The translations under genes were made by a program, and so were the position numbers. Shown here piece by piece: positions 1-64,000 of a DNA stretch of 64,000 nt. A model generated the notes under the pieces. It was not told where the DNA came from, ran no database searches, and saw only the letters and a list, made by a program, of their open reading frames with translations. Numbering within the stretch: position 1 is the first letter of the stretch; every line of letters begins with the position of its first letter. Source of the DNA: Winogradskyella sp. (GTDB lineage: Bacteria > Bacteroidota > Bacteroidia > Flavobacteriales > Flavobacteriaceae); the NCBI GenBank assembly GCA_002722255.1, contig PBLD01000001.1, positions 776,261 to 840,260 of the forward strand, given 5' to 3'.

Positions 1-1893
1 AATGTTCTTGTAACACCAGTCGAAGCTATGGCAGACTTGTCTTTAGAGAAAACGGTGGTTGATGATGATTTAATGCCATTAGTTGGTGAAGAGATCACTT
101 TCCAGATTACTGTGAGTAATGCTGGTCCTGATGCGGCTACTGGAGTTGAAGTGGTAGATCTATTGCCATCTGGATTTGATTTTATCTTATTCAGTGCAAC
201 GTCTGGTACTTATGATGAAACAACAGGACTTTGGACAGTTGGTACAATTGAAAGTGGCGAAACGCAGACCTTATTTGTTGATGTAATCGTCAATGAGCCA
301 ACAGGTGCAGCAAATGAATACTTGAATATTGCAGAAGTAACAGCAAGTAATGTTATTGATCCTAATAGTACACCTAACAATGACGATGGTGACCAGAGTG
401 AAAATGACGAAGACAATGTACTAGTAGTTCCAGTTGAAGCAATGGCCGACTTATCACTATCTAAAACTGTAGTTGATAATGATATTATGCCTAATGTAGG
501 CGATGAAATCACTTTCCAAATTACGGTGAGTAATGCTGGTCCTGATGCGGCTACTGGAGTAGAAGTAGTAGATTTACTTCCACCTGGATTTGACTTTATA
601 TTATTCAGTGCTACTTCGGGAACCTATAATGAGGTTACTGGATTATGGACCGTTGGTGATATTGAGAGTGGTGAATCCCAATCGTTGTTCATCGACGTTA
701 TCATCAATGAGCCAACTGGAGCAGATGGAGAATACTTTAATACTGCTCAAGTTACTGCTAGCGATGTTATTGATCCGAATAGTGATCCTAACAATGACGA
801 TGGTGACCAAAGTGAGGATGATGAAGATGGTATTTTAGTAATGACAGAGACTGCGGATTTAAGCTTAAACAAATCTGTAAGTAATGTAAATGCTAATGTT
901 GGTGAGGTAGTAACCTTTACACTTCTGATTAATAATGTTGGTACAGATACTGCAACAGGTGTTGCTGTAGAGGATATCTTACCGATTGGATATAGTAACA
1001 TCACCAATATAAGTAATGGTGGTATCCTAACAGGTAATATCATAGAGTGGATAAACTTAACAGTACCGTTAAGTGGCTTAACGTTAACTTATGAAGCTAC
1101 TGTAAATATCCCAACCCTTGAGGATGGCGAGTATGAGAATACTGCCGAAATCACTGCGAGTGACCAGTTTGATCCTAATAGTGATCCAGATAATGACGAT
1201 GGTGATCAAAGTGAAGACGATGAAGATAATGCCTCGATCAACACGCCAACAACTGATGTTGCTGTTGATAAGTCGGTTGACATAGAAAATCCTGGTATTG
1301 GAGATACTGTAGTATTTACAATAACTGCTTCGAATCAGGGTAACATAGCGGCCACTTCGGTTGAGATATTAGATTTATTACCATCTGGATATGAATTTGT
1401 GTCCTTTACAAGCACAGCAGGGACCTACGATAGTATATCAGGGCTTTGGACTATACCAATGATTGCACCAGGGACCACAGAGACTCTTGAAATTAGTGTT
1501 GTTGTTGTAGATATAGATGATTATGTTAATACAGCTAGTTTAGAGTATTTAGATCAGATAGATGATAATGGTAATAACGATGAGTCTAACGCGACTATTG
1601 AGCCTATTTGTTTGGTTATATACAGTGAATTTTCACCAAATGGGAATGGTTTAAATGAAACGTTTACTATAGATTGTATTGAAACTTTCCCAAATAATAC
1701 TTTAGAAATTTACAATAGATGGGGTAACCTAGTCTATAGTAAGGAAGGTTATGATAATACATTTGACGGAACATCTAATGGTAGGTCTGTATTTAATAAA
1801 AACGAAAAATTACCTGTAGGTACATATTATTATATACTTGATTTAGGTGATGGTACACCAAGATATTCTGGGTGGTTATACCTAATGCGATAA
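1..1893 (+). CDS. DUF11-repeat surface adhesin with type B T9SS C-terminal domain (5' partial)
   Basis: The reading frame is open from base 1, so the N-terminus and signal peptide lie outside the window. Four DUF11-type beta-sandwich repeats are visible (about 28-441, 442-852, 853-1248, 1249-1608). The first two are nearly identical, with NAGPDAATGVEVVDLLP in both. The first three end in an acidic DPNS-DDGDQSE-DDED stretch that looks calcium-binding. The last 90 residues carry the gliding-motility-associated (CHU_C, type B) sorting domain, with SPNGNGLNETF and IYNRWGNLVY. Proteins of this type are exported by the type IX secretion system and act at the cell surface as adhesins. The PorP/SprF and PorE-like genes directly downstream match the sprB-sprF type of arrangement. 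The adhesive role is inferred; the secretion domain is clear. Confidence 0.9.
   Translation, partial: NVLVTPVEAMADLSLEKTVVDDDLMPLVGEEITFQITVSNAGPDAATGVEVVDLLPSGFDFILFSATSGTYDETTGLWTVGTIESGETQTLFVDVIVNEPTGAANEYLNIAEVTASNVIDPNSTPNNDDGDQSENDEDNVLVVPVEAMADLSLSKTVVDNDIMPNVGDEITFQITVSNAGPDAATGVEVVDLLPPGFDFILFSATSGTYNEVTGLWTVGDIESGESQSLFIDVIINEPTGADGEYFNTAQVTASDVIDPNSDPNNDDGDQSEDDEDGILVMTETADLSLNKSVSNVNANVGEVVTFTLLINNVGTDTATGVAVEDILPIGYSNITNISNGGILTGNIIEWINLTVPLSGLTLTYEATVNIPTLEDGEYENTAEITASDQFDPNSDPDNDDGDQSEDDEDNASINTPTTDVAVDKSVDIENPGIGDTVVFTITASNQGNIAATSVEILDLLPSGYEFVSFTSTAGTYDSISGLWTIPMIAPGTTETLEISVVVVDIDDYVNTASLEYLDQIDDNGNNDESNATIEPICLVIYSEFSPNGNGLNETFTIDCIETFPNNTLEIYNRWGNLVYSKEGYDNTFDGTSNGRSVFNKNEKLPVGTYYYILDLGDGTPRYSGWLYLMR
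28..852 (+). repeat. Two tandem near-identical DUF11 units, about 410 bp each
   Basis: Units 28-441 and 442-about 852 encode the same 138-residue module with few substitutions; many differences between them are synonymous. Units 3 and 4 (to about 1608) are much more diverged. Recent duplication within the gene, or recombination between units, would explain the pattern, and copy number may vary between strains. Confidence 0.85.
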
Positions 1894-1942
1894 TACAATG
1901 AACATAAATAAGATTATATACCTCAAACATAAAAATGATAAG

Positions 1943-2860
1943 ATGAAATATAAAATTCAAATAGTAATTGGTATTATACTCACGCTATTAAGTTATGACG
2001 GTAGTGCACAGCAAGATCCTCAGTATACACAGTATATGTATAATACAATGAATGTTAATCCTGCATATACTGGTTCAAGAGGTCATCTTGCAGTAACAGG
2101 TTATCATAGGACACAATGGGTTGGATTGGATGGTGCTCCCACAACACAAGCACTGACAATAGAGTCACCAGTAGGTAAAAATGTTGGGCTTGGTTTATCT
2201 TTTGTAAATGATAGACTTGGACCATCAGACGAGTTCTATTTTGATGCTAATTTCTCCTATACTTTAAAATTGAACAATGGTCGTAGATTGTCTTTTGGGC
2301 TTAAAGGTGGTGGTAGAATGCTAAATATAGATTGGTCACGAGGGACGTTTCAGAGCAGCGAGGATGTGTTTCAAAATAATATTAGAAACAAATTCTTACC
2401 GACCGTAGGAGCTGGTATTTATCTGCATGGAGACAAAAGCTATATTGGATTTTCAGTGCCAAACTTTTTAACTAACGAACACTATGATGAAGTACAAAAT
2501 TCTGTAGCAGCAGAGCGTTTACATTTTCATCTTATAGGTGGTAAAGTTTGGGATTTGAGTGAAAACACACAGTTTATGCCTGCTGTTTTAGGAAAGTTTG
2601 TGGTAGGTGCGCCTGTAATAGTAGACTTATCCGCAAACTTTATGTTTGATGAATCACTTAGGTTAGGTGTAGCTTACAGGTGGGACGATTCTGTAAGTGG
2701 ATTAATAGGCTTACAAATAAGCCCTAAATTATTAATATCATATTCTTATGATTACACCACAACACCATTGCAAGATTTTAATTCTGGTACGCACGATATC
2801 ATGCTTCGCTTTGAGTTGAGATCTAAAGAAAGAAAATTAAAATCACCTCGCTTCTTCTAA
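1943..2860 (+). CDS. PorP/SprF family type IX secretion system membrane protein
   Basis: This is an outer-membrane beta-barrel of the PorP/SprF family. It has an N-terminal signal peptide ending in GSAQ, then the family hallmark QDPQYTQYMYN and NPAYTGSRG, and glycine/aromatic strands to the end. SprF-like proteins are needed for secretion and surface attachment of type B-domain adhesins, so this protein very probably serves the adhesin encoded directly upstream. An earlier ATG at 1898 would add 15 charged residues before the signal peptide. The ATG at 1943 gives a normal short n-region and is preferred. The gene lies about 50 bp after the adhesin and 13 bp before the OmpA-like gene, so the three are probably co-transcribed. 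Confidence 0.9.
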   Translation: MKYKIQIVIGIILTLLSYDGSAQQDPQYTQYMYNTMNVNPAYTGSRGHLAVTGYHRTQWVGLDGAPTTQALTIESPVGKNVGLGLSFVNDRLGPSDEFYFDANFSYTLKLNNGRRLSFGLKGGGRMLNIDWSRGTFQSSEDVFQNNIRNKFLPTVGAGIYLHGDKSYIGFSVPNFLTNEHYDEVQNSVAAERLHFHLIGGKVWDLSENTQFMPAVLGKFVVGAPVIVDLSANFMFDESLRLGVAYRWDDSVSGLIGLQISPKLLISYSYDYTTTPLQDFNSGTHDIMLRFELRSKERKLKSPRFF

Positions 2861-2873
2861 AAATCTAGATAAA

Positions 2874-4880
2874 ATGAAAAACATTACTACAATAATATTA
2901 CTCTTGTTAGTTGGTCTTTCTTATGGACAGACTGATAATTATACAAAAGCCGATAAGTTGTTTGATAGACTATGGTACAAAGAAGCTGCCCAACTTTACG
3001 AAAGAGAGTTAAAGAAAGAGAAAAACTATAGTGCAGATCTTTTAAAGAAAGCTGGGGATGCTTATTTCTTTAATACAGATATGAAAAACGCAAACAAATG
3101 GTATGATGCCTTAATTTCTGATTTTGGAGATGAGATTGAGCCAGAATATTTTTTTAGATATGCACATAGTTTACAAGGTATAGGAGAATATAGACAAGCT
3201 AAACGTTGGATGAAAGAATTTTCAAAAAGAACGAAAGCCGATGATAACAGAGCTAAACATTTTGATCAGATTAATGAGACGATAGAAGATGTTCTTAACA
3301 TAGAAGGGGAATTCACCTTAAAGAATGTAAAAGTTAATACGAAGTATTCAGATTTTGGAGTCATGTATTATAAAGACCAACTTGTATATTCTTCTGCTGT
3401 AGATTCATCTAATTTTCATACAAGAATTTACCATTGGAATGAGCAACCTTTTTTAAATATGTATTTAGGAAAATTAAATACTTCAGAATCAGATGTTTCT
3501 AAAATCAAAGAATTTTCAGATAAATTAAATACAAAATATCACGAGGCAACACTAGCATTTTCTCCAGACTATAAAATGGTGTATTTCACAAGAAACAATT
3601 ATAATGGAGATCTTGGAAGAGATGAAGATGGTACAAACCACCTTAAATTGTATAGTGCAGAAATTCGAAAAGATGAAAAGAAAAATGATAGTACTTATAA
3701 TTGGTATAATATAAAAGAATTGCCTTTTAATAGTGAAGATTATTCTGTAGGCCATCCTACGATTAGTGAAGATGGTAAGAAGTTATACTTTGTTTCAGAC
3801 ATGCCAGGTTCTGTTGGTGCAACAGATATTTTTGTAGTAGATATACTAAAGTACAAAGAAGGAGAAACTAAAGATTCAACAGGCTATTCTATACCTCGAA
3901 ACTTAGGAGCTACTATAAATACACCAGGACGCGAAATGTTTCCTTACATAACCGGTAATGAATTATACTTTGCCTCAGATGGTCATTTAGGACTAGGTGG
4001 ATTAGACGTGTTTCATAGTAGAAAAGAAGACGACATGTTTACTAATCCTATAAACCTAGGAGCACCACTTAATAGTAAATTAGATGACTTTAACTTTATA
4101 ATAAAAGAAGAATTAAACACTGGATTTGTATGTTCTAACCGTGAAGGAGGTAAGGGAGATGATGATATTTATTCTTTTGTGCGAATTCCAAATCCGCAAA
4201 GACTTGCAGAGCAGAATTGTGAGCAAAAAGTGAGAGGGTTTGTTTCTAATAGTGTAACAGGAGAACGTATCTCAAATGTAGAGGTGAAGCTTTTTGATAA
4301 AAACAATGTTGAGATAGAGTCTACTACTACAGATATAAATGGTGCATATAAGTTTAATACTGTGGTAAATTGCGACATGCCTTTTAAAGTTGCCTGTTCT
4401 AAGACTGGTTATAAACCACGGGATAAAGATTTTAAAACACTTAATGAAAATGGTGAAACAGTTGTGGCACTTGGTTTAGATACGCTTAATGAATTAATTG
4501 TAGAAGAAGGCGGAAAGCTTAAGATTAAAATAGGGATTATTTATTTTGATTTAGATAAATCATATATCCGTAAAAACGATGCTGCTATAGAACTAAACAA
4601 GATTGTTCTTCTGATGAATGAGTATCCTAATATGGTTATACAAATAGAATCCCACACCGATGCCAGAAACACAGATAGCTACAATATGGAGTTGTCTGAT
4701 CGTAGAGCAAAATCTACAAGAGATTATATTATAAGTCAAGGCATTGCAGCGGATAGAATAGAAAGTGCAAAAGGATTTGGAGAAAGTCAGTTGATCAACC
4801 GTTGTTCTAATGGTGTACCGTGTACAGAAGCAGAGCATCAAATGAACAGACGTAGTGAATTTATAATCGTAAAAATGTAA
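2874..4880 (+). CDS. PorE-like OmpA family protein (TPR, PD40 propeller, CRD, OmpA)
   Basis: The 668-residue protein has the domain order known from PorE of the type IX secretion system. A signal peptide (cleaved near SYGQ) is followed by a TPR-like helical region (about 25-140), then PD40/WD40-like propeller blades (about 150-430; TLAFSPDYKMVYFTRN, GKKLYFVSD, ELYFASDGH). A carboxypeptidase-regulatory-like beta-sandwich follows (about 450-540; VRGFVSNSVTGERISNVEV), and an OmpA peptidoglycan-binding domain closes the protein (about 550-668; FDLDKSYI, HTDARNTDSYNMELSDRRA). It probably links the secretion machinery or the adhesin's outer-membrane partner to peptidoglycan. It is the last gene of the adhesin-SprF-OmpA cluster. 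A bidirectional terminator follows at about 4972. Confidence 0.88.
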   Translation: MKNITTIILLLLVGLSYGQTDNYTKADKLFDRLWYKEAAQLYERELKKEKNYSADLLKKAGDAYFFNTDMKNANKWYDALISDFGDEIEPEYFFRYAHSLQGIGEYRQAKRWMKEFSKRTKADDNRAKHFDQINETIEDVLNIEGEFTLKNVKVNTKYSDFGVMYYKDQLVYSSAVDSSNFHTRIYHWNEQPFLNMYLGKLNTSESDVSKIKEFSDKLNTKYHEATLAFSPDYKMVYFTRNNYNGDLGRDEDGTNHLKLYSAEIRKDEKKNDSTYNWYNIKELPFNSEDYSVGHPTISEDGKKLYFVSDMPGSVGATDIFVVDILKYKEGETKDSTGYSIPRNLGATINTPGREMFPYITGNELYFASDGHLGLGGLDVFHSRKEDDMFTNPINLGAPLNSKLDDFNFIIKEELNTGFVCSNREGGKGDDDIYSFVRIPNPQRLAEQNCEQKVRGFVSNSVTGERISNVEVKLFDKNNVEIESTTTDINGAYKFNTVVNCDMPFKVACSKTGYKPRDKDFKTLNENGETVVALGLDTLNELIVEEGGKLKIKIGIIYFDLDKSYIRKNDAAIELNKIVLLMNEYPNMVIQIESHTDARNTDSYNMELSDRRAKSTRDYIISQGIAADRIESAKGFGESQLINRCSNGVPCTEAEHQMNRRSEFIIVKM

Positions 4881-4971
4881 TTACTACAAATTAAATGCTA
4901 AAGAGTTGTAGTTAAGATTTAATTCGGTCAGATTTTAAACTAATAAGAATTATTAGCAGTTAAACTACAAG

Positions 4972-5004
4972 AAAAATAAGCGAACTTTTAGTTCGCTTAT
5001 TTTT
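4972..5004. terminator. Bidirectional rho-independent terminator
   Basis: A perfect 14-bp inverted repeat (AAAAATAAGCGAAC, loop TTTTA, GTTCGCTTATTTTT) has A and T tracts on both sides. It lies between the convergent OmpA-like gene and the histidine kinase gene. The kinase's stop codon (4997-4999) lies inside the right arm. Confidence 0.85.
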
Positions 5005-6508
5005 TTAGGTATTTATAAAGTTTATCTAGAATATCCTCTTTGTTAAAAGGCTTAGCAATAACATCTTTTATGCCTGCCTCTTTAAAACGTTTTATATCTT
5101 CTTTAAATACTTCTGTACTCAATGCTAATACAGGGATTCTTTTAAATTGCCTAGGAAGTGATTTAATATTTTTGGTGATAGTTTCAGCAGAAAATTTTTG
5201 AATGGTATTAGATACAATAATTAAATCTGGTTTTATATTTTTTACATATTCAACGACATCTTCTCCATTAGATACAATATTTAAAAAAAAATTGCCATCG
5301 GAAGATAAAATTTTGAGAATTGAAAGCTGTATTAGCTCAGAATCTTCAATAAGTAATATCGCTTTTTTTTCTGTTAGTTTGGGGTATTCTTTTGTTTTAG
5401 ATACAGTGAGTTTTTTTTGAGTTGAAATCTTAAGACTAAGATTACAAACAAATTTTGAACCTTTGTCTATTTCACTATCCACTGAGATTCTACCTCCCAT
5501 CTGCTCAGATAAATGTTTAACTATAGATAGACCCAAACCAAAATTTCTATCACTTAGGTTGCTAAGGCTATTAAATCTGTCAAAAATAACTTCGTGGTAT
5601 TTTTTATCTATGCCTATTCCAGTATCAATAACTTCTATGTTAATGTTAACTTTTTGTGCTCTTGTAAAGTTTTTATAGATATTGAGGTTAATCTCTCCAC
5701 TAGAAGTATAACTTAACGCATTACGCAATAGATTACCTAATATCTGTTCTATTCTGTAAGGATCTGCATATATAAATTCTGGTATTTCAGGGTCTACATA
5801 ATGTAGAAACTCAATTTGCTTTCTGTTACATAGAATTCTAAAGTTACTTTTTATCTCTTCGATAAACTCTCTAAAATTGAAGGTGTGCTCTCTAAGGACT
5901 AATTTTCCAGATTCTATCTTAGAAAGTTCTAGCATATCATCAACTCTATTTTTTAAACTTCTTGAAGCTGATGAAATAATATCTATATAATTTTTTTGCT
6001 CTGAGGTGAGATCAGTTTCGCTCAATATTTCACTAAAAACCGTTGTCATTGTAATTGGATTACGCAACTGATGACTAAAATTGGATAAAAATTTTGTTTT
6101 AAATGCTTCTTTTTCTTTAATATGTTTATTACTTAATTCTAAGTATTGAGAATTTATTATAAATTCATTTCTTATTTGTGCTGCACGTTGGTATTCATTA
6201 TAGTGATCTGTTAGATTTTCTAGTGTTATATAACCATATCCAGATTTATACGACGTATCTAATTTAATATCTAGGATAAATGCTGTTTCGGATGTTTCTA
6301 TATTTATACACGAGAATTCAAAAGTTTCGTTTTCTAATGAAAAAAGGTCTTCAAGCGATTCAAAAAAAGGATGCGCTTCTTGAATGGATGTAATACCTTT
6401 ACAAGCAATAATAGTTTGATTATCGTACTCTATAATTTTGCCAGAAGAATTAACTAAGATGTACTGAAGATTCTTTTTTGAATGATCGTTTTTATAAGCT
6501 GAAAGCAT
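4997..6508 (-). CDS. Hybrid histidine kinase with degenerate receiver domain
   Basis: The protein is soluble (503 residues, no membrane segment). An N-terminal PAS-like sensor (about 10-110) is followed by HisKA with the phospho-acceptor His146 in FSHQLRNPI, and then an HATPase domain with N-box (259-263), DTGIGI (295-300) and GLGLSIVKHL. The C-terminal receiver (about 382-503) keeps the acid pair Glu388/Asp389, Thr465 and Lys486. The phospho-acceptor Asp is replaced by Ser433, in PDLIIVSNT where PDLIIMD is usual. The receiver is therefore probably not phosphorylated and may serve as a docking or allosteric module. It is the last gene of a four-gene operon, 12 bp after the Ras-like GTPase gene, which suggests a link between the GTPase and phosphorelay signalling (inference). 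Confidence 0.88.
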   Translation of the reverse strand: MLSAYKNDHSKKNLQYILVNSSGKIIEYDNQTIIACKGITSIQEAHPFFESLEDLFSLENETFEFSCINIETSETAFILDIKLDTSYKSGYGYITLENLTDHYNEYQRAAQIRNEFIINSQYLELSNKHIKEKEAFKTKFLSNFSHQLRNPITMTTVFSEILSETDLTSEQKNYIDIISSASRSLKNRVDDMLELSKIESGKLVLREHTFNFREFIEEIKSNFRILCNRKQIEFLHYVDPEIPEFIYADPYRIEQILGNLLRNALSYTSSGEINLNIYKNFTRAQKVNINIEVIDTGIGIDKKYHEVIFDRFNSLSNLSDRNFGLGLSIVKHLSEQMGGRISVDSEIDKGSKFVCNLSLKISTQKKLTVSKTKEYPKLTEKKAILLIEDSELIQLSILKILSSDGNFFLNIVSNGEDVVEYVKNIKPDLIIVSNTIQKFSAETITKNIKSLPRQFKRIPVLALSTEVFKEDIKRFKEAGIKDVIAKPFNKEDILDKLYKYLKK

Positions 6509-6520
6509 GTTTTGTACTTT

Positions 6521-7009
6521 TTATACCAGTTCTTTTGCTAATTTAGAGAAAAGAGTATCAACTCTACTTCCTGATTTGGCACTTGTAAAAAAATCGACAT
6601 AACGTTCAAAAACATCTGCATACTGCACTAATTGAGGCTTTAAAACTAAGTCGCGCTTATTTCCAACAACTTTTATAGGGATATTTTGAAACGTTTCTTC
6701 TAAATAATTAATATCGTTTGCTAAATTTTCAAAAGTAGCAGGTCGTGATAAATCAAATGCATAGATAATACCGCTAACTCCCATCATATAAGAAGCTCTC
6801 ATGGCTCTAATATCATCTTGCCCTTCGAGGTCCCAAATTATTAATGCTATTGAGGTGCCATCTTCTAGTATTACAGTTTTTTTAGAAATATGTACACCAA
6901 TGGTAGCCTTATAATCTTCAGAAAAGGTACCTTCAACAAAACGTCTTATCAATGAAGATTTTCCTACACCGAAGTGACCAGCCAAAACAATTTTTTTTGT
7001 TAATGACAT
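6521..7009 (-). CDS. Ras-like (Rab/Roc-type) small GTPase
   Basis: The 162-residue protein is a complete small GTPase domain. It has P-loop G1 GHFGVGKS (11-18), G2 Thr36, G3 WDLEGQ (59-64, keeping the catalytic Gln64), G4 NKRD (117-120) and G5 SAK (143-145). It has no membrane anchor or lipidation signal. The residue matching Ras Gly12 is Phe13, which in Ras-type enzymes would be expected to hinder an arginine finger. It belongs among the prokaryotic Ras-superfamily proteins, several of which (such as MglA) control polarity and motility. Its start codon lies one base after the stop of the roadblock-like gene, so the two are translationally linked and probably interact. The substrate is GTP; the cellular output is unknown. 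Confidence 0.9.
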   Translation of the reverse strand: MSLTKKIVLAGHFGVGKSSLIRRFVEGTFSEDYKATIGVHISKKTVILEDGTSIALIIWDLEGQDDIRAMRASYMMGVSGIIYAFDLSRPATFENLANDINYLEETFQNIPIKVVGNKRDLVLKPQLVQYADVFERYVDFFTSAKSGSRVDTLFSKLAKELV

Positions 7010-7010
7010 A

Positions 7011-7814
7011 TTAAAAAAGATGCTTTAGTTTGTTGGATACTAATGTTTTATCGTTAAGTATATTTTGGTTTAGTTGTAATTGTACAAAGTCATATAAACG
7101 ATCTTCTAATTTGTCTCTAAATAAAATATTGTATGCGCCAGAAATTGCAGCAGCAATATAAAATGAAGAGAAATTTTGAATATGTATGTGGTAATGATCA
7201 TATTCTATATATGTTAAATCCTGATTTTCTTTTTTAAAAGCATCTTGAGCGAAACTTTTAATAGCTGTTAGCATACCTGCAACCATATCCTCGTCTGTCA
7301 TTTTTTCTTTCGAATATTCTCCAAGAACTAAACCAGAGCCTTTTTCAATAACAATGACTTGCTCTATTTTAGGACTTAGTTGGTTCTTAAGTATATGATC
7401 GGCAGAGCTTACGCCTTTAATATTCGATTTTTTTCTTTGAAAAAATCTTTTGAAAGAAAAGGTCTTATTAAATTGCTCATTTACACGTTCAGATAATAAC
7501 TTTATTTCGTGCTGCACATAGCGTTTTATCATTTTTCCCATAATTGGAAATAAAGCTTCAACCACAGCGTCTTGGGAATTTTTGATTTCTTCTTTTAGGG
7601 CTTCGGTAATGGTTGGACCTAGATTTTCAGGTATATCTTTAACAAAGGCTTTTAATTTTGAATCTATAATAGGGTCAACCTTTTCTGAGAGTTTACCTTG
7701 TTGATTAATTATAGATTCTAAATGTGAAAGTTTTTCTTCGATAGAAGACGCAAATTCTCTTTCATCTGTAAGAAGAATATCTTTGATGATGTTTAATTTT
7801 TCGTCTTGATTCAT
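7011..7814 (-). CDS. Roadblock/longin-like regulatory protein of the GTPase operon
   Basis: The 267-residue protein has a helical N-terminal half (about 1-120) that contains DAVVEALFPIMGKMIKRYV. A basic linker (120-133) follows, and then an alpha/beta domain (about 148-240) with strands EQVIVIEKGSGLVLGEYS and IEYDHYHIHIQNF around a long helix starting at DEDMVAGMLTAI. This strand-helix-strand pattern resembles roadblock/LC7 or longin-type folds, which are common partners of small GTPases such as MglB with MglA. The ALFPIMG and IEKGSGL-type segments are also known from larger OmpA-family proteins of other phyla, from memory, so automated labels of OmpA may appear although no OmpA domain is present here. 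It lies between the coiled-coil gene and the GTPase gene. The fold assignment is inference. Confidence 0.6.
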   Translation of the reverse strand: MNQDEKLNIIKDILLTDEREFASSIEEKLSHLESIINQQGKLSEKVDPIIDSKLKAFVKDIPENLGPTITEALKEEIKNSQDAVVEALFPIMGKMIKRYVQHEIKLLSERVNEQFNKTFSFKRFFQRKKSNIKGVSSADHILKNQLSPKIEQVIVIEKGSGLVLGEYSKEKMTDEDMVAGMLTAIKSFAQDAFKKENQDLTYIEYDHYHIHIQNFSSFYIAAAISGAYNILFRDKLEDRLYDFVQLQLNQNILNDKTLVSNKLKHLF

Positions 7815-7827
7815 TAGAATACTATAA

Positions 7828-8184
7828 TTATTCTTTTAGCTTTTCGCTAAGATTCATAAATAAATCTGAAAGCATATTTCGACTTACTTTTTTGTCGTCT
7901 AGTTTCTCCAATTTAGAATTTATAGTGTCTTCTAAATCTGTTATTCTAATGTTTAGATCTGTGTCTAATGAATCCAAACTTTTAGATAATTCTGACTTTA
8001 CATCGTCAATTAAGTTTTCTAACTCAGCTTTTTTATCTAAAATATCTTTCTTAATCTTAAAAAATTCAGAATCATAAGCCTGAATGTTTTCTCCAAAGAT
8101 AAGCTCCTTAATAGCGTCGATTTTGGAGTTTGTGTCCTTGTCGCTTCCATTTAGATTAGCAATCTGTTTTTCTTGTTTTGCCAT
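7828..8184 (-). CDS. Small coiled-coil protein, first gene of the GTPase operon
   Basis: The 118-residue protein is highly charged and almost wholly predicted coiled coil. Heptad-like spacing is seen in DIRITDLEDTINSKLEKLDDKK-type stretches (about residues 45-105). It has no signal peptide, membrane segment or recognisable domain. It lies 13 bp upstream of the roadblock-like gene on the same strand, and a good promoter element (TACCTTTG) lies 25 bp upstream of its start, so it opens the operon. It may act as an oligomerisation or scaffold subunit for the GTPase system. That role is inferred only from position and composition. Confidence 0.7.
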   Translation of the reverse strand: MAKQEKQIANLNGSDKDTNSKIDAIKELIFGENIQAYDSEFFKIKKDILDKKAELENLIDDVKSELSKSLDSLDTDLNIRITDLEDTINSKLEKLDDKKVSRNMLSDLFMNLSEKLKE

Positions 8185-8209
8185 TTTAAGGGGTTTACCA
8201 AAATTTAGT

Positions 8210-8217
8210 CAAAGGTA
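8210..8217 (-). promoter_or_regulatory. -7 promoter element of the GTPase operon
   Basis: The minus strand reads TACCTTTG, a perfect match to the Bacteroidota -7 consensus TANNTTTG, 25 bp upstream of the first start codon (8184). No good -33 TTG lies at the usual distance. Confidence 0.6.
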
Positions 8218-8349
8218 ATGAAAGTTAAATAGAAAAACATTAGGAGGCAAGATTTGTTACCAATATTAAAGGTGTAATAGAGACTAGAGCGTTTTGTTTT
8301 ATCAATAATTCCACAAGAATCGTTACAGTTATTTTATGAATATTAATTG

Positions 8350-8357
8350 TAACTTTG
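8350..8357 (+). promoter_or_regulatory. -7 promoter element upstream of HupE/UreJ gene
   Basis: TAACTTTG matches TANNTTTG and lies 28 bp upstream of the ATG at 8386. The -33 region is weak. Confidence 0.55.
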
Positions 8358-8385
8358 GCTAACCCAAATTAATTAAATTTAAAGT

Positions 8386-8976
8386 ATGTTCGAAAATTTT
8401 TGGTTCAATGTGCAGTATGGCATTAACCACGTCTTAGATATTAATGGCTACGACCATGTTCTTTTTTTAATGGTACTGGCTGTACCTTACGTTTTTAAAG
8501 ATTGGAAACGCGTTTTACTGCTTGTTTCTATGTTTACCTTAGGGCATACGTTGTCCTTAGTATTAGCTGCTTATGGTGTTGTTTCAGTAGATGGAGGGTT
8601 GGTTGAGTTCTTAATACCTGTAACCATTTTAATTGCTGCTGTTTACAATGTTTTTACAGCAGGTAAAAAAGATAGAGGCAAACAAATAGGCTTGCTATTT
8701 TTTACTACATTGTTTTTTGGTTTAATTCACGGCTTAGGCTTTGCCAGAGAGTTTAAAATGTTTGCAGGCCAGTCTGAAAATAAGATAGAGCTTCTTTTAG
8801 AATTTGCATTAGGTATTGAGATTGCACAGATAATTATTGTATTTGTGGTTTTATTTCTTGGATTTCTTTTTCAGACGATATTTAGGTTTTCGCGTCGCGA
8901 CTGGGTAATGGTGCTTTCAGCAATCGTAATAGGTTTGGTTCTTGAAATACTTATTCGTAATGATTACTTATGGTAA
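8386..8976 (+). CDS. HupE/UreJ family membrane protein
   Basis: The 196-residue integral membrane protein has about six transmembrane helices. It carries the conserved histidine motifs of the HupE/UreJ_2 family: GYDHVLFL near the N-terminus, LGHTLSLV in helix 2, and LIHGLGFA in the middle. Members of the family are thought to bring nickel or other metals to hydrogenase or urease. No such enzyme is encoded nearby, so the substrate is open. The gene stands alone between the GTPase operon (divergent) and the dCMP deaminase gene (same strand, 91 bp downstream). Confidence 0.82.
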   Translation: MFENFWFNVQYGINHVLDINGYDHVLFLMVLAVPYVFKDWKRVLLLVSMFTLGHTLSLVLAAYGVVSVDGGLVEFLIPVTILIAAVYNVFTAGKKDRGKQIGLLFFTTLFFGLIHGLGFAREFKMFAGQSENKIELLLEFALGIEIAQIIIVFVVLFLGFLFQTIFRFSRRDWVMVLSAIVIGLVLEILIRNDYLW

Positions 8977-9067
8977 TGCTAAAGTTTTGTAAAACTTTAA
9001 CGACAGCGTAATTGTTTATACAATTCTATCCTATTATATTCGTTATATACATTGTTTAAAACACTTA

Positions 9068-9496
9068 ATGTCAAATAAAAAACAATTACGTTACGATAAA
9101 GCTTATTTGCGTATTGCTCAAGAATGGGGAAAACTTTCACATTGCAAACGTAAACAGGTTGGTGCACTTATCGTCAAAGACCGAATGATTATTTCAGACG
9201 GTTACAATGGTACACCAACAGGTTTTGAGAATTATTGTGAAGATGATGAAGGGTATACAAAATGGTATGTGCTTCATGCAGAGGCTAATGCTATATTAAA
9301 AGTAGCTTCGTCAACACAATCTTGTAAAGGTGCAACCTTATACATTACATTATCTCCTTGTAAGGAGTGTAGTAAGTTAATACACCAAGCAGGTATTGTA
9401 AGGGTAGTCTATTCTCAATCTTATAAAGATGATTCTGGTATAGAATTTTTGAAAAAGGCAGGAATAGAGTTAGAGTTAATAGAAGATTTAAGCTAA
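9068..9496 (+). CDS. dCMP deaminase (ComEB-like)
   Basis: The 142-residue cytidine/deoxycytidylate deaminase has the zinc-binding, catalytic motif LHAEANAI and the paired cysteines SPCKECSK. An early RKQVGALIVKD strand and a conserved Asn in GYNGTPTGFENYC match dCMP deaminases rather than cytidine or tRNA deaminases. It converts dCMP to dUMP and so supplies thymidylate synthesis in the cytoplasm. It lies 22 bp upstream of the CtpA-type protease gene, and the two are probably co-transcribed. Confidence 0.88.
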   Translation: MSNKKQLRYDKAYLRIAQEWGKLSHCKRKQVGALIVKDRMIISDGYNGTPTGFENYCEDDEGYTKWYVLHAEANAILKVASSTQSCKGATLYITLSPCKECSKLIHQAGIVRVVYSQSYKDDSGIEFLKKAGIELELIEDLS

Positions 9497-9518
9497 GATT
9501 TCCAGTTGGAAAAATAGT

Positions 9519-11126
9519 ATGGCAACAAAAAACAAATACATACCACTTATTATTGGTGTAGCTATTGCTGCAGGTGTTGTCATTGGCGGAAAGTTAAACT
9601 TCACAGATACGTCTGATAACCTTTTTACAACAAATAGTAAAAAGGACAAACTCAATCGCCTAATAGATTACATAGATTACGAATATGTAGATGAAGTAAA
9701 TACCGACAGTATTGTAGATGTTACTGTTAATGGAATTTTAGATAATTTAGATCCACATTCAACATATATACCAAAAGAAGATTTAGAGCGCATCACTGAA
9801 AATATGAAAGGTGATTTTGTTGGTATTGGTATCAACTACTATCCATATAAGGATACAATAGCAGTAATAAAACCAACAGAAGATGGACCAAGTGAAAGTG
9901 CAGGAATAATGAGTGGTGATCGTATTCTTCTAGCGGATGGAGATACCATTTACGGAAGAAATATCACTAACGACTACATTTCAAAAAAATTAAAAGGCGA
10001 TAAGAATACTAAAGTGAAGCTCACTGTATATCGAAAAAGTGAGGATGAAATCTTAGAATTCGAGATTAAACGCAAATCAATCCCAATTAAAAGCGTAGAT
10101 GCTGCATATATGTTAACGGATGAGTTGGGTTATATAAAAATGAATCGTTTTGCCGAAACGAGTTTTAATGAGTTTAAGACAGCTTTAGAAGATTTGCAAG
10201 ATCAAGGTGCTACAAAATTGGCGCTAGATTTAAGAGATAATCCAGGAGGCTTTCTAGGTATAGCAGAACAAATTGCAGATGAGTTTTTAGAAGACGATAA
10301 GCTTATACTGTTCACCAGAGACAAAAAAGGAAGAGAAGAGCGAACTTATGCCACAAGAAGAGGTGATTTTGAAGATGGTGAAATCTATATTCTTATCAAT
10401 GAAAATTCCGCTTCTGCAAGTGAAGTTATTGCAGGTGCATTGCAAGACAATGATAAAGGTATTATAGTTGGAAGACGTTCTTATGGTAAAGGTTTAGTGC
10501 AGCGCGAAATGGCATTAGGTGATGGTAGTGCTGTACGATTAACCGTTTCTAGATATTATACACCAACAGGTCGTTCTATTCAGAGACCATATACCAATGG
10601 AGATAATAACGCTTATTATAATGATTATTATAAACGTTTGCGTACAGGCGAATTAGCTGACGAAGACAATATTAAAGTTGACGACTCATTAAAATTCACA
10701 ACACCAAAAGGAAAAGTAGTATATGGAGGTGGAGGTATTATACCAGATGTTTTTGTACCTGTAGACCGTTCTTTTGATAACGAAACGATTAACTATCTAA
10801 GACGTCGAGGTCATTTTGGATACTTTGTTTTTGAAGAGTTAGACAAAGACAGAAGCGTGTATCAAGATGTTACTAAGTATGATTTTATAAATAATTTTGA
10901 AGTGAGTGACGATATCGTTGTACGCTTTCAGGATTACGTAAACCGTAAGGAAGGTACAAACATTACATTTGTGGCTTATAATGATGAAATAAGACGTCTT
11001 ATAAAGGCGACCTTAGCCAGACAATTGTTTGATGATAATTCCTTTGAAGAAGTTCTAAATAAGGAAGATATTATGGTACAAGAAGTGATTCTTCTCAGCA
11101 ACGAATACCCAAGTTTTAAACAATAA
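9519..11126 (+). CDS. S41 family C-terminal processing peptidase (CtpA-like)
   Basis: The 535-residue serine protease is anchored or exported by an N-terminal hydrophobic helix (about residues 8-24). It has a helical cap, a PDZ domain (about 95-180; GIGINYY, GIMSGDRILLADG) and the S41 catalytic core. The Ser/Lys dyad is visible: Ser299 in NENSASASE and Lys324 in RRSYGKG, with the usual spacing of 25. A C-terminal extension of about 150 residues follows the core. Such enzymes trim the C-termini of periplasmic or envelope proteins. The last 11 bp overlap the convergent flavoprotein gene. Confidence 0.92.
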   Translation: MATKNKYIPLIIGVAIAAGVVIGGKLNFTDTSDNLFTTNSKKDKLNRLIDYIDYEYVDEVNTDSIVDVTVNGILDNLDPHSTYIPKEDLERITENMKGDFVGIGINYYPYKDTIAVIKPTEDGPSESAGIMSGDRILLADGDTIYGRNITNDYISKKLKGDKNTKVKLTVYRKSEDEILEFEIKRKSIPIKSVDAAYMLTDELGYIKMNRFAETSFNEFKTALEDLQDQGATKLALDLRDNPGGFLGIAEQIADEFLEDDKLILFTRDKKGREERTYATRRGDFEDGEIYILINENSASASEVIAGALQDNDKGIIVGRRSYGKGLVQREMALGDGSAVRLTVSRYYTPTGRSIQRPYTNGDNNAYYNDYYKRLRTGELADEDNIKVDDSLKFTTPKGKVVYGGGGIIPDVFVPVDRSFDNETINYLRRRGHFGYFVFEELDKDRSVYQDVTKYDFINNFEVSDDIVVRFQDYVNRKEGTNITFVAYNDEIRRLIKATLARQLFDDNSFEEVLNKEDIMVQEVILLSNEYPSFKQ

Positions 11127-11727
11127 CTTTGTCGTGTACCTTGGTGTGTTTACCACCATTCCAAAGTGTAAGAATATCTGTAGCTACATGAGCACCACTG
11201 CCAGAGGCAATAGCAAACTGACTTCTCCAACCTGCCAATGTACCAGCAACGTAAAGGTTGTCTTCTATTAAATGATCTGTGTTTTTTAGCCAGATTCTGT
11301 CTTTTTCTACAGCAGCTCTTGGGTGAGGTTCAATATAATTTTCTAAACCACTTATTGTAAATAGATTAGTATATCCAACAGCAATAACCACTATTTTAGA
11401 GAGGTATTCGCCTTTGTTGGTAGTAACCTTAAAATCTTCAGAATTCTTATCTATTTGTGTTACTTTCTCGCTATCTATTTGAGTAACGTGTGGGTACAAA
11501 TCTGTAAGCTGCTGAAGTCCCTCATTTAGAATATCTTCTCCTAAAGTGCCTGGTTTAAGACCAAGAACGTTATTAAATAAAGCGGTTTGGAGATGCGAGC
11601 TTTTTTGATGTGCAATAATGCCAATCCTTTTGTCTTTTGCAAAAGGCTTATTCTTTGCAGAGCCCAACACTAAAGCACAAGACAATCCAGCTGCGCCAGC
11701 ACCAATAATTAGCACATCAAAACTCAT
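11116..11727 (-). CDS. Small FAD-dependent oxidoreductase (thioredoxin-reductase fold)
   Basis: The 203-residue protein begins with the Rossmann motif IIGAGAAGLSCA, which binds FAD. It ends with the second FAD motif NLYVAGTLAGWRSQFAIASGSGA. It is much shorter than thioredoxin reductase (over 300 residues): the NAD(P)H domain and the redox CxxC are missing. It is therefore a single-domain flavoprotein of unknown substrate. It overlaps the next gene upstream by 4 bp (ATGA), which implies translational coupling with the small membrane protein. Its 3' end overlaps the protease gene by 11 bp on the opposite strand. Confidence 0.8.
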   Translation of the reverse strand: MSFDVLIIGAGAAGLSCALVLGSAKNKPFAKDKRIGIIAHQKSSHLQTALFNNVLGLKPGTLGEDILNEGLQQLTDLYPHVTQIDSEKVTQIDKNSEDFKVTTNKGEYLSKIVVIAVGYTNLFTISGLENYIEPHPRAAVEKDRIWLKNTDHLIEDNLYVAGTLAGWRSQFAIASGSGAHVATDILTLWNGGKHTKVHDKVIV

Positions 11728-11927
11728 TTTCTGTTTTTGCTTAGAGTTTCAATTTTCTTAGAGATTCTAAGAATTTGTAATAATATAATAGCACAAAGTG
11801 CCGCAACTATTGTTATCATTGCTATTTTACTTTCGCCTGTTAGTAATGCATCAAAATCCAATTTAGTTGCATTATATATTACAAGACCGACAGCAATAAT
11901 CGTTAAAATCCAGGTAAAAATCTTCAT
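11724..11927 (-). CDS. Small two-helix membrane protein
   Basis: The 67-residue protein has two hydrophobic helices (about residues 2-20 and 34-52), a short loop between them (LDFDALLTGES) and a basic C-terminal tail (RISKKIETLSKNRK). The family is not recognised. Its stop overlaps the start of the flavoprotein gene, and it lies 12 bp after marC on the same strand, so marC, this gene and the flavoprotein gene appear to form one operon. Confidence 0.7.
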   Translation of the reverse strand: MKIFTWILTIIAVGLVIYNATKLDFDALLTGESKIAMITIVAALCAIILLQILRISKKIETLSKNRK

Positions 11928-11939
11928 ACTTATATTTTG

Positions 11940-12521
11940 TTATACCAATAAGGCTTTAATATTAGCAGCAAATAATTTTACCGCTATGGCTAACAAAATT
12001 ACACCAAAAACTTTTCTTATAATGTTAATTCCATTTTTACCTATTAGCTTTTCGATTTTAGCTGATGTTTTAAGAACAACATAGATTACAATAACATTAC
12101 AGATTACTGCAACGATAATATTTTCAATTTCAAATTCTGCTCGAAGTGATAATAAGGTAGTTAAGCTTCCTGGTCCGGCAATAAGAGGAAATGCCAATGG
12201 AAAAACAGAAGCAGTCATTGCGCTGCCTTCATCATCTTTATAAAGTGTTATGCCTAATATCATTTCTAATGCAATAAAGAAGATGACGAAAGCACCAGCT
12301 ACAGCAAATGAATTAACATCGATACCAATAAGATTCAATAAACTTTTACCCACAAAAAGAAACACAATCATAATTACACCAGCAATTAATGAGGCTTTTT
12401 CACTCTGTATATGACCAACTTTTTTGCGTAAATCGATAATAATAGGTATGTTTCCTATAATATCTATTACAGCAAACAAAACCATAAAAGCAGTAAATAT
12501 CTGTTTAAATTCTAACTGCAT
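11940..12521 (-). CDS. MarC family integral membrane protein
   Basis: The protein has six predicted transmembrane helices and the family's features: AVIDIIGNIPIIIDL in the first helix, a central DDEGSAMTASVFPLAFPLIAGPGS-type segment (PLAFPLIAGPG) and VFGVILLAIAVKLFAANI at the end. MarC proteins have no firmly established function; the name reflects neighbourhood to the mar locus in enterics. The ATG at 12521 is chosen because an earlier frame start (12575) would add a basic 18-residue leader not seen in the family. It heads an operon with the small membrane protein and the flavoprotein. Confidence 0.88.
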   Translation of the reverse strand: MQLEFKQIFTAFMVLFAVIDIIGNIPIIIDLRKKVGHIQSEKASLIAGVIMIVFLFVGKSLLNLIGIDVNSFAVAGAFVIFFIALEMILGITLYKDDEGSAMTASVFPLAFPLIAGPGSLTTLLSLRAEFEIENIIVAVICNVIVIYVVLKTSAKIEKLIGKNGINIIRKVFGVILLAIAVKLFAANIKALLV

Positions 12522-12599
12522 AATTTCTGTTTTTAAAATTCGGCGCAAAGGTCTTATTTTATTGTGGATTAACAATATTAAATAACGGTAAAGTTTATT

Positions 12600-12607
12600 T
12601 ATTTTTG
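12600..12607 (+). promoter_or_regulatory. -7 element placing the DUF3109 start codon at +1 (leaderless candidate)
   Basis: TATTTTTG is followed by exactly four bases and then the ATG at 12612. A -7 element this close predicts transcription starting at or next to the start codon. No clear -33 element is visible. Confidence 0.5.
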
Positions 12608-12611
12608 TGGC

Positions 12612-13181
12612 ATGTTTCAGTTAGGAAAAACCATAGTTTCAGAAGATATTATAGAGAAGGATTTTGTGTGCAATCTCTCAGCCTGTAAAGGTGCATGTTG
12701 TGTGGAAGGTGATGCAGGCGCTCCTTTAGATGAAGAAGAAATCAAAATTTTAGATGATATCTACCCAAAAGTAAGACCTTTTTTACGCAAGGAAGGTGTT
12801 GAAGTCCTTGATGCACAAGGTGCTTGGGTAAAAACATCTTATGGAGAATTAGAAACTCCACTTATTAATGGCGCAGAATGCGCTTATGTTATTTTTGATG
12901 ATAAAAACACTGCATTATGTGGTATAGAGGAAGCCTATAACCAAGGTGAGATATCTTGGAAAAAACCTGTGTCTTGCCATCTTTATCCAATTAGAGTAAA
13001 GGACTATTCCGAATTTTCTGCAGTGAATTACGAAAAATGGGAGATTTGTGATGATGCCTGTACACTTGGCAAAGAATTGCAAGTGCCAATTTACAAGTTT
13101 GTAAAGGAAGCCTTGATACGAAAGTTTGGCGAAGATTGGTATGCCGAGTTGGAAAAAGTTGCTGAGAAAAATTTCAAATAG
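12612..13181 (+). CDS. DUF3109 family cysteine-cluster protein
   Basis: The 189-residue soluble protein has a dense N-terminal cysteine cluster (CNLSACKGACC, about residues 20-30) and further cysteines in AECAYV, LCGIEE, SCHLYPIR and WEICDDAC. The eight or so Cys residues probably bind a metal or Fe-S cluster, as in the related YkgJ-type zinc/iron-chelating domains. DUF3109 is widespread in Bacteroidota and its function is not known. The N-terminus begins right at the conserved segment, which supports the ATG at 12612 although only four bases separate it from the promoter element. Confidence 0.85.
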   Translation: MFQLGKTIVSEDIIEKDFVCNLSACKGACCVEGDAGAPLDEEEIKILDDIYPKVRPFLRKEGVEVLDAQGAWVKTSYGELETPLINGAECAYVIFDDKNTALCGIEEAYNQGEISWKKPVSCHLYPIRVKDYSEFSAVNYEKWEICDDACTLGKELQVPIYKFVKEALIRKFGEDWYAELEKVAEKNFK

Positions 13182-13346
13182 CCTTTTTATATAGCTAGCT
13201 TCTTTGTTTGTCTTGTTTTTATTAGTGTTTAACAAGAAAAGCATTATCGATATTTTTCTACTCATAACGAGTATTTCGTTGATACTGATATAGGTATTGG
13301 CTTTTTTTCTATATTGGTTGCTTCATCCAAAAATCGTATTCCAAAT

Positions 13347-13850
13347 ATGGAAGAAGGACCAATAATCCAAACTCAAGAATTCGCGTGTACAATATGTAAG
13401 ACTTCCATGGATATAGAAGATTTGTATTGTTCAGAATGTGGTTATCCAGAAAAAGGTACTGAACGAGAAATAGCTCTATATCATGCAAGGAGAGCGATGC
13501 AGAAAAATCAGAATATGGATGCTGATAAAAAAATTAGATTAGCAAGAAATATACTGTATGTAATGGCTGGTATTGTACTTATTTTTGGTTTCTTTAGTTT
13601 TTTTGAAGATGAGGATTTAGGTGTATTGATTACCAATGCTATTCTTGGGATTATTTATTTGTTGTTGGGTGCTTGGACTTCTAAAAAGCCTTTGGCAGCG
13701 TTATTGCTTGGGTTATTTCTATTTTTAACAACCATAATTATCTCGGGCATTTTTGATCCTTCAACAATTTTAAGAGGTATTATATTTAAAATAATAATTA
13801 TAGTTTACCTGGGAGTGGGTGTGTATTCTGCTTCTTCAATAAAAAAGTAA
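13347..13850 (+). CDS. Zinc-ribbon membrane protein
   Basis: The 167-residue protein has an N-terminal zinc ribbon (CTICKTS then YCSECGYP, about residues 14-34) and a short amphipathic helix. Three or four transmembrane helices follow (about 70-165). The family is not recognised. The ATG at 13347 is preferred over an upstream TTG at 13314. The gene lies 14 bp before a second zinc-ribbon membrane protein (a CPBP protease), so the pair is probably co-transcribed and may act together. Confidence 0.75.
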   Translation: MEEGPIIQTQEFACTICKTSMDIEDLYCSECGYPEKGTEREIALYHARRAMQKNQNMDADKKIRLARNILYVMAGIVLIFGFFSFFEDEDLGVLITNAILGIIYLLLGAWTSKKPLAALLLGLFLFLTTIIISGIFDPSTILRGIIFKIIIIVYLGVGVYSASSIKK

Positions 13851-13864
13851 AGAGGATTTAGAAT

Positions 13865-14614
13865 ATGAGTATTGTTTGTAGTAGTTGTAATGTGGAGTTA
13901 TACAGAGAAGTTAAGTTTTGCACCAGATGTGGTAAGCAACTTCTTAAAAATAATGTGGATAAGAGAACATCCTCATTAAACTTAATTATAGTTTTTTATG
14001 CAACTTTTCTGCTGTTTGCTGTTGTATCTTATTTGCTATACAACGAATACCCTCTTAATCTTTATGTTGAAATTGGTATAGAGAGTGTATTTGCACTTAT
14101 GGTAGTTGCTTTCTCTTTGTTTGATTATAAGCAGATTGTAAAGCTTTATAAAATCCCTAAGTTAAACAGGAAAGTTTTAGCGTTTTCAATTGTGTTTCCC
14201 TTGTTTTCAGCAATTGTTGTTTCTTTATCTATTGGGTATTTAAACGAATCGCTCTTTGGCGTTAGTGAGAATTATTATAGTGAATATTTGTATTTAGAAT
14301 ACCCTTTATTATGGGCAATTCTGTTTACAGCTATTTTGCCACCAATATTTGAGGAGTTAGGATTTAGAGGGTTCTTGTTTAATAGCTTACAGAAGGTGGT
14401 TAGTGAGCGAATTACTATTATTGCAACGGCTTTTATTTTTGCGCTAATTCATTTCTCATTTATATCTTTTATTTGGATTTTTCCATTTGGATTAATTTTA
14501 GGATACATGAGGAGTAAGTACAATACACTTTGGTATAGTATTATTATTCACTTTATACACAACTTTGTTGTTTTAATGATAGATTACTACAACTTTAACT
14601 ACTCTTTATTTTAG
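13865..14614 (+). CDS. Zinc-ribbon CPBP family intramembrane metalloprotease
   Basis: The 249-residue protein starts with a zinc ribbon (CSSCNVEL and CTRCGKQ, residues 5-24). About seven transmembrane helices follow. The CPBP (Abi/CAAX protease) motifs are intact: EELGFRG (Glu163, Glu164, Arg168), ALIHFS with His196, and the terminal HFIHNF (His229, His232). The family performs prenyl-protein processing in eukaryotes and has roles in bacteriocin immunity or envelope maintenance in bacteria; the substrate here is unknown. It follows another zinc-ribbon membrane protein by 14 bp. A bidirectional terminator lies 24 bp downstream. Confidence 0.87.
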   Translation: MSIVCSSCNVELYREVKFCTRCGKQLLKNNVDKRTSSLNLIIVFYATFLLFAVVSYLLYNEYPLNLYVEIGIESVFALMVVAFSLFDYKQIVKLYKIPKLNRKVLAFSIVFPLFSAIVVSLSIGYLNESLFGVSENYYSEYLYLEYPLLWAILFTAILPPIFEELGFRGFLFNSLQKVVSERITIIATAFIFALIHFSFISFIWIFPFGLILGYMRSKYNTLWYSIIIHFIHNFVVLMIDYYNFNYSLF

Positions 14615-14638
14615 TATTAAAATTAGTAATGTAAAAAC

Positions 14639-14679
14639 AAAAAGCACTCAACGCCGAGTTACACGCGAGAGTGCTTTTT
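14639..14679. terminator. Bidirectional terminator between CPBP and OmpA-lipoprotein genes
   Basis: AAAAAGCACTC and GAGTGCTTTTT form a perfect 11-bp stem with a 19-base loop, between two convergent genes. Confidence 0.8.
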
Positions 14680-14705
14680 CACCTCTATAAAAAATAATGG
14701 ATTAA

Positions 14706-15557
14706 TTAATTTGCCTCCATTAAAGCAAAAAACTTGTCAATATTAGGCATTAAGATAATACGTGTTCTACGGTTTTTAGAACGGTTTTCTCTGGTGCTGT
14801 TGTCTACCAAAGGTTGGTAGCTGCTGCGACCAGATGCTATAAGTTTTGCAGGATCTACTTTGTATTTGTGTTGTAATTTTCTAACAACAGAAGTTGCTCT
14901 TAACACACTTAAATCCCAATTGTCTTGTATCTTTTCTGTATTAATACTTCTAGAATCAGTATGACCTTCTACCATAACATCAATACTTTCTTCTGAGTTA
15001 ATAACATCAGCTAACTTTTGCAAAATGTCGTCTGCTTTACTACTTATTCTATAGCTTCCAGAATTAAATAACATCTTATCTGAAATTGAAATCATTACAA
15101 CAGTTTCATTGATGTTTACAGCAATATCTTCATCTTCATTAAGATCCGAACTGTTCATTGTTTTTTCAAGATTGTATTGAATAGCTAAATTCATAGAATC
15201 CTTTAAGGTCTTGGCTTCAGCCAATTTAGTAGGATCAACATTTTCTAGAGTAGTAAGCATTTTTCGTTTACTCTCATTAGACATAATAGTGCCATCTTTA
15301 TGGACATCTAACTTTATGTCGTTTTCCATTGTTAAGCCTTCTACATCTTCATTTAGCGAGCTGATTTTTTCATTATATCTATCAACACGTTCTTGAATTT
15401 TAGCGAATTTGTTTTCTAGATCCTCTTTCGCTACTTGGGTTTTGGTTAGTTGACTTTTAATCTCTCCATTTTCTTGTTCTAAAGCCATATATTTCTTCTT
15501 TGAAACACAAGAGCTTAAAAGAATTGTTGCTACTAAAAGCATTGAAATTTTCTTCAT
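14706..15557 (-). CDS. OmpA family lipoprotein
   Basis: The 283-residue protein has a lipoprotein signal peptide with lipobox LLSSC (lipidated Cys17). A coiled-coil stretch (about 25-80) follows, then a C-terminal OmpA-like peptidoglycan-binding domain (about 150-270). The last contains VEGHTDSRSINTE, the characteristic Asp, and NWDLSVLRATSVVRKL and NRRTRI. It probably tethers the outer membrane to peptidoglycan, much like the MotB/Pal-type OmpA_C proteins. It is monocistronic, with a terminator at its 3' side and the PiT gene 145 bp upstream. Confidence 0.88.
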   Translation of the reverse strand: MKKISMLLVATILLSSCVSKKKYMALEQENGEIKSQLTKTQVAKEDLENKFAKIQERVDRYNEKISSLNEDVEGLTMENDIKLDVHKDGTIMSNESKRKMLTTLENVDPTKLAEAKTLKDSMNLAIQYNLEKTMNSSDLNEDEDIAVNINETVVMISISDKMLFNSGSYRISSKADDILQKLADVINSEESIDVMVEGHTDSRSINTEKIQDNWDLSVLRATSVVRKLQHKYKVDPAKLIASGRSSYQPLVDNSTRENRSKNRRTRIILMPNIDKFFALMEAN

Positions 15558-15656
15558 GTTTATTATTTAAATTAGTTTATGTAGTATATACACATATACG
15601 ACCAAATACATTTTTTGGATGTTTAAGTGTAATAAATTTTAAAAATTGACCATAAA

Positions 15657-15683
15657 AAAAGCCTTAGAATCTCTAAGGCTTTT
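15657..15683 (-). terminator. Terminator of the PiT transporter gene
   Basis: A 7-bp stem (GCCTTAG, loop AATCT, CTAAGGC) is followed on the minus strand by a T tract. It lies about 20 bp beyond the stop codon of the phosphate transporter gene. Confidence 0.75.
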
Positions 15684-15702
15684 GGTATAATAAAGTTTGA
15701 AT

Positions 15703-18000
15703 TTATTCCTCTTGGTCAGATCCTGCACTAGAGTTAAGTCTTGCAGGTTTAACAGAGCTATCATGAGATTGATAATACTCTTCTAGTAGGTTCATCATGG
15801 CAGTCAATAAGTCTTTAGTTTCTAAGAGTAAGCTAAAATATAGCGTTGTGTTCTTAGGGCTAGATTCTTCGCTTCTTGTACGTTCTACCTGCTTTTGTAT
15901 TTTGTTCCTAACTAAGTCAAACATTTCCGTTTTAGTCTCTAACACAGCACCAATTTGCTCAAAAGATCTAGATTCAAACGCTGTTTGTGTTGTAGCAAAT
16001 AGTGTTTCAAGTTCAGAATCTAAGTCTTTAAGCTCTTTAATTTGACTAAACTTTAATTTCTTATGATTGTTATTGATATGTTTATGACTGGCTTTAGAGA
16101 TGTAGTCTAAAGATTGTGTCATGTCTTGTAAATGACCTAGTATGTTAATATAGAAATTACTTGCCGCTACACTTGGTTCGTCTAGATTTCTTATAAAATA
16201 GAAAATGTTATCCTTAAGATCATCAATTTCGGTTGATAATTTATCGATTTGTTTTCTATTCTTTTTTAAGAGCTTTAAATCTTGTACAGCTAAACCGTTA
16301 ATGGCTGACGTGTAAATCCTATTTCCGCGTTTAATAACATTAGCAATGTTAGATGCACTCTCGTGAATAACACCTTGTGTAGAACTACTTTCAGCTTTTT
16401 CAAGCTGATCTTCTTCACGCATTATTTTAGAGCTCTTTCGGTGTGCCAAATAACTTCTCACTAATAAAATTACTGCTAATACCAACAATCCGGATAAAGC
16501 ATAGCCTTCACCATGGTATAAAATGAAAGCCATGATTGCTGCAGCAACAAAAGCACTAAATGCTGTAAAAAACCATCCGCCAATAACATTTAGTACACCA
16601 GCAACTCTATACACTGCGCTTTCGCTTCCCCAAGCTCTATCAGCTAAAGACGTTCCCATGGCAACCATAAATGTAACGTAGGTTGTAGAAAGGGGTAATT
16701 TCATAGATGTAGCAATTGAAATAAGAACAGATGCTACCATTAAATTTACAGCAGCTCTTACCAAATCAAAAGCAGGTTTATCTTGCTCTTTTACAACAAC
16801 ATTAGGTTTTATAAACCGCTCTTTTGACCAATTTTTGTATGAATTTGGTAAGACTTTGTTTATACTCTCATTAAGACCAATAGTTAGTCTTACTATGTTT
16901 CTAGAGAGATAATTTGGTTCAAAACGTTCTTTAACTTCGTCTTGTCTTGATAGATCTACAGAAGTTTTTACTACAGCTTTAGCTTTGCTCGAAAACCATA
17001 AGGTAAGTACCATTATAAGACCAGCAATAAGCAGTAGATATGAATTGGTTGGTACTTTACCAGCAAGCCCTTCCATACTAAACTCTGATGGTAAAACACC
17101 ATTAGCTAAGAAGGCTTCATACCATTTTTGAAATGAATCATAGCCTGCAATAGGTACACCTATAAAGTTAACTAAATCATTTCCGGCAAAGGCCACAGCT
17201 AGAGCAAATGTTCCAATAATGATGATGATGGTATAAATCTTGGCATTAAATAATTTAATAGCCAGAATAGAAAGTATAGTAAATGCTAAAAAGCTTAGGC
17301 CTACAAAAGTAAAAGGGTTGGTGTTTAAAAATTCTTTGACACCAGAAGGCATGAAGGCTGCATTTTTCAAACCTTTTACTATGATAAAGTACATAATTGA
17401 GGTAACAGCAAAACCACTAAAAATTGCACTATACCAATCTGGTTTTTCTTCAAATTTAAATGACAACAATAAACGTGAAACGTATTGAATAATGGCACCA
17501 ATGGTAAAAGCAACAACTACTGATAACAGAATACCAAGTATAATTTCAATGGCTTTTTCATTGTTAATATAATTACCTAAGTCTATTATAGATTGAGAAT
17601 TATCTGCGTAAATTTTGATTAAAGCCACGGCAACCGAAGCTCCTAATAATTCAAATACAATTGAAACCGTGGTAGAAGTAGGTAAACCAAGCGTGTTGAA
17701 GAAATCTAACAGTAAAATATCAGTTAACATCACAGCCATAAAAATGACCATGATTTCGTTAAACATAAATTCCCCAGGATTAAAGATGCCTTTTCTTGCC
17801 ACTTCCATCATACCACTAGACGTCATTGCTCCTATAGCAACACCAAGACTGGCAACAATCATTATGGTTTTGAAAGAAACGGCTTTAGAGCCAATAGCAG
17901 AATTTAAAAAATTTACAGCATCATTACTTACACCAACAACTAAGTCTGCAACAGCTAAGAATGCTAATGCAGCTAGCATATAGATATAAAGGTTTTCCAT
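15703..18000 (-). CDS. PiT family inorganic phosphate transporter with PhoU-like C-terminal domain
   Basis: The 765-residue membrane protein has the two PHO4-family halves. The N-terminal repeat carries VSNDAVNFLNSAIGSK and GLPTSTTVSIVFE; the second carries LPLSTTYVTFMVAMGTSLADRAWG. Roughly twelve helices run to about residue 535. The last 200 residues form a soluble helical region (about 560-745) that resembles a PhoU domain, which would place transporter and regulator in one chain. Such proteins bring in phosphate by cation symport. A TGTTA direct repeat with an 11-bp period sits about 55 bp upstream (18054-18071), suggesting Pho control. The PhoU-like call is made from pattern only. Confidence 0.87.
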   Translation of the reverse strand: MENLYIYMLAALAFLAVADLVVGVSNDAVNFLNSAIGSKAVSFKTIMIVASLGVAIGAMTSSGMMEVARKGIFNPGEFMFNEIMVIFMAVMLTDILLLDFFNTLGLPTSTTVSIVFELLGASVAVALIKIYADNSQSIIDLGNYINNEKAIEIILGILLSVVVAFTIGAIIQYVSRLLLSFKFEEKPDWYSAIFSGFAVTSIMYFIIVKGLKNAAFMPSGVKEFLNTNPFTFVGLSFLAFTILSILAIKLFNAKIYTIIIIIGTFALAVAFAGNDLVNFIGVPIAGYDSFQKWYEAFLANGVLPSEFSMEGLAGKVPTNSYLLLIAGLIMVLTLWFSSKAKAVVKTSVDLSRQDEVKERFEPNYLSRNIVRLTIGLNESINKVLPNSYKNWSKERFIKPNVVVKEQDKPAFDLVRAAVNLMVASVLISIATSMKLPLSTTYVTFMVAMGTSLADRAWGSESAVYRVAGVLNVIGGWFFTAFSAFVAAAIMAFILYHGEGYALSGLLVLAVILLVRSYLAHRKSSKIMREEDQLEKAESSSTQGVIHESASNIANVIKRGNRIYTSAINGLAVQDLKLLKKNRKQIDKLSTEIDDLKDNIFYFIRNLDEPSVAASNFYINILGHLQDMTQSLDYISKASHKHINNNHKKLKFSQIKELKDLDSELETLFATTQTAFESRSFEQIGAVLETKTEMFDLVRNKIQKQVERTRSEESSPKNTTLYFSLLLETKDLLTAMMNLLEEYYQSHDSSVKPARLNSSAGSDQEE

Positions 18001-18053
18001 TTAAAAGAGTAACTATAATTGTACGCAAATTTCCTCTTTTAATTTCAACGTTA

Positions 18054-18071
18054 TGTTACCAAAATGTTATG
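18054..18071. promoter_or_regulatory. PHO-box-like direct repeat upstream of PiT
   Basis: TGTTACC, AAAA, TGTTATG: two 7-bp units with a 4-bp A-rich spacer, the 11-bp periodicity of PhoB/PhoP boxes. It lies just upstream of a near-consensus -7 (minus strand GAAATTTG, 18025-18032) for the PiT gene. The background is AT-rich, so chance is not excluded. Confidence 0.4.
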
Positions 18072-18200
18072 ATATGCTTTAGGGTTTAAAAAAATGAAGA
18101 AATGTTTTTGCAGTAAACGTAGGAACTTAATTAAATGTTATCGAATGATGATGTTTTGTTAAAATATAAAATACTAAAAATCAATTATTTACATTTCTAA

Positions 18201-18251
18201 TGTTAATTTAATGTTACGTAATAGTTGTTTAAATGTAAATTAAATGTTATG
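18201..18251 (+). promoter_or_regulatory. Five-unit 11-bp phased GTTA array (PHO-box-like) over the YwqK-like promoter
   Basis: Units start at 18201, 18212, 18223, 18234 and 18245: TGTTAAT, TGTTACG, AGTTGTT, TGTAAAT, TGTTATG. All are separated by 4-bp T/A-only spacers apart from one T/A spacer followed by a mismatch unit. The fifth unit overlaps the -7 element, so the array covers the -33 position as PHO boxes do. Confidence 0.5.
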
Positions 18252-18255
18252 TTTG
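18225..18255 (+). promoter_or_regulatory. Promoter of the YwqK-like gene
   Basis: A TTG (18225-18227) is followed after 20 bp by TATGTTTG (18248-18255), a perfect TANNTTTG -7 element 26 bp before the ATG at 18282. Confidence 0.6.
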
Positions 18256-18281
18256 TGATGTAATCATTAATTAAAGCCCAA

Positions 18282-18644
18282 ATGAATATGAGAAATTTAG
18301 TAATTGTTCTTATGATGCTTAGTGTAGCATTCTCTTATGCTCAAGACAGTAAAGAACCAAAGTTAGAGAAGAAAGGCGACTTAACTTACGTTACGTATTA
18401 TCATGATAATGGTGAAATAAGTCAAACAGGTGTGTTTAATGCAGATGGCAATATTCATGGTGAATGGAAAAGCTACGATGCTGAAGGTAATAAAGTAGCA
18501 TTAGGAAACTATGATAATGGTAAAAAAGTTGGAAAATGGTTTTTCTGGCAAGGAGAATCTTTAAAAGAAGTAGATTTTATCGATTCTAAAATTGTAAGTG
18601 TTAACCAATGGGATAACAAAACCAAAGTTGCCATTAACAACTAG
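18282..18644 (+). CDS. Secreted MORN/YwqK-repeat protein
   Basis: The 120-residue protein has a signal peptide (cleavage near SYAQ). Two or three MORN-like repeats follow (YYHDNGEISQTGVFN, GEWKSYDAEGNKVALGNYDNG and KVGKWFFWQGESLKEVDF). Automated pipelines often call such proteins YwqK family antitoxins. There is no toxin gene here and the protein is exported, so that role is not supported. A second ATG two codons later is equally possible as start. Promoter and phased repeats directly upstream suggest strong, regulated expression, perhaps under phosphate control. A bidirectional terminator follows. Confidence 0.78.
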   Translation: MNMRNLVIVLMMLSVAFSYAQDSKEPKLEKKGDLTYVTYYHDNGEISQTGVFNADGNIHGEWKSYDAEGNKVALGNYDNGKKVGKWFFWQGESLKEVDFIDSKIVSVNQWDNKTKVAINN

Positions 18645-18663
18645 TAGTTGTCGATACTTAAAT

Positions 18664-18698
18664 AAAAAAGGCGTTCTAAAATTTAGAACGCCTTTTTT
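18664..18698. terminator. Bidirectional terminator
   Basis: AAAAAAGGCGTTCTAAA and its complement TTTAGAACGCCTTTTTT form a long perfect stem between the convergent YwqK-like and TonB-receptor genes. Confidence 0.85.
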
Positions 18699-18723
18699 AT
18701 TTATAGACAATTTAATGTTTGTC

Positions 18724-21567
18724 TTAGAACTTAAATGTGTAACCTAATGATATTTCAGTGCCTGGCTCTCTCAATGAAAAAATTTGATTGCTTGCACCAA
18801 AAGACTCATATTCACTTAATCTTTCGTCACCAAGTATATTAGATACTTTAAGGTCTATAGATGAACGTTGATTCTCGCCAAAAGATTTGTTTAACGTAAA
18901 GTTTAAACTGTTAAAAGGCTGAGTATAAACATCTGGTACTTCACGGATACCAACAACTTCTAAAGTTTCACCTTGTACGTTGTAGAATAATCCAGTTCTT
19001 AAACCAATATCACTATTGTCGTAATTTAATCCAACATTAATTAAATAAGGAGCTTGTCCTTGCATATCTCTTTTTCTGTCAATTGATTCTCCATCTCTGG
19101 CTGAAGCAACTCTACCGTTATACTCGTCATCAGACATTGTTAACTCAGATTTAATTAAAGAGAAATTGGCTGTTAGTTTAAGATTGTTTAAACCTTCAGA
19201 AATAAATCCTAATCGTTGTCTTGCTTCAAATTCTGCACCATAAACAACAGCGTCACCTAAGTTACCAACAGTAAGCTGTGTTGGAGCAGAGACAAAGAAT
19301 GTTTGCTCAATTACGTCTGTAAAGTCTTTGTAGAAACCACTTATAGCAAACATTTGTCCTTCTTCACCAAAAAACTCATAACGTATATCAAAGTTGTTGA
19401 TATATGTTGGTACTAAGTTAATATCACCAATAAACAATCTACTTGTAATTGGATCGAAGATTTGTGCTACAGAAGCTTCTTTAAAAGAAGGTCTTGCTGT
19501 AGTACGAGAGTAAGATGCTCTTAAATTAGATTTATCGTTAACTGCATAAATAACATTAGCTGATGGGAATAAATCAAATTCGTCTAAGATTAATTCTCTA
19601 TCAAATACATTATCAGCATCTTCACCAGTGTAGAATGAGCTAAAGAACTCAGTTCTTAAACCAACTACTGTTTTTAATTTTTCAGTGATATTAAATTCAG
19701 TTGAAAAATAAGTAGATCCAATTTGTTGCTCACCTTCATAAGCATCTCTTGGGTTAAAGTTGTCTGTATAGACAACATAAGTACCAGCATCTGTTTCTGG
19801 TGTCCAAAGGTTTTCAGTAGCTAACAAATTATCTGCATTACCGCTTGCAATATAAGATTGATCTCCACGAATGTTAAAGGTAAAGTCATCAATACTAAAA
19901 TCTCTAAACTTATACGTAAATGAACCTCCAAATTTTATTTTAGCTTGGCGGCCAAATAACTCTACAGTTTTGTCAAAATCTGCTTTGCCAGCCCAAGACT
20001 CTTCAAGTAAGTTTCTCCATAACTGAATAGGTAATGTTGAAGCAGAAGGACTTAAGAATGAATTACCATTATCAGCTTGCTGAAATGGCGTAATTCTATG
20101 GTTTTTATCCATTACCTTAGAGAAGGTAGGAGATAATTTCCATTCAAAGTTAAATGGCTTATCGTCTGTAATGCTATTTAACCTGTGCTTACCCGTAAGA
20201 AATAAGTTGGTAATTGAACGCTCTGTATAGGTAATAGAGTTTTTTGTGAGTGGTTCTAATCCACCTCCAGTACCGTCCTGAGATATTACCTGGTTAAAGA
20301 AACCTGCAGTAGACTCACCATTTTGTACATGAAGTAAATTTACCTTAAACTTAGATTTATCCGTTTTATAAGCTAAACCTAACATACCATTTAAAATCAC
20401 ATTGTTAATACCTTCAGAACCTTTAGAATCTAGAGCAGCAATTAACTCATTGTCTGATGTGTCTTGTGGGTTTTTTATGTATGCACCATCAAATCTGTTT
20501 TTGTAAAACGTTGTTTCGTTTTTATAAGAGAATGATGCTTGGTACCCTAATTTATCATCACCAATGTCGTATTGATTGCCCAAGGTAAAACCAAAGTCGT
20601 AGTTCATACCACTAGTTTCTTGCTTAGCTGCTAGTTCTTTTTCAAAACTATTTGTAAGTGTTGTAAGTGTTGTAGTATTAATACCATTACCTAGTACTCC
20701 TTCCTCAAATTGATATCTGTTAACAGGTACATTTCGCATACCATCATCATAACCTAACCAGTCAGTATCACTACCTCCTGATGTTAAATATGAATTATTG
20801 AAATGCATGTCTGGGTTGTAACCACCTCCCAATGAAATTGAATATTCAGCCTTACTTGGAAAGTCTTTTGTAACTATATCTACAATACCACCAGTAAAGT
20901 CTGCTGGATATTCAGCAGATGCAGACTTTAAAACAATAACATTGTCAAGAATATTTGTTGGAAATAAATCCATTTGAATTGTGTTACGGTCTGGATCTAA
21001 ACCTGGGATATCAATACCATTTAAGATAGACTTTGTATAGCGATCACCAAGACCACGTACAAATACATATTTATCACCTTGTATAGAAACACCAGGAACA
21101 CTTTTTACAGCAGCAGCAACATTACTTGCTCCAGTACTTTTAATAGCCTGAGAAGACAAACCATCCATTACAACTGCTGATTTTTTTTGTAAATTTAAAA
21201 CAGCACTTTCTGTGTTTCTTTTTGTAGTTGTAGTAATTACAACTGTGTCTAAAGAATTAGTTTCCATCAAAACATCTAAGGTAAATACCTCGCCGTTTTT
21301 TATGACAACATCTGAAATTTCTTTAGTTGCATACCCAACAAAGGAGAAAACCAATGTGTAAGTACCTTCTTCTAGCTCCATTTCAAACTTTCCATCAAAA
21401 TCTGTAGTAACACCTTTTGAGGTACCTTTAACTAAAATGTTAGCAAAGGCCATTGGTTCATTAAATTCACCATCGATTACTGTTCCGGCTACTTTTCCTT
21501 GTGAGAATGCTGTAGATGTCGCTGAAATGAAAATAAAAAGAGCTAAAACTTTTATTATATGTTTCAT
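18724..21567 (-). CDS. TonB-dependent receptor with carboxypeptidase-regulatory-like domain
   Basis: The 947-residue outer-membrane transporter has, in order, a signal peptide (cleavage near AFSQ) and a carboxypeptidase D regulatory-like domain (about 25-110; GKVAGTVIDGEFNEPMAFA, GVTTDFDGKFEMEL). A plug domain follows (about 125-235; VRGLGDRYTKSILNG, GGIVDIVTKDFP), then a beta-barrel to the C-terminal aromatic ISLGYTFKF. It is not a SusC-type receptor, because no SusD gene accompanies it. The partner encoded 70 bp upstream is a beta-helix lipoprotein. The substrate is unknown. Phased GTTA repeats ahead of the lipoprotein gene and the PiT transporter next door hint at a phosphorus source (inference). 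Confidence 0.92.
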   Translation of the reverse strand: MKHIIKVLALFIFISATSTAFSQGKVAGTVIDGEFNEPMAFANILVKGTSKGVTTDFDGKFEMELEEGTYTLVFSFVGYATKEISDVVIKNGEVFTLDVLMETNSLDTVVITTTTKRNTESAVLNLQKKSAVVMDGLSSQAIKSTGASNVAAAVKSVPGVSIQGDKYVFVRGLGDRYTKSILNGIDIPGLDPDRNTIQMDLFPTNILDNVIVLKSASAEYPADFTGGIVDIVTKDFPSKAEYSISLGGGYNPDMHFNNSYLTSGGSDTDWLGYDDGMRNVPVNRYQFEEGVLGNGINTTTLTTLTNSFEKELAAKQETSGMNYDFGFTLGNQYDIGDDKLGYQASFSYKNETTFYKNRFDGAYIKNPQDTSDNELIAALDSKGSEGINNVILNGMLGLAYKTDKSKFKVNLLHVQNGESTAGFFNQVISQDGTGGGLEPLTKNSITYTERSITNLFLTGKHRLNSITDDKPFNFEWKLSPTFSKVMDKNHRITPFQQADNGNSFLSPSASTLPIQLWRNLLEESWAGKADFDKTVELFGRQAKIKFGGSFTYKFRDFSIDDFTFNIRGDQSYIASGNADNLLATENLWTPETDAGTYVVYTDNFNPRDAYEGEQQIGSTYFSTEFNITEKLKTVVGLRTEFFSSFYTGEDADNVFDRELILDEFDLFPSANVIYAVNDKSNLRASYSRTTARPSFKEASVAQIFDPITSRLFIGDINLVPTYINNFDIRYEFFGEEGQMFAISGFYKDFTDVIEQTFFVSAPTQLTVGNLGDAVVYGAEFEARQRLGFISEGLNNLKLTANFSLIKSELTMSDDEYNGRVASARDGESIDRKRDMQGQAPYLINVGLNYDNSDIGLRTGLFYNVQGETLEVVGIREVPDVYTQPFNSLNFTLNKSFGENQRSSIDLKVSNILGDERLSEYESFGASNQIFSLREPGTEISLGYTFKF

Positions 21568-21637
21568 GTAATATTGTATATATCCAATGCCTACCTGGTA
21601 GACATTGGATTTATTTATATGAATTAAAAAGTGTTTA

Positions 21638-22915
21638 TTAGAATCCTAAACCACCTTCTGCATTAGCATAGGTCCAGCTAAGGTTAGAAGTAGTAGCACC
21701 AACTGTTTGTGCACCTTCTGTAACTGCAGTAGCAGTAGATCCAAAGCCAGATACAGTAACTGTTTCTGCTTTGTTAGCAAAAATGCTAGTAACATCTGTT
21801 ACACCTTCAGGTAATACAATTTCCCAAGCACCAAATGTTAAGATACCATTGTTATAGTTTGTTGCAACACCATCGTTATCTAATTCAACGTCAGATTCAG
21901 CTTTAAAACCATATGCATAAACATTTTCTGTATGACCTTGTGCGTTACTTCTGTAATCAGCATACTCACCGTTTGCAGTTACAGTATTACCTATGATTGT
22001 TGCATTTCTTAAAGTGAATGATCCAGAACCTGTTCCTTCAGGACCGTCAATTTCGAAAGCGTGATCAGAAATATCACCTAAAACAACAACTACATTGTCA
22101 ACTGTTCCAGCGTAAGCTTGGTCAATATCTATAGCGTCATCACCTTGAGCCCATACTAAAATGTTAGATGCATCAACAGTACCTCCAAAGAATTCTACAC
22201 CGTCATCAACATTACCAACAACCTCAATATTGTCTATAATTGTACCAGCACCAACACCACCTAAAGTAAGACCGTTGATTTCGTTACCTTCACCAATTAA
22301 AGCACCACCATGACGGATAGAAATGTATCTCATGCTACCAGAACTATCGTTTTCATCTGTACCACCGTAAAGACCAAAAGTATCATCTGCAGGAATACCT
22401 TCAATTTGAGCTTCAACGATATCTCCAGAGAAAGAACAAGGTGCATTACCTAATACGATTAAACCTCCCCAAAGACCTCTGTCGTTTTCATCTAAATTAG
22501 TACCAGCAGTTTGACCGCAAGTAATGTTATCTTGTGTAGATGTGAAGATAATTGGCTCAGAAGCTGTACCGTTGGCGTTAAGAGTACCACCTCTTGCTAC
22601 AATTAAAGCAGAAGCTAAGGAACCAGTTCCTGAAGAACCTTTAATGATAGTTCCAGGATTAATAGTTAAAGTTGCTCCAGCAGGTACAACAACTTTTTGG
22701 TTTAATTGGTAAATGTTGTCATTTGTCCAAACATCACCATCAGTTATTTCACCAGTTACAGTTACAACAGGACAGTCGTCAGTTGAACCACCACCTGGAT
22801 TTTCATTTATTATTGTCGTAGATGTCTCTACAATTAAAGGAGCATCATCATCTTTAAAACAACTAGTAAATACTAGTGTAGAAGTTACTAACGCGATTAA
22901 AAGTAATTTTTTCAT
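21638..22915 (-). CDS. Surface lipoprotein with right-handed beta-helix character, paired with TonB receptor
   Basis: The 425-residue lipoprotein has lipobox VFTSC (Cys19) and then the acidic run FKDDDAP typical of surface export signals in Bacteroidota. A long region rich in Gly, Asn, Val and Ile follows (about 50-340), with repeating short strands such as GGTLNANGTASEPIIF, RGLWGGLIVLGNA, SMRYISIRHGG, TIIDNIEVVGN and DASNILVWAQGDDAI. This is the pattern of a parallel beta-helix. It is upstream of and probably co-transcribed with the TonB receptor, an arrangement that recalls SusD with SusC, so it may capture the receptor's substrate at the surface. Function not established. Confidence 0.75.
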   Translation of the reverse strand: MKKLLLIALVTSTLVFTSCFKDDDAPLIVETSTTIINENPGGGSTDDCPVVTVTGEITDGDVWTNDNIYQLNQKVVVPAGATLTINPGTIIKGSSGTGSLASALIVARGGTLNANGTASEPIIFTSTQDNITCGQTAGTNLDENDRGLWGGLIVLGNAPCSFSGDIVEAQIEGIPADDTFGLYGGTDENDSSGSMRYISIRHGGALIGEGNEINGLTLGGVGAGTIIDNIEVVGNVDDGVEFFGGTVDASNILVWAQGDDAIDIDQAYAGTVDNVVVVLGDISDHAFEIDGPEGTGSGSFTLRNATIIGNTVTANGEYADYRSNAQGHTENVYAYGFKAESDVELDNDGVATNYNNGILTFGAWEIVLPEGVTDVTSIFANKAETVTVSGFGSTATAVTEGAQTVGATTSNLSWTYANAEGGLGF

Positions 22916-22998
22916 TGAGTTGAATTTTTAATAAACAATTTTTAGTTTTTATTGTGATGCAAAGAAAACGTGATATTCCCTTGAAGAGGTTACTCAAT

Positions 22999-23049
22999 GA
23001 TTAAAGTTTTGTGACCAAAAAGTTAGTTAAAGGTTAGTTTAATATTAAG
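22999..23049. promoter_or_regulatory. 11-bp phased GTTA array upstream of the lipoprotein/TonB-receptor pair
   Basis: Units at 22999, 23010, 23021, 23032 and 23043: GATTAAA, TGTGACC, AGTTAGT, GGTTAGT, TATTAAG. The central two are strongest, and the 4-bp spacers are A/T-rich. The array lies about 32 bp upstream of a near-consensus -7 (minus strand TTTCTTTG, 22960-22967). It resembles the array at 18201. It could also act on dgt, which is divergent. Confidence 0.4.
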
Positions 23050-23163
23050 CGAATTAGCGTTAAGGATACAATTTCTTAACATTGTAAAATATGATAATTG
23101 AAAACTGTTTTTCTAAATGATTCTATACCAATTTATTTATCTTGCATCTTTAATTTTTAAGAT

Positions 23164-24504
23164 ATGAACTGGGAGCAATTATTGTCTTTAAGACGCTTTG
23201 GTGATGAGAATAAACGGTTAAGAAAAGAACAAGACGAAACTCGTGTTGGATTTGAAGTGGATTATGACCGTATTATATTTTCTTCAGAGTTTAGAAGTCT
23301 ACAAGATAAAACACAGGTTGTACCGCTATCTAAAACAGATTTTGTTCATACCAGATTAACACATAGCCTAGAGGTTAGTGTGGTTGGGCGTTCTTTAGGT
23401 AGGCAAGTTGGTAAGTTACTTTTAGATAAGCATCCGCATTTAGAAAATGTACATGGCTATAAGATTAATGATTTTGGGGCTATTGTAGCTGCCGCTGCTT
23501 TAGCGCACGATATAGGTAACCCTCCTTTTGGTCATTCTGGTGAAAAAGCAATAGGTGCATATTTTAAGAATGGAGATGGAGCTAAATTTAAATCTGAATT
23601 AACTGATAAAGAATATCAAGATTTATGCGATTTTGAAGGTAATGCTAATGGCTTTAAAATTTTAACCGAGAGCAGAGCTGGTAGAGTAGGTGGATTGCGA
23701 TTAAGCTATGCCACACTTGGTTCCTTTATGAAATATCCGAAAGAGTCTTTACCAAAAAAGCCTAGCAACCATATAGTTGATAAAAAATATGGCTTTTTTC
23801 AAAGTGAAAAAGAGATGTTTTCGGCTGTTGCTTCAGATTTAGGCTTAATTAAGAGAAGTGAAACGGACTTGAGCTACAACAGACATCCTCTAGCCTATTT
23901 AGTAGAGGCAGCCGATGATATTTGCTATACGATTATAGATTTTGAAGATGGAATAAATCTCGGATTAATCGAAGAAGATTATGCATTAGAGTACTTGATA
24001 AAACTTGTAAAGGGAAGAATCATAACCAAAAATTATAATGCTTTACAAACTACTGAAGACAGAGTTAGCTATTTGAGGGCATTGGCTATTAGTACTTTGA
24101 TTGATGAAGCTGCTTCAATATTTATGAAAAATGAAACTGACATCCTAGAAGGGAAATTTGAAACTGCACTTCTAGATGTTAGTCAGTACAAGGCTCAAAT
24201 AACCGATATCATTAATTTGAGTATCAAGAAAGTCTACCGATCAAAAGAGGTGATAAATAAAGAGATTGCAGGATACGAAATATTAAATCAACTGCTCAAT
24301 GCCTACGGGAATTTAGCCTTAAATGTATACAACGATAGCTTGTCGAATTATGATAAATTATTGCAGAATCTTTTGCCTGAAACGGTAAGTTTATCAAATG
24401 AATCCTTATACAACAATTTACTTTCTGTGTGCTTATTTATTTCGAAACTCTCAGATACTAACGCTATGTTGTTACATAAAAAGCTGAAAGGGAATATTTT
24501 ATAA
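23164..24504 (+). CDS. dgt: Deoxyguanosinetriphosphate triphosphohydrolase (dGTPase)
   Basis: The 446-residue protein has the HD-domain signature of dGTPases: FRSLQDKTQV, His62 in HTRLTHSLEV, His115-Asp116 in LAHDIGNPPFGHSGE, and the later Asp in AADDICYTIIDFEDG. It cleaves dGTP to deoxyguanosine and triphosphate, and so influences nucleotide pools and phage resistance in some bacteria. The length and motif order are those of the Bacteroidota type. A near-consensus TAATTTTT lies five bases before the ATG, so this mRNA may also be leaderless. A small membrane-peptide gene follows 81 bp downstream. Confidence 0.93.
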   Translation: MNWEQLLSLRRFGDENKRLRKEQDETRVGFEVDYDRIIFSSEFRSLQDKTQVVPLSKTDFVHTRLTHSLEVSVVGRSLGRQVGKLLLDKHPHLENVHGYKINDFGAIVAAAALAHDIGNPPFGHSGEKAIGAYFKNGDGAKFKSELTDKEYQDLCDFEGNANGFKILTESRAGRVGGLRLSYATLGSFMKYPKESLPKKPSNHIVDKKYGFFQSEKEMFSAVASDLGLIKRSETDLSYNRHPLAYLVEAADDICYTIIDFEDGINLGLIEEDYALEYLIKLVKGRIITKNYNALQTTEDRVSYLRALAISTLIDEAASIFMKNETDILEGKFETALLDVSQYKAQITDIINLSIKKVYRSKEVINKEIAGYEILNQLLNAYGNLALNVYNDSLSNYDKLLQNLLPETVSLSNESLYNNLLSVCLFISKLSDTNAMLLHKKLKGNIL

Positions 24505-24585
24505 AATGCATTTCATCGAATAAATTTGGTTTTTAACGGTAAATTATTTTAATTTATTGCATAATTAGCCCCAAAAAACCTACTT

Positions 24586-24756
24586 ATGAGAAATAATATA
24601 CTCGGAGGCTTAGTCATTTTTGTAGTAGTACTGACTTGCCTATTAATGCTAGACGATATTTCTAACGTTCAAGATCAACCTGTAAAAAAAGACACTGTTC
24701 TAATTGAACAAATTGAAGGTAATACTGATTTAGCTATCGTGGAGGATAGTGAGTAA
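24586..24756 (+). CDS. Small single-span membrane protein (56 residues)
   Basis: An ATG at 24586 opens a 56-codon frame. It encodes one hydrophobic helix (LGGLVIFVVVLTCLLML, about residues 6-22) and an acidic tail ending VEDSE. Its 3' end overlaps the convergent dxs gene by 27 bp. It has the amino-acid make-up of a genuine small membrane protein, but no family is recognised. Confidence 0.5.
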   Translation: MRNNILGGLVIFVVVLTCLLMLDDISNVQDQPVKKDTVLIEQIEGNTDLAIVEDSE

Positions 24757-26502
24757 ATCTTCAATTTTCTTTGTAATCGAAGCAGAATCTAGTTCTTGTA
24801 ATTGCTGCAGTTGGAGTATTGTGCCTTGCTCAATAAATTCATCTGCGATACCTAAAACTTCAATGTGTTGCTTATAGTTATGCGAATTAGCAAAGGCTAA
24901 AATTGAACTTCCAAAACCTCCTACAATAGTTCCGTCTTCTATAGTGACAATGATTTTGTGTGTTTTAAAAATTTCGTGTAATAACCCTTCATCAAGTGGT
25001 TTTACAAATTGCATGTCGTAATGCGAAACGTCTAAATCTATAATAGCATCTTCAACATTTTTTGACATAGTACCAATTGATAAAAAGGCTAAATCTGTAC
25101 CTTGTTTAAGGCATTCGCCTTTTCCTATTTCAATATTTTCAAACGGTTTTTTCCAATCTAAAAGATGACCTCTGCCACGAGGATATCTTATGGCAATTGG
25201 AAAATCTATTCCTAATTGAACAGTATACATTATGTTGCGTAACGCTATAGCATCTCTTGGCGCAAAAATTACTAAGTTAGGAATACAGTTAAGGTATGCT
25301 ATATCAAAAACACCGTGATGTGTTGCGCCATCTTCACCAACCAAGCCAGCTCTATCCAAACAAAAGATAACAGGCAAGTTTTGCAACGCTACATCATGAA
25401 TAATCTGGTCGTAGGCACGTTGTAAAAAGGTAGAGTAGATGTTACAAAACGGAATTAATCCTTGTGTAGCCATACCAGCAGCCAGAGTTACGGCATGTTG
25501 TTCGGCAATACCAACATCAAACGCACGATTAGGAAAAACAGCCATCATGTATTTTAAAGAGCTACCTGTTGGCATAGCTGGCGTAATGCCAATAATTTTT
25601 TCGTTGTTTCTGGCAAGTTCTACAATGGTTTCACCAAAAACATCTTGATATTTTGGTGGCTCACTAACACTCGATTTAGTAATAAGTTCACCAGTTTTCG
25701 CATCAAATTTACCTGGTGCATGGTATTTAACCTGATCTCTCTCGGCTTGTTTTAGCCCTTTACCTTTTGTGGTAATAACATGTAAAAACTTTGGCCCTTT
25801 TACTGTTTTTAAACGTTTAAGTTCAGAAATTAATGAGGGTAAATCATGGCCATCTATTGGACCAGAATAATTAAAATTTAAGGCTTCAAAAATGTTATCT
25901 TGCTTTTGAGTCCCTTTTTTTACATTAGTTAAATACTGTTTTAATGCGCCAACGCTAGGGTCTATACCAATAGCATTATCATTAAGAATTACTAATAAAT
26001 TAGCATCTGTAACTCCAGCGTGGTTAAGACCTTCAAAGGCCATTCCGCTGGCAATTGAAGCATCTCCAATAACAGCAATATGATGTTTGTCTTCACTTTT
26101 TAATTGCGAAGCAATTGCCATTCCTAATGCTGCCGAAATTGAAGTAGAAGAGTGTCCTACACCAAAAGTATCGTAAATGCTTTCGCTACGTTTTGGGAAA
26201 CCACTAATGCCGTTTAGTTGTCTGTTGGTTTCGAAACTATCTTTTCGCCCAGTTAAAATTTTGTGACCATAAGCTTGGTGACCAACATCCCAAATCAATA
26301 AATCTTCAGGTGTGTTAAAGACGTAATGTAATGCAATGGTCAATTCTATAACACCTAAACTGGCACCAAGATGCCCTTCTTTTGTGGCTACAATGTTTAT
26401 GATGAATTCACGTAGCTCTTTAGCTACTTGAGGCAAGTCGTCGGCTTTAATTTGACGTAAATCTTGTGGCAGGTTTATATGTTTTAAAAATGAATTTTGC
26501 AC
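24730..26502 (-). CDS. dxs: 1-deoxy-D-xylulose-5-phosphate synthase
   Basis: The thiamine-diphosphate enzyme makes 1-deoxy-D-xylulose 5-phosphate from pyruvate and glyceraldehyde 3-phosphate, the first step of the MEP isoprenoid pathway. Visible motifs are WDVGHQAYGHKIL, the ThDP site VIGDASIASGMAFEGLNHAG with ILNDN, GPIDGHD, and in the pyrimidine domain DVGIAEQHAVTLAAGMA and HHGVFD. The frame extends back to a TTG at 26517. A GTG at 26502 is chosen because it lies exactly four bases after a TATTTTTG promoter element and starts just before the conserved region. This gives a protein of 590 residues. A polyprenyl synthase elsewhere in the window uses the pathway's products. Confidence 0.93.
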   Translation of the reverse strand: MQNSFLKHINLPQDLRQIKADDLPQVAKELREFIINIVATKEGHLGASLGVIELTIALHYVFNTPEDLLIWDVGHQAYGHKILTGRKDSFETNRQLNGISGFPKRSESIYDTFGVGHSSTSISAALGMAIASQLKSEDKHHIAVIGDASIASGMAFEGLNHAGVTDANLLVILNDNAIGIDPSVGALKQYLTNVKKGTQKQDNIFEALNFNYSGPIDGHDLPSLISELKRLKTVKGPKFLHVITTKGKGLKQAERDQVKYHAPGKFDAKTGELITKSSVSEPPKYQDVFGETIVELARNNEKIIGITPAMPTGSSLKYMMAVFPNRAFDVGIAEQHAVTLAAGMATQGLIPFCNIYSTFLQRAYDQIIHDVALQNLPVIFCLDRAGLVGEDGATHHGVFDIAYLNCIPNLVIFAPRDAIALRNIMYTVQLGIDFPIAIRYPRGRGHLLDWKKPFENIEIGKGECLKQGTDLAFLSIGTMSKNVEDAIIDLDVSHYDMQFVKPLDEGLLHEIFKTHKIIVTIEDGTIVGGFGSSILAFANSHNYKQHIEVLGIADEFIEQGTILQLQQLQELDSASITKKIEDLLTILHDS

Positions 26503-26506
26503 CAAG

Positions 26507-26534
26507 CAAAAATACAAGATTTTCTAGTCTTCAA
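26507..26534 (-). promoter_or_regulatory. dxs promoter, leaderless arrangement
   Basis: On the minus strand TTG (26534-26532), 17 bp, TATTTTTG (26514-26507), then four bases and the GTG start. Both elements match the Bacteroidota consensus. The promoter overlaps the stop codon of the TonB gene. Confidence 0.6.
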
Positions 26535-27516
26535 TTACAAAAGTTATAGGTAGATTATAGACCATAGAAATTGCTTTACCTCTTTGCTTACCTGGTTTAA
26601 ATTTTGGCAATAAATTTATAACGCGTATAGCTTCTGCTTCAAAAAGAGGATGAGGAGCTCTGACTTTTATGTTTGCTACATCTCCAGTTTCGTTAATTTT
26701 AAATTGTGTAAAAATTCTTTTTTTACCTTTTAAACCAGTACTGTCTCCAATATTTTGATTAAAGTTTTCCTTTACGATTTCTTTTATGCGATCTGAAAAG
26801 TAAGCTTTCTTTTCTTTGGTGGTTAATTGTTTTGGTGTGTCCAAGAATTCTGGTGGTTGCTCAATGACAATGAGTCCAAAAACGACATTGTCATTTTCAT
26901 TGAAATTATTGCATTGAATTGATAATTCACCTTCCAAAGGTTCAGTGTTATTTGGGTCAATAACTTCGATATCAGTAGTGTCCCTTGGTTGTACCACAAT
27001 ATCTCCTACAGTTTCAATAATCATCATACCTTCAACTTGAGGATCCTTTATTTTAGTTTTTGAAGATTTATCTTTTTTGTTAAGAGAATCTTGCTGTATC
27101 TCTTTTTTCTCATTGTGGTTGAGTAACGTATCAATAATTTTGTTGTTTGTTTCAACAACTTCTATGCTTTCAATTTTCTTTTTTTGTCCGTTTTCATCTT
27201 CACAATTAAACAACGTTATTCCCATAGAAATTAAAAGCGCCAACAAAAACAATCGATGGAAACTTTGGTTTTGATGAATAACAGCTTCAGGAATTCTTAA
27301 GTTAATACTGTCCAATTGACTTTGCTTTATATGTCCACAAATACGTTGGTCTTTGTTGTTGTGTAAGTAATCCTGAATAGCGTCAGGACTCATTTTTGTA
27401 AAATCCACAACAGTTTTAGTACACGATGTGCAAAATCGGCCCTTTTCGTTTGGTGTCATTTTAGACCAATCTTCATGGCATGGTTTTGGGATGGAAATAG
27501 AATAGTAAGTACTCAT
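26524..27516 (-). CDS. TonB-type energy transducer with Cys-rich N-terminal domain
   Basis: The 330-residue protein begins with a small cysteine motif domain (PCHEDWSKM, GRFCTSCTKTVVDFT; about residues 12-60) that is common in Bacteroidota TonB paralogues. One membrane helix follows (about 89-105, LFLLALLISMGITLF), then a Lys/Asp-rich periplasmic linker and a TonB C-terminal domain (about 240-330). The last contains GDVANIKVRAPHPLFEAEAIRVI and GKAISMVYNLPITF. It would pass proton-motive energy from an ExbB/ExbD complex to outer-membrane receptors; exbB/exbD genes lie at 53.4-55.7 kb. It ends 22 bp upstream of dxs. Confidence 0.85.
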   Translation of the reverse strand: MSTYYSISIPKPCHEDWSKMTPNEKGRFCTSCTKTVVDFTKMSPDAIQDYLHNNKDQRICGHIKQSQLDSINLRIPEAVIHQNQSFHRLFLLALLISMGITLFNCEDENGQKKKIESIEVVETNNKIIDTLLNHNEKKEIQQDSLNKKDKSSKTKIKDPQVEGMMIIETVGDIVVQPRDTTDIEVIDPNNTEPLEGELSIQCNNFNENDNVVFGLIVIEQPPEFLDTPKQLTTKEKKAYFSDRIKEIVKENFNQNIGDSTGLKGKKRIFTQFKINETGDVANIKVRAPHPLFEAEAIRVINLLPKFKPGKQRGKAISMVYNLPITFVIED

Positions 27517-27595
27517 AATTAATAGCTTTCTATTATTTCATCAAAATTCTTGCCGTAATAGAATCTAGTAATTTTGAAATTGTATTTTTACAACA

Positions 27596-28045
27596 ATGAT
27601 ACAGCCATTTGACGATACTTATTTTATGAAAAAAGCGCTTCAGGAAGCTGAGGTTGCTTATGAAAAAGGCGAAATTCCTGTTGGAGCAGTAATTGTTGTA
27701 GAAGACCGTATAATTGCAAGAACGCATAATCTTACAGAACTTTTAAACGATGTTACTGCGCATGCCGAAATGCAAGCCATAACGGCTGCAGCCAATTTTT
27801 TAGGTGGAAAATACTTAACCAAATGCACCTTGTATGTGACGTTAGAGCCTTGCCAAATGTGCGCAGGTGCATTATACTGGAGCCAAATTGCAAAAATAGT
27901 CTATGGAGCTTCAGATGAGCAACGTGGATTTATGACTATGGGAACAAAGTTGCATCCCAAAACAAAAGTGGTTGGTGGTGTTTTAGCTGATGAGGCTTCA
28001 GAATTAATGAAGCGATTTTTTATTGAAAAACGAAATTTGAATTAA
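27596..28045 (+). CDS. tadA: tRNA adenosine-34 deaminase
   Basis: The 149-residue zinc deaminase has the catalytic motif AHAEMQAITAA, the zinc cysteines EPCQMCAGAL, and KGEIPVGAVIV near the N-terminus. It converts A34 to inosine in the wobble position of tRNA-Arg(ACG) and is normally essential. A near-consensus TATTTTTA element ends five bases before the ATG, so transcription may start at or very near the start codon. It lies 12 bp upstream of the PrcB-like lipoprotein gene. Confidence 0.92.
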   Translation: MIQPFDDTYFMKKALQEAEVAYEKGEIPVGAVIVVEDRIIARTHNLTELLNDVTAHAEMQAITAAANFLGGKYLTKCTLYVTLEPCQMCAGALYWSQIAKIVYGASDEQRGFMTMGTKLHPKTKVVGGVLADEASELMKRFFIEKRNLN

Positions 28046-28057
28046 ACACAAAGAAAA

Positions 28058-28510
28058 ATGCATAAGTTATTAGGAATCGTAATCTTACTGTTTGCATTAA
28101 ACTGTAAGTCAACAGAAAATAAAACAAAAATGACAAAAGAAGCTATTGTTCTTATAGGAAAAGGTAATTTGTATGGTTCTGGTTCAGAAGGTATAGAGAA
28201 ACAGAATTTAATTATTACATCTCCTAAAGTATGGAAAGACTTGCTTAATAAAATGAATGCTGTTAATAAGGTTTCTGATAGTTTTTCAGAAACAGATATT
28301 GACTTTTCTGAGTATACTGTAATTGCTGTTTTTGATGAGATAAAGAATTCAGGTGGACATAGCCTAAATCTGGTTATTCAAGAAACTAAGGATAAAATTT
28401 TAGTAGAGGTGTTGAGAAAAGGGCCAAATGGTATAGCAACTTCGGTAATGACGCAACCTTATTATATTGTAAAAATTCCTAAACCTAGTTTGCCAATAGT
28501 TTTTGAATAA
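28058..28510 (+). CDS. PrcB-like C-terminal domain lipoprotein
   Basis: The 150-residue protein has a lipoprotein signal with lipobox FALNC (Cys16). The mature part resembles the PrcB C-terminal domain: YTVIAVFDEIKNSGGHSL, strands VIQETKDKILVEVL, and MTQPYYIVKIPK at the end. In some Bacteroidota, PrcB is part of a surface protease complex with PrtP; neither partner is encoded here, so the domain is likely used in another way. It is probably co-transcribed with tadA, 12 bp upstream. Confidence 0.75.
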   Translation: MHKLLGIVILLFALNCKSTENKTKMTKEAIVLIGKGNLYGSGSEGIEKQNLIITSPKVWKDLLNKMNAVNKVSDSFSETDIDFSEYTVIAVFDEIKNSGGHSLNLVIQETKDKILVEVLRKGPNGIATSVMTQPYYIVKIPKPSLPIVFE

Positions 28511-28539
28511 AAAAAACGCCCAACCAAAGGTTGAGCGTT
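28508..28539 (-). terminator. Terminator of the cold-shock gene
   Basis: The minus strand reads AACGCTCAACC, TTT, GGTTGGGCGTT and then a T tract. The stem is 11 bp with one bulged or mismatched pair. It lies about 25 bp past the cold-shock stop codon and probably also ends transcription of the PrcB-like gene from the other side. Confidence 0.75.
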
Positions 28540-28562
28540 GCACTAAAAATAAAGTATATCTC

Positions 28563-28754
28563 TTAAAGGATGCTTACGTTCGCAGCAACCATTCCTTTTC
28601 TGCCTTCTTCTTCTGTGTACTCTACATTGTCACCTTCGCGTAACTCTACGCCATTAAGGTTTGATACGTGAACGAAGATGTCTTTTCCTGTTTCTTCGTT
28701 TGTAATGAATCCAAATCCTTTTGAATCATTGAAAAATTTAACTGTTCCAGTCAT
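28563..28754 (-). CDS. Cold-shock domain protein
   Basis: The 63-residue protein is a single OB-fold cold-shock domain with RNP1 KGFGFI and RNP2 DIFVHVS. It binds single-stranded RNA or DNA and melts structure in mRNA. It is monocistronic with a good promoter (TTG, 17 bp, TACCTTTG) 25 bp upstream and a strong terminator. No long cold-shock-type leader is seen, so cold induction is not evident. Confidence 0.93.
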
Positions 28755-28779
28755 TATAAAAAAATAAAAAATTAAAGCC

Positions 28780-28807
28780 CAAAGGTAAGGTATTAATTGA
28801 CGCGCAA
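28780..28807 (-). promoter_or_regulatory. Promoter of the cold-shock gene
   Basis: On the minus strand TTG (28807-28805), 17 bp, TACCTTTG (28787-28780). Both fit the Bacteroidota consensus, giving a leader of about 20 bases. Confidence 0.65.
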
Positions 28808-28854
28808 GGTTAATAAATCGTTTTATTTTAAAATATTGAAAATTAATAAGTTAC

Positions 28855-29103
28855 TTAATACTTGTTTTCCCTTTGATTTTCGCGCATCTTTTCAAGATTT
28901 TCCTTGGTAAGCATATAGTCTTTAGCATCTTTTCCTTTCCATCTGTAGTAAGAAAATAAAGGAAATACGACGAAAAATAAACCCAATACACCAAACCCAA
29001 TGAGCTTTTCGGTGTAATTTGTATCTAAAACTAGTCCGCAAACGATGCTACCTACAGAGGTAATAAATGCAATAAGTGTTACAATATGAATAGGTTTCAT
29101 CAA
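28855..29103 (-). CDS. Small two-helix membrane protein
   Basis: The 82-residue protein has two transmembrane helices (about 5-25 and 33-52), followed by a charged cytoplasmic tail (RWKGKDAKDYMLTKENLEKMRENQRENKY). No family is recognised. It lies 7 bp downstream of the ClC gene on the same strand and is likely co-transcribed with it, so it may be an accessory subunit (inference). Confidence 0.65.
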   Translation of the reverse strand: MMKPIHIVTLIAFITSVGSIVCGLVLDTNYTEKLIGFGVLGLFFVVFPLFSYYRWKGKDAKDYMLTKENLEKMRENQRENKY

Positions 29104-29110
29104 TTATATT

Positions 29111-30892
29111 CTAGGATGTAAAATTAATCAATTCGTTACGATACGCTGTTAAAAGTTTAGACTTTGAAACAAAACCGAAATATTTATTGTCTTTTACCAC
29201 TGGTAAATTCCAAGCTCTAGATTGCTGAAATTTTTTCATTACTTTCTCCATGGAGTCCTCTTCGTAATAAATGATCTCTGGCGGTTTTTGCATAAAAGTT
29301 TCAACAGTTGTAGAGTTATAAAGTGACTGATCAAACATTACAGACCTAATATTGTCTAATAGAATGATGCCAATAAAATTCCGTTTGCTATCTGTAACAG
29401 GAAATAGGTTTCGGTTAGATTTAGAAACTCCATTTTTCAACATATCTCCCAGTGTCATGTCTGGGTGTAGTTCTACAAAATTTTGTTCAATAACAGAATC
29501 GAGCTTCATTAAGGTAAGAACGCTTTTGTCTTTGTTTTGAGTGAGAAGCGCACCTTTTTCTAATAATTCTTTGGTGTAAATAGTATGGTCTAAACCATTT
29601 TTATTGATGATAAAAGACATAGAAGCAGTTATCATTAAAGGTACAAAGAGTTGATAGCCTCCGGTGATTTCGGCAATTAAGAAAATAGCAGTTAATGGAG
29701 CATGCAGCACACCTGCGATAAGACCTGCCATGCCAATTAAGGTGAAGTTAGCTTCAGACACATTAAAACCTAAGCCACAATGATTAATCACTTTTGCAAC
29801 CACATTTCCTAAAGCACTTCCCATTACTAATGTTGGGATAATAATTCCGCCAGTTCCACCTGCTGCAAAAGTGGTTGTCATGGCTATGGCTTTAAAAATG
29901 GTAATTCCAAAAAGAAGTGCAATTACAATCCAGATATTGTCCAGGTGTTCATCAAAAGGTGTTTTGCCTAATGCTTCAATATCATTGCCAAGTAAAAGGT
30001 TATTTATAAAACCAAAACCTTCACCATAAAGTGGAGGAATAAAAAAGAGCATTACTCCAATGGCTAAACCACCAATAATTAGTTTTTGTCTTGCGGACTT
30101 TAATCGGTTGAATATTGAAGTGACTCCAAAATAAATTTTAGAAAAATAGATAGAAGCAACTCCAGTACCAATGCCTAAAAGAATATAAAACAATGTGTCT
30201 TTTATGGCAAACTTGTCTGAAACGCTAAACTCAAATAAGACACTGTCTCCCAGAAAGAAGTAAGAGGTTATTACTGAAGAAACCGATGCGATTAACAAAG
30301 GTAATAACGAAGCAAAAGTTAAGTCTAAACTAAATACTTCTATTGCAAAAATAATGGCAGCAATAGGTGACTTAAAAATAGAAGCAATAGCTCCGGCTGC
30401 TGCACAAGCAATTAATAGGCTTCTGGTTTTTCTATCAATATGTAATAAGCGACTAAAGTTAGAACTTAATGCAGATGCCGAAGCAATTGCAGGTCCTAAC
30501 AAACCAACCGAACCACCAAAACCTACGGTTAGAGGAGCTGTGATTAGTGGATAATAAATTTTCTTCTTATCAATGATACCATCTCTTTTTGATAGGGCAA
30601 ATAGAATAGAAGGTATGGCATGCTCGCTAGGTTTTTTTGAAATATACTTTACAAACAAATACACCAAAAACAAACCCACAATTGGTAAAATAAAATAGAT
30701 ACTATTTTCTGAAAGAATAACTCCTTTTTCAAAAATAGCTTCAATCGCAAAAGTGATGTTTTTAATGAAAACCGAAATAAGTCCAGCTAACAAACCAATG
30801 ATGAGACTTAGTAAAAAGACAAAGTTTTTTTCGGAGACATGTTTGTATCTCCAAATGAGTAATCGTTTTAATAAGTTGGACTTAGTTGGCAT
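29111..30892 (-). CDS. ClC family chloride channel/antiporter with two CBS domains
   Basis: The 593-residue protein has the ClC membrane domain (about 20-430) and two CBS domains at the C-terminus (about 455-585; FPVTDSKRNFIGIILLDNI and NLPVVKDNKYFGFVSKSKL). GGTGGIIIP near residue 350 fits the GxFxP anion-binding motif, and HAIPS stands for GSGIP. The GxEGP motif reads GLLGP (130-134), so the gating glutamate (E148 in the E. coli antiporter) is Leu132. By analogy with engineered mutants, this would uncouple proton exchange and favour passive chloride flow. The CBS pair may sense ATP or other adenine nucleotides. Confidence 0.9.
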   Translation of the reverse strand: MPTKSNLLKRLLIWRYKHVSEKNFVFLLSLIIGLLAGLISVFIKNITFAIEAIFEKGVILSENSIYFILPIVGLFLVYLFVKYISKKPSEHAIPSILFALSKRDGIIDKKKIYYPLITAPLTVGFGGSVGLLGPAIASASALSSNFSRLLHIDRKTRSLLIACAAAGAIASIFKSPIAAIIFAIEVFSLDLTFASLLPLLIASVSSVITSYFFLGDSVLFEFSVSDKFAIKDTLFYILLGIGTGVASIYFSKIYFGVTSIFNRLKSARQKLIIGGLAIGVMLFFIPPLYGEGFGFINNLLLGNDIEALGKTPFDEHLDNIWIVIALLFGITIFKAIAMTTTFAAGGTGGIIIPTLVMGSALGNVVAKVINHCGLGFNVSEANFTLIGMAGLIAGVLHAPLTAIFLIAEITGGYQLFVPLMITASMSFIINKNGLDHTIYTKELLEKGALLTQNKDKSVLTLMKLDSVIEQNFVELHPDMTLGDMLKNGVSKSNRNLFPVTDSKRNFIGIILLDNIRSVMFDQSLYNSTTVETFMQKPPEIIYYEEDSMEKVMKKFQQSRAWNLPVVKDNKYFGFVSKSKLLTAYRNELINFTS

Positions 30893-30937
30893 AGTTTAAA
30901 TCTAACAAAAAATCCTGCAAGAAGCAGGATTTAATAT

Positions 30938-32692
30938 TTATGATTTTAAATTCAATTTTAAATTGAGTTCCTGCAATTGTTCGTCATCGATAGGTGCAGG
31001 TGCATCTATCATTACATCTCTTCCCGAATTGTTTTTTGGGAAGGCAATGAAATCTCTAATCGTTTCTTGTCCTCCTAAAATAGCAACAAGTCTATCGAGA
31101 CCAAAAGCAATACCACCATGTGGAGGTGCGCCATATTCAAAAGCATCCATTAAGAAACCAAACTGCGCCCTAGCTTCTTCTTCAGAGAACCCTAAGTGTT
31201 TTAGCATAATCGCTTGTGTTGCTTTATCGTGAATACGAATAGAACCACCACCAATTTCGTTACCATTTAATACTAAATCGTAAGCATTGGCCTTAACTTC
31301 GCCTGGTTTAGAATCTAATAATTCTAATTGGCCTGGTTTTGGAGACGTAAATGGATGGTGCATCGCGTGGTAACGCTCAGTATCTTCATCCCATTCTAAG
31401 AGCGGGAAATCCATAACCCAAAGCGGTGCGAATTCGTCTGGTTTACGTAAGCCTAAACGTTCCGCTAATTCCATACGTAAAGCACTTAACTGTGTTCTTA
31501 CTTTGTGAGTGTCACCAGATAGTACACAAATTAAATCTCCTGCTTTAGCTCCAGTTACTTCAGCCCATTTAGCTAAATCGTCTTGGTCATAAAACTTATC
31601 TACTGAAGATTTGAAAGTACCATCATCATTACAACGACAATACACCATTCCTAAAGCGCCAACTTGCGGACGTTTTACCCAGTCAATAAGTTTGTCTATC
31701 TCTTTTCTTGTGTAACTGTTTCCTCCAGGAACAGCGATTCCTAATACTAATTCAGCGTTGTTAAAAACACCAAAGTCTTTATGTTGTGCTACTTCGTTAA
31801 GTTCTCCAAACTCCATTCCAAAACGAATGTCTGGTTTGTCGTTTCCATACAAACGCATAGCATCGTCATAAAGCATTCTTGGGAATTCTTGAATATCAAC
31901 TCCATTTACTTCTTTAAGTAAATGACGTGTTAAACCTTCAAAAGCGTTTAAGATATCTTCTTGTTCTACAAACGCCATTTCACAGTCTATTTGTGTAAAC
32001 TCAGGTTGTCTGTCGGCACGTAAATCTTCATCTCTAAAGCATTTTACAATTTGAAAATACTTATCCATTCCACCAACCATAAGCAATTGCTTAAAAGTTT
32101 GTGGTGATTGTGGAAGCGCATAAAATTGACCTTCGTTCATTCGAGAAGGTACCACAAAATCGCGAGCTCCTTCAGGAGTAGACTTAATTAAATAAGGAGT
32201 TTCTACTTCTATAAAACCTTCTTTTGATAAATAGTTGCGAACTTCTTGAGTAACTTTATGTCTAAATATCAAACTGTTTTTTACTGGATTACGACGAATA
32301 TCTAAGTAACGATACTTCATACGTAACTCTTCACCTCCATCTGTATCATCTTCAATAGTAAAAGGCGGTAATTTGGCAGAGTTTAAAATGGTTAATTTGC
32401 TTACCAATATTTCAACGTCGCCTGTAAGTATGTTAGGGTTTTTAGAAGCACGTTCAATAACAGTTCCTGTAACTTGAATGACAAACTCACGACCTAGCTT
32501 TTGAGCTTGTTCCATCATGGTTTTAGAAGTACGTTCTTCATCAAAAATAAGTTGTGTGATACCATAACGGTCGCGTAAGTCTACCCAAACCATAAAGCCT
32601 TTATCACGAACTTTTTGAACCCAACCTGAAAGTGTTACTTCTGTATTAATATGTGATGCTCTTAACTCACCACAGTTATGACTTCTATACAT
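30938..32692 (-). CDS. aspS: Aspartyl-tRNA synthetase
   Basis: The 584-residue class II enzyme charges tRNA-Asp. It has an N-terminal OB-fold anticodon domain (about 1-105, [21 protein letters not shown]) and motif 2 ([21 protein letters not shown]). The bacterial GAD insertion (about 290-410) and motif 3 ([16 protein letters not shown]) follow. The ATG at 32692 gives the usual start [11 protein letters not shown]; an upstream in-frame start would add 22 unrelated residues. A TAAATTTG promoter element lies 18 bp before this ATG. A terminator separates it from the efflux operon upstream. Confidence 0.96.
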
Positions 32693-32710
32693 ACTATAAA
32701 TTTTGATGTG

Positions 32711-32718
32711 CAAATTTA
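32711..32718 (-). promoter_or_regulatory. -7 element of aspS
   Basis: The minus strand reads TAAATTTG, a perfect TANNTTTG, ending 18 bp upstream of the chosen ATG. It lies inside the longer in-frame extension and so supports the downstream start. Confidence 0.6.
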
Positions 32719-32741
32719 ATGAAGTTAAATGATTATCAAAT

Positions 32742-32772
32742 AAAAAAAGCCTCAACATTTGTCGAGGCTTTT
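32742..32772 (-). terminator. Terminator of the RND efflux operon
   Basis: The minus strand reads GCCTCGACA, AA, TGTTGAGGC (9-bp stem with one G-T pair) followed by seven T. It lies about 45 bp past the RND permease stop codon. Confidence 0.8.
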
Positions 32773-32818
32773 CTGCTATTAATCAAACTACTTAAACAGG
32801 GTTAAGATAGTACTTTCA

Positions 32819-35800
32819 TTATTCTTCAATGCGTTCATTCATAGAAAACGCTACTTGCTCCTCTTCTTCATTGCCAGATGATCTTTTTCGGAGCCACATT
32901 TTAAACTTAGTGACTAAGAAGAATAGAACAGGAACTATAATAAGGGTAAGGAACGTTGCAATAAGTAATCCGTAAATTACTGTCCAAGCTAATGGTCCCC
33001 AGAAAATAACGTTGTCACCACCAATGTATACATTAGCATCAAACTCTTTAAATAATGTAAAGAAATTAATGTTTAATCCAATGGCTAATGGTACTAAACC
33101 AAATATAGTTGTGATTGCAGTTAATAGTACTGGACGTAAACGTGCTTTACCTGCTTTTACAATACTTTCGTATAAATCTTCTTCTTCAAGGTAATCGTCA
33201 TCTTCAAGATTAAGATTTACCTTTTTTCGGTCAATTAACAGTTGTGCGTAATCTAAGAGTACAACACCATTGTTAACCACAACTCCTGCTAGTGATATAA
33301 TACCAACCATAGTCATCATAATTACAAAGGCGCTTCCTGTTATAACAATTCCTCCAAATACACCTATTAAACTTAAGAAGATCGCTAACATGATAATTGT
33401 TGGCTTTGAAATAGAGTTAAATTGGAATATTAAAATGAAGAAAATTAAACCTAAACCTGTAAAGAATGCACCCATTAAAAAGGCCATTTGTTTGTTTTGC
33501 TCTTCAATTTGACCAGTATAATCTACTTTAATATTATCAGGCAAACCTTCGTAAGCCTGCATTTCATTTTGAATTTGGGTTACCACAGCTCCTGCATCAG
33601 TAAATCCTGGTGCTAATGCTGAATAAACTGTTACCACACGCTTGGTGTCTTTGTGTTTAATAGCACTAAAACCTGAAGTGTTTTCGGCATGAGCAATGGC
33701 AGAAACAGGTATCTCTTTAATTTGCCCACTTGCCATATCTCTAAATGTGATTTTTTGATTGAAAAGTGCACTTTTATTGTAGCGGTTATCTTCATTAAAT
33801 CTCACATAAATATCATAATCGTCACCACCTTCTTTGTAGATGCCAGCTTTAGACCCAAAAATAGAATTACGTAATTGCTGCCCAACTTGTGATGCAGATA
33901 CACCTAATTCACCTGCTTTTTCTCTGTCAACAATAACACGCATTACAGGTTTGTCTTTGTTAACATCAATTTTAAGCTCATCAATACCAGCTACGTTTTT
34001 ACTGTTGATAAACTCACGCATTTGCTCAGCAGCATTGATAAGTTCGTTATAGTCTTCACCTTCTAATTCGATATTAATTGGTGCTCCTGCAGGAGGTTCA
34101 TCAACATTTTTTTCTACAGAAATTAATACTCCTGGGAATATACCAACTAAAGCTTTTTGAACTTTTTGACGCAGTAACTCACTGTCTTCACCTTCACGAT
34201 ATTTAAACTCACGCATTGATGCGGTAATTTTTGCTTTATGAGGCATTTCGGCAGCTGAACCACCATCGGTTTGTGGGTTTCCTGCACCTTCACCAACTTG
34301 CGATACAGCACTTTCAACCATAAAGTTGTAATCGCCATTTTTATATTGGTCGTCATCTAAAACATCGTAAACAATCTTTTCAATTTCTTTGGTTATAGCA
34401 TTGGTTTTTTCAATAGCTGTACCTTCAGGATATTCAATGTAAACAATGATTTGATTCGGGATATTATCTGGGAAAAACTCTACTTTGGTACGTTGGGTAG
34501 CTAATGAAGCTCCAAAAGCTATAAAAGCAATAATAAGCAGTAAAAATGTTCCGACAGCTAAACCGTAAGGACGCCAACCTTTTAAGGCTTTACGCAATTG
34601 TCTTTCATACCAGTTTTCTAGTTTTACTAATGTTTTGGTTTGGAAATTATTTGCCCATTTACGTAAAAACAATCGATACACCCAAAGCATAACAGCTGTA
34701 AATATCATTAAGGTTCCTAAAGCTCTGTATTCTCCACCAACAATAAATATAATAAGACCTATAACAGCCATTATAATTGTTGTTCTTATGATTTTGTGAA
34801 GTGGCATGTCTTTGTCTTCGGTATTCATAAATTGAGATACTAAAACAGAGTTAAAGAAAATAGCCACGAATAATGATGACCCTAATACTATAGATAGTGT
34901 TTGAGGTAAAATCATCATAAATTCTCCCATAATTCCAGGCCATAACCCTAATGGAATAAAGGCAGCCACAGTAGTTGCTGTTGAAATGATAATAGGAAAG
35001 GCAATTTCACCAATACCTTTTTTAGCAGCTTCAATTCGGCTCATGCCTTCTTCGTCCATTAAACGATAGACGTTTTCAACAACCACAATACCATTGTCTA
35101 CCAACATACCAAGTCCCATAATTAGCCCAAATAATACCATGGTGTTTAGGGTAATACCAAACATACTAAGTATCATGAGTGACATAAACATAGACATTGG
35201 TATTGCAAACCCAACAAATATGGCGTTTTTGAATCCTAAGAAGAACATTAAAACTGTTACTACCAGAATAACTCCAAAAATGATATTGTTTACCAAATCA
35301 TCAACTTGACCAATAGTAACTGAGGATTGGTCGTTAGTAATGGTAATGTCTAAATCTTGAGGGAAAACATTTTCTTTAGATTCTTTAACTATAGTATGAA
35401 TTTGCTCTGCAGCATCCATCATATTTTTACCAGCACGTTTTTTTACATCGAGCATTACTACTGGATGTCCATACTCACGTGCATAAGTGGTTTTGTCTTC
35501 TTCTTTAAAGCTAACCGTTGCAACATCTTTTAAATAGATAGGATAATCGTTTTCAGATTTTACAACAAAGTTTTCCAATTCTGAAGGTGTTTCAATTTCA
35601 CCTAAAACTCTAATGGTGCGACGTTGCCCACTCGCTTTGATATTACCAGCAGACATAGTTACGTTTCCACCATTTATGGCATTAATGATATCGCTAAAGG
35701 TTACTTTAGCTGCGGTCATTTTATAAATATCTACTGCAACTTCAACTTCTTTTTCTTGAGCACCACGAATAGCAACTTCTTTAATTTCTAGTAAGTCTTC

Positions 35801-36340
35801 AATTTCATCTTGAAGGTATTCACCATAATCTTTAAGTTTTTCAACAGGATAATCACCAGAAATATTAATGTTTAGAATTGGCATTTCTTCTGAAAGGCTT
35901 AACTCAAACACATCAGGTTCTACTTTTGCACCATTAAATGTTGGCCAATCCTCGCCAGCAGTTTCAGATTCTATTTCGTCTTTCACCTTTTGTTTGGCTT
36001 GTTCAACGGTTAAGTTTTCGTCAAACTCAACAATTACCATAGAGTAATCTTCGGCTGAGGTAGAGGTTATTTCTACTACATTACTAACGGTTTTTAGCTG
36101 GTCTTCTAGTGGGTCTGTTACTAGTTTTTCAATGTCCTCAGCTGTGTTGCCTGGAAAAACAGTGCTTACATATATTTTGGTTTCGTTTACTTCTGGGTAG
36201 TTTTCTCGTGGCATATCAAAAAATGCCGAAACACCTAGATAAAAGAATACCAATATAAGGACATACATTGTCGTTTTATTGTTGATTGCCCATGAGGACA
36301 ACCCAAATTCTTTATTGACTTTTTTCTGTTTGTCAGTCAT
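32819..36340 (-). CDS. RND efflux transporter permease (AcrB/HAE1 type)
   Basis: The 1173-residue inner-membrane pump has twelve predicted helices in two halves and two large periplasmic loops. Typical AcrB-family segments are present: PRENYPEVNETKIYVSTVFPG near the N-terminus, a proton-relay helix GLIMGLGMLVDNGIVVVENVYR, and the matching second-half helix around GVVVNNGVVLLDYA. It is longer than AcrB (about 1050). Part of the excess is an extra hydrophobic stretch after the first half (about residues 530-590). It probably expels hydrophobic compounds with the adaptor and TolC proteins encoded directly upstream. It is the last gene of the tetR-tolC-MFP-RND operon; substrate unknown. Confidence 0.93.
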   Translation of the reverse strand: MTDKQKKVNKEFGLSSWAINNKTTMYVLILVFFYLGVSAFFDMPRENYPEVNETKIYVSTVFPGNTAEDIEKLVTDPLEDQLKTVSNVVEITSTSAEDYSMVIVEFDENLTVEQAKQKVKDEIESETAGEDWPTFNGAKVEPDVFELSLSEEMPILNINISGDYPVEKLKDYGEYLQDEIEDLLEIKEVAIRGAQEKEVEVAVDIYKMTAAKVTFSDIINAINGGNVTMSAGNIKASGQRRTIRVLGEIETPSELENFVVKSENDYPIYLKDVATVSFKEEDKTTYAREYGHPVVMLDVKKRAGKNMMDAAEQIHTIVKESKENVFPQDLDITITNDQSSVTIGQVDDLVNNIIFGVILVVTVLMFFLGFKNAIFVGFAIPMSMFMSLMILSMFGITLNTMVLFGLIMGLGMLVDNGIVVVENVYRLMDEEGMSRIEAAKKGIGEIAFPIIISTATTVAAFIPLGLWPGIMGEFMMILPQTLSIVLGSSLFVAIFFNSVLVSQFMNTEDKDMPLHKIIRTTIIMAVIGLIIFIVGGEYRALGTLMIFTAVMLWVYRLFLRKWANNFQTKTLVKLENWYERQLRKALKGWRPYGLAVGTFLLLIIAFIAFGASLATQRTKVEFFPDNIPNQIIVYIEYPEGTAIEKTNAITKEIEKIVYDVLDDDQYKNGDYNFMVESAVSQVGEGAGNPQTDGGSAAEMPHKAKITASMREFKYREGEDSELLRQKVQKALVGIFPGVLISVEKNVDEPPAGAPINIELEGEDYNELINAAEQMREFINSKNVAGIDELKIDVNKDKPVMRVIVDREKAGELGVSASQVGQQLRNSIFGSKAGIYKEGGDDYDIYVRFNEDNRYNKSALFNQKITFRDMASGQIKEIPVSAIAHAENTSGFSAIKHKDTKRVVTVYSALAPGFTDAGAVVTQIQNEMQAYEGLPDNIKVDYTGQIEEQNKQMAFLMGAFFTGLGLIFFILIFQFNSISKPTIIMLAIFLSLIGVFGGIVITGSAFVIMMTMVGIISLAGVVVNNGVVLLDYAQLLIDRKKVNLNLEDDDYLEEEDLYESIVKAGKARLRPVLLTAITTIFGLVPLAIGLNINFFTLFKEFDANVYIGGDNVIFWGPLAWTVIYGLLIATFLTLIIVPVLFFLVTKFKMWLRKRSSGNEEEEQVAFSMNERIEE

Positions 36341-36355
36341 AACTTTGGTTGATCG

Positions 36356-37546
36356 TTAATTGATTGAGTCTTTATTGATATTAATTACCTTAACTGTTTG
36401 CTCGTCTTTAACACTACGTGCACCTTCTTTAATGATTTCAGCACCTTTTTCAATTCCTGAAAGGACTTCAATAACATCTCCTTGTGTTTTACCAGTTTTG
36501 ATAATTACTTTTTTAGCAACACCTTCTTCTTTGTCATTTTTATCTTCAACAACATATATGTATTGCTCGCCTTCAGCATTTTCAGAAATAACACTTTGAG
36601 GAATTAAAATAGCATTCTCGTTAGTGTAATCGTTGATTTTTAATTTCGCTGTTAAGTTTGGTTTAATAGTATTGTCTCCTTTAGGTAATCCAATTTCAAC
36701 TTTAAATGTTCTGTTAGCAGCATTGATAAAATCTCCTGCTTGACGAACATTACTTTCAACAGTTTTACCAAGTACAGGAAACTCAACATCTACATGTTTA
36801 CCTACAGTAACGTCTTTAATGTAACGTTCAGGAACCTCAGTTTCTATATACATATTACTTAGGTTTACAATTCGCATTAAAGGTGATTGACCAGCAGCTA
36901 CAACACTACCTTGTTCGGTGATAACATCGTCAATAGTTCCAGAAAATGGAGCCCTTACAGTAGTTTTAGCTACTTGCTGTTTTATTTGGTCAACAGCTTT
37001 TTGTTGCGCTTCGTAATTAGATTTTGCTTGTAAAAACTGAATTTCACTACCTATGTTTTGATCCCATAAACGTTTTTGACGTTCGTAAGTGGTTTTAGCT
37101 AAATCTGCTTGAATTTGAAGCTGAGACAATTGTTGGCCTAATCCACCATCATCAATTTTAGCTAACACTTGTCCTTTAGTTACCTGTTGTCCTTCTTTTA
37201 CATATACATTGGTAAGAATACCATTATACTCTGGTGTGATTACTAAAAGGTCTTTGGTTGTAACATTACCTTGAACTTCAAAATAGTGGTTAAACGCTTC
37301 TTGTTTAGCTGTAATTGTAGTAATAAGTGGTACTTTTTTTACAGTATCTAGTTTTGAAATAACAGCATCTAGTTGTTTTAGCTTTTCATTTGCTTCGTGT
37401 TGTTCTGCAACAACTTCAGCACGTTTTTGGCGTAATAATTCTAGATTGTTGGAGCTTAAAACATTCTCCATAGAGTTCTTTTTGTTTTCGCCTCCACATG
37501 AGACTAAAACTAAAGCTGTAATTACTAATAAATATATTTTTTTCAT
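36356..37546 (-). CDS. RND periplasmic adaptor (membrane fusion) lipoprotein
   Basis: The 396-residue protein has a lipoprotein signal (LVLVSC, Cys17) and a coiled-coil hairpin (about 25-70 and 150-195). A barrel-sandwich (lipoyl-like) domain surrounds VYVKEGQQVTKGQVLAKIDDG and TVRAPFSGTIDDV, and a beta-barrel and membrane-proximal domain complete it. It bridges the inner-membrane RND pump and the TolC-type outer-membrane channel. It lies 21 bp after tolC and 15 bp before the pump gene. Confidence 0.93.
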   Translation of the reverse strand: MKKIYLLVITALVLVSCGGENKKNSMENVLSSNNLELLRQKRAEVVAEQHEANEKLKQLDAVISKLDTVKKVPLITTITAKQEAFNHYFEVQGNVTTKDLLVITPEYNGILTNVYVKEGQQVTKGQVLAKIDDGGLGQQLSQLQIQADLAKTTYERQKRLWDQNIGSEIQFLQAKSNYEAQQKAVDQIKQQVAKTTVRAPFSGTIDDVITEQGSVVAAGQSPLMRIVNLSNMYIETEVPERYIKDVTVGKHVDVEFPVLGKTVESNVRQAGDFINAANRTFKVEIGLPKGDNTIKPNLTAKLKINDYTNENAILIPQSVISENAEGEQYIYVVEDKNDKEEGVAKKVIIKTGKTQGDVIEVLSGIEKGAEIIKEGARSVKDEQTVKVININKDSIN

Positions 37547-37567
37547 GATGTGGTATTACGTAATTGA

Positions 37568-38914
37568 TTAGTTTGATTGAATAGTATTAAGTGCTGTTTC
37601 TAACTCTGCTTTGGTATTAATAACGTCTAGCATGGCTTGTAATAATTCTTGCTGAGCAGTATAGAGCTGCGTTTGTGCTTGGCGTAACTCAAAACTAGAA
37701 CCAATACCTTCAAAAAACTTCGTTTGATTTTTGTTTTCTATACGTTCTGCGAGTTTTAGATTTTCTTGCTTGTTTTGATAGTCTTCAATAGCAAATTGGT
37801 AATTGCTTTTTGCTGTTTCAATCTGTAATTTTAGACGTTGTTCTGTTTCGGTAAGGTCATCTTGTGATTTTTCAAGATTAATTTTTGCACGTTGAGTTGC
37901 AGCGCTTCTTTTACCAGAACTAAAAATTGGGATATCGAGGTTAAAACCAAATGCAGAGAAACCAGCCCAACTTTGTTCTTTGTCTAAAAATGTAAACTCA
38001 TCACTAAACCCTAAATAGCCACCATTAAGATATGCGCTAAGCGTTGGTAGTGCTCTGGTTTTTTCTAATTTTAGTAAAAGTTCTTTAGACTTTTTGTCGT
38101 TTTCTGCAATTTTATAATCAATATTTGCTGTTACATCATTCTCTAATTCTAAAGTTTCTAAAGAAATATTCTTTTGTGTGAGTTGTTCTAAATTCTCAGT
38201 CAGCGTTATTTTAGCAGCATAGTCTATACCCAATGTAATGTTGAGCATTTGGTAGGCAATACCTCTAAGACGAATGGAATTGTTGAGATTACTTCTTAGG
38301 TTTGACAGTGTTATTTGCAATTGCTCAACGCTTTCCTCTTCTTCTAGACCATTTTCATAGATTTTGGTAGTTTCGTTAAGATTCTTCTCTAAAACTTCAA
38401 TGTTTTTTTCTAAAATAAGTACGCTTTCTTCGGAAAGTAGTACGTTGCCGTAAGCATTAATCACATTTTTTCTTACCTCTAAATCTGTTTTCTCTTTAGC
38501 ATTTTTTGAAATTTCTAAAAACACCTTAGCAGATTGAAGGCCAACTAAATAAGATCCGTCAAATATTAGCTGGTTTAGTGTTGCTGTTGCATTAACATTT
38601 TGCTTGGTGCCAAAAACTACTTCAGCAAAATCGCCTTCCTGTCCTCCAAAAAATTCAGCAGGTACTAAAGACACTTGTTGTTTTAAATTGTTTTGATAAC
38701 TCGCATTTGCGCTCAGTTGAGGTAAGCCTGTTGCAGTGGTTTCCCATTTTTGTTTTTTAGCAGCTTCAATATCTCTAGCTGCATTTTTGGCTTGTCTATT
38801 GTTCTCTAGTGCATAATCGATAGCTTCTTGTAAAGTAAAACTTGTAGGTTGCTCTTGAGAAACACCTATGGCAATTGCAAATAAACATGTAATTAATATG
38901 AGTGTTTTTCGCAT
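37568..38914 (-). CDS. TolC family outer-membrane efflux protein
   Basis: The 448-residue protein has a signal peptide (cleavage near IGVSQ) and two internally similar OEP repeats rich in long helices. The repeats include FTLQEAIDYALENNRQAKNA at the start and QTKFFEGIGSSFELRQAQTQL with LLQAMLDVINTKAELETAL at the end. It forms the outer-membrane exit duct of the tripartite pump. It begins six bases after the tetR stop codon, so it is co-transcribed with the regulator. Confidence 0.92.
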   Translation of the reverse strand: MRKTLILITCLFAIAIGVSQEQPTSFTLQEAIDYALENNRQAKNAARDIEAAKKQKWETTATGLPQLSANASYQNNLKQQVSLVPAEFFGGQEGDFAEVVFGTKQNVNATATLNQLIFDGSYLVGLQSAKVFLEISKNAKEKTDLEVRKNVINAYGNVLLSEESVLILEKNIEVLEKNLNETTKIYENGLEEEESVEQLQITLSNLRSNLNNSIRLRGIAYQMLNITLGIDYAAKITLTENLEQLTQKNISLETLELENDVTANIDYKIAENDKKSKELLLKLEKTRALPTLSAYLNGGYLGFSDEFTFLDKEQSWAGFSAFGFNLDIPIFSSGKRSAATQRAKINLEKSQDDLTETEQRLKLQIETAKSNYQFAIEDYQNKQENLKLAERIENKNQTKFFEGIGSSFELRQAQTQLYTAQQELLQAMLDVINTKAELETALNTIQSN

Positions 38915-38920
38915 TGGGTA

Positions 38921-39529
38921 TTATTGATTTTGATTGATTTCTAAGATTTTGTTTAATTTTTCTAATCCTTTTGGAGTACAAATACCTCTAAGATGATATT
39001 CTAAATAATATTCCATTAAAGTGTTCATAGAAAAAGCTTTTAAAGGAAATAGTTCCTGGTCTTTAAGAGTTACCATACAGTTGAAGTAAATTCTTGAAAT
39101 AAAATTAACGTTAATGTTGTCTCTGTATAGACCAAGTTTAATACCTCTATTTAAGTTTTCTATCACACAACCTTGCATCACTTCAAACTGTTTAGATTTC
39201 AACGAGGCAAAAATTTTAGGATAATATTTTTGTAACTGGTATTGTGGAGAGGACTTTTCGTTTTTCAGGTGTTCCATCACAAATTTTTTCACATCAAAAA
39301 CCTCCTCAATGGGATTTTTTTCTAATGCACATATATGATCAATACCACAAGAAATAGTTTCAAACATATATAATGTTGTAGCTTCTACAAATTTGGTTTT
39401 GTTTGGAAAATGTACATAGATGGTTTTTTTAGATATGCCCATTTCGTTAGCAATATCATCCATAGTTACGCTCTTAAACCCATAGTTTAAGAACATATCA
39501 ACAGCTGTTTTTAAAATTTTTTGTTTCAT
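38921..39529 (-). CDS. TetR/AcrR family repressor of the efflux operon
   Basis: The 202-residue regulator has an N-terminal TetR helix-turn-helix (about residues 5-50; DMFLNYGFKSVTMDDIANEMGISKKTIYVHFPNK-type sequence). A divergent ligand domain with Cys residues at several positions follows. It is the first gene of the tetR-tolC-MFP-RND operon. A 9-bp inverted repeat lies between the -33 and -7 elements of its own promoter, so it very probably represses the whole operon, including itself, until a ligand binds. Confidence 0.92.
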   Translation of the reverse strand: MKQKILKTAVDMFLNYGFKSVTMDDIANEMGISKKTIYVHFPNKTKFVEATTLYMFETISCGIDHICALEKNPIEEVFDVKKFVMEHLKNEKSSPQYQLQKYYPKIFASLKSKQFEVMQGCVIENLNRGIKLGLYRDNINVNFISRIYFNCMVTLKDQELFPLKAFSMNTLMEYYLEYHLRGICTPKGLEKLNKILEINQNQ

Positions 39530-39539
39530 AATTAAGGCG

Positions 39540-39570
39540 CAAATCTACAACAGGAAACTTTAAAAACAAA
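39540..39570 (-). promoter_or_regulatory. Promoter of the efflux operon
   Basis: On the minus strand TTTG (39570-39567), 19 bp, TAGATTTG (39547-39540), ten bases upstream of the tetR ATG. Both elements match consensus. Confidence 0.7.
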
Positions 39571-39580
39571 AAAAGTTTCC
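39553..39580. promoter_or_regulatory. Putative TetR operator
   Basis: A perfect inverted repeat GGAAACTTT (39553-39561) and AAAGTTTCC (39572-39580) with a 10-base spacer. It overlaps the -33 element and the spacer of the promoter, the expected place for a repressor site. Confidence 0.65.
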
Positions 39581-39637
39581 CGCGTTTTAATAATTATTTA
39601 ACATTGGTAATCTTAGCTTTAAATTTGTCGAAAGCAT

Positions 39638-39645
39638 TATTTTTG
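39638..39645 (+). promoter_or_regulatory. -7 element placing the polyprenyl synthase start codon at +1
   Basis: TATTTTTG is followed by exactly four bases and the ATG at 39650, the same geometry as at 12600, 26507 and 51336. Confidence 0.5.
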
Positions 39646-39649
39646 TCTT

Positions 39650-40624
39650 ATGCAAAACATTGAAGCTTACCAAAAGTCCTTTATAAAGTATTTAGAGGAT
39701 TTTGCTATTGAAAGAGAACCGGTAAATCTCTACGAGCCTGTAAATTATATATTAAAGTTAGGTGGAAAGCGTCTTCGACCAGTACTAACTCTAATGACGG
39801 CTGATATTTTTGGGGACAAGGCAGCATTAGCCATGAATGCAGCACTTTCTGTGGAGGTTTTTCATAATTTTTCTTTGGTACACGATGATATTATGGATGA
39901 TGCTCCATTAAGACGTGGTAAGAAAACAGTACACGAAAAATGGGATTTAAACACAGGAATTCTCTCTGGTGATGCTATGCTCATCTTGGCATATCAATTG
40001 TTTGAAAACTACGAACCAAAAATTTTTCAGGCCTTAGCAAAATTATTCAGTAAAACGGCTTTAGAGGTTTGCGAAGGACAACAATACGATATTGATTTTG
40101 AAACCCGAAATGACGTCACCATACCAGAATATCTTAAAATGATTGAGTATAAGACTGCTGTTTTGGTTGGTGCTGCAATGAAAATGGGAGCTATTGTTGC
40201 AGAAGCTTCAGAAGAAGATCAAAATTTAATTTACGATTTTGGTCGTTATCTAGGTGTCGCTTTTCAACTTCAGGATGATTACTTAGATGCATTTGGTAAT
40301 CCTGAAACATTTGGTAAGCAAGTAGGAGGTGATATTTTAGAGAATAAAAAGACCTATTTATACCTCAAAACATTAGAACTGGGTAATAATTCTGAAAAAA
40401 CTAGCTTATTAGATTTAATGATTAATAAAGCGTTAACTGATGACGAAAAAGTAGAAAAAGTAAAAGCACTTTTTAATGCTTCTGGTGCGGCTGACGCTAC
40501 GCAATTAGCTGTTAAAGATTACACCCAAAAGGCGTTTAACGTATTGGATAAAATAAATATTTCTGAAGATAAAAAACAAATGCTTCAATTGTTTGGTGAA
40601 CAATTAATGAATAGACGTGTGTAA
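39650..40624 (+). CDS. Polyprenyl diphosphate synthase
   Basis: The 324-residue all-helical isoprenyl synthase has the first Asp-rich motif DDIMD (79-83) followed by DAPLRRG, and the second DDYLD in FQLQDDYLDAFG. GGKRLRP is near residue 38. It condenses allylic diphosphates with isopentenyl diphosphate for quinone or carotenoid side chains. Phe74, five residues before the first motif, is a bulky residue typical of short-chain (C15-C20) enzymes, so a farnesyl or geranylgeranyl product is more likely than a long chain (inference). Its stop codon overlaps the ATG of the next gene (TAATG). Confidence 0.9.
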   Translation: MQNIEAYQKSFIKYLEDFAIEREPVNLYEPVNYILKLGGKRLRPVLTLMTADIFGDKAALAMNAALSVEVFHNFSLVHDDIMDDAPLRRGKKTVHEKWDLNTGILSGDAMLILAYQLFENYEPKIFQALAKLFSKTALEVCEGQQYDIDFETRNDVTIPEYLKMIEYKTAVLVGAAMKMGAIVAEASEEDQNLIYDFGRYLGVAFQLQDDYLDAFGNPETFGKQVGGDILENKKTYLYLKTLELGNNSEKTSLLDLMINKALTDDEKVEKVKALFNASGAADATQLAVKDYTQKAFNVLDKINISEDKKQMLQLFGEQLMNRRV

Positions 40625-40971
40625 TGGCTTTGCCTGTAAATTTTGAAGATTTAATCGTTGAGGCCAACAAATTAAAGCTATACAAAAAGTTAATAGTTCA
40701 GCTTAATAAGGATTTACTTTTTGCAAATATAGATTTAGAATTTGATGAAGATACGTTACCAACAAGCCTTAAGTTGGTACTGCAAGACACTGTTTTTCAT
40801 CTTATACAACACAAATTTTCAGACTATCTCAATTTACTCTATCAAGTTGATGTTTCTGAAAAGAAAGTAAGATTGCTCGATGGAGATGATACCTTAAAGT
40901 TGTCTGAAGATATTACCTTTTTAATCCTTCAGAGAGAGTGGCAAAAAGTTTGGTATAAAAATAAACACTGA
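40624..40971 (+). CDS. Hypothetical protein translationally coupled to polyprenyl synthase
   Basis: The 115-residue soluble protein contains alternating acidic and hydrophobic segments (FEDLIVEANKLKLYKKLIVQ, LLDGDDTLKLSEDITFLILQREWQ). It has no signal peptide, membrane segment or known domain. Its ATG shares one base with the stop codon of the synthase gene, which indicates translational coupling. The family appears to travel with the synthase in related bacteria, from memory, but its function is not known. Confidence 0.7.
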   Translation: MALPVNFEDLIVEANKLKLYKKLIVQLNKDLLFANIDLEFDEDTLPTSLKLVLQDTVFHLIQHKFSDYLNLLYQVDVSEKKVRLLDGDDTLKLSEDITFLILQREWQKVWYKNKH

Positions 40972-40984
40972 AATAGGGATACGG

Positions 40985-41005
40985 TGTCTGAGCGCAGTCG
41001 AAGTC
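40985..41005. repeat. Intergenic REP-like repeat (CTGAGCGCAGTCGAAG type)
   Basis: The sequence TGTCTGAGCGCAGTCGAAGTC matches a short repeat seen widely in intergenic regions of Bacteroidota. It is much more GC-rich than its surroundings. The TGA stop of the beta-barrel gene (41004-41006) lies at its edge. Confidence 0.6.
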
Positions 41006-41546
41006 AAAACCAAAATCTCACAAAAGGCATCCAAGCTTGGTTTTGTATACTTTTATCTTCATCATAAAGCACGTCATACCTTATTCCAAAAGTTACATTA
41101 CCACTTCGGTAACCAGCACCCAGAAACAGAGCAGGATACCAATAGCTGTCATCTACATTGCTTACAAACTGCTCATCGAAATCGCGGTTTACATACAGCT
41201 GTTCAAATTCAGTAGAGAGTTGTAGTTCTCTGTAAGGATTAAATAAACCAATCACACTTCCGCCAACGACGGTAGATTTAAAAACGTCACGTTGAGAGCT
41301 GTACTGAAAATTTAGCCCAATGCCAGTGGCAACATAAGGACTAAAGTTATATAAAGCATTAGGAGCAATAGCACCACTAAAAAAACCATCTCCAAAGTTT
41401 AGGCCCAAACCACCGCCAAACTGAACGTTTTGCCAAAAACCATCTTCATTACTAATATCTTGGGCATTTAAAGAAAATGTAAAAAACCATAAAAGAACAC
41501 TAGTTAAAATTATTTTTTTGGCAGTCTTTAATCTAAATTTTATCAT
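41004..41546 (-). CDS. Small outer-membrane beta-barrel protein
   Basis: The 180-residue protein has a signal peptide (cleavage near LNAQ). Eight or so amphipathic strands follow (FGGGLGLNFGDGFFSGAIAP, TGIGLNFQYSS, LFLGAGYRSGNVTFGIRYDVLY), and it ends with an aromatic FVRFWF. Homologues next to sucA are sometimes labelled alpha-ketoglutarate decarboxylase in databases. The sequence has nothing of such an enzyme and the label is a likely neighbourhood artefact. The function is unknown. The gene is divergent from sucA, with 114 bp between them. Confidence 0.75.
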   Translation of the reverse strand: MIKFRLKTAKKIILTSVLLWFFTFSLNAQDISNEDGFWQNVQFGGGLGLNFGDGFFSGAIAPNALYNFSPYVATGIGLNFQYSSQRDVFKSTVVGGSVIGLFNPYRELQLSTEFEQLYVNRDFDEQFVSNVDDSYWYPALFLGAGYRSGNVTFGIRYDVLYDEDKSIQNQAWMPFVRFWF

Positions 41547-41614
41547 CTTAATAATTCTTAATTCCTTATTTGTTATAAATATAATAAAACGCTTAGTTTA
41601 TCTACTAAAAGTTG

Positions 41615-41622
41615 TATTTTTG
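41615..41622 (+). promoter_or_regulatory. -7 element of sucA
   Basis: TATTTTTG lies 38 bp before the ATG at 41661. An in-frame TTG at 41631 would be only eight bases away and lacks homology, so the ATG is preferred. Confidence 0.5.
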
Positions 41623-41660
41623 AAGAAATTTTGTTGAAACGACAACGTCTCGTAAAAATA

Positions 41661-44423
41661 ATGGATAAATATTCCTTTCTCAACGCAGCACATACAGCAT
41701 ATTTTGCTGACTTATACGACCAATATCTTAAAAATCCAGATGCTATAGAACCAAGTTGGCGTGCCTTTTTTCAAGGGTACGATTTTGGGTCTGAAAATTA
41801 TGGCATGGATGGTGAAATAGTAGAAGGTGTTTCTGCTCAAATTCCTGAACAGCTTCAAAAAGAGTTTCAGGTTGTAAAACTTATTGATGGTTACAGAAAC
41901 AGAGGTCACTTGTTTACTAAGACCAATCCGGTTAGAGCCAGAAGAAAATACGCTCCAACTTTAGAAATAGAGAATTTCGGACTTTCTAAAAGTGATTTGA
42001 ATACTGTTTTTTCTGCAGGTGAAATCATAGGTATTGGCACTTCAACCTTACAAAATATTATAGATCATTTAGAGCGTATTTATTGCGATTCTATTGGTAT
42101 AGAGTATATGTATATAAGAAAACCAGAGGAAATTCAGTGGATACAAGAAAAACTGAATGTTAATGATAATCATCCTCAGTTTTCGCCAGATCAAAAGAAG
42201 AATATTTTAAGAAAATTAAATGAAGCTGTTTCTTTTGAAAATTTCTTGCATACTAAATATGTAGGCCAAAAACGATTTTCTTTAGAAGGAAATGAATCTC
42301 TAATTCCTGCTTTAGATGCTATGATAGAAACAGCAGCTGAGTATGGAGTTAAAGAGTTTGTTATGGGTATGGCACATCGTGGCCGATTAAGTACGCTTAC
42401 AAACATATTTGGTAAATCTGCAAAAGATATCTTTAGCGAGTTTGACGGTAAAGATTATGAAGAACAGATTTTTGATGGTGATGTAAAATACCACTTAGGT
42501 TGGACGAGTGATCGCGAAACCGACTCTGGTAAAAAGATAAACCTAAGTATTGCTCCAAACCCTTCGCATCTTGAAACTGTAGGTGCAGTTGTAGAAGGTA
42601 TATCTAGAGCTAAACAAGATAAACCAGAGATTGAAGATGCTTCGCAAGTATTACCAATTGTAGTACATGGTGATGCTGCTATTGCTGGACAAGGCCTTGT
42701 GTACGAAGTTGTGCAAATGGCGCAATTAGATGGTTACAAAACAAACGGAACAGTACATATTGTAGTAAACAACCAAATTGGTTTTACTACAAATTATCTA
42801 GATGCACGTTCTAGTACCTATTGTACAGATGTTGGTAAAGTTACCTTGTCACCAGTACTTCATGTTAATGCCGATGATGCAGAGTCTGTGGTACACGCAA
42901 CATTATTTGCACTTCATTTTAGAATGAAATTTAAGCGCGATGTATTTATAGACTTATTAGGTTACAGAAAATATGGTCATAACGAAGGTGATGAGCCTAA
43001 GTTTACACAACCATTGTTATACAAAGCAATTGCAAAGCACAAAAATCCAAGAGATATCTATGCAGAGCGATTAATTGCTGAAGGTGTAATAGATAAAGAC
43101 CATGTTTCAAAAATTGAAAAAGATTATAAGGATAAATTAGAAGAAAAGCTTGAAGACTCTCGTAAAGTAGAAAAGACTAAAATCTCTCCTTTTATGCACG
43201 AGCAATGGAAAGATTTTGAACGTGTGGACGAAAGTGAAATGATGAAGCCAGTAGATACAACAGTATCAAAAGAGCTGCTTACAGACATTACAAAGGTTAT
43301 TTCTAATTTACCAGAAGATAAAAAGTTTATCAGAAAAATTCAGCGTTTGGTAGAATCGCGTCAAACTATGTTTGATGAAAACAGATTAGACTGGGCAATG
43401 GCAGAGCATTTAGCTTACGGTACATTGTTAGCTGAAGGCTTTAACGTTAGAATATCTGGTCAGGATGTAGAACGTGGTACTTTCTCACACAGACATGCCG
43501 TTGTAAAAGTAGAAGACAGCGAAGAAGAAATTATTTTATTAAAAAATGTATCGGAGAACCAAGGGCAATTCAATATTTATAACTCATTATTGTCAGAATA
43601 TGGTGTTGTAGGGTTTGATTATGGTTATGCTATGGCTAGTCCTAATACATTAACCATCTGGGAAGCACAATTTGGAGACTTTAGTAATGGAGCTCAAATT
43701 ATGTTAGACCAATATATATCTTCTGGAGAAGATAAATGGAAAACATCAAACGGATTGGTAATGTTATTACCTCATGGTTATGAAGGTCAAGGTGCAGAAC
43801 ACTCTTCTGGTCGCATGGAACGTTACTTACAGTTGTGTGCAAAGGACAATATGTTTGTTGCAGACTGTACAACGCCAGCCAATATGTTTCATTTGTTACG
43901 CAAGCAAATGAAGGCTAACTATAGAAAGCCATTAATTGTCTTTACACCAAAAAGTTTATTACGTCATCCTAAGGTAATTTCTACTGTAGAAGAATTTGCA
44001 AACGGAAGTTTTCAAACCATAATAGATGATACAAGTGCTAAAGCTGATAAGGTTAAAACTTTAGTGTTTGTAACAGGCAAATTCTATTATGATCTTTTAG
44101 AAGAGCAAGAAAAGTTAGGTAGAGAAGATGTCGCTTTAGTTAGAATAGAACAATTATTCCCATTACCAATAGATGAAATTAATAACATATTAGGTAAATA
44201 TAAAAATGCTGACGATGTGGTTTGGGCACAAGAAGAGCCAAGAAATATGGGTGCTTATGGTCATATGATGATGCATCTAGAAGACGCAAGAACATGGAGG
44301 GCAGCAAGTAGAAGACCATACGGAGCACCTGCAGCAGGTAGTTCTGTACGTTCTAAAATAAGACATCAAGAAGTTATCGATTACGTTTTTGATAAGAAGA
44401 AAAATAACCAAATTAGAAAATAA
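41661..44423 (+). CDS. sucA: 2-oxoglutarate dehydrogenase E1 component
   Basis: The 920-residue thiamine-diphosphate enzyme decarboxylates 2-oxoglutarate in the TCA cycle. Visible motifs are the N-terminal E2-binding segment AYFADLYDQYLKNPDAIEPSW, GMAHRGRLSTLTN, HLGWTSDRE, the ThDP/Mg site VHGDAAIAGQGLVYEV, and in the second half GTFSHRHAVV and LLPHGYEGQGAEHSSGRMER. The C-terminal VWAQEEPRNMGAYGHM is also typical. The length is standard. The chosen ATG gives the usual MDKYSFLNA start. The E2 gene follows 39 bp downstream, so sucAB form an operon. Confidence 0.96.
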   Translation: MDKYSFLNAAHTAYFADLYDQYLKNPDAIEPSWRAFFQGYDFGSENYGMDGEIVEGVSAQIPEQLQKEFQVVKLIDGYRNRGHLFTKTNPVRARRKYAPTLEIENFGLSKSDLNTVFSAGEIIGIGTSTLQNIIDHLERIYCDSIGIEYMYIRKPEEIQWIQEKLNVNDNHPQFSPDQKKNILRKLNEAVSFENFLHTKYVGQKRFSLEGNESLIPALDAMIETAAEYGVKEFVMGMAHRGRLSTLTNIFGKSAKDIFSEFDGKDYEEQIFDGDVKYHLGWTSDRETDSGKKINLSIAPNPSHLETVGAVVEGISRAKQDKPEIEDASQVLPIVVHGDAAIAGQGLVYEVVQMAQLDGYKTNGTVHIVVNNQIGFTTNYLDARSSTYCTDVGKVTLSPVLHVNADDAESVVHATLFALHFRMKFKRDVFIDLLGYRKYGHNEGDEPKFTQPLLYKAIAKHKNPRDIYAERLIAEGVIDKDHVSKIEKDYKDKLEEKLEDSRKVEKTKISPFMHEQWKDFERVDESEMMKPVDTTVSKELLTDITKVISNLPEDKKFIRKIQRLVESRQTMFDENRLDWAMAEHLAYGTLLAEGFNVRISGQDVERGTFSHRHAVVKVEDSEEEIILLKNVSENQGQFNIYNSLLSEYGVVGFDYGYAMASPNTLTIWEAQFGDFSNGAQIMLDQYISSGEDKWKTSNGLVMLLPHGYEGQGAEHSSGRMERYLQLCAKDNMFVADCTTPANMFHLLRKQMKANYRKPLIVFTPKSLLRHPKVISTVEEFANGSFQTIIDDTSAKADKVKTLVFVTGKFYYDLLEEQEKLGREDVALVRIEQLFPLPIDEINNILGKYKNADDVVWAQEEPRNMGAYGHMMMHLEDARTWRAASRRPYGAPAAGSSVRSKIRHQEVIDYVFDKKKNNQIRK

Positions 44424-44462
44424 GAATAATTAAACCAAAACAAGGTTAAATACAATAAACGC

Positions 44463-45719
44463 ATGATTTTAGAAATGAAAGTGCCTTCACCAGGCGAGTC
44501 AATTACTGAAGTAGAAATTGCTGAGTGGTTAGTAGAAGACGGAGATTATGTAGAGAAAGACCAAGCAATTGCAGAGGTTGATAGTGATAAAGCAACATTA
44601 GAATTGCCAGCAGAGGCTAGTGGTATTATTACGTTAAAAGCTGAAGAAGGTGATGCTGTAGCTGTTGGGCAAGTTGTTTGCTTAATTGACACTAGTGCTG
44701 AGCCAAAAGCTGATGCTACAACCACATACAAAGGCGGTGACGAAGGCGGAAACGATAGTGATGTTGAAGAGAACTTAGCAAAAGAGCAAGCTGATACTAA
44801 TAAATCTGGGGAAAAAGCACCAAATCCTGCAAAAGAAACATATGCTTCTGGTACGCCTAGCCCAGCCGCAAAAAAAATCATTGAAGAAAGAGGATTAGAT
44901 GCCGATACAATAAAAGGGACTGGAAAAGATGGCCGAATTACTAAAGATGATGCTGTAAATGCTGTACCTTCTATGGGAACTCCAACAGGAGGAAATAGAG
45001 GAACATCTCGTAGCAAAATGTCTATGTTACGTCGCAAAGTAGCAGAGCGTTTGGTTGAAGCTAAGAATACAACAGCTATGTTAACGACTTTTAATGAGGT
45101 TAACATGACACCAATTTTTGAATTGCGTAAGCAATACAAAGAAGACTTTAAAGCGAAGCATGGAGTAGGTCTTGGTTTTATGAGTTTCTTTACTTTGGCA
45201 GTAGTAAGAGCATTAAAACTATATCCTGCAGTTAACTCGATGATAGACGGTAAGGAAATGATTTCTTACGACTTTGTAGATGTAAGTATTGCAGTATCTG
45301 GACCAAAAGGACTTATGGTTCCGGTGATAAGAAATGCAGAAAACTTAACCTTCAGAGGTGTTGAGGCAGAAGTAAAACGTTTAGCGTTAAGAGCCAGAGA
45401 TGGTCAGATTACAGTAGATGAAATGACAGGCGGTACATTCACAATCTCTAATGGTGGTGTATTTGGTAGTATGTTATCTACACCAATTATAAATCCTCCA
45501 CAGAGTGGTATTCTTGGTATGCATAATATTATAGAAAGACCAATAGCTGTAGATGGTAAAGTTGAAATTCATCCAATGATGTATGTCGCATTATCTTACG
45601 ACCATAGAATTATTGATGGTAAAGAATCTGTTGGTTTCTTAGTTGCTGTTAAAGAAGCATTAGAAAACCCAGAAGAATTATTGATGGATAACAATCCAAA
45701 GAAAGCTTTAGAAATGTAA
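44463..45719 (+). CDS. sucB: Dihydrolipoyllysine succinyltransferase (2-oxoglutarate dehydrogenase E2)
   Basis: The 418-residue protein has an N-terminal lipoyl domain with the lipoylated Lys in VDSDKATLE (about residue 43). A Gly/Asp-rich linker follows, then a peripheral-subunit-binding domain (about 125-165; [27 protein letters not shown]) and the catalytic core ending in [12 protein letters not shown] with the active His/Asp. It transfers the succinyl group to CoA. It follows sucA in an operon and is closed by a strong terminator. E3 (lipoamide dehydrogenase) is not in the window. Confidence 0.96.
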
Positions 45720-45743
45720 TTTTATTAAAGTTATCAATAAAGT

Positions 45744-45779
45744 AAAAAAGCGCAATTAATAAGTAATTGCGCTTTTTTT
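45744..45779 (+). terminator. sucAB terminator
   Basis: AAAAAAGCGCAATTA, loop ATAAG, TAATTGCGCTTTTTTT: a long perfect stem with a T tract, 25 bp after the sucB stop. Confidence 0.9.
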
Positions 45780-45808
45780 ACTCCTAATAAATAGGTAACT
45801 AACTAAAA

Positions 45809-45922
45809 TTAACTAAAAAAATTAACAGCCACATTCGCTGAAATGACTATAACAGAACTTACAATTAATAGAATCATAAATATTTTATCCCTTTTTGCAG
45901 TATTATCTTTCATTGTGTCCAT
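45809..45922 (-). CDS. Possible small membrane peptide (37 residues)
   Basis: The frame encodes a charged N-terminus (MDTMKDNTAKRDK) and one hydrophobic helix (IFMILLIVSSVIVISANVAV). Both ATGs at 45922 and 45913 are possible starts. It lies directly downstream of a terminator hairpin and has no visible promoter of its own. A longer in-frame start at 45997 would run through the terminator and is unlikely. Confidence 0.35.
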   Translation of the reverse strand: MDTMKDNTAKRDKIFMILLIVSSVIVISANVAVNFFS

Positions 45923-45937
45923 AATGTTTGTTTTTTT

Positions 45938-45977
45938 AAAAAAGCTCTGAACTTTATTGTTCTGCCCAGAGCTTTTT
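45938..45977 (-). terminator. Terminator downstream of the large esterase-like gene
   Basis: On the minus strand AAAAAGCTCTG and CAGAGCTTTTTT form an 11-bp stem with a 17-base loop and a T tract. It lies about 100 bp past the stop codon of the 46078-49272 gene and about 65 bp after a conserved palindrome. Confidence 0.75.
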
Positions 45978-46043
45978 GATAATATAATCTGAGGCATTGA
46001 TTAATAGCTCTGTAAAATTGCAAATAATTGTAAAGCAATACTA
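45938..46043 (-). ncRNA. Candidate small RNA between palindrome (a) and its terminator
   Basis: About 105 bases on the minus strand run from the palindrome at 46044 to the terminator at 45938, with no gene between. A region of the same layout lies at 50032-50151. Between the two, the 37 bases next to the palindrome are 23 of 37 identical without gaps, and GAGCTATTAAT is shared further on. It could equally be a long 3' untranslated region of the upstream gene. Confidence 0.25.
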
Positions 46044-46059
46044 TACGTAACCTTACGTA
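46044..46059. promoter_or_regulatory. 16-bp palindrome, copy (a): TACGTAACCTTACGTA
   Basis: A perfect 7-2-7 inverted repeat, followed on the plus strand by a T tract. It lies 18 bp past the stop codon of the esterase-like gene. Two further copies lie at 49998 and 50152. The 7-2-7 layout is that of NarL/FixJ-type sites. Confidence 0.55.
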
Positions 46060-46077
46060 TTTTTTAATTTTTTTTGA

Positions 46078-49000
46078 CTAATCTACAGGAATTAACTCAT
46101 TTCCACCGCCACTTGGACTAACTTGAAAAAGTTTGTATCTCCATTCACCATTACCACAGTCGCAAACTGCCCTAACACCAATATTTAGTTGTCCAGAGTT
46201 ATTTGGTTTAACATCTTTATAAGCAGTATCATCATAATTTCTAATAGCACTGTTTGGTATTTGCCAATCAAAAGTTACATTAAGAGAATCGTTAGCTTCG
46301 TATAATAGTGGCGCATAAACAGCCTGTAGTTTTGTCCAACGACCGACCATTAAGTCATAAGCTCCTATTTTTTCTATCGATAGCCCAGCATTGCTTGGTA
46401 CACCTACCCAAACACCTTTGTCAATGGAAAAACTACTATTTGGCAAGTTTGCAGTAATTATACCAGCATATTGGTCGTTAAATGGATTTGTAGTTACTGT
46501 AACGCTCGTTGGAGTATGTGAGATTATATTTAAATTATCTGACACTGTCCATTCTACATCATCTACACAAGGATGGCTAAAGCCACTAATGTAGTATGTA
46601 TACTGCTGGCTATCACAAACAGAGGTTTCACCTGTAAGTGAAGCATTACTAACACGACTAGGAAGTATACCGACTTCTATGTCTCTTGTAAGTGTAATGT
46701 TACCACATCTTTGGTTACTGTAATAGACCTCTAATGTAACCATACCAAAGTTATCAGGGTTTAGCTGATTGAGGGTAATTTCATTGCCATTTGTTGTAAA
46801 CGACACAAGGTTGTCAGGGTCAGTGACAGTCCAAATTACAGTTGTCGCCACATCTGATACAGAGTATGTGCCGCTAGTACACAATATATCCTCGCCTACT
46901 ATTTCTGCTTCATTTGTACAAAAAGCTGAGCAATCTTCTAAAATTGGATAATCCCCTGGTGATAATGCTTCTAGTTCCTCAGCCAACCAGTTGCCATTCC
47001 TTGGTTGAAAAGAGATATGATTATTATTAAACGGTTGGTTGGGTACATTATCTACTATGAACGCATTAAAACCAGATACAAGATTAGGATCTGATGGTAC
47101 ACCTCCAGAATACGATTTTAAATAGTCATCTGGAGTAGGATTATTGCCATTACTTTTTCTTATATCTAAAGCACTAACTAGGGGAATAAAGCCATAACGA
47201 GGATTAACAAAATCAATTGAAGGTACAAAACTTGGTAACTCATCTTCAAAATCCTGAAAATTTTCTACACCACCAGAAAAAGTGTCCAAAGGCAATGCAT
47301 CTTGCGGAGCATAATAACTACGATTGGTAATATTAACAGTAATCCTTGGGCCTATCCATAATACACGTTTTTCATAAGATATTTTACCACGATATATTTT
47401 ATTTTCAGAACCTTGAACACCATAGCTGTTAAAATTAAAATTGGTTTTCCATTTACTAAATCCAGGTATTGCACCTACAACAATCAAACCTAAGTTTGGT
47501 CTTACGAGTGTACCGACAAATATAGCTTCTAACATACCTAGCCATATTGTTGGAAAAGTGTCATCGTCTATAAAGAACAAGGCATCACCAGGATTGTAGC
47601 CGTTGTCTACAGCACATTCGTTACCGTTACTTATGGCAATATTTCTGGATAGGGCAGGCCAGCCTGTTGTGTCTAAGGTTTGTTGCCAAGACTCGTTATA
47701 AGATTTTGTTTGTATTTGGTTGCCATTTGGGGCACTAATAGCAGACCAATAGTTAAGCTGCCTAGCCGCAGCTTGGTCTTGTAAACTAAGCAACTGCGAA
47801 GGAGTCACAAAACTAGGGACTGAGGTGTTGGCTCCAAAGAAGTTTAAAAGGCCACTACCTAATTCTGCTAAGCCATAACCAATTGGTATTAAAACCTCAC
47901 CGGTTAACCAACCCAATGGACTTTCTACATACAACTCTCGCATATGTAATGAGAAATGTTGTATTGATAAAGGCGTGTTGGCACCTTGCATAGGACTATC
48001 GTGGGCAATAAACAAGCGCACATCGTGAGTGTTGCCCTCATTCTCCATACGTGCTAATGTATAACGGCCAATAACGCCTCCCATACTTTGCCCTAACAAT
48101 ACATTGGGCTCGTTGCCAACCTTTTGCTCGTTGACCCAACCGATCACTTCCTCTAGCACACGGCTGTTAGCTTGCATATCTCCCATACCACGTACCCAAT
48201 CGATGTAAATGAGGTCATAGTCATTAGCATTATTATTAGCATCAAGTAGAGGAAGTAAATCACCAGAGTTATTGATTGAACCAAGGAAGTTTTGTAAAGT
48301 AGTCTCACCACCAAAATCTTCGGGTGCGGTAAAGTTACCAGTGTCCAAGCCTTCGGCAATAATGAGTGGCCGTGTAATGTTATCATTTCCAGGAATACGG
48401 CGAATAGTAACCCATGCTGCGCTAAAAAAATTGTTGTCTTCATGGATATAGACGCGTTCGTCGTTGACAATAATAACACCTCTGGCTTGTTGCTTTTGTC
48501 GTTCTAAAACAGGGTCATCTATTTTAAACTTGCTATGGCAATACAGAGTTTGTCCATTAACTAATGTAACCTTAAACTTTAACTCATGGATTTTGTTTTC
48601 AAAGAACTGTATGGGTACAATAGTATTGTAAGGCATATTTTGATAGCCTTGACCATTATCTGCATCTAATTGAATATTGGCTATTTGGTTATTAAGATTA
48701 GAAAGAAATAACTCGTTAGGTAGTTTAAAATAAACATCTTTACTGCGGCTGTGAGCTACAGGAGGTGTTACAGCAAAGGCACGTTTGGTTTGGTAAGGGT
48801 TTTGCCAAACTCCACTAATGTATTTATCGTAGTATTTGTTATTACTAACGGTTATTTTGTTTTGTGCTAAGGCATTTTCGTTAAGTTTTTGATACTCGTA
48901 TAATAAGCCAGTAAGTATATAAACACCGCTGCTGTCCTTTGTGGCATTATAGCGTTCTCTTGCCCAATTATAGGCATAACGCTCAAATAAAGGTGTATGT

Positions 49001-49272
49001 GTGGTATCGGCTGCCACCTTGCTCATAAATAGGGTTTTATAGATATCTCCTACTATATTGGCATTAATATAGGTAGAGTCTGTAAGTGTACCGTTATAGG
49101 CGGTAACATCGATAAACTCCATAGCATAATCCAATAGCATACCCGATTGGATTTTGTTTTTGTCGAGATTTTGAAAGATAGGGTTCACCGAGGTTTTCCA
49201 TTGGTCGTCAACTTCTATTTGTGCAAGTGCAAGCGTTGGTAGCATAAATAAAAGATAAAATAGTTTTTCCAT
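46078..49272 (-). CDS. Large secreted PGAP1/lipase-like alpha/beta hydrolase with Ig-like C-terminal region
   Basis: The 1064-residue protein has a signal peptide (cleavage near LALAQ). An N-terminal region of about 250 residues is followed by an alpha/beta-hydrolase segment with the nucleophile motif GQSMGGVIGRYTLA (about residue 395), DLIYIDWVRGMGD before it, and FIAHDSPMQGANTPLS after. This resembles PGAP1-type lipases/esterases. The last 270 residues contain Ig/PKD-like beta segments (SGTYSVSDVATTVIWTV, VSNASLTGETSVCDSQQYTYY). The protein ends at NELIPVD without a recognisable type IX sorting domain, which is odd for this architecture. The substrate is unknown; an ester or lipid is inferred. 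No clear promoter is seen upstream. Confidence 0.75.
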   Translation of the reverse strand: MEKLFYLLFMLPTLALAQIEVDDQWKTSVNPIFQNLDKNKIQSGMLLDYAMEFIDVTAYNGTLTDSTYINANIVGDIYKTLFMSKVAADTTHTPLFERYAYNWARERYNATKDSSGVYILTGLLYEYQKLNENALAQNKITVSNNKYYDKYISGVWQNPYQTKRAFAVTPPVAHSRSKDVYFKLPNELFLSNLNNQIANIQLDADNGQGYQNMPYNTIVPIQFFENKIHELKFKVTLVNGQTLYCHSKFKIDDPVLERQKQQARGVIIVNDERVYIHEDNNFFSAAWVTIRRIPGNDNITRPLIIAEGLDTGNFTAPEDFGGETTLQNFLGSINNSGDLLPLLDANNNANDYDLIYIDWVRGMGDMQANSRVLEEVIGWVNEQKVGNEPNVLLGQSMGGVIGRYTLARMENEGNTHDVRLFIAHDSPMQGANTPLSIQHFSLHMRELYVESPLGWLTGEVLIPIGYGLAELGSGLLNFFGANTSVPSFVTPSQLLSLQDQAAARQLNYWSAISAPNGNQIQTKSYNESWQQTLDTTGWPALSRNIAISNGNECAVDNGYNPGDALFFIDDDTFPTIWLGMLEAIFVGTLVRPNLGLIVVGAIPGFSKWKTNFNFNSYGVQGSENKIYRGKISYEKRVLWIGPRITVNITNRSYYAPQDALPLDTFSGGVENFQDFEDELPSFVPSIDFVNPRYGFIPLVSALDIRKSNGNNPTPDDYLKSYSGGVPSDPNLVSGFNAFIVDNVPNQPFNNNHISFQPRNGNWLAEELEALSPGDYPILEDCSAFCTNEAEIVGEDILCTSGTYSVSDVATTVIWTVTDPDNLVSFTTNGNEITLNQLNPDNFGMVTLEVYYSNQRCGNITLTRDIEVGILPSRVSNASLTGETSVCDSQQYTYYISGFSHPCVDDVEWTVSDNLNIISHTPTSVTVTTNPFNDQYAGIITANLPNSSFSIDKGVWVGVPSNAGLSIEKIGAYDLMVGRWTKLQAVYAPLLYEANDSLNVTFDWQIPNSAIRNYDDTAYKDVKPNNSGQLNIGVRAVCDCGNGEWRYKLFQVSPSGGGNELIPVD

Positions 49273-49325
49273 AATTTTGTAAAGTGTTTAAAGGTTAATA
49301 AATGTGTGAATCTTTATTCATTTTT

Positions 49326-49347
49326 AAGCCCTGTTGGCGCAGGGCTT
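49326..49347. repeat. Hairpin AAGCCCTG/CAGGGCTT
   Basis: A perfect 8-bp stem with a 6-base loop in the gap between two minus-strand genes. A T-rich tail is present only on the plus strand, where no gene ends, so it may be a repeat or a residual terminator rather than the terminator of the lipoprotein gene. Confidence 0.45.
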
Positions 49348-49355
49348 TTATTTAG

Positions 49356-49375
49356 ATTCCCACGAAAGTGGGAAT
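49356..49375. repeat. REP-like hairpin ATTCCCAC-GAAA-GTGGGAAT
   Basis: Perfect 8-bp arms around a GAAA loop, directly abutting the stop codon of the small lipoprotein gene. This type of ATTCC/GGAAT palindrome is a common interspersed element in Bacteroidota; a related one lies in the same gene's 5' end. Confidence 0.6.
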
Positions 49376-49376
49376 G

Positions 49377-49937
49377 TTATTGTGTAAAAAAGCTGTCAAA
49401 GCGACCTTCGGTTATTTCAAAAGTCTCTCCTGTATCAGGATTAATGACTGTAAAGTTGAATATTCCTGAAACTATGTTATTTGTCAGGTCAAGTTTCGTT
49501 ATTTCAAGAGTTCCAGGTTCATCAGAATTTGTCATTCCTTGAGGGCAAATACAATCAAAACTCAACAACCCATAAAAATTTCCGTTCTCACGTTCTTTAA
49601 GTTGCAATTGAGTATCTGTTTCAATAGAAGAATTTAATGAGCCAATATCAATTTGAGTGTATTCGTTTCCACTATCCTGAGCTGTAATTCCGAAAAAATA
49701 CTCACCATCCACCAATTGGTAAAAACAGTTAAAGAAGCCAGAGTTGTCCACAAAGGGCTCGCCGTTAACAAGGCAGCCAAAAGTACCCTCGCCAGTTTGG
49801 GTGGCTGGTGGCAGGCAGTCTATGCCTTGGCAGTTGTTGTCATCGTTGTTGCAGCTTGTTGCGCTGAGCAATAAAAAACTTAGTAGTAATGAGATTCCTC
49901 GGCAGGCTCGGAATGACAAGTTTAGTGTTTTTTTCAT
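49377..49937 (-). CDS. Hypothetical lipoprotein with a REP-like repeat in its signal peptide
   Basis: The 186-residue protein has a lipoprotein signal with lipobox SATSC (Cys29). The acidic run NNDDNNCQGIDC follows, then a beta-rich domain (FGCLVNGEPFVDNSG, YFFGITAQDSG, KERENGNFYGLLSFDC, GIFNFTVINPDTGETFEITEGRFD). This resembles the DUF6252-like lipoproteins of Bacteroidota in layout, but I do not assign it to a family. Residues 7-16 of the signal peptide (LSFRACRGIS) are encoded by a REP-like repeat. The ATG at 49937 is chosen, as the upstream ATG adds no signal-like sequence. Palindrome (b) lies 60 bp upstream. Confidence 0.7.
   Translation of the reverse strand: MKKTLNLSFRACRGISLLLSFLLLSATSCNNDDNNCQGIDCLPPATQTGEGTFGCLVNGEPFVDNSGFFNCFYQLVDGEYFFGITAQDSGNEYTQIDIGSLNSSIETDTQLQLKERENGNFYGLLSFDCICPQGMTNSDEPGTLEITKLDLTNNIVSGIFNFTVINPDTGETFEITEGRFDSFFTQ
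49891..49920. repeat. REP-like element inside a coding region
   Basis: GC-rich palindromic sequence with arms ATTCC (49894-49898) and GGAAT (49910-49914) around TCGGCAGGCTC. It sits in frame within the signal-peptide codons of the small lipoprotein gene, where it supplies an unusual Arg-Ala-Cys-Arg run. Confidence 0.6.
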
Positions 49938-49997
49938 AGCATTGGGATTTAGGTTTTTATTCTGTATAAAATTAATTATCAATTTAATGAGATACTA

Positions 49998-50013
49998 TAA
50001 GTAACCTTACGTA
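49998..50013. promoter_or_regulatory. 16-bp palindrome, copy (b), one mismatch
   Basis: TAAGTAACCTTACGTA with the same T tract on the plus strand. It lies about 60 bp upstream of the small lipoprotein's ATG. It shares an extended block with copy (a), from ACTATA before the palindrome to the following AATTTTTT. Confidence 0.55.
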
Positions 50014-50031
50014 TTTTTTGAATTTTTTCAT

Positions 50032-50062
50032 AAAAAAAGAGCCTTGGATGACTCCAAGGCTC
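50032..50062 (-). terminator. Strong terminator between palindromes (b) and (c)
   Basis: On the minus strand GAGCCTTGGA, GTCA, TCCAAGGCTC (perfect 10-bp stem), then seven T. It is 110 bp past the LuxR-type regulator's stop codon. Confidence 0.85.
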
Positions 50063-50151
50063 AAATAATCCCCTAAGAACTAATTAATAGCTCGTTATTA
50101 ACCCTTAATTAATAACAGTGTAAATTTCTGAAATAAAACAATGTGATAATA
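50032..50151 (-). ncRNA. Candidate small RNA between palindrome (c) and its terminator
   Basis: About 120 bases on the minus strand between palindrome (c) and a perfect terminator, without any ATG-started frame of note. Layout and partial sequence similarity match the region at 45938-46043. It may instead be the 3' untranslated region of the regulator gene. Confidence 0.25.
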
Positions 50152-50167
50152 TACGTAACCTTACGTA
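50152..50167. promoter_or_regulatory. 16-bp palindrome, copy (c): TACGTAACCTTACGTA
   Basis: A perfect copy, identical to copy (a), four bases beyond the stop codon of the LuxR-type regulator and followed on the plus strand by a T tract. Confidence 0.55.
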
Positions 50168-50171
50168 TTTT

Positions 50172-50813
50172 TTAAGAAATATAGTTTTGGTTCTCTTTTG
50201 CCCAAATTAACAAGCTATTAGGTGTTTTTTCTATACCTAACTTTCTGATAGTGTTGCTTTTGTGTTTTTCTACAGTCCTTGGAGAGATGAATAAATGCTC
50301 TGCAATTTCCTTTGCAGTCTTATTTTCTACAATTAATTTTAAGATTTTGAGCTCCGTTTTTGTCAAGTTTTTTAATTCTTCAGGTCCATTATCAACTTCT
50401 ATGTACGCTAAAAGTTCTGGACTAAAATAGGGTTTGTCTTTAATTACTGCAGAAATACAGTTTTCAATTTCATCCAGTGCAAACTCCTTTAATACATAAC
50501 CGTAAACTCCTAAAGCTTTAGCCTCGTTATATATTTTCTCGTCTTTCTCAAAAGTAATAAGAACTATTTTTGTCTTAAGATTAGCGTTTTTACATTTTTC
50601 AGCTATTTGCAAACCTGTAAAAAAAGGCATTTTAATATCTAGAATGGCAATATCTGGAGTGTGAGCTTTTATTAATGCCAAGGCTTCTTTACCATTTTTA
50701 GCACTGGCAAGGACGTTATATTCTTTTTCGTGTAAAAAATCTTGAAGACCTTTTAGCACCAAAGGGTGGTCATCTGCAATTATGATGGCTGGATTCATAA
50801 GGCTATTAATCAA
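50172..50813 (-). CDS. NarL/FixJ family response regulator (orphan)
   Basis: The 213-residue protein has a receiver domain with the acid pair in IIADDHPLVL, the phospho-acceptor Asp in DIAILDIKMPFFTG, Thr in LITFEKDEK and Lys in YVLKEFALD. A LuxR-type helix-turn-helix follows (about 145-205; LTKTELKILKLIVENKTAKEIAEHLFISPRTVEKHKSN). No partner kinase is encoded next to it. Dimers of this family often bind 7-2-7 inverted repeats, and three such palindromes lie within 4.2 kb. Those palindromes are therefore candidate targets (inference). An ATG six codons into the frame would also give an acceptable start. Confidence 0.92.
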   Translation of the reverse strand: MINSLMNPAIIIADDHPLVLKGLQDFLHEKEYNVLASAKNGKEALALIKAHTPDIAILDIKMPFFTGLQIAEKCKNANLKTKIVLITFEKDEKIYNEAKALGVYGYVLKEFALDEIENCISAVIKDKPYFSPELLAYIEVDNGPEELKNLTKTELKILKLIVENKTAKEIAEHLFISPRTVEKHKSNTIRKLGIEKTPNSLLIWAKENQNYIS

Positions 50814-50846
50814 CTAGGGAGGATAAAGATAAAAAGAATCTTTTAG

Positions 50847-51299
50847 TTAAGAAATATCTTTCAGCTTTAAGAAAAGGTATTTCTTCTCGTAATCAATTAT
50901 AGCTTTCCCTTTCTTTAAAATATCTGCACCAATAATGCCATCTACAGGATCTGCATTATGATTAACGAGCCCAGTGTTAACATGAGAAAGATTAAAAAGT
51001 ATTAAAGCTACTCTGCTTTTTTTCCATTTACCAATTTTTAAATTGTTGGATTTAGAAATCTGCGTGGTCATATTAGAAGCACCAGCACCAACAGCTTTTA
51101 TTTCAGAATCCTTTACTCTAAGGTTAAAACGTTCTATAGCCTCAAAGCCAACACAACTGCTAGAAGCTCCAGTGTCTAAAATAAAGCGACCTTTAACTCC
51201 ATTAATAGTAGCCTTAATTTCAAAATGATTTGTCTTGGTCAATTTGAGTTTTATCTTAGAGTAACCTTTGCTAAGAAGAAAGTCTTTTAACGTTTCCAT
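50847..51299 (-). CDS. Retropepsin-like aspartic protease
   Basis: The 150-residue protein has a single retropepsin-type catalytic motif, FILDTGASSSCVG (about residues 40-52), and the later GIIGADILKKG that fits the hydrophobic-hydrophobic-Gly flap/psi-loop signature. One catalytic Asp per chain implies a homodimer, as in retroviral proteases. It has no signal peptide or membrane helix, so it is probably cytoplasmic. The ATG at 51299 is preferred to a TTG two codons earlier. It lies 33 bp upstream of the response regulator gene on the same strand and may be co-transcribed with it. Confidence 0.82.
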   Translation of the reverse strand: METLKDFLLSKGYSKIKLKLTKTNHFEIKATINGVKGRFILDTGASSSCVGFEAIERFNLRVKDSEIKAVGAGASNMTTQISKSNNLKIGKWKKSRVALILFNLSHVNTGLVNHNADPVDGIIGADILKKGKAIIDYEKKYLFLKLKDIS

Positions 51300-51335
51300 T
51301 TTCAAAATTTGTGTAAATATAATACACTAAACGAT

Positions 51336-51343
51336 TATTTTTG
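51336..51343 (+). promoter_or_regulatory. -7 element placing the tatD start codon at +1
   Basis: TATTTTTG, then four bases, then ATG (51348). A TTTG at 51308-51311 lies 24 bp upstream as a possible -33. Confidence 0.5.
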
Positions 51344-51347
51344 CCAA

Positions 51348-52115
51348 ATGATTATAACGGATACGCACACACATTTATATAGTGAAGCTTTTGAAGAAGA
51401 CAGAGCAAACATGATTCAGCGCGCTTTGGAGGCTAATGTTTCCAGATTTTTTATTCCAGCAATAGATTCTACTTATACAGCATCAATGCTTCAGCTCGAA
51501 AAAGATTTTCCTGAGCATATTTTTTTAATGATGGGATTGCATCCTACACATGTAAAGGATAATTATAAGGAAGAGTTAGCACATGTCGAGGATATGTTAT
51601 CTCAAAGAAAGTTTTATGCGGTTGGCGAAATAGGAATTGATCTATATTGGGATAAAACCACACTAGATATTCAGATTGAAGCATTCAAGCATCAAATTAA
51701 TCTGGCAAAAAAGTATAAGTTGCCTATTGTTATTCATTGTAGAGAAGCATTTGATGAGATTTTTGAAGTATTAGAACAAGAAAAATCAGATGATCTTTTC
51801 GGAATCTTTCACTGCTTTACTGGTACATTAGAGCAAGCACAACAAGCCATATCATATAATATGAAGTTAGGCATTGGTGGAATAGTAACATTTAAAAATG
51901 GAAAAATAGACCAGTTTATAAATAAAATCGACTTAAAACACATTGTTCTAGAAACCGATTCTCCGTATTTAGCACCAAAACCATACCGTGGTAAGCGTAA
52001 TGAGAGTTTATATATTAATAAGGTATTAGAAAAATTATCCGAACTTTACGATACATCCGAAGAGGAGATTGCTAGAATTACTACAGAAAACTCAAAACAA
52101 GTATTTGGAATCTAA
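51348..52115 (+). CDS. TatD family metal-dependent hydrolase (DNase)
   Basis: The 255-residue TIM-barrel hydrolase has all the metal ligands: TDTHTHL at the N-terminus, Glu in VGEIGIDLYW, His in PIVIHCREA, His in IFHCFTG and Asp in LETDSPYLAPKPYRGKRN. TatD proteins are 3'-5' DNases or act on modified nucleotides. The ATG at 51348 gives the standard N-terminus; a TTG at 51309 would add an unrelated leader and precede the promoter element. The asparaginase gene follows after four bases. Confidence 0.92.
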   Translation: MIITDTHTHLYSEAFEEDRANMIQRALEANVSRFFIPAIDSTYTASMLQLEKDFPEHIFLMMGLHPTHVKDNYKEELAHVEDMLSQRKFYAVGEIGIDLYWDKTTLDIQIEAFKHQINLAKKYKLPIVIHCREAFDEIFEVLEQEKSDDLFGIFHCFTGTLEQAQQAISYNMKLGIGGIVTFKNGKIDQFINKIDLKHIVLETDSPYLAPKPYRGKRNESLYINKVLEKLSELYDTSEEEIARITTENSKQVFGI

Positions 52116-52119
52116 AATT

Positions 52120-53145
52120 ATGCAAAAACCTAACATCCTATTAATATATACAGGTGGTACAATTGGTATGATAAAAGATGCCGATACAGGAGCGTTACGA
52201 GCGTTTGATTTTGATAGCATCCTAACACGTATTCCAGAGATACGTTTGCTAGATTGTAATATTGAAACCATTTCTTTTGATGAGCCTATAGATTCGTCTA
52301 ATATGAATCCTAAGTTTTGGGCAGATATTGCTCAAATAATAGAAGTTAATTATCAATCATTTGATGGTTTTGTAGTTTTACATGGTAGCGACACCATGAG
52401 TTATTCTGCATCAGCACTAAGTTTTTTGTTAGAGAACTTAGAAAAGCCAGTCATCTTTACAGGATCTCAATTGCCAATAGGTGATTTAAGAACGGACGCT
52501 AAGGAAAATTTAATAACCTCCATTCAGATGGCATCATTGCAAGAAGATGGTCTTCCGGTTATTCGCGAAGTAGGACTTTATTTTGAATACAAACTCTACA
52601 GAGGTAATAGAACCACTAAAATAAACGCAGAACATTTTGAAGCTTTTGAGTCTTTTAATTACCCAAATTTAGCAGAGTCTGGTGTACACCTTAATATTAA
52701 TAAGGAATATTTGTGGAGAGCAAAGTCAAAAGATCAATTAGTAGTTCGAACAAAAATGAATACCAATGTTGGTATTCTTAAACTATTCCCTGGAATATCT
52801 AAGGCATTAGTTGAATCAATACTAAATTGCAAAACACTTGAAGGATTATTATTGGAAACCTATGGAGCAGGTAACGCAACAACAGAAGAGTGGTTTGTAG
52901 ATTTGCTAAAAAAAGCAATATCGAGAGGTCTCCATATCATTAATGTATCTCAATGTGCAGGAGGAAGCGTTAATATGGGGCAATATGAAACCAGTTCAAA
53001 ATTAAAAACCATAGGTGTAATTTCTGGAAAAGATATAACCACAGAAGCAGCAATTACTAAATTAATGTATCTTTTAGGTGAGAAAATACCTGCTTCGGAA
53101 TTCAAAAAAACATTCGAAACATCACTACGTGGCGAAATGACCTAA
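52120..53145 (+). CDS. Type I (cytoplasmic) L-asparaginase
   Basis: The 341-residue enzyme hydrolyses asparagine to aspartate and ammonia. The N-terminal catalytic Thr is in IYTGGTIGM, and the second Thr is in VVLHGSDTMSYSASALSF with ITGSQLPIGDLRTDA-like TGSQLPIGDLRTDAKENL after it. The absence of a signal peptide supports the cytoplasmic type. The ATG at 52120 is four bases after the tatD stop; the longer frame from 52069 only extends into tatD. tatD and the asparaginase gene form an operon. Confidence 0.92.
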   Translation: MQKPNILLIYTGGTIGMIKDADTGALRAFDFDSILTRIPEIRLLDCNIETISFDEPIDSSNMNPKFWADIAQIIEVNYQSFDGFVVLHGSDTMSYSASALSFLLENLEKPVIFTGSQLPIGDLRTDAKENLITSIQMASLQEDGLPVIREVGLYFEYKLYRGNRTTKINAEHFEAFESFNYPNLAESGVHLNINKEYLWRAKSKDQLVVRTKMNTNVGILKLFPGISKALVESILNCKTLEGLLLETYGAGNATTEEWFVDLLKKAISRGLHIINVSQCAGGSVNMGQYETSSKLKTIGVISGKDITTEAAITKLMYLLGEKIPASEFKKTFETSLRGEMT

Positions 53146-53219
53146 AATTAACGATACAAATTTTAGTGTTTGAAGTTTTTTTTGTTATTTGGCACACCGT
53201 AATTTTTGACAAAATTTAG

Positions 53220-53307
53220 AGAGAGGTGGCCGAGTGGTCGAAGGCGCACGCCTGGAAAGTGTGTATACTCCAAAAGGGTATCGAGGGTTCGAATCCCTTC
53301 CTCTCTG
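53220..53307 (+). tRNA. tRNA-Ser(GGA)
   Basis: The acceptor arms AGAGAGG and CCTCTCT pair over 7 bp. The D arm GCCGAGTGG...AAGGC, anticodon stem CACGC/GTGTG, loop CTGGAAA with anticodon GGA (53254-53256), a long class II variable arm (TACTCCAAAAGGGTA) and T arm GAGGGTTCGAATCCCTT are all visible. The 3' CCA is not fully encoded (GCA follows). Confidence 0.97.
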
Positions 53308-53382
53308 CATAGATTTTAGGCGATTTTTACATTATTTTTTTTATCTTTAACACTTTAACTAATAAAATTAAGATTAAGAACA

Positions 53383-54153
53383 ATGAAAAGATTATTTTCT
53401 ATTCTTGCCATAACATGTTTAATGGCTATCGGAACTGTTAATGCCAATGCAACAACATTAGCAACTACAACAGCAACTATTACAACTCTAACTCAAGATG
53501 CTGAAGAACCAGCAGGTGAAGATTTGAGTTTCCATCAAGAATTAAAAAAGCGTTTTATTGAAGGTGGCCCAGGCTTTATGGGTATTGTATTATTATGTTT
53601 AATTCTTGGTTTAGCAATCGCTATTGAGAGAATTATCTTTTTAAACCTTTCAACTACAAACACGAAAAAATTAACTCAAAATGTAGAAGATGCATTAGCA
53701 TCTGGTGGTATAGAAGCTGCTAAAGAAGTTTGTAGAAACACAAAAGGACCAGTTGCCTCTATATTCTATCAAGGTTTAGATAGAGCTGACGAAGACATCG
53801 ATGCTGCTGAAAAAGCTGTAGTAGCTTATGGTGGTGTGCAAATGGGTCAGTTAGAAAAGAATGTTTCTTGGATATCATTATTTATCGCATTAGCACCAAT
53901 GCTTGGTTTCATGGGTACAGTAATCGGTATGATTCAGGCCTTCGATAAGATTGAAGCAGCAGGTGACATGCAGCCATCATTAGTAGCAGGTGGTATTAAA
54001 GTAGCACTTTTAACAACAGTATTTGGTCTTATTGTGGCTATTATTCTTCAAATATTCTACAACTACATCATCGCTAAGATTGATAGTATTGTAAATGATA
54101 TGGAAGATGCATCAATTACATTGATGGACTTATTAGTAAGACACAAAAAATAA
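53383..54153 (+). CDS. exbB: MotA/TolQ/ExbB proton channel family protein
   Basis: The 256-residue protein has a signal-like first hydrophobic segment, then three membrane helices (about 64-84, 160-185, 200-228). The family core is APMLGFMGTVIGMIQAFDKIEAAG and VAGGIKVALLTTVFGLIVAIILQIFYNY. With ExbD it forms the proton-driven motor that energises TonB. It is first in an operon with a small membrane protein and two ExbD proteins. A near-consensus TATCTTTA lies 33 bp upstream. Confidence 0.92.
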   Translation: MKRLFSILAITCLMAIGTVNANATTLATTTATITTLTQDAEEPAGEDLSFHQELKKRFIEGGPGFMGIVLLCLILGLAIAIERIIFLNLSTTNTKKLTQNVEDALASGGIEAAKEVCRNTKGPVASIFYQGLDRADEDIDAAEKAVVAYGGVQMGQLEKNVSWISLFIALAPMLGFMGTVIGMIQAFDKIEAAGDMQPSLVAGGIKVALLTTVFGLIVAIILQIFYNYIIAKIDSIVNDMEDASITLMDLLVRHKK

Positions 54154-54171
54154 AAAAGACCAAATTAAATT

Positions 54172-54612
54172 ATGTTACACAAAATATTAAAAATAGTAGC
54201 TGCTGTACTAAGTCTGGTAGGGATTGTATCCTTAGTTAGAATTATTGCAGCTGGTGATGAGGCTATCGAGACAGGCGAAAAAGCTGGTCTTGTAGAGCCA
54301 ATGGCCTGGGCAGCTTACATTACTTTAGGTATTGTAATCTTGTTTGTAGTGGTTTTTATTATCAAAAATCTATTTACAAATACTTCAGGGCTAAAAAACA
54401 CGTTAATAGGAATAGGAGCTTTTGCTGCCGTCTTAATAATATCTTATGTGGTATCTGGTGGAGACACAAAGTCATATAAGTTACAAGAAGGATTTGCAAC
54501 AGACGGTCAATCGCACATGGTAGGAGCTGGTTTAACAGCATTCTATGTGTTAATCGTAGTTGCAGCTTTAGCAATGATTTATGCTTCTGTAAAAAAAATA
54601 ATTAGTAAATAA
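54172..54612 (+). CDS. Small membrane protein within the exbB-exbD operon
   Basis: The 146-residue protein has four hydrophobic helices (about 7-25, 43-66, 77-95, 118-140), separated by short loops (GDEAIETGEKAGLVE, SGGDTKSYKLQEGFATDGQ). No known family is recognised. It lies 18 bp after exbB and 6 bp before the first exbD, on the same strand. Its position inside the motor operon suggests an accessory subunit (inference). Confidence 0.75.
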   Translation: MLHKILKIVAAVLSLVGIVSLVRIIAAGDEAIETGEKAGLVEPMAWAAYITLGIVILFVVVFIIKNLFTNTSGLKNTLIGIGAFAAVLIISYVVSGGDTKSYKLQEGFATDGQSHMVGAGLTAFYVLIVVAALAMIYASVKKIISK

Positions 54613-54618
54613 TAAGGT

Positions 54619-55260
54619 ATGGCAAAAAGAGCAGCACCAGAAGTTAATGCAGGTTCAATGGCTGACATTGCCTTCTTATTACTTATCTTCTTCTTGGTAA
54701 CTACTACCATAGAAAAAGATAAAGGTTTATTAAGAAGTTTGCCACCTATTGACGATACTGAGGTTGAGCCACCTATTATTAAACAAAAAAATCTATTTAC
54801 TGTTCTTATAAACCGAAACAACCAATTGCTTGTAGAAGATGAGCAAATGGAGTTAAAGGATTTAAGACAAGCAGCCATAGAGTTTTTAGATAATGGTGGA
54901 GGAACCAATGCGGCAGGTGAACGATGTGATTACTGTAAAGGAAAGAGAGACGAGTCATCGTCTGATCATCCTGATAAGGCAATTATATCTATGAAACACG
55001 ATAGAGAAACCTCGTATGAGAAATATATAGACGTACAAAACGAACTTGTAGCGGCTTATAATTTCTTAAGAGAGAGAGAAGCTAAACGTTTGTATGGTAA
55101 CTTAAAAGAATACCAAGGGGTAGAAAAAGTTTACCAAGCAATGTTAGAAGAGAAAGAGAAGAATCAATTTAGTAAGGATACTATCTTAAATGGACGTATA
55201 GAGGACATTAAGAAATTATTCCCTATGAAATTGTCTGAAGCAGAACCAGATAAAAGTTAA
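54619..55260 (+). CDS. exbD: ExbD/TolR family protein, long form with CxxC insert
   Basis: The 213-residue protein begins with the ExbD pattern: one membrane helix with the conserved Asp in GSMADIAFLLLIFFLVTT. The periplasmic domain follows. Compared with a usual ExbD (about 140-150 residues) it has an insertion of about 60 residues after the first strands, including GERCDYCKGKRDESS, followed by a long helix. The cysteines may form a disulphide or bind metal. It is 6 bp downstream of the small membrane protein gene and 12 bp upstream of a second exbD. Confidence 0.88.
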   Translation: MAKRAAPEVNAGSMADIAFLLLIFFLVTTTIEKDKGLLRSLPPIDDTEVEPPIIKQKNLFTVLINRNNQLLVEDEQMELKDLRQAAIEFLDNGGGTNAAGERCDYCKGKRDESSSDHPDKAIISMKHDRETSYEKYIDVQNELVAAYNFLREREAKRLYGNLKEYQGVEKVYQAMLEEKEKNQFSKDTILNGRIEDIKKLFPMKLSEAEPDKS

Positions 55261-55272
55261 AAAGTAACAATT

Positions 55273-55734
55273 ATGTCAAAGTTTAAAAAAGGAAAACAAG
55301 GAGACTTGCCAGCGATTTCAACGGCGTCTTTACCTGATATTGTATTTATGTTACTTTTCTTTTTCATGGTAGCAACCGTAATGAGAGATAGCTCTCTAAT
55401 GATTAAGAACAGTTTGCCTAGTGCAGACCAGGTTGAGAAGCTTAAGAAAGACAGAACGGCTTTTATTTATGCTGGTGAGCCAAGTGATCAATTTAAACAA
55501 TTGGGAACAGAACCAGTTATACAGTTTAATGACAAAATCATTAAAGTAGAAGAAGTACAAGCAAGTGTATTAGAAGCACAGCGAGCTTTAACTGAAGAAT
55601 TACAACCAAAATTTGTTGTAGGTCTTAAAGTTGATAAAAACACTCATGCTGGTTTAGTTTCTGATATTAAGCAAGAGCTTAGACAGGCAAATACATTAAA
55701 GGTTATGTATATTGCTAACGCTAAAGCTGAATAA
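55273..55734 (+). CDS. exbD: ExbD/TolR family protein
   Basis: The 153-residue second ExbD has the conserved Asp-containing membrane helix (TASLPDIVFMLLFFFMVATVM). A short periplasmic domain of ordinary length follows, ending in VMYIANAKAE. With ExbB and the longer ExbD it would form a heteromeric proton-driven complex that energises TonB proteins or gliding-type machinery. It closes the operon and is followed by a terminator. Confidence 0.9.
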   Translation: MSKFKKGKQGDLPAISTASLPDIVFMLLFFFMVATVMRDSSLMIKNSLPSADQVEKLKKDRTAFIYAGEPSDQFKQLGTEPVIQFNDKIIKVEEVQASVLEAQRALTEELQPKFVVGLKVDKNTHAGLVSDIKQELRQANTLKVMYIANAKAE

Positions 55735-55757
55735 AAATAGTCTTAATTTTTATATTT

Positions 55758-55785
55758 AAAACGTCCTGAGTAATCAGGGCGTTTT
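55758..55785 (+). terminator. Terminator of the exbB-exbD operon
   Basis: AAACGTCCTGA, GTAA, TCAGGGCGTTT (11-bp stem with one T-G pair) and a T tract, 24 bp after the last stop codon. Confidence 0.8.
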
Positions 55786-55823
55786 TGTTTTATTACACTT
55801 AAAGATTTTGTAGTTTTAACTTT

Positions 55824-56522
55824 ATGAAGAATACCATTTTAATTGTTTTATTCATTTCAGGCTTTATCGGGTTTTCGCAGAAAAAAAATGATAAAGAAAA
55901 AACTGAATTATATAAAAACTACCGTGAAGATCAGTTTTATATATCAGTAACCTATAATTTACTTAACGAAAAGCCTATTGATGTAAGTCAAAGCGGGTTT
56001 TCTTCAGGTTTTCATTTTGGGTTTATTAGAGATATGCCAATTAATAAAGAACGTACAGTTGCCTTAGGTTTGGGGTTAGGACTATCTACTAATTCCTTTA
56101 ATCAAAACATTGCTATTACAGAGACTAATAATAATGTTTCATTTAACATTATAAATGAGAGTGAATTAAATGTGTCTAAAAACAAGTTTACAACCTATTT
56201 ATTTGAGGTGCCTCTTGAGTTAAGATGGCGAAAATCTAGCCCAACGAATTATAGTTTCTTAAGGATTTATCCAGGTTTTAAATTAGGGTATCTTTTTTAT
56301 AACTCCACTAAGTTGAAAAGTGACCAAGGCAATACAAAGCTTTCTAACATTGATGAATTTAATAGGCTTCAGTATGGTTTAACATTAAGTGCAGGTTATG
56401 GTACATGGAATTTGCATGCCTATTATGGCTTAAACCCTATTTTTGAGGACTCTACAAAATTAGTCGATGCTCCGTTAAATATGACTGCTTTTAAAATTGG
56501 TCTGATTTTTTATATTCTATAA
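55824..56522 (+). CDS. Outer-membrane beta-barrel protein (PorT-like family)
   Basis: The 232-residue protein has a signal peptide (cleavage near GFSQ). A barrel of alternating strands follows: FHFGFIRDMPIN, VALGLGLGLSTN, LFEVPLELRWRKS, IYPGFKLGYLF, YGLTLSAGYG and AFKIGLIFYIL at the end. It resembles the OMP beta-barrel_2 family that includes PorT/SprT. It lacks the features that would identify it as the secretion-system PorT itself, so the function is left open. Its end overlaps the convergent membrane protein gene by 6 bp. Confidence 0.75.
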   Translation: MKNTILIVLFISGFIGFSQKKNDKEKTELYKNYREDQFYISVTYNLLNEKPIDVSQSGFSSGFHFGFIRDMPINKERTVALGLGLGLSTNSFNQNIAITETNNNVSFNIINESELNVSKNKFTTYLFEVPLELRWRKSSPTNYSFLRIYPGFKLGYLFYNSTKLKSDQGNTKLSNIDEFNRLQYGLTLSAGYGTWNLHAYYGLNPIFEDSTKLVDAPLNMTAFKIGLIFYIL

Positions 56523-57125
56523 CCAATATTTCATAAATAATATCTGAGGAAACAATCCTGTTATTAAACCAATAATAAGTTCTTGATTTGTGTGTGCTTT
56601 AAGGTGTAAACGTGATGTTGCAATGGCACCTATAATTATCATCATTAACGCAATTGTGCCATTTATATTAATTTTATAGTTAAGACCAACAGCTACAGCG
56701 AACATAAAAAAACCAGAAGAAGCAATCATGTGTATGCTGGCTTTAACTTTAAAAACAGCCATTATAAAACAAGCCAATGTAGAGCATAATATTCCTAAAA
56801 AGAAGTAGTACAGTTCTACAATTTCATTTGGTGTTAAGACACGTATTAAAATTAAAGTAGTTATCACGCAATTAATAAGTAGAGGAATTAAGCGTTCTTT
56901 GGTGCTCTTTAGATATATAGAATCTACTTTGTTAATGGTTTTAAGTAAGAAGAATAATAAGATGGGAAGTATTATTGTGAGAATAACTATAGAGAAAATT
57001 TTAGCATTCTGAATAGGCTTTGGAATGTATCGCGGTGTTTTGTGAAAATAAAACAAAACACCAAGTAAAGGCATAATCAAAGGATGAAAAACAAAGGATA
57101 TACTTTTTAAAAGAAAATTTTTCAT
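56517..57125 (-). CDS. Multi-pass membrane protein, possibly PAP2-related
   Basis: The 202-residue protein has about six membrane helices. The C-terminal stretch SRLHLKAHTNQELIIGLITG resembles the last motif of PAP2-type phosphatases (SR, then H and a Gly-rich helix). The other PAP2 motifs are not clear, so an enzyme role is uncertain. It lies 8 bp after rpoN on the same strand and is likely co-transcribed with it. Confidence 0.65.
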   Translation of the reverse strand: MKNFLLKSISFVFHPLIMPLLGVLFYFHKTPRYIPKPIQNAKIFSIVILTIILPILLFFLLKTINKVDSIYLKSTKERLIPLLINCVITTLILIRVLTPNEIVELYYFFLGILCSTLACFIMAVFKVKASIHMIASSGFFMFAVAVGLNYKININGTIALMMIIIGAIATSRLHLKAHTNQELIIGLITGLFPQILFMKYWL

Positions 57126-57133
57126 CCAAATAA

Positions 57134-58597
57134 TTATAGTTCTTTTCTCAATCTAGCAACCGGAATATCGAGTTGCTCTCTATATTTAGCAACAGTACGT
57201 CTGGCAATTGGATAACCCTTTTCTTTTAAAATTTTAGAAAGCGCTTCGTCAGTTAAAGGTTTCTTTTTGTTTTCTTCTTCAATTACGGTTTCTAAAATCT
57301 TCTTTATTTCTCTTGTAGAGACTTCTTCACCTTGATCATTAGTCATCGATTCTGAAAAGAATTCTTTGATTAATTTTGTTCCGTAAGGTGTGTCTACATA
57401 TTTGCTATTTGCCACTCTAGAAATGGTTGAAACATCCATTTCAATCTCATCTGCAATATCTTTTAAAATCATTGGCCTTAACTTACGCTCGTCGCCTGTA
57501 AGGAAGTATTCTTTTTGATAGTGCATAATGGCACTCATGGTAACAAAAAGTGTCTGCTGACGTTGTCTTACCGCTTCTATAAACCACTTTGCAGCATCTA
57601 GTTTTTGCTTTATAAATAGCACGGCATCTTTCTGTGCTTTAGATTTTTCTTTGGTGTCCTTATAGCCTTTAAGCATATTGCTATATTCTCTGGATACATG
57701 TAGTTCTGGTGCATTTCTGCCATTAAGGGTAAGTTCTAATTCACCATCAACAATTTTAATAGCAAAATCTGGGACAATATGTTCTACAATTTTGTTGTTA
57801 CCAGCGTAAGAGCCACCTGGTTTTGGGTTAAGGCGTTCTATTTCTTCAATTGCATCTTTGAGCTGCTCTTCATCAATACTAAATTTTTGCATTAATTTTT
57901 TGTAATGCTTTTTAGTGAATTGTTCAAAGGCCTTGTCAATAATCTGACTTGCTAATTCAACATCTGGATTTTGCTCTTTTCTACTTAATTGGATACTTAA
58001 ACATTCTTGTAAATTACGAGCACCAACACCTGCAGGATCTAGTTGATGGACAACTTTAAGTACTTTTTCAACTTCTTCTACAGAAGTAAATACATTTTGA
58101 GTAAATGCTAAATCATCTGTAATATCAGATAAAGAGCGTCTTATGTAACCGCTTTCATCCACACTACCGACTAAGAAATAAGCAATTTCTTCTTCCTGTT
58201 CAGATAGTCTAAAGGTATTAAGTTGGTTGATTAAATGTTGTGTAAACGATGTTCCTGCTGCGTATGGCACACTCTTTTCTTCATCGTCTGAGCTATAATT
58301 GTTGGCCTGAGTTCTGTAGTCTGGTATTTCATCATCACTAAGATACTCATCGATATTAATATCATCAGCCTCAATAGAATCGTTATCGTTGTAATCATCA
58401 ACAGAGTTGTCAAACTCATCAAAATTATCATCAGAAGGCTCATCTTTTCCAGTATCTAACGCAGGATTTTCTTCAAGTTCTTGCTTTAAGCGTTGCTCAA
58501 AAGCTTGAGTAGGAAGCTGAATCAACTTCATAAGTTGAATTTGCTGTGGAGACAGCTTCTGGGATAACTTAAATTGTAAATACTGTTTTAGGGACAT
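57134..58597 (-). CDS. rpoN: RNA polymerase sigma-54 factor
   Basis: The 487-residue protein has region I, rich in Gln and Leu (LKQYLQFKLSQKLSPQQIQLMKLIQLPT), an acidic region II (about 45-85), core-binding and DNA-binding domains (about 110-430), and the RpoN box ARRTVAKYRE near the C-terminus. It directs RNA polymerase to -24/-12 promoters and needs AAA+ activators; none is encoded in the window. The next upstream gene, asnS, has its own terminator, so rpoN probably has a separate promoter in the 75-bp gap. Confidence 0.95.
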   Translation of the reverse strand: MSLKQYLQFKLSQKLSPQQIQLMKLIQLPTQAFEQRLKQELEENPALDTGKDEPSDDNFDEFDNSVDDYNDNDSIEADDINIDEYLSDDEIPDYRTQANNYSSDDEEKSVPYAAGTSFTQHLINQLNTFRLSEQEEEIAYFLVGSVDESGYIRRSLSDITDDLAFTQNVFTSVEEVEKVLKVVHQLDPAGVGARNLQECLSIQLSRKEQNPDVELASQIIDKAFEQFTKKHYKKLMQKFSIDEEQLKDAIEEIERLNPKPGGSYAGNNKIVEHIVPDFAIKIVDGELELTLNGRNAPELHVSREYSNMLKGYKDTKEKSKAQKDAVLFIKQKLDAAKWFIEAVRQRQQTLFVTMSAIMHYQKEYFLTGDERKLRPMILKDIADEIEMDVSTISRVANSKYVDTPYGTKLIKEFFSESMTNDQGEEVSTREIKKILETVIEEENKKKPLTDEALSKILKEKGYPIARRTVAKYREQLDIPVARLRKEL

Positions 58598-58625
58598 TGA
58601 AATTTCTGTTGAATATAAAAGTAAG

Positions 58626-58662
58626 AAAAAAACCTGTGAGGTAACTTATACCTTACAGGTTT
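58626..58662 (-). terminator. asnS terminator
   Basis: On the minus strand AACCTGTAAGGTA and TACCTCACAGGTT form a 13-bp stem with one G-T pair, then a T tract. It lies in the gap between asnS and rpoN. Confidence 0.8.
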
Positions 58663-58672
58663 AATATTATTT

Positions 58673-60106
58673 TTAGAACTCTGCGTTTTGCGGTGTTCTT
58701 GGATAAGGAATAACGTCTCTAATATTACCCATTCCTGTTGCAAACATTACGAGCCTTTCAAAACCAAGACCAAAACCAGAGTGTACAGCTGTACCATATT
58801 TTCTAAGATCTAGGTACCACCATAATTCTTCTTCTGGTATATCTAGCGCTTTCATTTTTTCTTTAAGAACATCTAAACGTTCTTCACGCTGAGAGCCACC
58901 TACCATTTCACCAATGCCTGGGAAAAGGATATCCATTGCCCTTACGGTTTTTCCATCTTCATTTAAGCGCATATAGAAGGCTTTAATGTTAGCAGGATAA
59001 TCGAATAAGATTACAGGACATTTAAAGTGTTTTTCAACCAAATAACGTTCGTGCTCAGATTGTAAGTCTGCTCCCCATTCTTCAATGATATATTTAAATT
59101 TCTTCTTCTTGTTTGGTTTACAGTTTCTAAGGATATCTATAGCTTCTGTGTAGCTTACACGTTTAAAGTTGTTTTCTACAACAAACTTAATTTTATCTAT
59201 TAAGTTCATTGGGCTACGCTCTGCTTGAGGTAGCGACTTTTCAGCATCTTGCAAACGCTTGTCTAAAAACTCTAAGTCTTCTTTGTTGTTTTCAAGAACG
59301 TAGCTTAAAACAGACTTCATAAAATCTTCTGCCAAATCCATGTTACCAGCCAAGTCCATAAAAGCCACTTCTGGTTCTATCATCCAGAATTCAGCTAAGT
59401 GACGAGACGTATTTGAATTTTCTGCTCTAAAGGTTGGTCCAAAGGTGTATACTTTGCCTAAAGACATTGCAAAAGTTTCAGCTTCTAATTGTCCAGAAAC
59501 AGTTAGGTTGGTTTCTTTTCCGAAGAAATCTTCTTTATAATTTACATCACCATCTTCTGTTAATGGTGGGTTTTTTGGATCTAGAGTGCTTACTCTAAAC
59601 ATTTCACCAGCACCTTCTGCATCACTACCAGTTATTATTGGTGTGTGCATGTAATAGAACCCATTTTCGTTAAAATACTTGTGAATAGCAAAAGATAACG
59701 AAGAACGTAAACGCATTACAGCGCTAAATGTATTAGTTCTAGTACGTAAGTGAGCGTTTTCTCTTAAAAACTCAAACGTGTGTTTTTTTGGTTGAATAGG
59801 ATAAGTTTCAGCATCAGAGTCACCTAAAACTTCAAGCGCTTTTACTTGTATTTCTACAGATTGGCCTTTTCCTTGGCTTTCTACCAATTCGCCAGTGATA
59901 TGAACAGCAGCACCAGTAGTGATGCGTTTTAGCAATGCTTCATCAAAATTTTCAAAATCTACAACACATTGAATATTATTTATGGTAGAACCATCATTTA
60001 AAGCAATAAATCGGTTAGCTCTAAACGTTCGTACCCATCCTTTTACGGTAACATCTTGTAAGGTCACATCTTGTGAAAGCAGTTCTGCTACAGTTTTTGT
60101 TGTCAT
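58673..60106 (-). CDS. asnS: Asparaginyl-tRNA synthetase
   Basis: The 477-residue class II enzyme charges tRNA-Asn. It has an OB-fold anticodon domain (about 15-105; VKGWVRTFRANRFIALNDG), motif 2 (FGPTFRAENSNTSRHLAEFWMIEPE) and motif 3 (GFGLGFERLVMFATGMGNIRDVIPYPRTP). The length is that of the bacterial enzyme. It lies 31 bp after the MMPL transporter gene and is followed by a terminator. Confidence 0.96.
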   Translation of the reverse strand: MTTKTVAELLSQDVTLQDVTVKGWVRTFRANRFIALNDGSTINNIQCVVDFENFDEALLKRITTGAAVHITGELVESQGKGQSVEIQVKALEVLGDSDAETYPIQPKKHTFEFLRENAHLRTRTNTFSAVMRLRSSLSFAIHKYFNENGFYYMHTPIITGSDAEGAGEMFRVSTLDPKNPPLTEDGDVNYKEDFFGKETNLTVSGQLEAETFAMSLGKVYTFGPTFRAENSNTSRHLAEFWMIEPEVAFMDLAGNMDLAEDFMKSVLSYVLENNKEDLEFLDKRLQDAEKSLPQAERSPMNLIDKIKFVVENNFKRVSYTEAIDILRNCKPNKKKKFKYIIEEWGADLQSEHERYLVEKHFKCPVILFDYPANIKAFYMRLNEDGKTVRAMDILFPGIGEMVGGSQREERLDVLKEKMKALDIPEEELWWYLDLRKYGTAVHSGFGLGFERLVMFATGMGNIRDVIPYPRTPQNAEF

Positions 60107-60137
60107 TTTTTAAATATTTTGAATGCTAAGATAATTT

Positions 60138-62549
60138 TTATTCTTTGTTTTTTGAGTTCTCGTCTGAATCATCTTCCGAAGGAATGATATCTATCGTTGG
60201 TTTACGCAGTACTTCTTTGTTGGCAATATTACGTTCTAATGATAATAATAACGATGGTAATAACAATAAATTAGATAACATGGCGAACAATAATGTTATT
60301 GAAACCAAAGCTCCTAAAGCTACTGTACCACCAAAACTAGAAATGGTAAATACAGAGAATCCGAAGAACAGAACAATTGAAGTGTAAAACATACTTACGC
60401 CAGTTTCTCTTAACGCAGCGTAAACCGATTTTTTAATCTTCCAGTGGTTGGCTTGCAATTCTTGTCTGTATTTTGCCAAAAAGTGAATGGTATCATCTAC
60501 CGAAATACCAAAAGCGATACTAAATACTAATATTGTTGAAGGCTTTATAGGTACACCTAAATAACCCATTAAACCAGCTGTAACTAACAATGGTAATAGG
60601 TTAGGGATAAGTGATACAATAATCATTCTAAACGAACGGAACAAATACGCCATAAATAGCGATATAAGTATAATGGCAAGCGTTAATGAAATAACAAGGT
60701 TTCTTACAAGGTATTTTGTGCCTTTTTGAAACACTAAAGCTTTACCTGTCATAGTAACTTCATAACGCTCTTTAGGAAAAACTTTATCTATTTTATTTTG
60801 AAGATTTTCCTGAATGCGTTCCATTTTATCCGTACCAATATCTTTCATAAAGGTAGTAATACGTGCATATTGCCCTGTACTGTCTACAAAATTCTTAAGC
60901 AAATCTACATCAGATGATGAGTTTTTAGCATAAGACAAAATGAAACTGTTTTCTTGGCTGGTTGGTAATTGGTAATATTTAGGGTTGCCGTTAAAGTAGG
61001 CTTGCTTACTATATTTTACCAAGCTTACAACAGATATTGGCTTAGACAATTCTGGTGTTTCTTCAATAAGTTCTTCAAGCTCATTAATGCGTTTTAAGGT
61101 CGCTAATTTCATAACGCCTTTTTTGCGCTTTGTATCTACCATTATTTCTAAAGGCATAATGCCATTAAACTCTTCTTCAAAAAAACGAATGTCTTTAAAG
61201 AATTGTTTGTTTTTTGGCATATCTTCAATCAAGCTACCAGATATTTTCATTTGATTAATACCTATCATACTTGCCATGATAAGTATAAATGCAGTGACGT
61301 AGATGGTAATACGTTTGTGTTTTACCATACGTTCCATCCAATCTACAAAACCACCAATCCAACGTTTATTTAAGTGTTCTAAATGACGCTCTTTCGGATA
61401 AGGCAAAAACGTGTACATTATCGGAATGATAAGTAAACAGAGTATGAAAATTGCCAGAATACTGAGCGATGCTACGATACCAAATTCCTTTAGCAGTTTA
61501 CTTTCGGTTAAGATAAACGTTGCAAAACCAGAAGCGGTAGTAACATTAGTCATTAAGGTAGCATTACCAACTTTGGTAATAACACGTTGTAGCGACTTTA
61601 CTTTGTTACCATGCGATTTTACCTCGTGCTGATATTTATTAATTAAAAAGATACAGTTAGGTATACCAATAACAATAATTAACGGTGGAATAAGAGCCGT
61701 AAGCACTGTAATTTCGTAACCAAGTAAACCAAGGATTCCAAAGGTCCACATCACACCAATACAAACAACAATTAGTGATATAAACGTAGCTCTAAAAGAT
61801 CTAAAGAATAAAAAGAAAATTAACGAAGTCACAAACAAAGCTGCTCCAATAAAAATCGGAATTTCGTCAACAATGTTTTGAGAATTTAATGTTCTGATGT
61901 AAGGCATACCAGACACCTTAACATCTAGCTTAGGATGTTTTGCTTCAAATTCTTGTATTCTTTTTTCAAGAATATTTATAATAAAGTCTTTTCTGGCAGA
62001 GGTGTTAACAATCTCTTTCTTTAAATAAATTGCAGTACGAAGTGTCTTGTTTTCTGCATTAAATAAAAAGTTATCGTAAAATGGATATTTCTTAAAAAGG
62101 TCTTCTTGTAGTTTGTTTATTTCATCAAGACTTGATATAGAATCTTTTATGAACGGAACTAAATCAAACTGTTTCTTTTCATTGTTCTTTACCAGTTTTT
62201 GAAGATCTTTTATTGAAAGCACAGTTTCAACTTCGTCATAAGGTTTAAAGGACTCTGCAAGGTTGTTCCAGGCATTAAACTGATTAACCGTAAATACGCT
62301 AGAATCTTTAACTCCTAAAACAATGAGATTGCCTTCTTCACCAAAGACTTCGAGGAAATTATTGTAGGTTAGGTTAACTTCATGATCGTCAGGTAACATA
62401 TTAGCTTCAGTGTAAGTAAAGCGCATATGTTTCCATTGCATGCCCAAGAACACAGTCGTCGCAATTATGACTAAAAGAATGAAGATTTTGTTACGGAGAA
62501 TAATTCTTGCAACACCTTCCCAAAATCCTGTGGTCAATAGTTTAAACAT
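60138..62549 (-). CDS. RND superfamily MMPL-type transporter
   Basis: The 803-residue inner-membrane protein has twelve helices in two 6+6 halves. Each half is headed by a helix and a periplasmic loop of about 180-200 residues, and the sterol-sensing-like clusters VVCIGVMWTFGILGLLGYEITVLTALIPPLIIVIGI and VFSIAFGISVDDTIHFLAKYR are in helices 4 and 10. It has no adaptor or TolC gene with it, unlike the RND pump at 32.8 kb. Such proteins move lipids or hydrophobic molecules (hopanoids, fatty acids) between membranes; the substrate here is unknown. A TACCTTTG promoter element lies 56 bp upstream. Confidence 0.88.
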   Translation of the reverse strand: MFKLLTTGFWEGVARIILRNKIFILLVIIATTVFLGMQWKHMRFTYTEANMLPDDHEVNLTYNNFLEVFGEEGNLIVLGVKDSSVFTVNQFNAWNNLAESFKPYDEVETVLSIKDLQKLVKNNEKKQFDLVPFIKDSISSLDEINKLQEDLFKKYPFYDNFLFNAENKTLRTAIYLKKEIVNTSARKDFIINILEKRIQEFEAKHPKLDVKVSGMPYIRTLNSQNIVDEIPIFIGAALFVTSLIFFLFFRSFRATFISLIVVCIGVMWTFGILGLLGYEITVLTALIPPLIIVIGIPNCIFLINKYQHEVKSHGNKVKSLQRVITKVGNATLMTNVTTASGFATFILTESKLLKEFGIVASLSILAIFILCLLIIPIMYTFLPYPKERHLEHLNKRWIGGFVDWMERMVKHKRITIYVTAFILIMASMIGINQMKISGSLIEDMPKNKQFFKDIRFFEEEFNGIMPLEIMVDTKRKKGVMKLATLKRINELEELIEETPELSKPISVVSLVKYSKQAYFNGNPKYYQLPTSQENSFILSYAKNSSSDVDLLKNFVDSTGQYARITTFMKDIGTDKMERIQENLQNKIDKVFPKERYEVTMTGKALVFQKGTKYLVRNLVISLTLAIILISLFMAYLFRSFRMIIVSLIPNLLPLLVTAGLMGYLGVPIKPSTILVFSIAFGISVDDTIHFLAKYRQELQANHWKIKKSVYAALRETGVSMFYTSIVLFFGFSVFTISSFGGTVALGALVSITLLFAMLSNLLLLPSLLLSLERNIANKEVLRKPTIDIIPSEDDSDENSKNKE

Positions 62550-62604
62550 GTATAATTTTCTACCTCTTTAAATAGCAAATAATGCCTTAATTTGAAACGA
62601 GCCG

Positions 62605-62612
62605 CAAAGGTA
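62605..62612 (-). promoter_or_regulatory. -7 element of the MMPL transporter gene
   Basis: The minus strand reads TACCTTTG (perfect TANNTTTG), about 56 bp upstream of the ATG at 62549. Confidence 0.55.
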
Positions 62613-62688
62613 GAAAAAACCTAAGGATTAGCTAAGGAATTAACACTAATATAATAGTTGAAATAAATACGAGGAATACAGAAATAGC

Positions 62689-63219
62689 CTAATAGAAATT
62701 ACGGTTAGTCTTTTTGCTTTTCATCCGTCTTTTGTATTGCCATTTCCACGTTAATTTATGCCAATAGCGTTTAATTTTATTGTGACGCCAATTAATATTA
62801 AATTTTACGTCTTTCTTAGCCCAAGGCGGCAAAGGTATTTTAATATTAAAGGGAGGGTATTCACTAACTTTATAATTTAGGTCTGAGTCATTTCTAAATC
62901 GTCTAGAACAAAGTAACCTAACAATAGTTTTCTTTTTGGATGATTTGTAAACTTCCATATCAATCCAAAGAGGAACTAATCCAGAATCATATAATAAATC
63001 TACAGTTCTTGCTAATGGTTGGTGTTTTCCTTCAAGCGTATTAATTTCTATTAATCTCTTTAGTTCATCATTATTTAAATGATCACTTATTAATCTTGAG
63101 CTTGGTTCAATTAGATATTCAACATTATTAGAAATCAAATTTTTAACTGAGTTACTTGTAAAATCAATCAGCCTTTTAGTAGATTCTATTAACCTATATT
63201 GAAATTCCTCTTTGTTCAC
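62689..63219 (-). CDS. Hypothetical protein with strongly basic C-terminus
   Basis: The 176-residue soluble protein contains a helical N-terminal part (about 1-75), a beta-like middle (GLVPLWIDMEVY, KTIVRLLCSRRFR) and a highly basic, Trp-rich tail (WRHNKIKRYWHKLTWKWQYKRRMKSKK). No family is recognised. A nucleic-acid or membrane-surface role would fit the tail. It lies 9 bp after the aldo/keto reductase gene on the same strand and is probably co-transcribed. Confidence 0.65.
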   Translation of the reverse strand: MNKEEFQYRLIESTKRLIDFTSNSVKNLISNNVEYLIEPSSRLISDHLNNDELKRLIEINTLEGKHQPLARTVDLLYDSGLVPLWIDMEVYKSSKKKTIVRLLCSRRFRNDSDLNYKVSEYPPFNIKIPLPPWAKKDVKFNINWRHNKIKRYWHKLTWKWQYKRRMKSKKTNRNFY

Positions 63220-63228
63220 GACTAAAGA

Positions 63229-64000
63229 TTATGTCGCTGGATTAGGAATAACAGCATGAACATCATTAATGGCTTTTAGCACATCATCTGATAAGGTTAT
63301 GTTGATACTGTCAATGTTTTCTTCAAGCTGTTTTATACTTGTGGCGCCAATGATATTACTTGTTACAAAAGGTCTTTGGTTAACAAATGCTAAAGACATT
63401 TGTGCTAAAGACATATTATTATCTTCGGCTATTTGTAAGTATCGCTTAGTAGCTTCTGTAGCCTGGTCGCTACTATATCTAGCAAACCTTGGAAACAGCT
63501 TTAATCTTGCATTATCTGCAGCAATACCTTTGATGTATTTACCAGATAAAACACCAAATGCCATAGGTGAGTAGGCTAGTAAGCCAATATTTTCTCTGTG
63601 AGCAATTTCTGCTAAATCGCCTTCAAAAGGTCTGCATAATAGAGAATATGCATTTTGGATGGTAATCATCCTTGGTAGGTTATTGTATTTAGATTCTTCT
63701 AAGTAGCGCATGGTTCCCCAAGCTTTCTCGTTAGATAAACCTACTTGCCTTATTTTTCCAGATTTGATAATCTCATCAAGATTGTGTAAAATTTCATTGA
63801 AATTATCCTCCCAACCATCATTAGCATTATGAACATAATCTCTTATGCCAAATGTGTTTGTGTTACGTTCTGGCCAGTGCAACTGGTATAAATCTATGTA
63901 ATCTGTTTGTAAGCGTTTTAGACTGTTGTCAACAGCTTCGTTTAATGCTTGTTTGCTAAAACCAGTAGTTCTTATGTGGGCAGTATAGTCGCCAGGACCA
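63229..64000 (-). CDS. Aldo/keto reductase (5' partial)
   Basis: The reading frame is open to the end of the window, so the N-terminus is missing. The visible part has the family's catalytic His in TDYIDLYQLHWPERN (residues just inside the window's end). The segments IRQVGLSNEKAWGTMRYLEE and IGLLAYSPMAFGVLSGKYI follow, and the NADPH-binding C-terminus contains IIGATSIKQLEENI. It is an NADPH-dependent oxidoreductase of the Tas/YdhF-like AKR group with unknown substrate. A TTG in frame at 63882 is internal and not a start. It precedes the hypothetical gene by 9 bp. Confidence 0.9.
   Translation of the reverse strand, partial: GPGDYTAHIRTTGFSKQALNEAVDNSLKRLQTDYIDLYQLHWPERNTNTFGIRDYVHNANDGWEDNFNEILHNLDEIIKSGKIRQVGLSNEKAWGTMRYLEESKYNNLPRMITIQNAYSLLCRPFEGDLAEIAHRENIGLLAYSPMAFGVLSGKYIKGIAADNARLKLFPRFARYSSDQATEATKRYLQIAEDNNMSLAQMSLAFVNQRPFVTSNIIGATSIKQLEENIDSINITLSDDVLKAINDVHAVIPNPAT

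What the first reader, a model, noticed from the sequence alone, without database searches (positions are those of the whole stretch)
4997..8184. Four-gene Ras-like GTPase module ending in a histidine kinase
Coiled-coil protein, roadblock/longin-like protein, Ras-like GTPase and hybrid histidine kinase are encoded with gaps of 13, 1 and 12 bp under one good promoter. GTPase plus roadblock-type partner recalls MglA/MglB polarity control, but here the module also carries a phosphorelay kinase without a response regulator. This could be a bacterial small-GTPase signalling circuit that couples nucleotide state to kinase output. Its neighbour is a gliding-type adhesin cluster, which makes a motility or polarity role worth asking about.
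Basis: partly seen in the sequence, partly recalled or inferred. Interest (0 to 1): 0.75.

Follow-up and report, generated by a model that had tools for sequence, protein, structure and literature searches.

The report
Bacterial Rab-like GTPase–longin–kinase operon
Four neighbouring genes encode a bacterial switch protein related to the Ras/Rab proteins of our own cells, a partner predicted to fold like the longin domains found in regulators of those proteins, a coiled-coil protein and a sensor kinase; this gene set was already on record, but the longin reading of the partner appears to be new.

Summary
In detail: four minus-strand genes, gaps 13, 1 and 12 bp, found together in 87 of 87 loci examined. 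It is not an MglA/MglB system. It matches the "Group 1 Rup" neighbourhood of Wuichet and Søgaard-Andersen (PMC4316618): Ras/Rab-like GTPase, coiled-coil protein, "unknown domain" protein, and output protein with an invariant glutamine. A Nostoc plasmid has the same order.

New here: (1) two AlphaFold2 models (the better, of a homologue, pLDDT 80.6) give the unknown domain a longin fold (Sec22b Z 13.7, AP sigma 13.6), as in eukaryotic Rab exchange factors; sequence-level support is weak. (2) Distant homologues carry a membrane helix and OmpA domain; the flavobacterial form lacks both. (3) Outputs include sigma-54 activators. (4) In the window's clade the GTPase mostly has the catalytic Gln that Group 1 Rup was said to lack, and the kinase's receiver has lost its phosphoacceptor Asp.

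Most likely the longin protein loads or scaffolds the GTPase, which gates the kinase; binding and direction are inferred. A gliding role is unsupported: GldJ is over cut-off in 143 of 149 family genomes, the longin gene in 32.

The parts
7828..8184 (-). CC: 118-aa coiled-coil protein with N-terminal motif IKELIFGENIQAYDSEF
   Evidence: ORF; weak helical-family Pfam hits only; found in all 87 loci; Nostoc counterpart 218 aa
7011..7814 (-). 267-aa longin-domain protein (the 'domain of unknown function' protein of Group 1 Rup neighbourhoods), short form without TM helix and OmpA
7014..7415 (-). Longin domain, residues 134-267 (b-b-a-b-b-b-a-a)
   Evidence: AF2 of the whole window protein, mean pLDDT 55, 9 of 13 ten-residue blocks from residue 141 at 75-84 or close, the others 45-64; AF2 of the same region of homologue L085, pLDDT 80.6, pTM 0.75; fold searches
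7416..7814 (-). N-terminal helical region, residues 1-133 (low-confidence model)
   Evidence: block pLDDT 35-48 in residues 1-140
6521..7009 (-). Rup/Rab-like small GTPase, 162 aa, G1 GHFGVGKS, NKRD, SAK; no cysteine in the last ten residues, so no prenylation-type tail
   Evidence: Pfam Ras 6.6e-31; best PDB sequence match Rab-1A E 1.8e-22; motifs; C-terminus; only match at E<=0.001 in its genome
6818..6832 (-). G3 motif DLEGQ with the Ras-type catalytic Gln (residue 64)
   Evidence: Gln in 15 of 87 rows (two of them the window's own genome); all Gln rows of the tree in one clade of 16, support 100/96
4997..6508 (-). Hybrid histidine kinase, 503 aa; no hydrophobic stretch of TM strength (max KD19 1.45, inside the receiver)
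   Evidence: Pfam HisKA, HATPase_c, Response_reg; H146 and ATPase-box residues invariant in the 30 rows of A2; hydropathy
6119..6508 (-). N-terminal domain of the kinase (about residues 1-130; PAS-like by eye, not modelled, no Pfam PAS hit)
   Evidence: shared with sigma-54 activators and the Nostoc kinase
6176..6178 (-). Gln111 of the kinase N-terminal domain, the likely counterpart of the published invariant Gln
   Evidence: Gln in 19 of the 20 rows that have a residue there (Ser in L119_solo; L138 gapped)
5210..5212 (-). Ser433 in place of the receiver phosphoacceptor Asp
   Evidence: PDLIIVS in the window; Asp kept in 63 of 87 kinase rows
8210..8217 (-). Candidate Bacteroidota -7 box TACCTTTG, 33 nt upstream of the first start codon
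   Evidence: consensus recalled
4970..5006 (.). Terminator-like hairpin readable on both strands, overlapping the end of the kinase gene
   Evidence: 3 terminator-like sites in the region, 0.9 expected in shuffles

Best explanation
This is a short, apparently soluble flavobacterial variant of the Group 1 Rup module: a Ras/Rab-like GTPase switch coupled to a histidine kinase. The 267-aa protein is most likely the regulator or platform of the GTPase. Its C-terminal domain has the predicted longin fold used by eukaryotic Rab exchange factors and platforms such as Mon1-Ccz1 and TRAPP. It probably binds the GTPase as a dimer, helped by its helical N-terminal half and the coiled-coil protein, and promotes nucleotide exchange or holds the GTPase in place. 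The GTPase in its GTP state then probably binds the N-terminal domain shared by the output proteins of these modules (kinase here, sigma-54 activator or other kinases elsewhere) and switches the output. Shown: gene set, order, conservation, homology of the 267-aa protein to the unknown-domain proteins with OmpA, a shared output N-terminal domain with its Gln, loss of the receiver Asp. Predicted: the longin fold. Inferred: that longin and GTPase bind each other, that the longin protein is an exchange factor rather than a GAP or scaffold, and that information flows from GTPase to kinase.
For: Published description of the same four-gene neighbourhood for Group 1 Rup. All four genes in 87 of 87 loci and again in 29 of 29 of the same genomes re-fetched with longer flanks; same order on a Nostoc plasmid. 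A GTPase match in 11 of 11 genomes outside the family that were searched because they have the longin protein. Longin fold: (pLDDT 80.6, pTM 0.75); best Z 13.7 (Sec22b, rmsd 2.5 A, 116 aligned), 13.6 (AP sigma 4p6z_S), Ykt6 11.5, Mon1-Ccz1 11.2; best Foldseek E 5.2e-5; a first model on a different sequence, (best E 4.0e-5, best Z 12.3). Weak sequence hint: Fuz_longin_1 (longin of FUZ, MON1, HPS1) E 0.0012 on L130. The same N-terminal domain with Gln111 sits on kinases and on sigma-54 activators, which points to the GTPase as the upstream part and the output as exchangeable.
Against: No interaction was tested; structure prediction took single chains only. Longin sequence signal is weak: 2 of 47 members hit a longin Pfam model at E<=0.1, at a level where 64 families in all were hit; 3 of 3 consensus sequences hit none; the profile found no longin among PDB sequences. 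The whole-protein model of the window's own protein had mean pLDDT 55; the better model is of a homologue. Longin domains also act in SNAREs and coats without being exchange factors. The operon is not universal: of 13 distant Bacteroidota loci, three (L135, L136, L141) have no GTPase nearby, it being on another contig, and in four (L134, L139, L140, L142) GTPase and kinase genes run opposite to the longin gene; L142 has no coiled-coil gene by the profile. The window GTPase has the G3 Gln that Group 1 Rup was described as lacking. The module is patchy: 3 of 37 genomes of the same genus.
Confidence: 0.62

Rival explanations
1. The kinase is upstream and the GTPase is the output, as proposed for actinobacterial conservons: kinase and longin protein together set the nucleotide state of the GTPase, whose own targets lie elsewhere in the cell.
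For: No response regulator gene lies in the unit and the receiver of the kinase has lost its phosphoacceptor Asp in this clade. The published authors posit GTPase output for conservons, which lack a response regulator.
Against: The same N-terminal domain with its Gln is found on sigma-54 activators, which are outputs, and the paper reports diguanylate cyclase/phosphodiesterase outputs. The genome has 28 receiver-domain matches, this kinase's own included, so partners for phosphotransfer exist elsewhere.
Confidence: 0.22
2. The kinase N-terminal domain supplies a catalytic Gln in trans (a GAP), as the 2014 authors speculated; the longin protein is a scaffold only.
For: Gln111 conserved in 19 of 20 alignable rows; most relatives lack the G3 Gln (72 of 87 rows).
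Against: In the window clade the GTPase has its own Gln while Gln111 is still conserved, so Gln111 would be redundant there. No structure of the complex.
Confidence: 0.25
3. The unit is a polarity or gliding regulator of the MglA/MglB type.
For: Roadblock and longin folds are related, and MglC and MglB appear lower in the Foldseek list (E 2.5e-3 and 2.8e-3). An adhesin/SprF/OmpA cluster lies next door.
Against: No Robl_LC7 match in the genome; longin matches rank above roadblocks; the adhesin cluster adjoins in 4 of 85 relatives' loci; the longin gene is in 32 of 149 family genomes, GldJ over cut-off in 143 of 149.
Confidence: 0.07
4. The C-terminal domain only resembles a longin by convergence within the PAS/profilin-like alpha-beta folds and has nothing to do with GTPase control.
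For: Weak or absent sequence similarity; middling Z values are common for small domains (note).
Against: Two models on different sequences give the same family at the top, Z up to 13.7 over nearly the whole domain, and the domain goes with a Rab-like GTPase.
Confidence: 0.12

Closest known systems
Group 1 Rup GTPase neighbourhood (Wuichet and Søgaard-Andersen, PMC4316618; sections 17 and 18 and found passages read)
   Same: Rab/Ras-like small GTPase, coiled-coil protein, conserved-domain protein, output protein with an invariant N-terminal Gln; reported from Bacteroidetes and, among others, Nostoc.
   Different: Longin protein lacks the TM helix and OmpA domain; G3 Gln present in the window GTPase; receiver of the kinase is a pseudo-receiver; the unknown domain is here assigned a predicted longin fold; sigma-54 activators seen as outputs.
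Eukaryotic longin-based Rab exchange factors (Mon1-Ccz1, TRAPP, Fuzzy-Inturned, BLOC-3)
   Same: Longin fold beside a Rab-like GTPase.
   Different: One longin per chain and no DENN domain recognised by Pfam; bacterial operon with a kinase; exchange activity untested.
MglA/MglB of Myxococcus xanthus
   Same: Small GTPase plus a partner of the roadblock/longin superfamily.
   Different: GTPase has the G3 Asp of the Rup/eukaryotic type; partner is longin-like, and no Robl_LC7 match was found in the genome.
Actinobacterial conservons (CvnA-D)
   Same: Four genes: kinase, fold-related partner, a protein of unknown function, small GTPase.
   Different: Conservon kinase is membrane-bound with HAMP, CvnB is an MglB homologue, CvnD is MglA-type.

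Membership tests
Group 1 Rup module | Small (<240 aa) Ras-superfamily GTPase with G3 Asp, unlike MglA | tested here: met
   162 aa, Ras 6.6e-31, WDLEG; closest PDB sequence Rab-1A
Group 1 Rup module | Neighbourhood of coiled coil + conserved-domain protein + GTPase + output protein | tested here: met
   87 of 87 loci; Nostoc plasmid
Group 1 Rup module | Output protein with an invariant Gln in its N-terminal region | tested here: met
   Gln111, 19 of 20 alignable rows; that this is the same Gln as in the paper's logo is inferred, figure not seen
Group 1 Rup module | Conserved-domain protein often with TM helix and OmpA ('often', so not required) | tested here: not met
   Window 267 aa, no hydrophobic stretch above KD19 1.08, no OmpA. 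OmpA in 9 of 47 homologues (count only); nine of the 47 are long and carry a hydrophobic stretch, presumably the same nine. Homology by profile E 1.6e-13 to 6e-46 outside the class
Group 1 Rup module | G3 Gln absent (described trait; the groups were defined by tree, taxonomy and neighbourhood) | tested here: not met
   DLEGQ in the window; Gln in 15 of 87 rows, absent in 72
Group 1 Rup module | Placement inside the published Group 1 clade | tested here: inconclusive
   Tree of 68 rows includes one Nostoc and other Bacteroidota but not the published set, MglA or eukaryotic GTPases
Longin domain | b-b-a-b-b-b-a-a fold with two C-terminal helices | tested here: met
   matches (predicted models, not a solved structure)
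Longin domain | Curated sequence-family match | tested here: inconclusive
   2 of 47 members hit Fuz_longin_1 at E<=0.1, best 0.0012, below cut-off, among 64 families hit at that level; window none; consensus 0 of 3
Rab exchange factor | Catalysed GDP release from the partner GTPase | not testable with these tools
   needs biochemistry
MglA/MglB | Roadblock (Robl_LC7) partner | tested here: not met
   0 matches at E<=0.001 in the genome, 83.9% complete; no Pfam hit on the 267-aa protein
Hybrid (phosphorelay) histidine kinase | Receiver with phosphoacceptor Asp | tested here: not met
   Ser433; kinase H-box and ATP-binding residues kept
Actinobacterial conservon | MglA-type GTPase, MglB homologue, membrane-bound kinase | tested here: not met
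   feature list

The most novel reading that the evidence does not exclude
Bacteria carry, in one operon, both halves of the Rab switch: a Rab-like GTPase and a true longin-domain regulator homologous to the Mon1-Ccz1/Fuzzy type. The Rab-longin partnership would then be older than eukaryotes and not confined to archaea, and here it controls a two-component output instead of membrane traffic.
Probability: 0.33. Interest if true: 0.86.

Novelty: new variant of a known kind. Interest (0 to 1): 0.64.

Why it matters
[quoted passage not shown] If their conserved partner is a longin domain, the regulator-GTPase pairing of eukaryotic Rabs has a bacterial counterpart that can be purified and tested. 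[quoted passage not shown] The short flavobacterial version, with no membrane segment apparent in any of the four proteins, should be an easy one to purify.

Tried and rejected
MglA/MglB membership: rejected. Roadblock fold for the 267-aa protein: less likely than longin, since the two C-terminal helices are well predicted (blocks 80-84) and longins lead both lists; roadblock proteins (Ragulator chains, MglB, MglC) do appear, MglB and MglC lower down, and none of MglA/MglB/MglC is among the 50 rows shown by VIA-align. Motility link: rejected as unsupported.

Longin by sequence alone: failed or weak. The two PDB sequence hits of the profile were dethiobiotin synthetases at E 0.31 and 0.37, taken as chance.

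Independent statistical link between G3 Gln and loss of the receiver Asp: not claimed. Of the 90 rows I set aside three without a kinase H-box (L134, L137, L140; all three have Asp). In the other 87, all 14 Gln rows have Ser, Ala or Thr for Asp, none of the 63 Asp rows has Gln, and 10 rows have neither Asp nor Gln (five of these Lys). The Gln rows fall in one clade of 16 (most Aquimarina rows were left out of that tree), so this may be one event. Some loci are the same contig fetched twice, judged by equal contig lengths (L003 and L101 with L037, L082/L107, L084/L103), and were not removed from the counts.

Promoter claim: not supported.

Literature: ten searches. 'longin' with 'bacterial longin' returned 0 papers; 'longin domain' with 'Bacteroidetes' and 'GTPase' 0. 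The library holds open-licence papers only; De Franceschi 2014 (seen only in a reference list) and Levine 2013 (recalled) were not read and may bear on bacterial longins.
Full report
What is there. The window (contig G000:C1 of a genome 83.9% complete; its closest relatives here are Flavobacteriaceae) carries four minus-strand genes at 8184-4997: a 118-aa coiled-coil protein, a 267-aa protein, a 162-aa GTPase and a 503-aa hybrid histidine kinase, with gaps of 13, 1 and 12 bp. Pfam gives Ras for the GTPase (6.6e-31), HisKA, HATPase_c and Response_reg for the kinase, nothing for the 267-aa protein, and only weak hits for the 118-aa protein. The best PDB sequence match of the GTPase is Rab-1A (E 1.8e-22), and it is the only match at E<=0.001 in its genome. 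None of the four proteins has a hydrophobic stretch of membrane strength (highest KD19 1.45, in the receiver of the kinase).

Conservation. The 267-aa protein was found in 32 of 149 genomes of the family, one genome per genus; two of the 32 are fragments, one with an internal stop. It was found in 3 of 37 genomes of the same genus, the window's included, so the distribution is patchy. A contig scan gave 56 loci. In all 87 loci then held, the four genes occur together; the 29 genome-search loci re-fetched with longer flanks agree, 29 of 29. In many genomes the unit sits in a fixed chromosomal place: four neighbour families recur in 57 to 61 of 86 loci, 23 to 27 of them outside the block of loci that I set apart as Aquimarina (from their sequences I read them as aspartate kinase, an acetyltransferase, fructose-bisphosphatase and a TerB-like protein, with no database check). 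The window's neighbours are others. The adhesin/SprF/OmpA cluster next to it in the window adjoins the module in 4 of 85 relatives' loci (L034, L038, L087, L102).

Known kind. Wuichet and Søgaard-Andersen (PMC4316618; I read sections 17 and 18 and found passages) describe Group 1 Rup GTPases in neighbourhoods with a coiled-coil protein, a protein with a conserved unknown domain often followed by a membrane helix and OmpA, and an output protein (typically a diguanylate cyclase/phosphodiesterase or a histidine kinase) with an invariant N-terminal Gln. Their Table 1 has no Rup coupled to MglB. The window's unit matches. The profile of the 267-aa protein found 14 of 395 genomes of the phylum; outside the class the match lies in open frames of 598-738 codons. 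In a set of 47 homologues nine are long and have a strong hydrophobic stretch starting at residues 298-362 (KD19 1.88-2.64); nine of the 47 have OmpA (which gives the count only; by name in L133, L137 and L142 of this set). The other 38 are 267-291 aa; their highest KD19 is 1.71 (L130, inside the longin region), the rest 1.30 or less. A Nostoc plasmid has coiled coil (218 aa), longin protein (763 aa, OmpA), GTPase (174 aa) and kinase in the same order. All 11 genomes outside the family that I searched for it have a GTPase match. The arrangement varies there: among 13 distant loci from 12 genomes, three (L135, L136, L141) have the GTPase on another contig, and in four (L134, L139, L140, L142) GTPase and kinase run opposite to the longin gene.

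The unknown domain is a predicted longin. AlphaFold2 on the window protein gave a poor N-terminal half and a C-terminal domain of order b-b-a-b-b-b-a-a (mean pLDDT 55; most C-terminal blocks 75-84, the central helix about 45-54). Foldseek against the PDB put AP sigma, zeta-COP, Mon1-Ccz1 and Rag/Ragulator chains on top (best E 4.0e-5), and VIA-align gave Z 12.3 (COPI leaf), 11.5 (Mon1-Ccz1) and 11.4 (AP sigma). A second prediction, on the same region of homologue L085 with 56 rows, reached pLDDT 80.6 and pTM 0.75. Its best Z is 13.7 to the Sec22b N-terminal domain (116 residues, 2.5 A), 13.6 to AP sigma, 12.0 to Vamp7, 11.5 to Ykt6 and to Fuzzy-Inturned, 11.2 to Mon1-Ccz1; as I recall, all 50 listed chains are longins or contain one, one of them archaeal and, by their titles, none bacterial. 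Roadblock proteins come lower in Foldseek (MglC 2.5e-3, MglB 2.8e-3). Sequence support is weak: Fuz_longin_1 (FUZ, MON1, HPS1) hits L130 at 0.0012 and Intu_longin_1 at 0.05, both below cut-off; 2 of 47 members hit Fuz_longin_1 at E<=0.1, where 64 families in all are hit; three consensus sequences hit no longin model; the profile finds no longin among PDB sequences.

Output proteins. Downstream of the GTPase stand histidine kinases or, in L131 and L133, sigma-54 activators. An alignment of 21 N-terminal domains shows Gln111 of the window kinase conserved in 19 of the 20 rows with a residue there; L119_solo has Ser and L138 is gapped. In L116-L119 a kinase-less copy of this domain (139-200 aa) sits in the unit, in three of them with a second GTPase. 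That one domain is fused to different outputs, or stands alone, suggests it is the part that reads the GTPase. By eye it looks PAS-like; I did not model it.

Window-clade peculiarities. The GTPase has DLEGQ, the Ras-type Gln; 15 of 87 rows have Gln there, the rest His 38, Asn 16, Thr 11, Phe 3, Ser 2, Tyr 1, Leu 1. In the tree of 68 rows the Gln rows lie in one clade of 16 (support 100/96), which also holds Tyr, Leu and His. In all 16 the receiver phosphoacceptor Asp of the kinase is Ser, Ala or Thr, whereas 63 of 87 kinase rows keep Asp; a separate set of five has Lys, and L124 has Ser outside the clade. The kinase H-box and ATP-binding residues are invariant in 30 aligned rows. So the window kinase is probably active but cannot pass phosphate to its own receiver in the usual way; the genome has 28 receiver matches, this one included.

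How it may work. Longin protein binds and loads or holds the GTPase; GTP-bound GTPase binds the kinase N-terminal domain and changes kinase activity; phosphate goes to a separate receiver. Only the anatomy is shown. The conservon-like rival (GTPase as output) and the GAP-in-trans rival (Gln111) are open. A gliding role has little support: GldJ is over cut-off in 143 of 149 family genomes, the longin gene is in 32 of 149.

Novelty. The module is a known kind, so I file it as a new variant. What I did not find in print (open-licence library only) is a longin domain tied to a bacterial Rup GTPase. A 2012 paper derives longins from MglB-type roadblocks (PMC3521125, passages); a 2024 Asgard paper treats longins in Asgard archaea and roadblocks in bacteria (PMC10933270, passages); a 2016 review's Table 1 marks the joint row 'Longin/Roadblock' as present in bacteria (PMC4917890, passages), so a bacterial longin may have been noted by others in papers I could not read.

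Noticed in passing
window 8184-7828 and 7814-7011; L143:4554-5210 and 5233-7524: The coiled-coil protein and the longin protein share an N-terminal motif like [IL][RK]x[IL][IL]xG.[EQ] (window IKELIFGEN and IKDILLTDE; Nostoc IRDIILGTQ and LREILVGYE). hhalign of the two alignments: 36 columns, E 0.0012, probability 19%. They may dock to the same partner.
   Followed up: partly
L116, L117, L118, L119: In four genera the unit holds a kinase-less copy of the output N-terminal domain (139-200 aa), in three of them (L116-L118) with a duplicated GTPase gene (G3 DLEGF plus DIEGN or DLEGN).
   Followed up: partly
L104 6357-7883 and L106 2405-3940: A second, similar kinase gene lies directly after the module's kinase.
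   Followed up: no
window 28-4880 (+): Adhesin-like protein with four DUF11 domains and a CHU_C type IX secretion signal, PorP/SprF protein, and an OmpA/PD40 protein; the cluster converges on the module and shares a terminator-like hairpin at 4970-5006 readable on both strands.
   Followed up: no
L131 and L133 (outputs at 2902-4656 and 2895-4679, minus strand): Sigma-54 activators with the shared N-terminal domain follow the GTPase; the longin proteins there also carry BON domains before OmpA. The paper text I read names c-di-GMP enzymes and kinases as the typical outputs.
   Followed up: partly
window 7014-7009: In 69 of 87 rows the GTPase start overlaps the end of the longin gene by 14 bases, pointing to translational coupling; in the window the longin gene ends earlier and the gap is 1 bp.
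   Followed up: no
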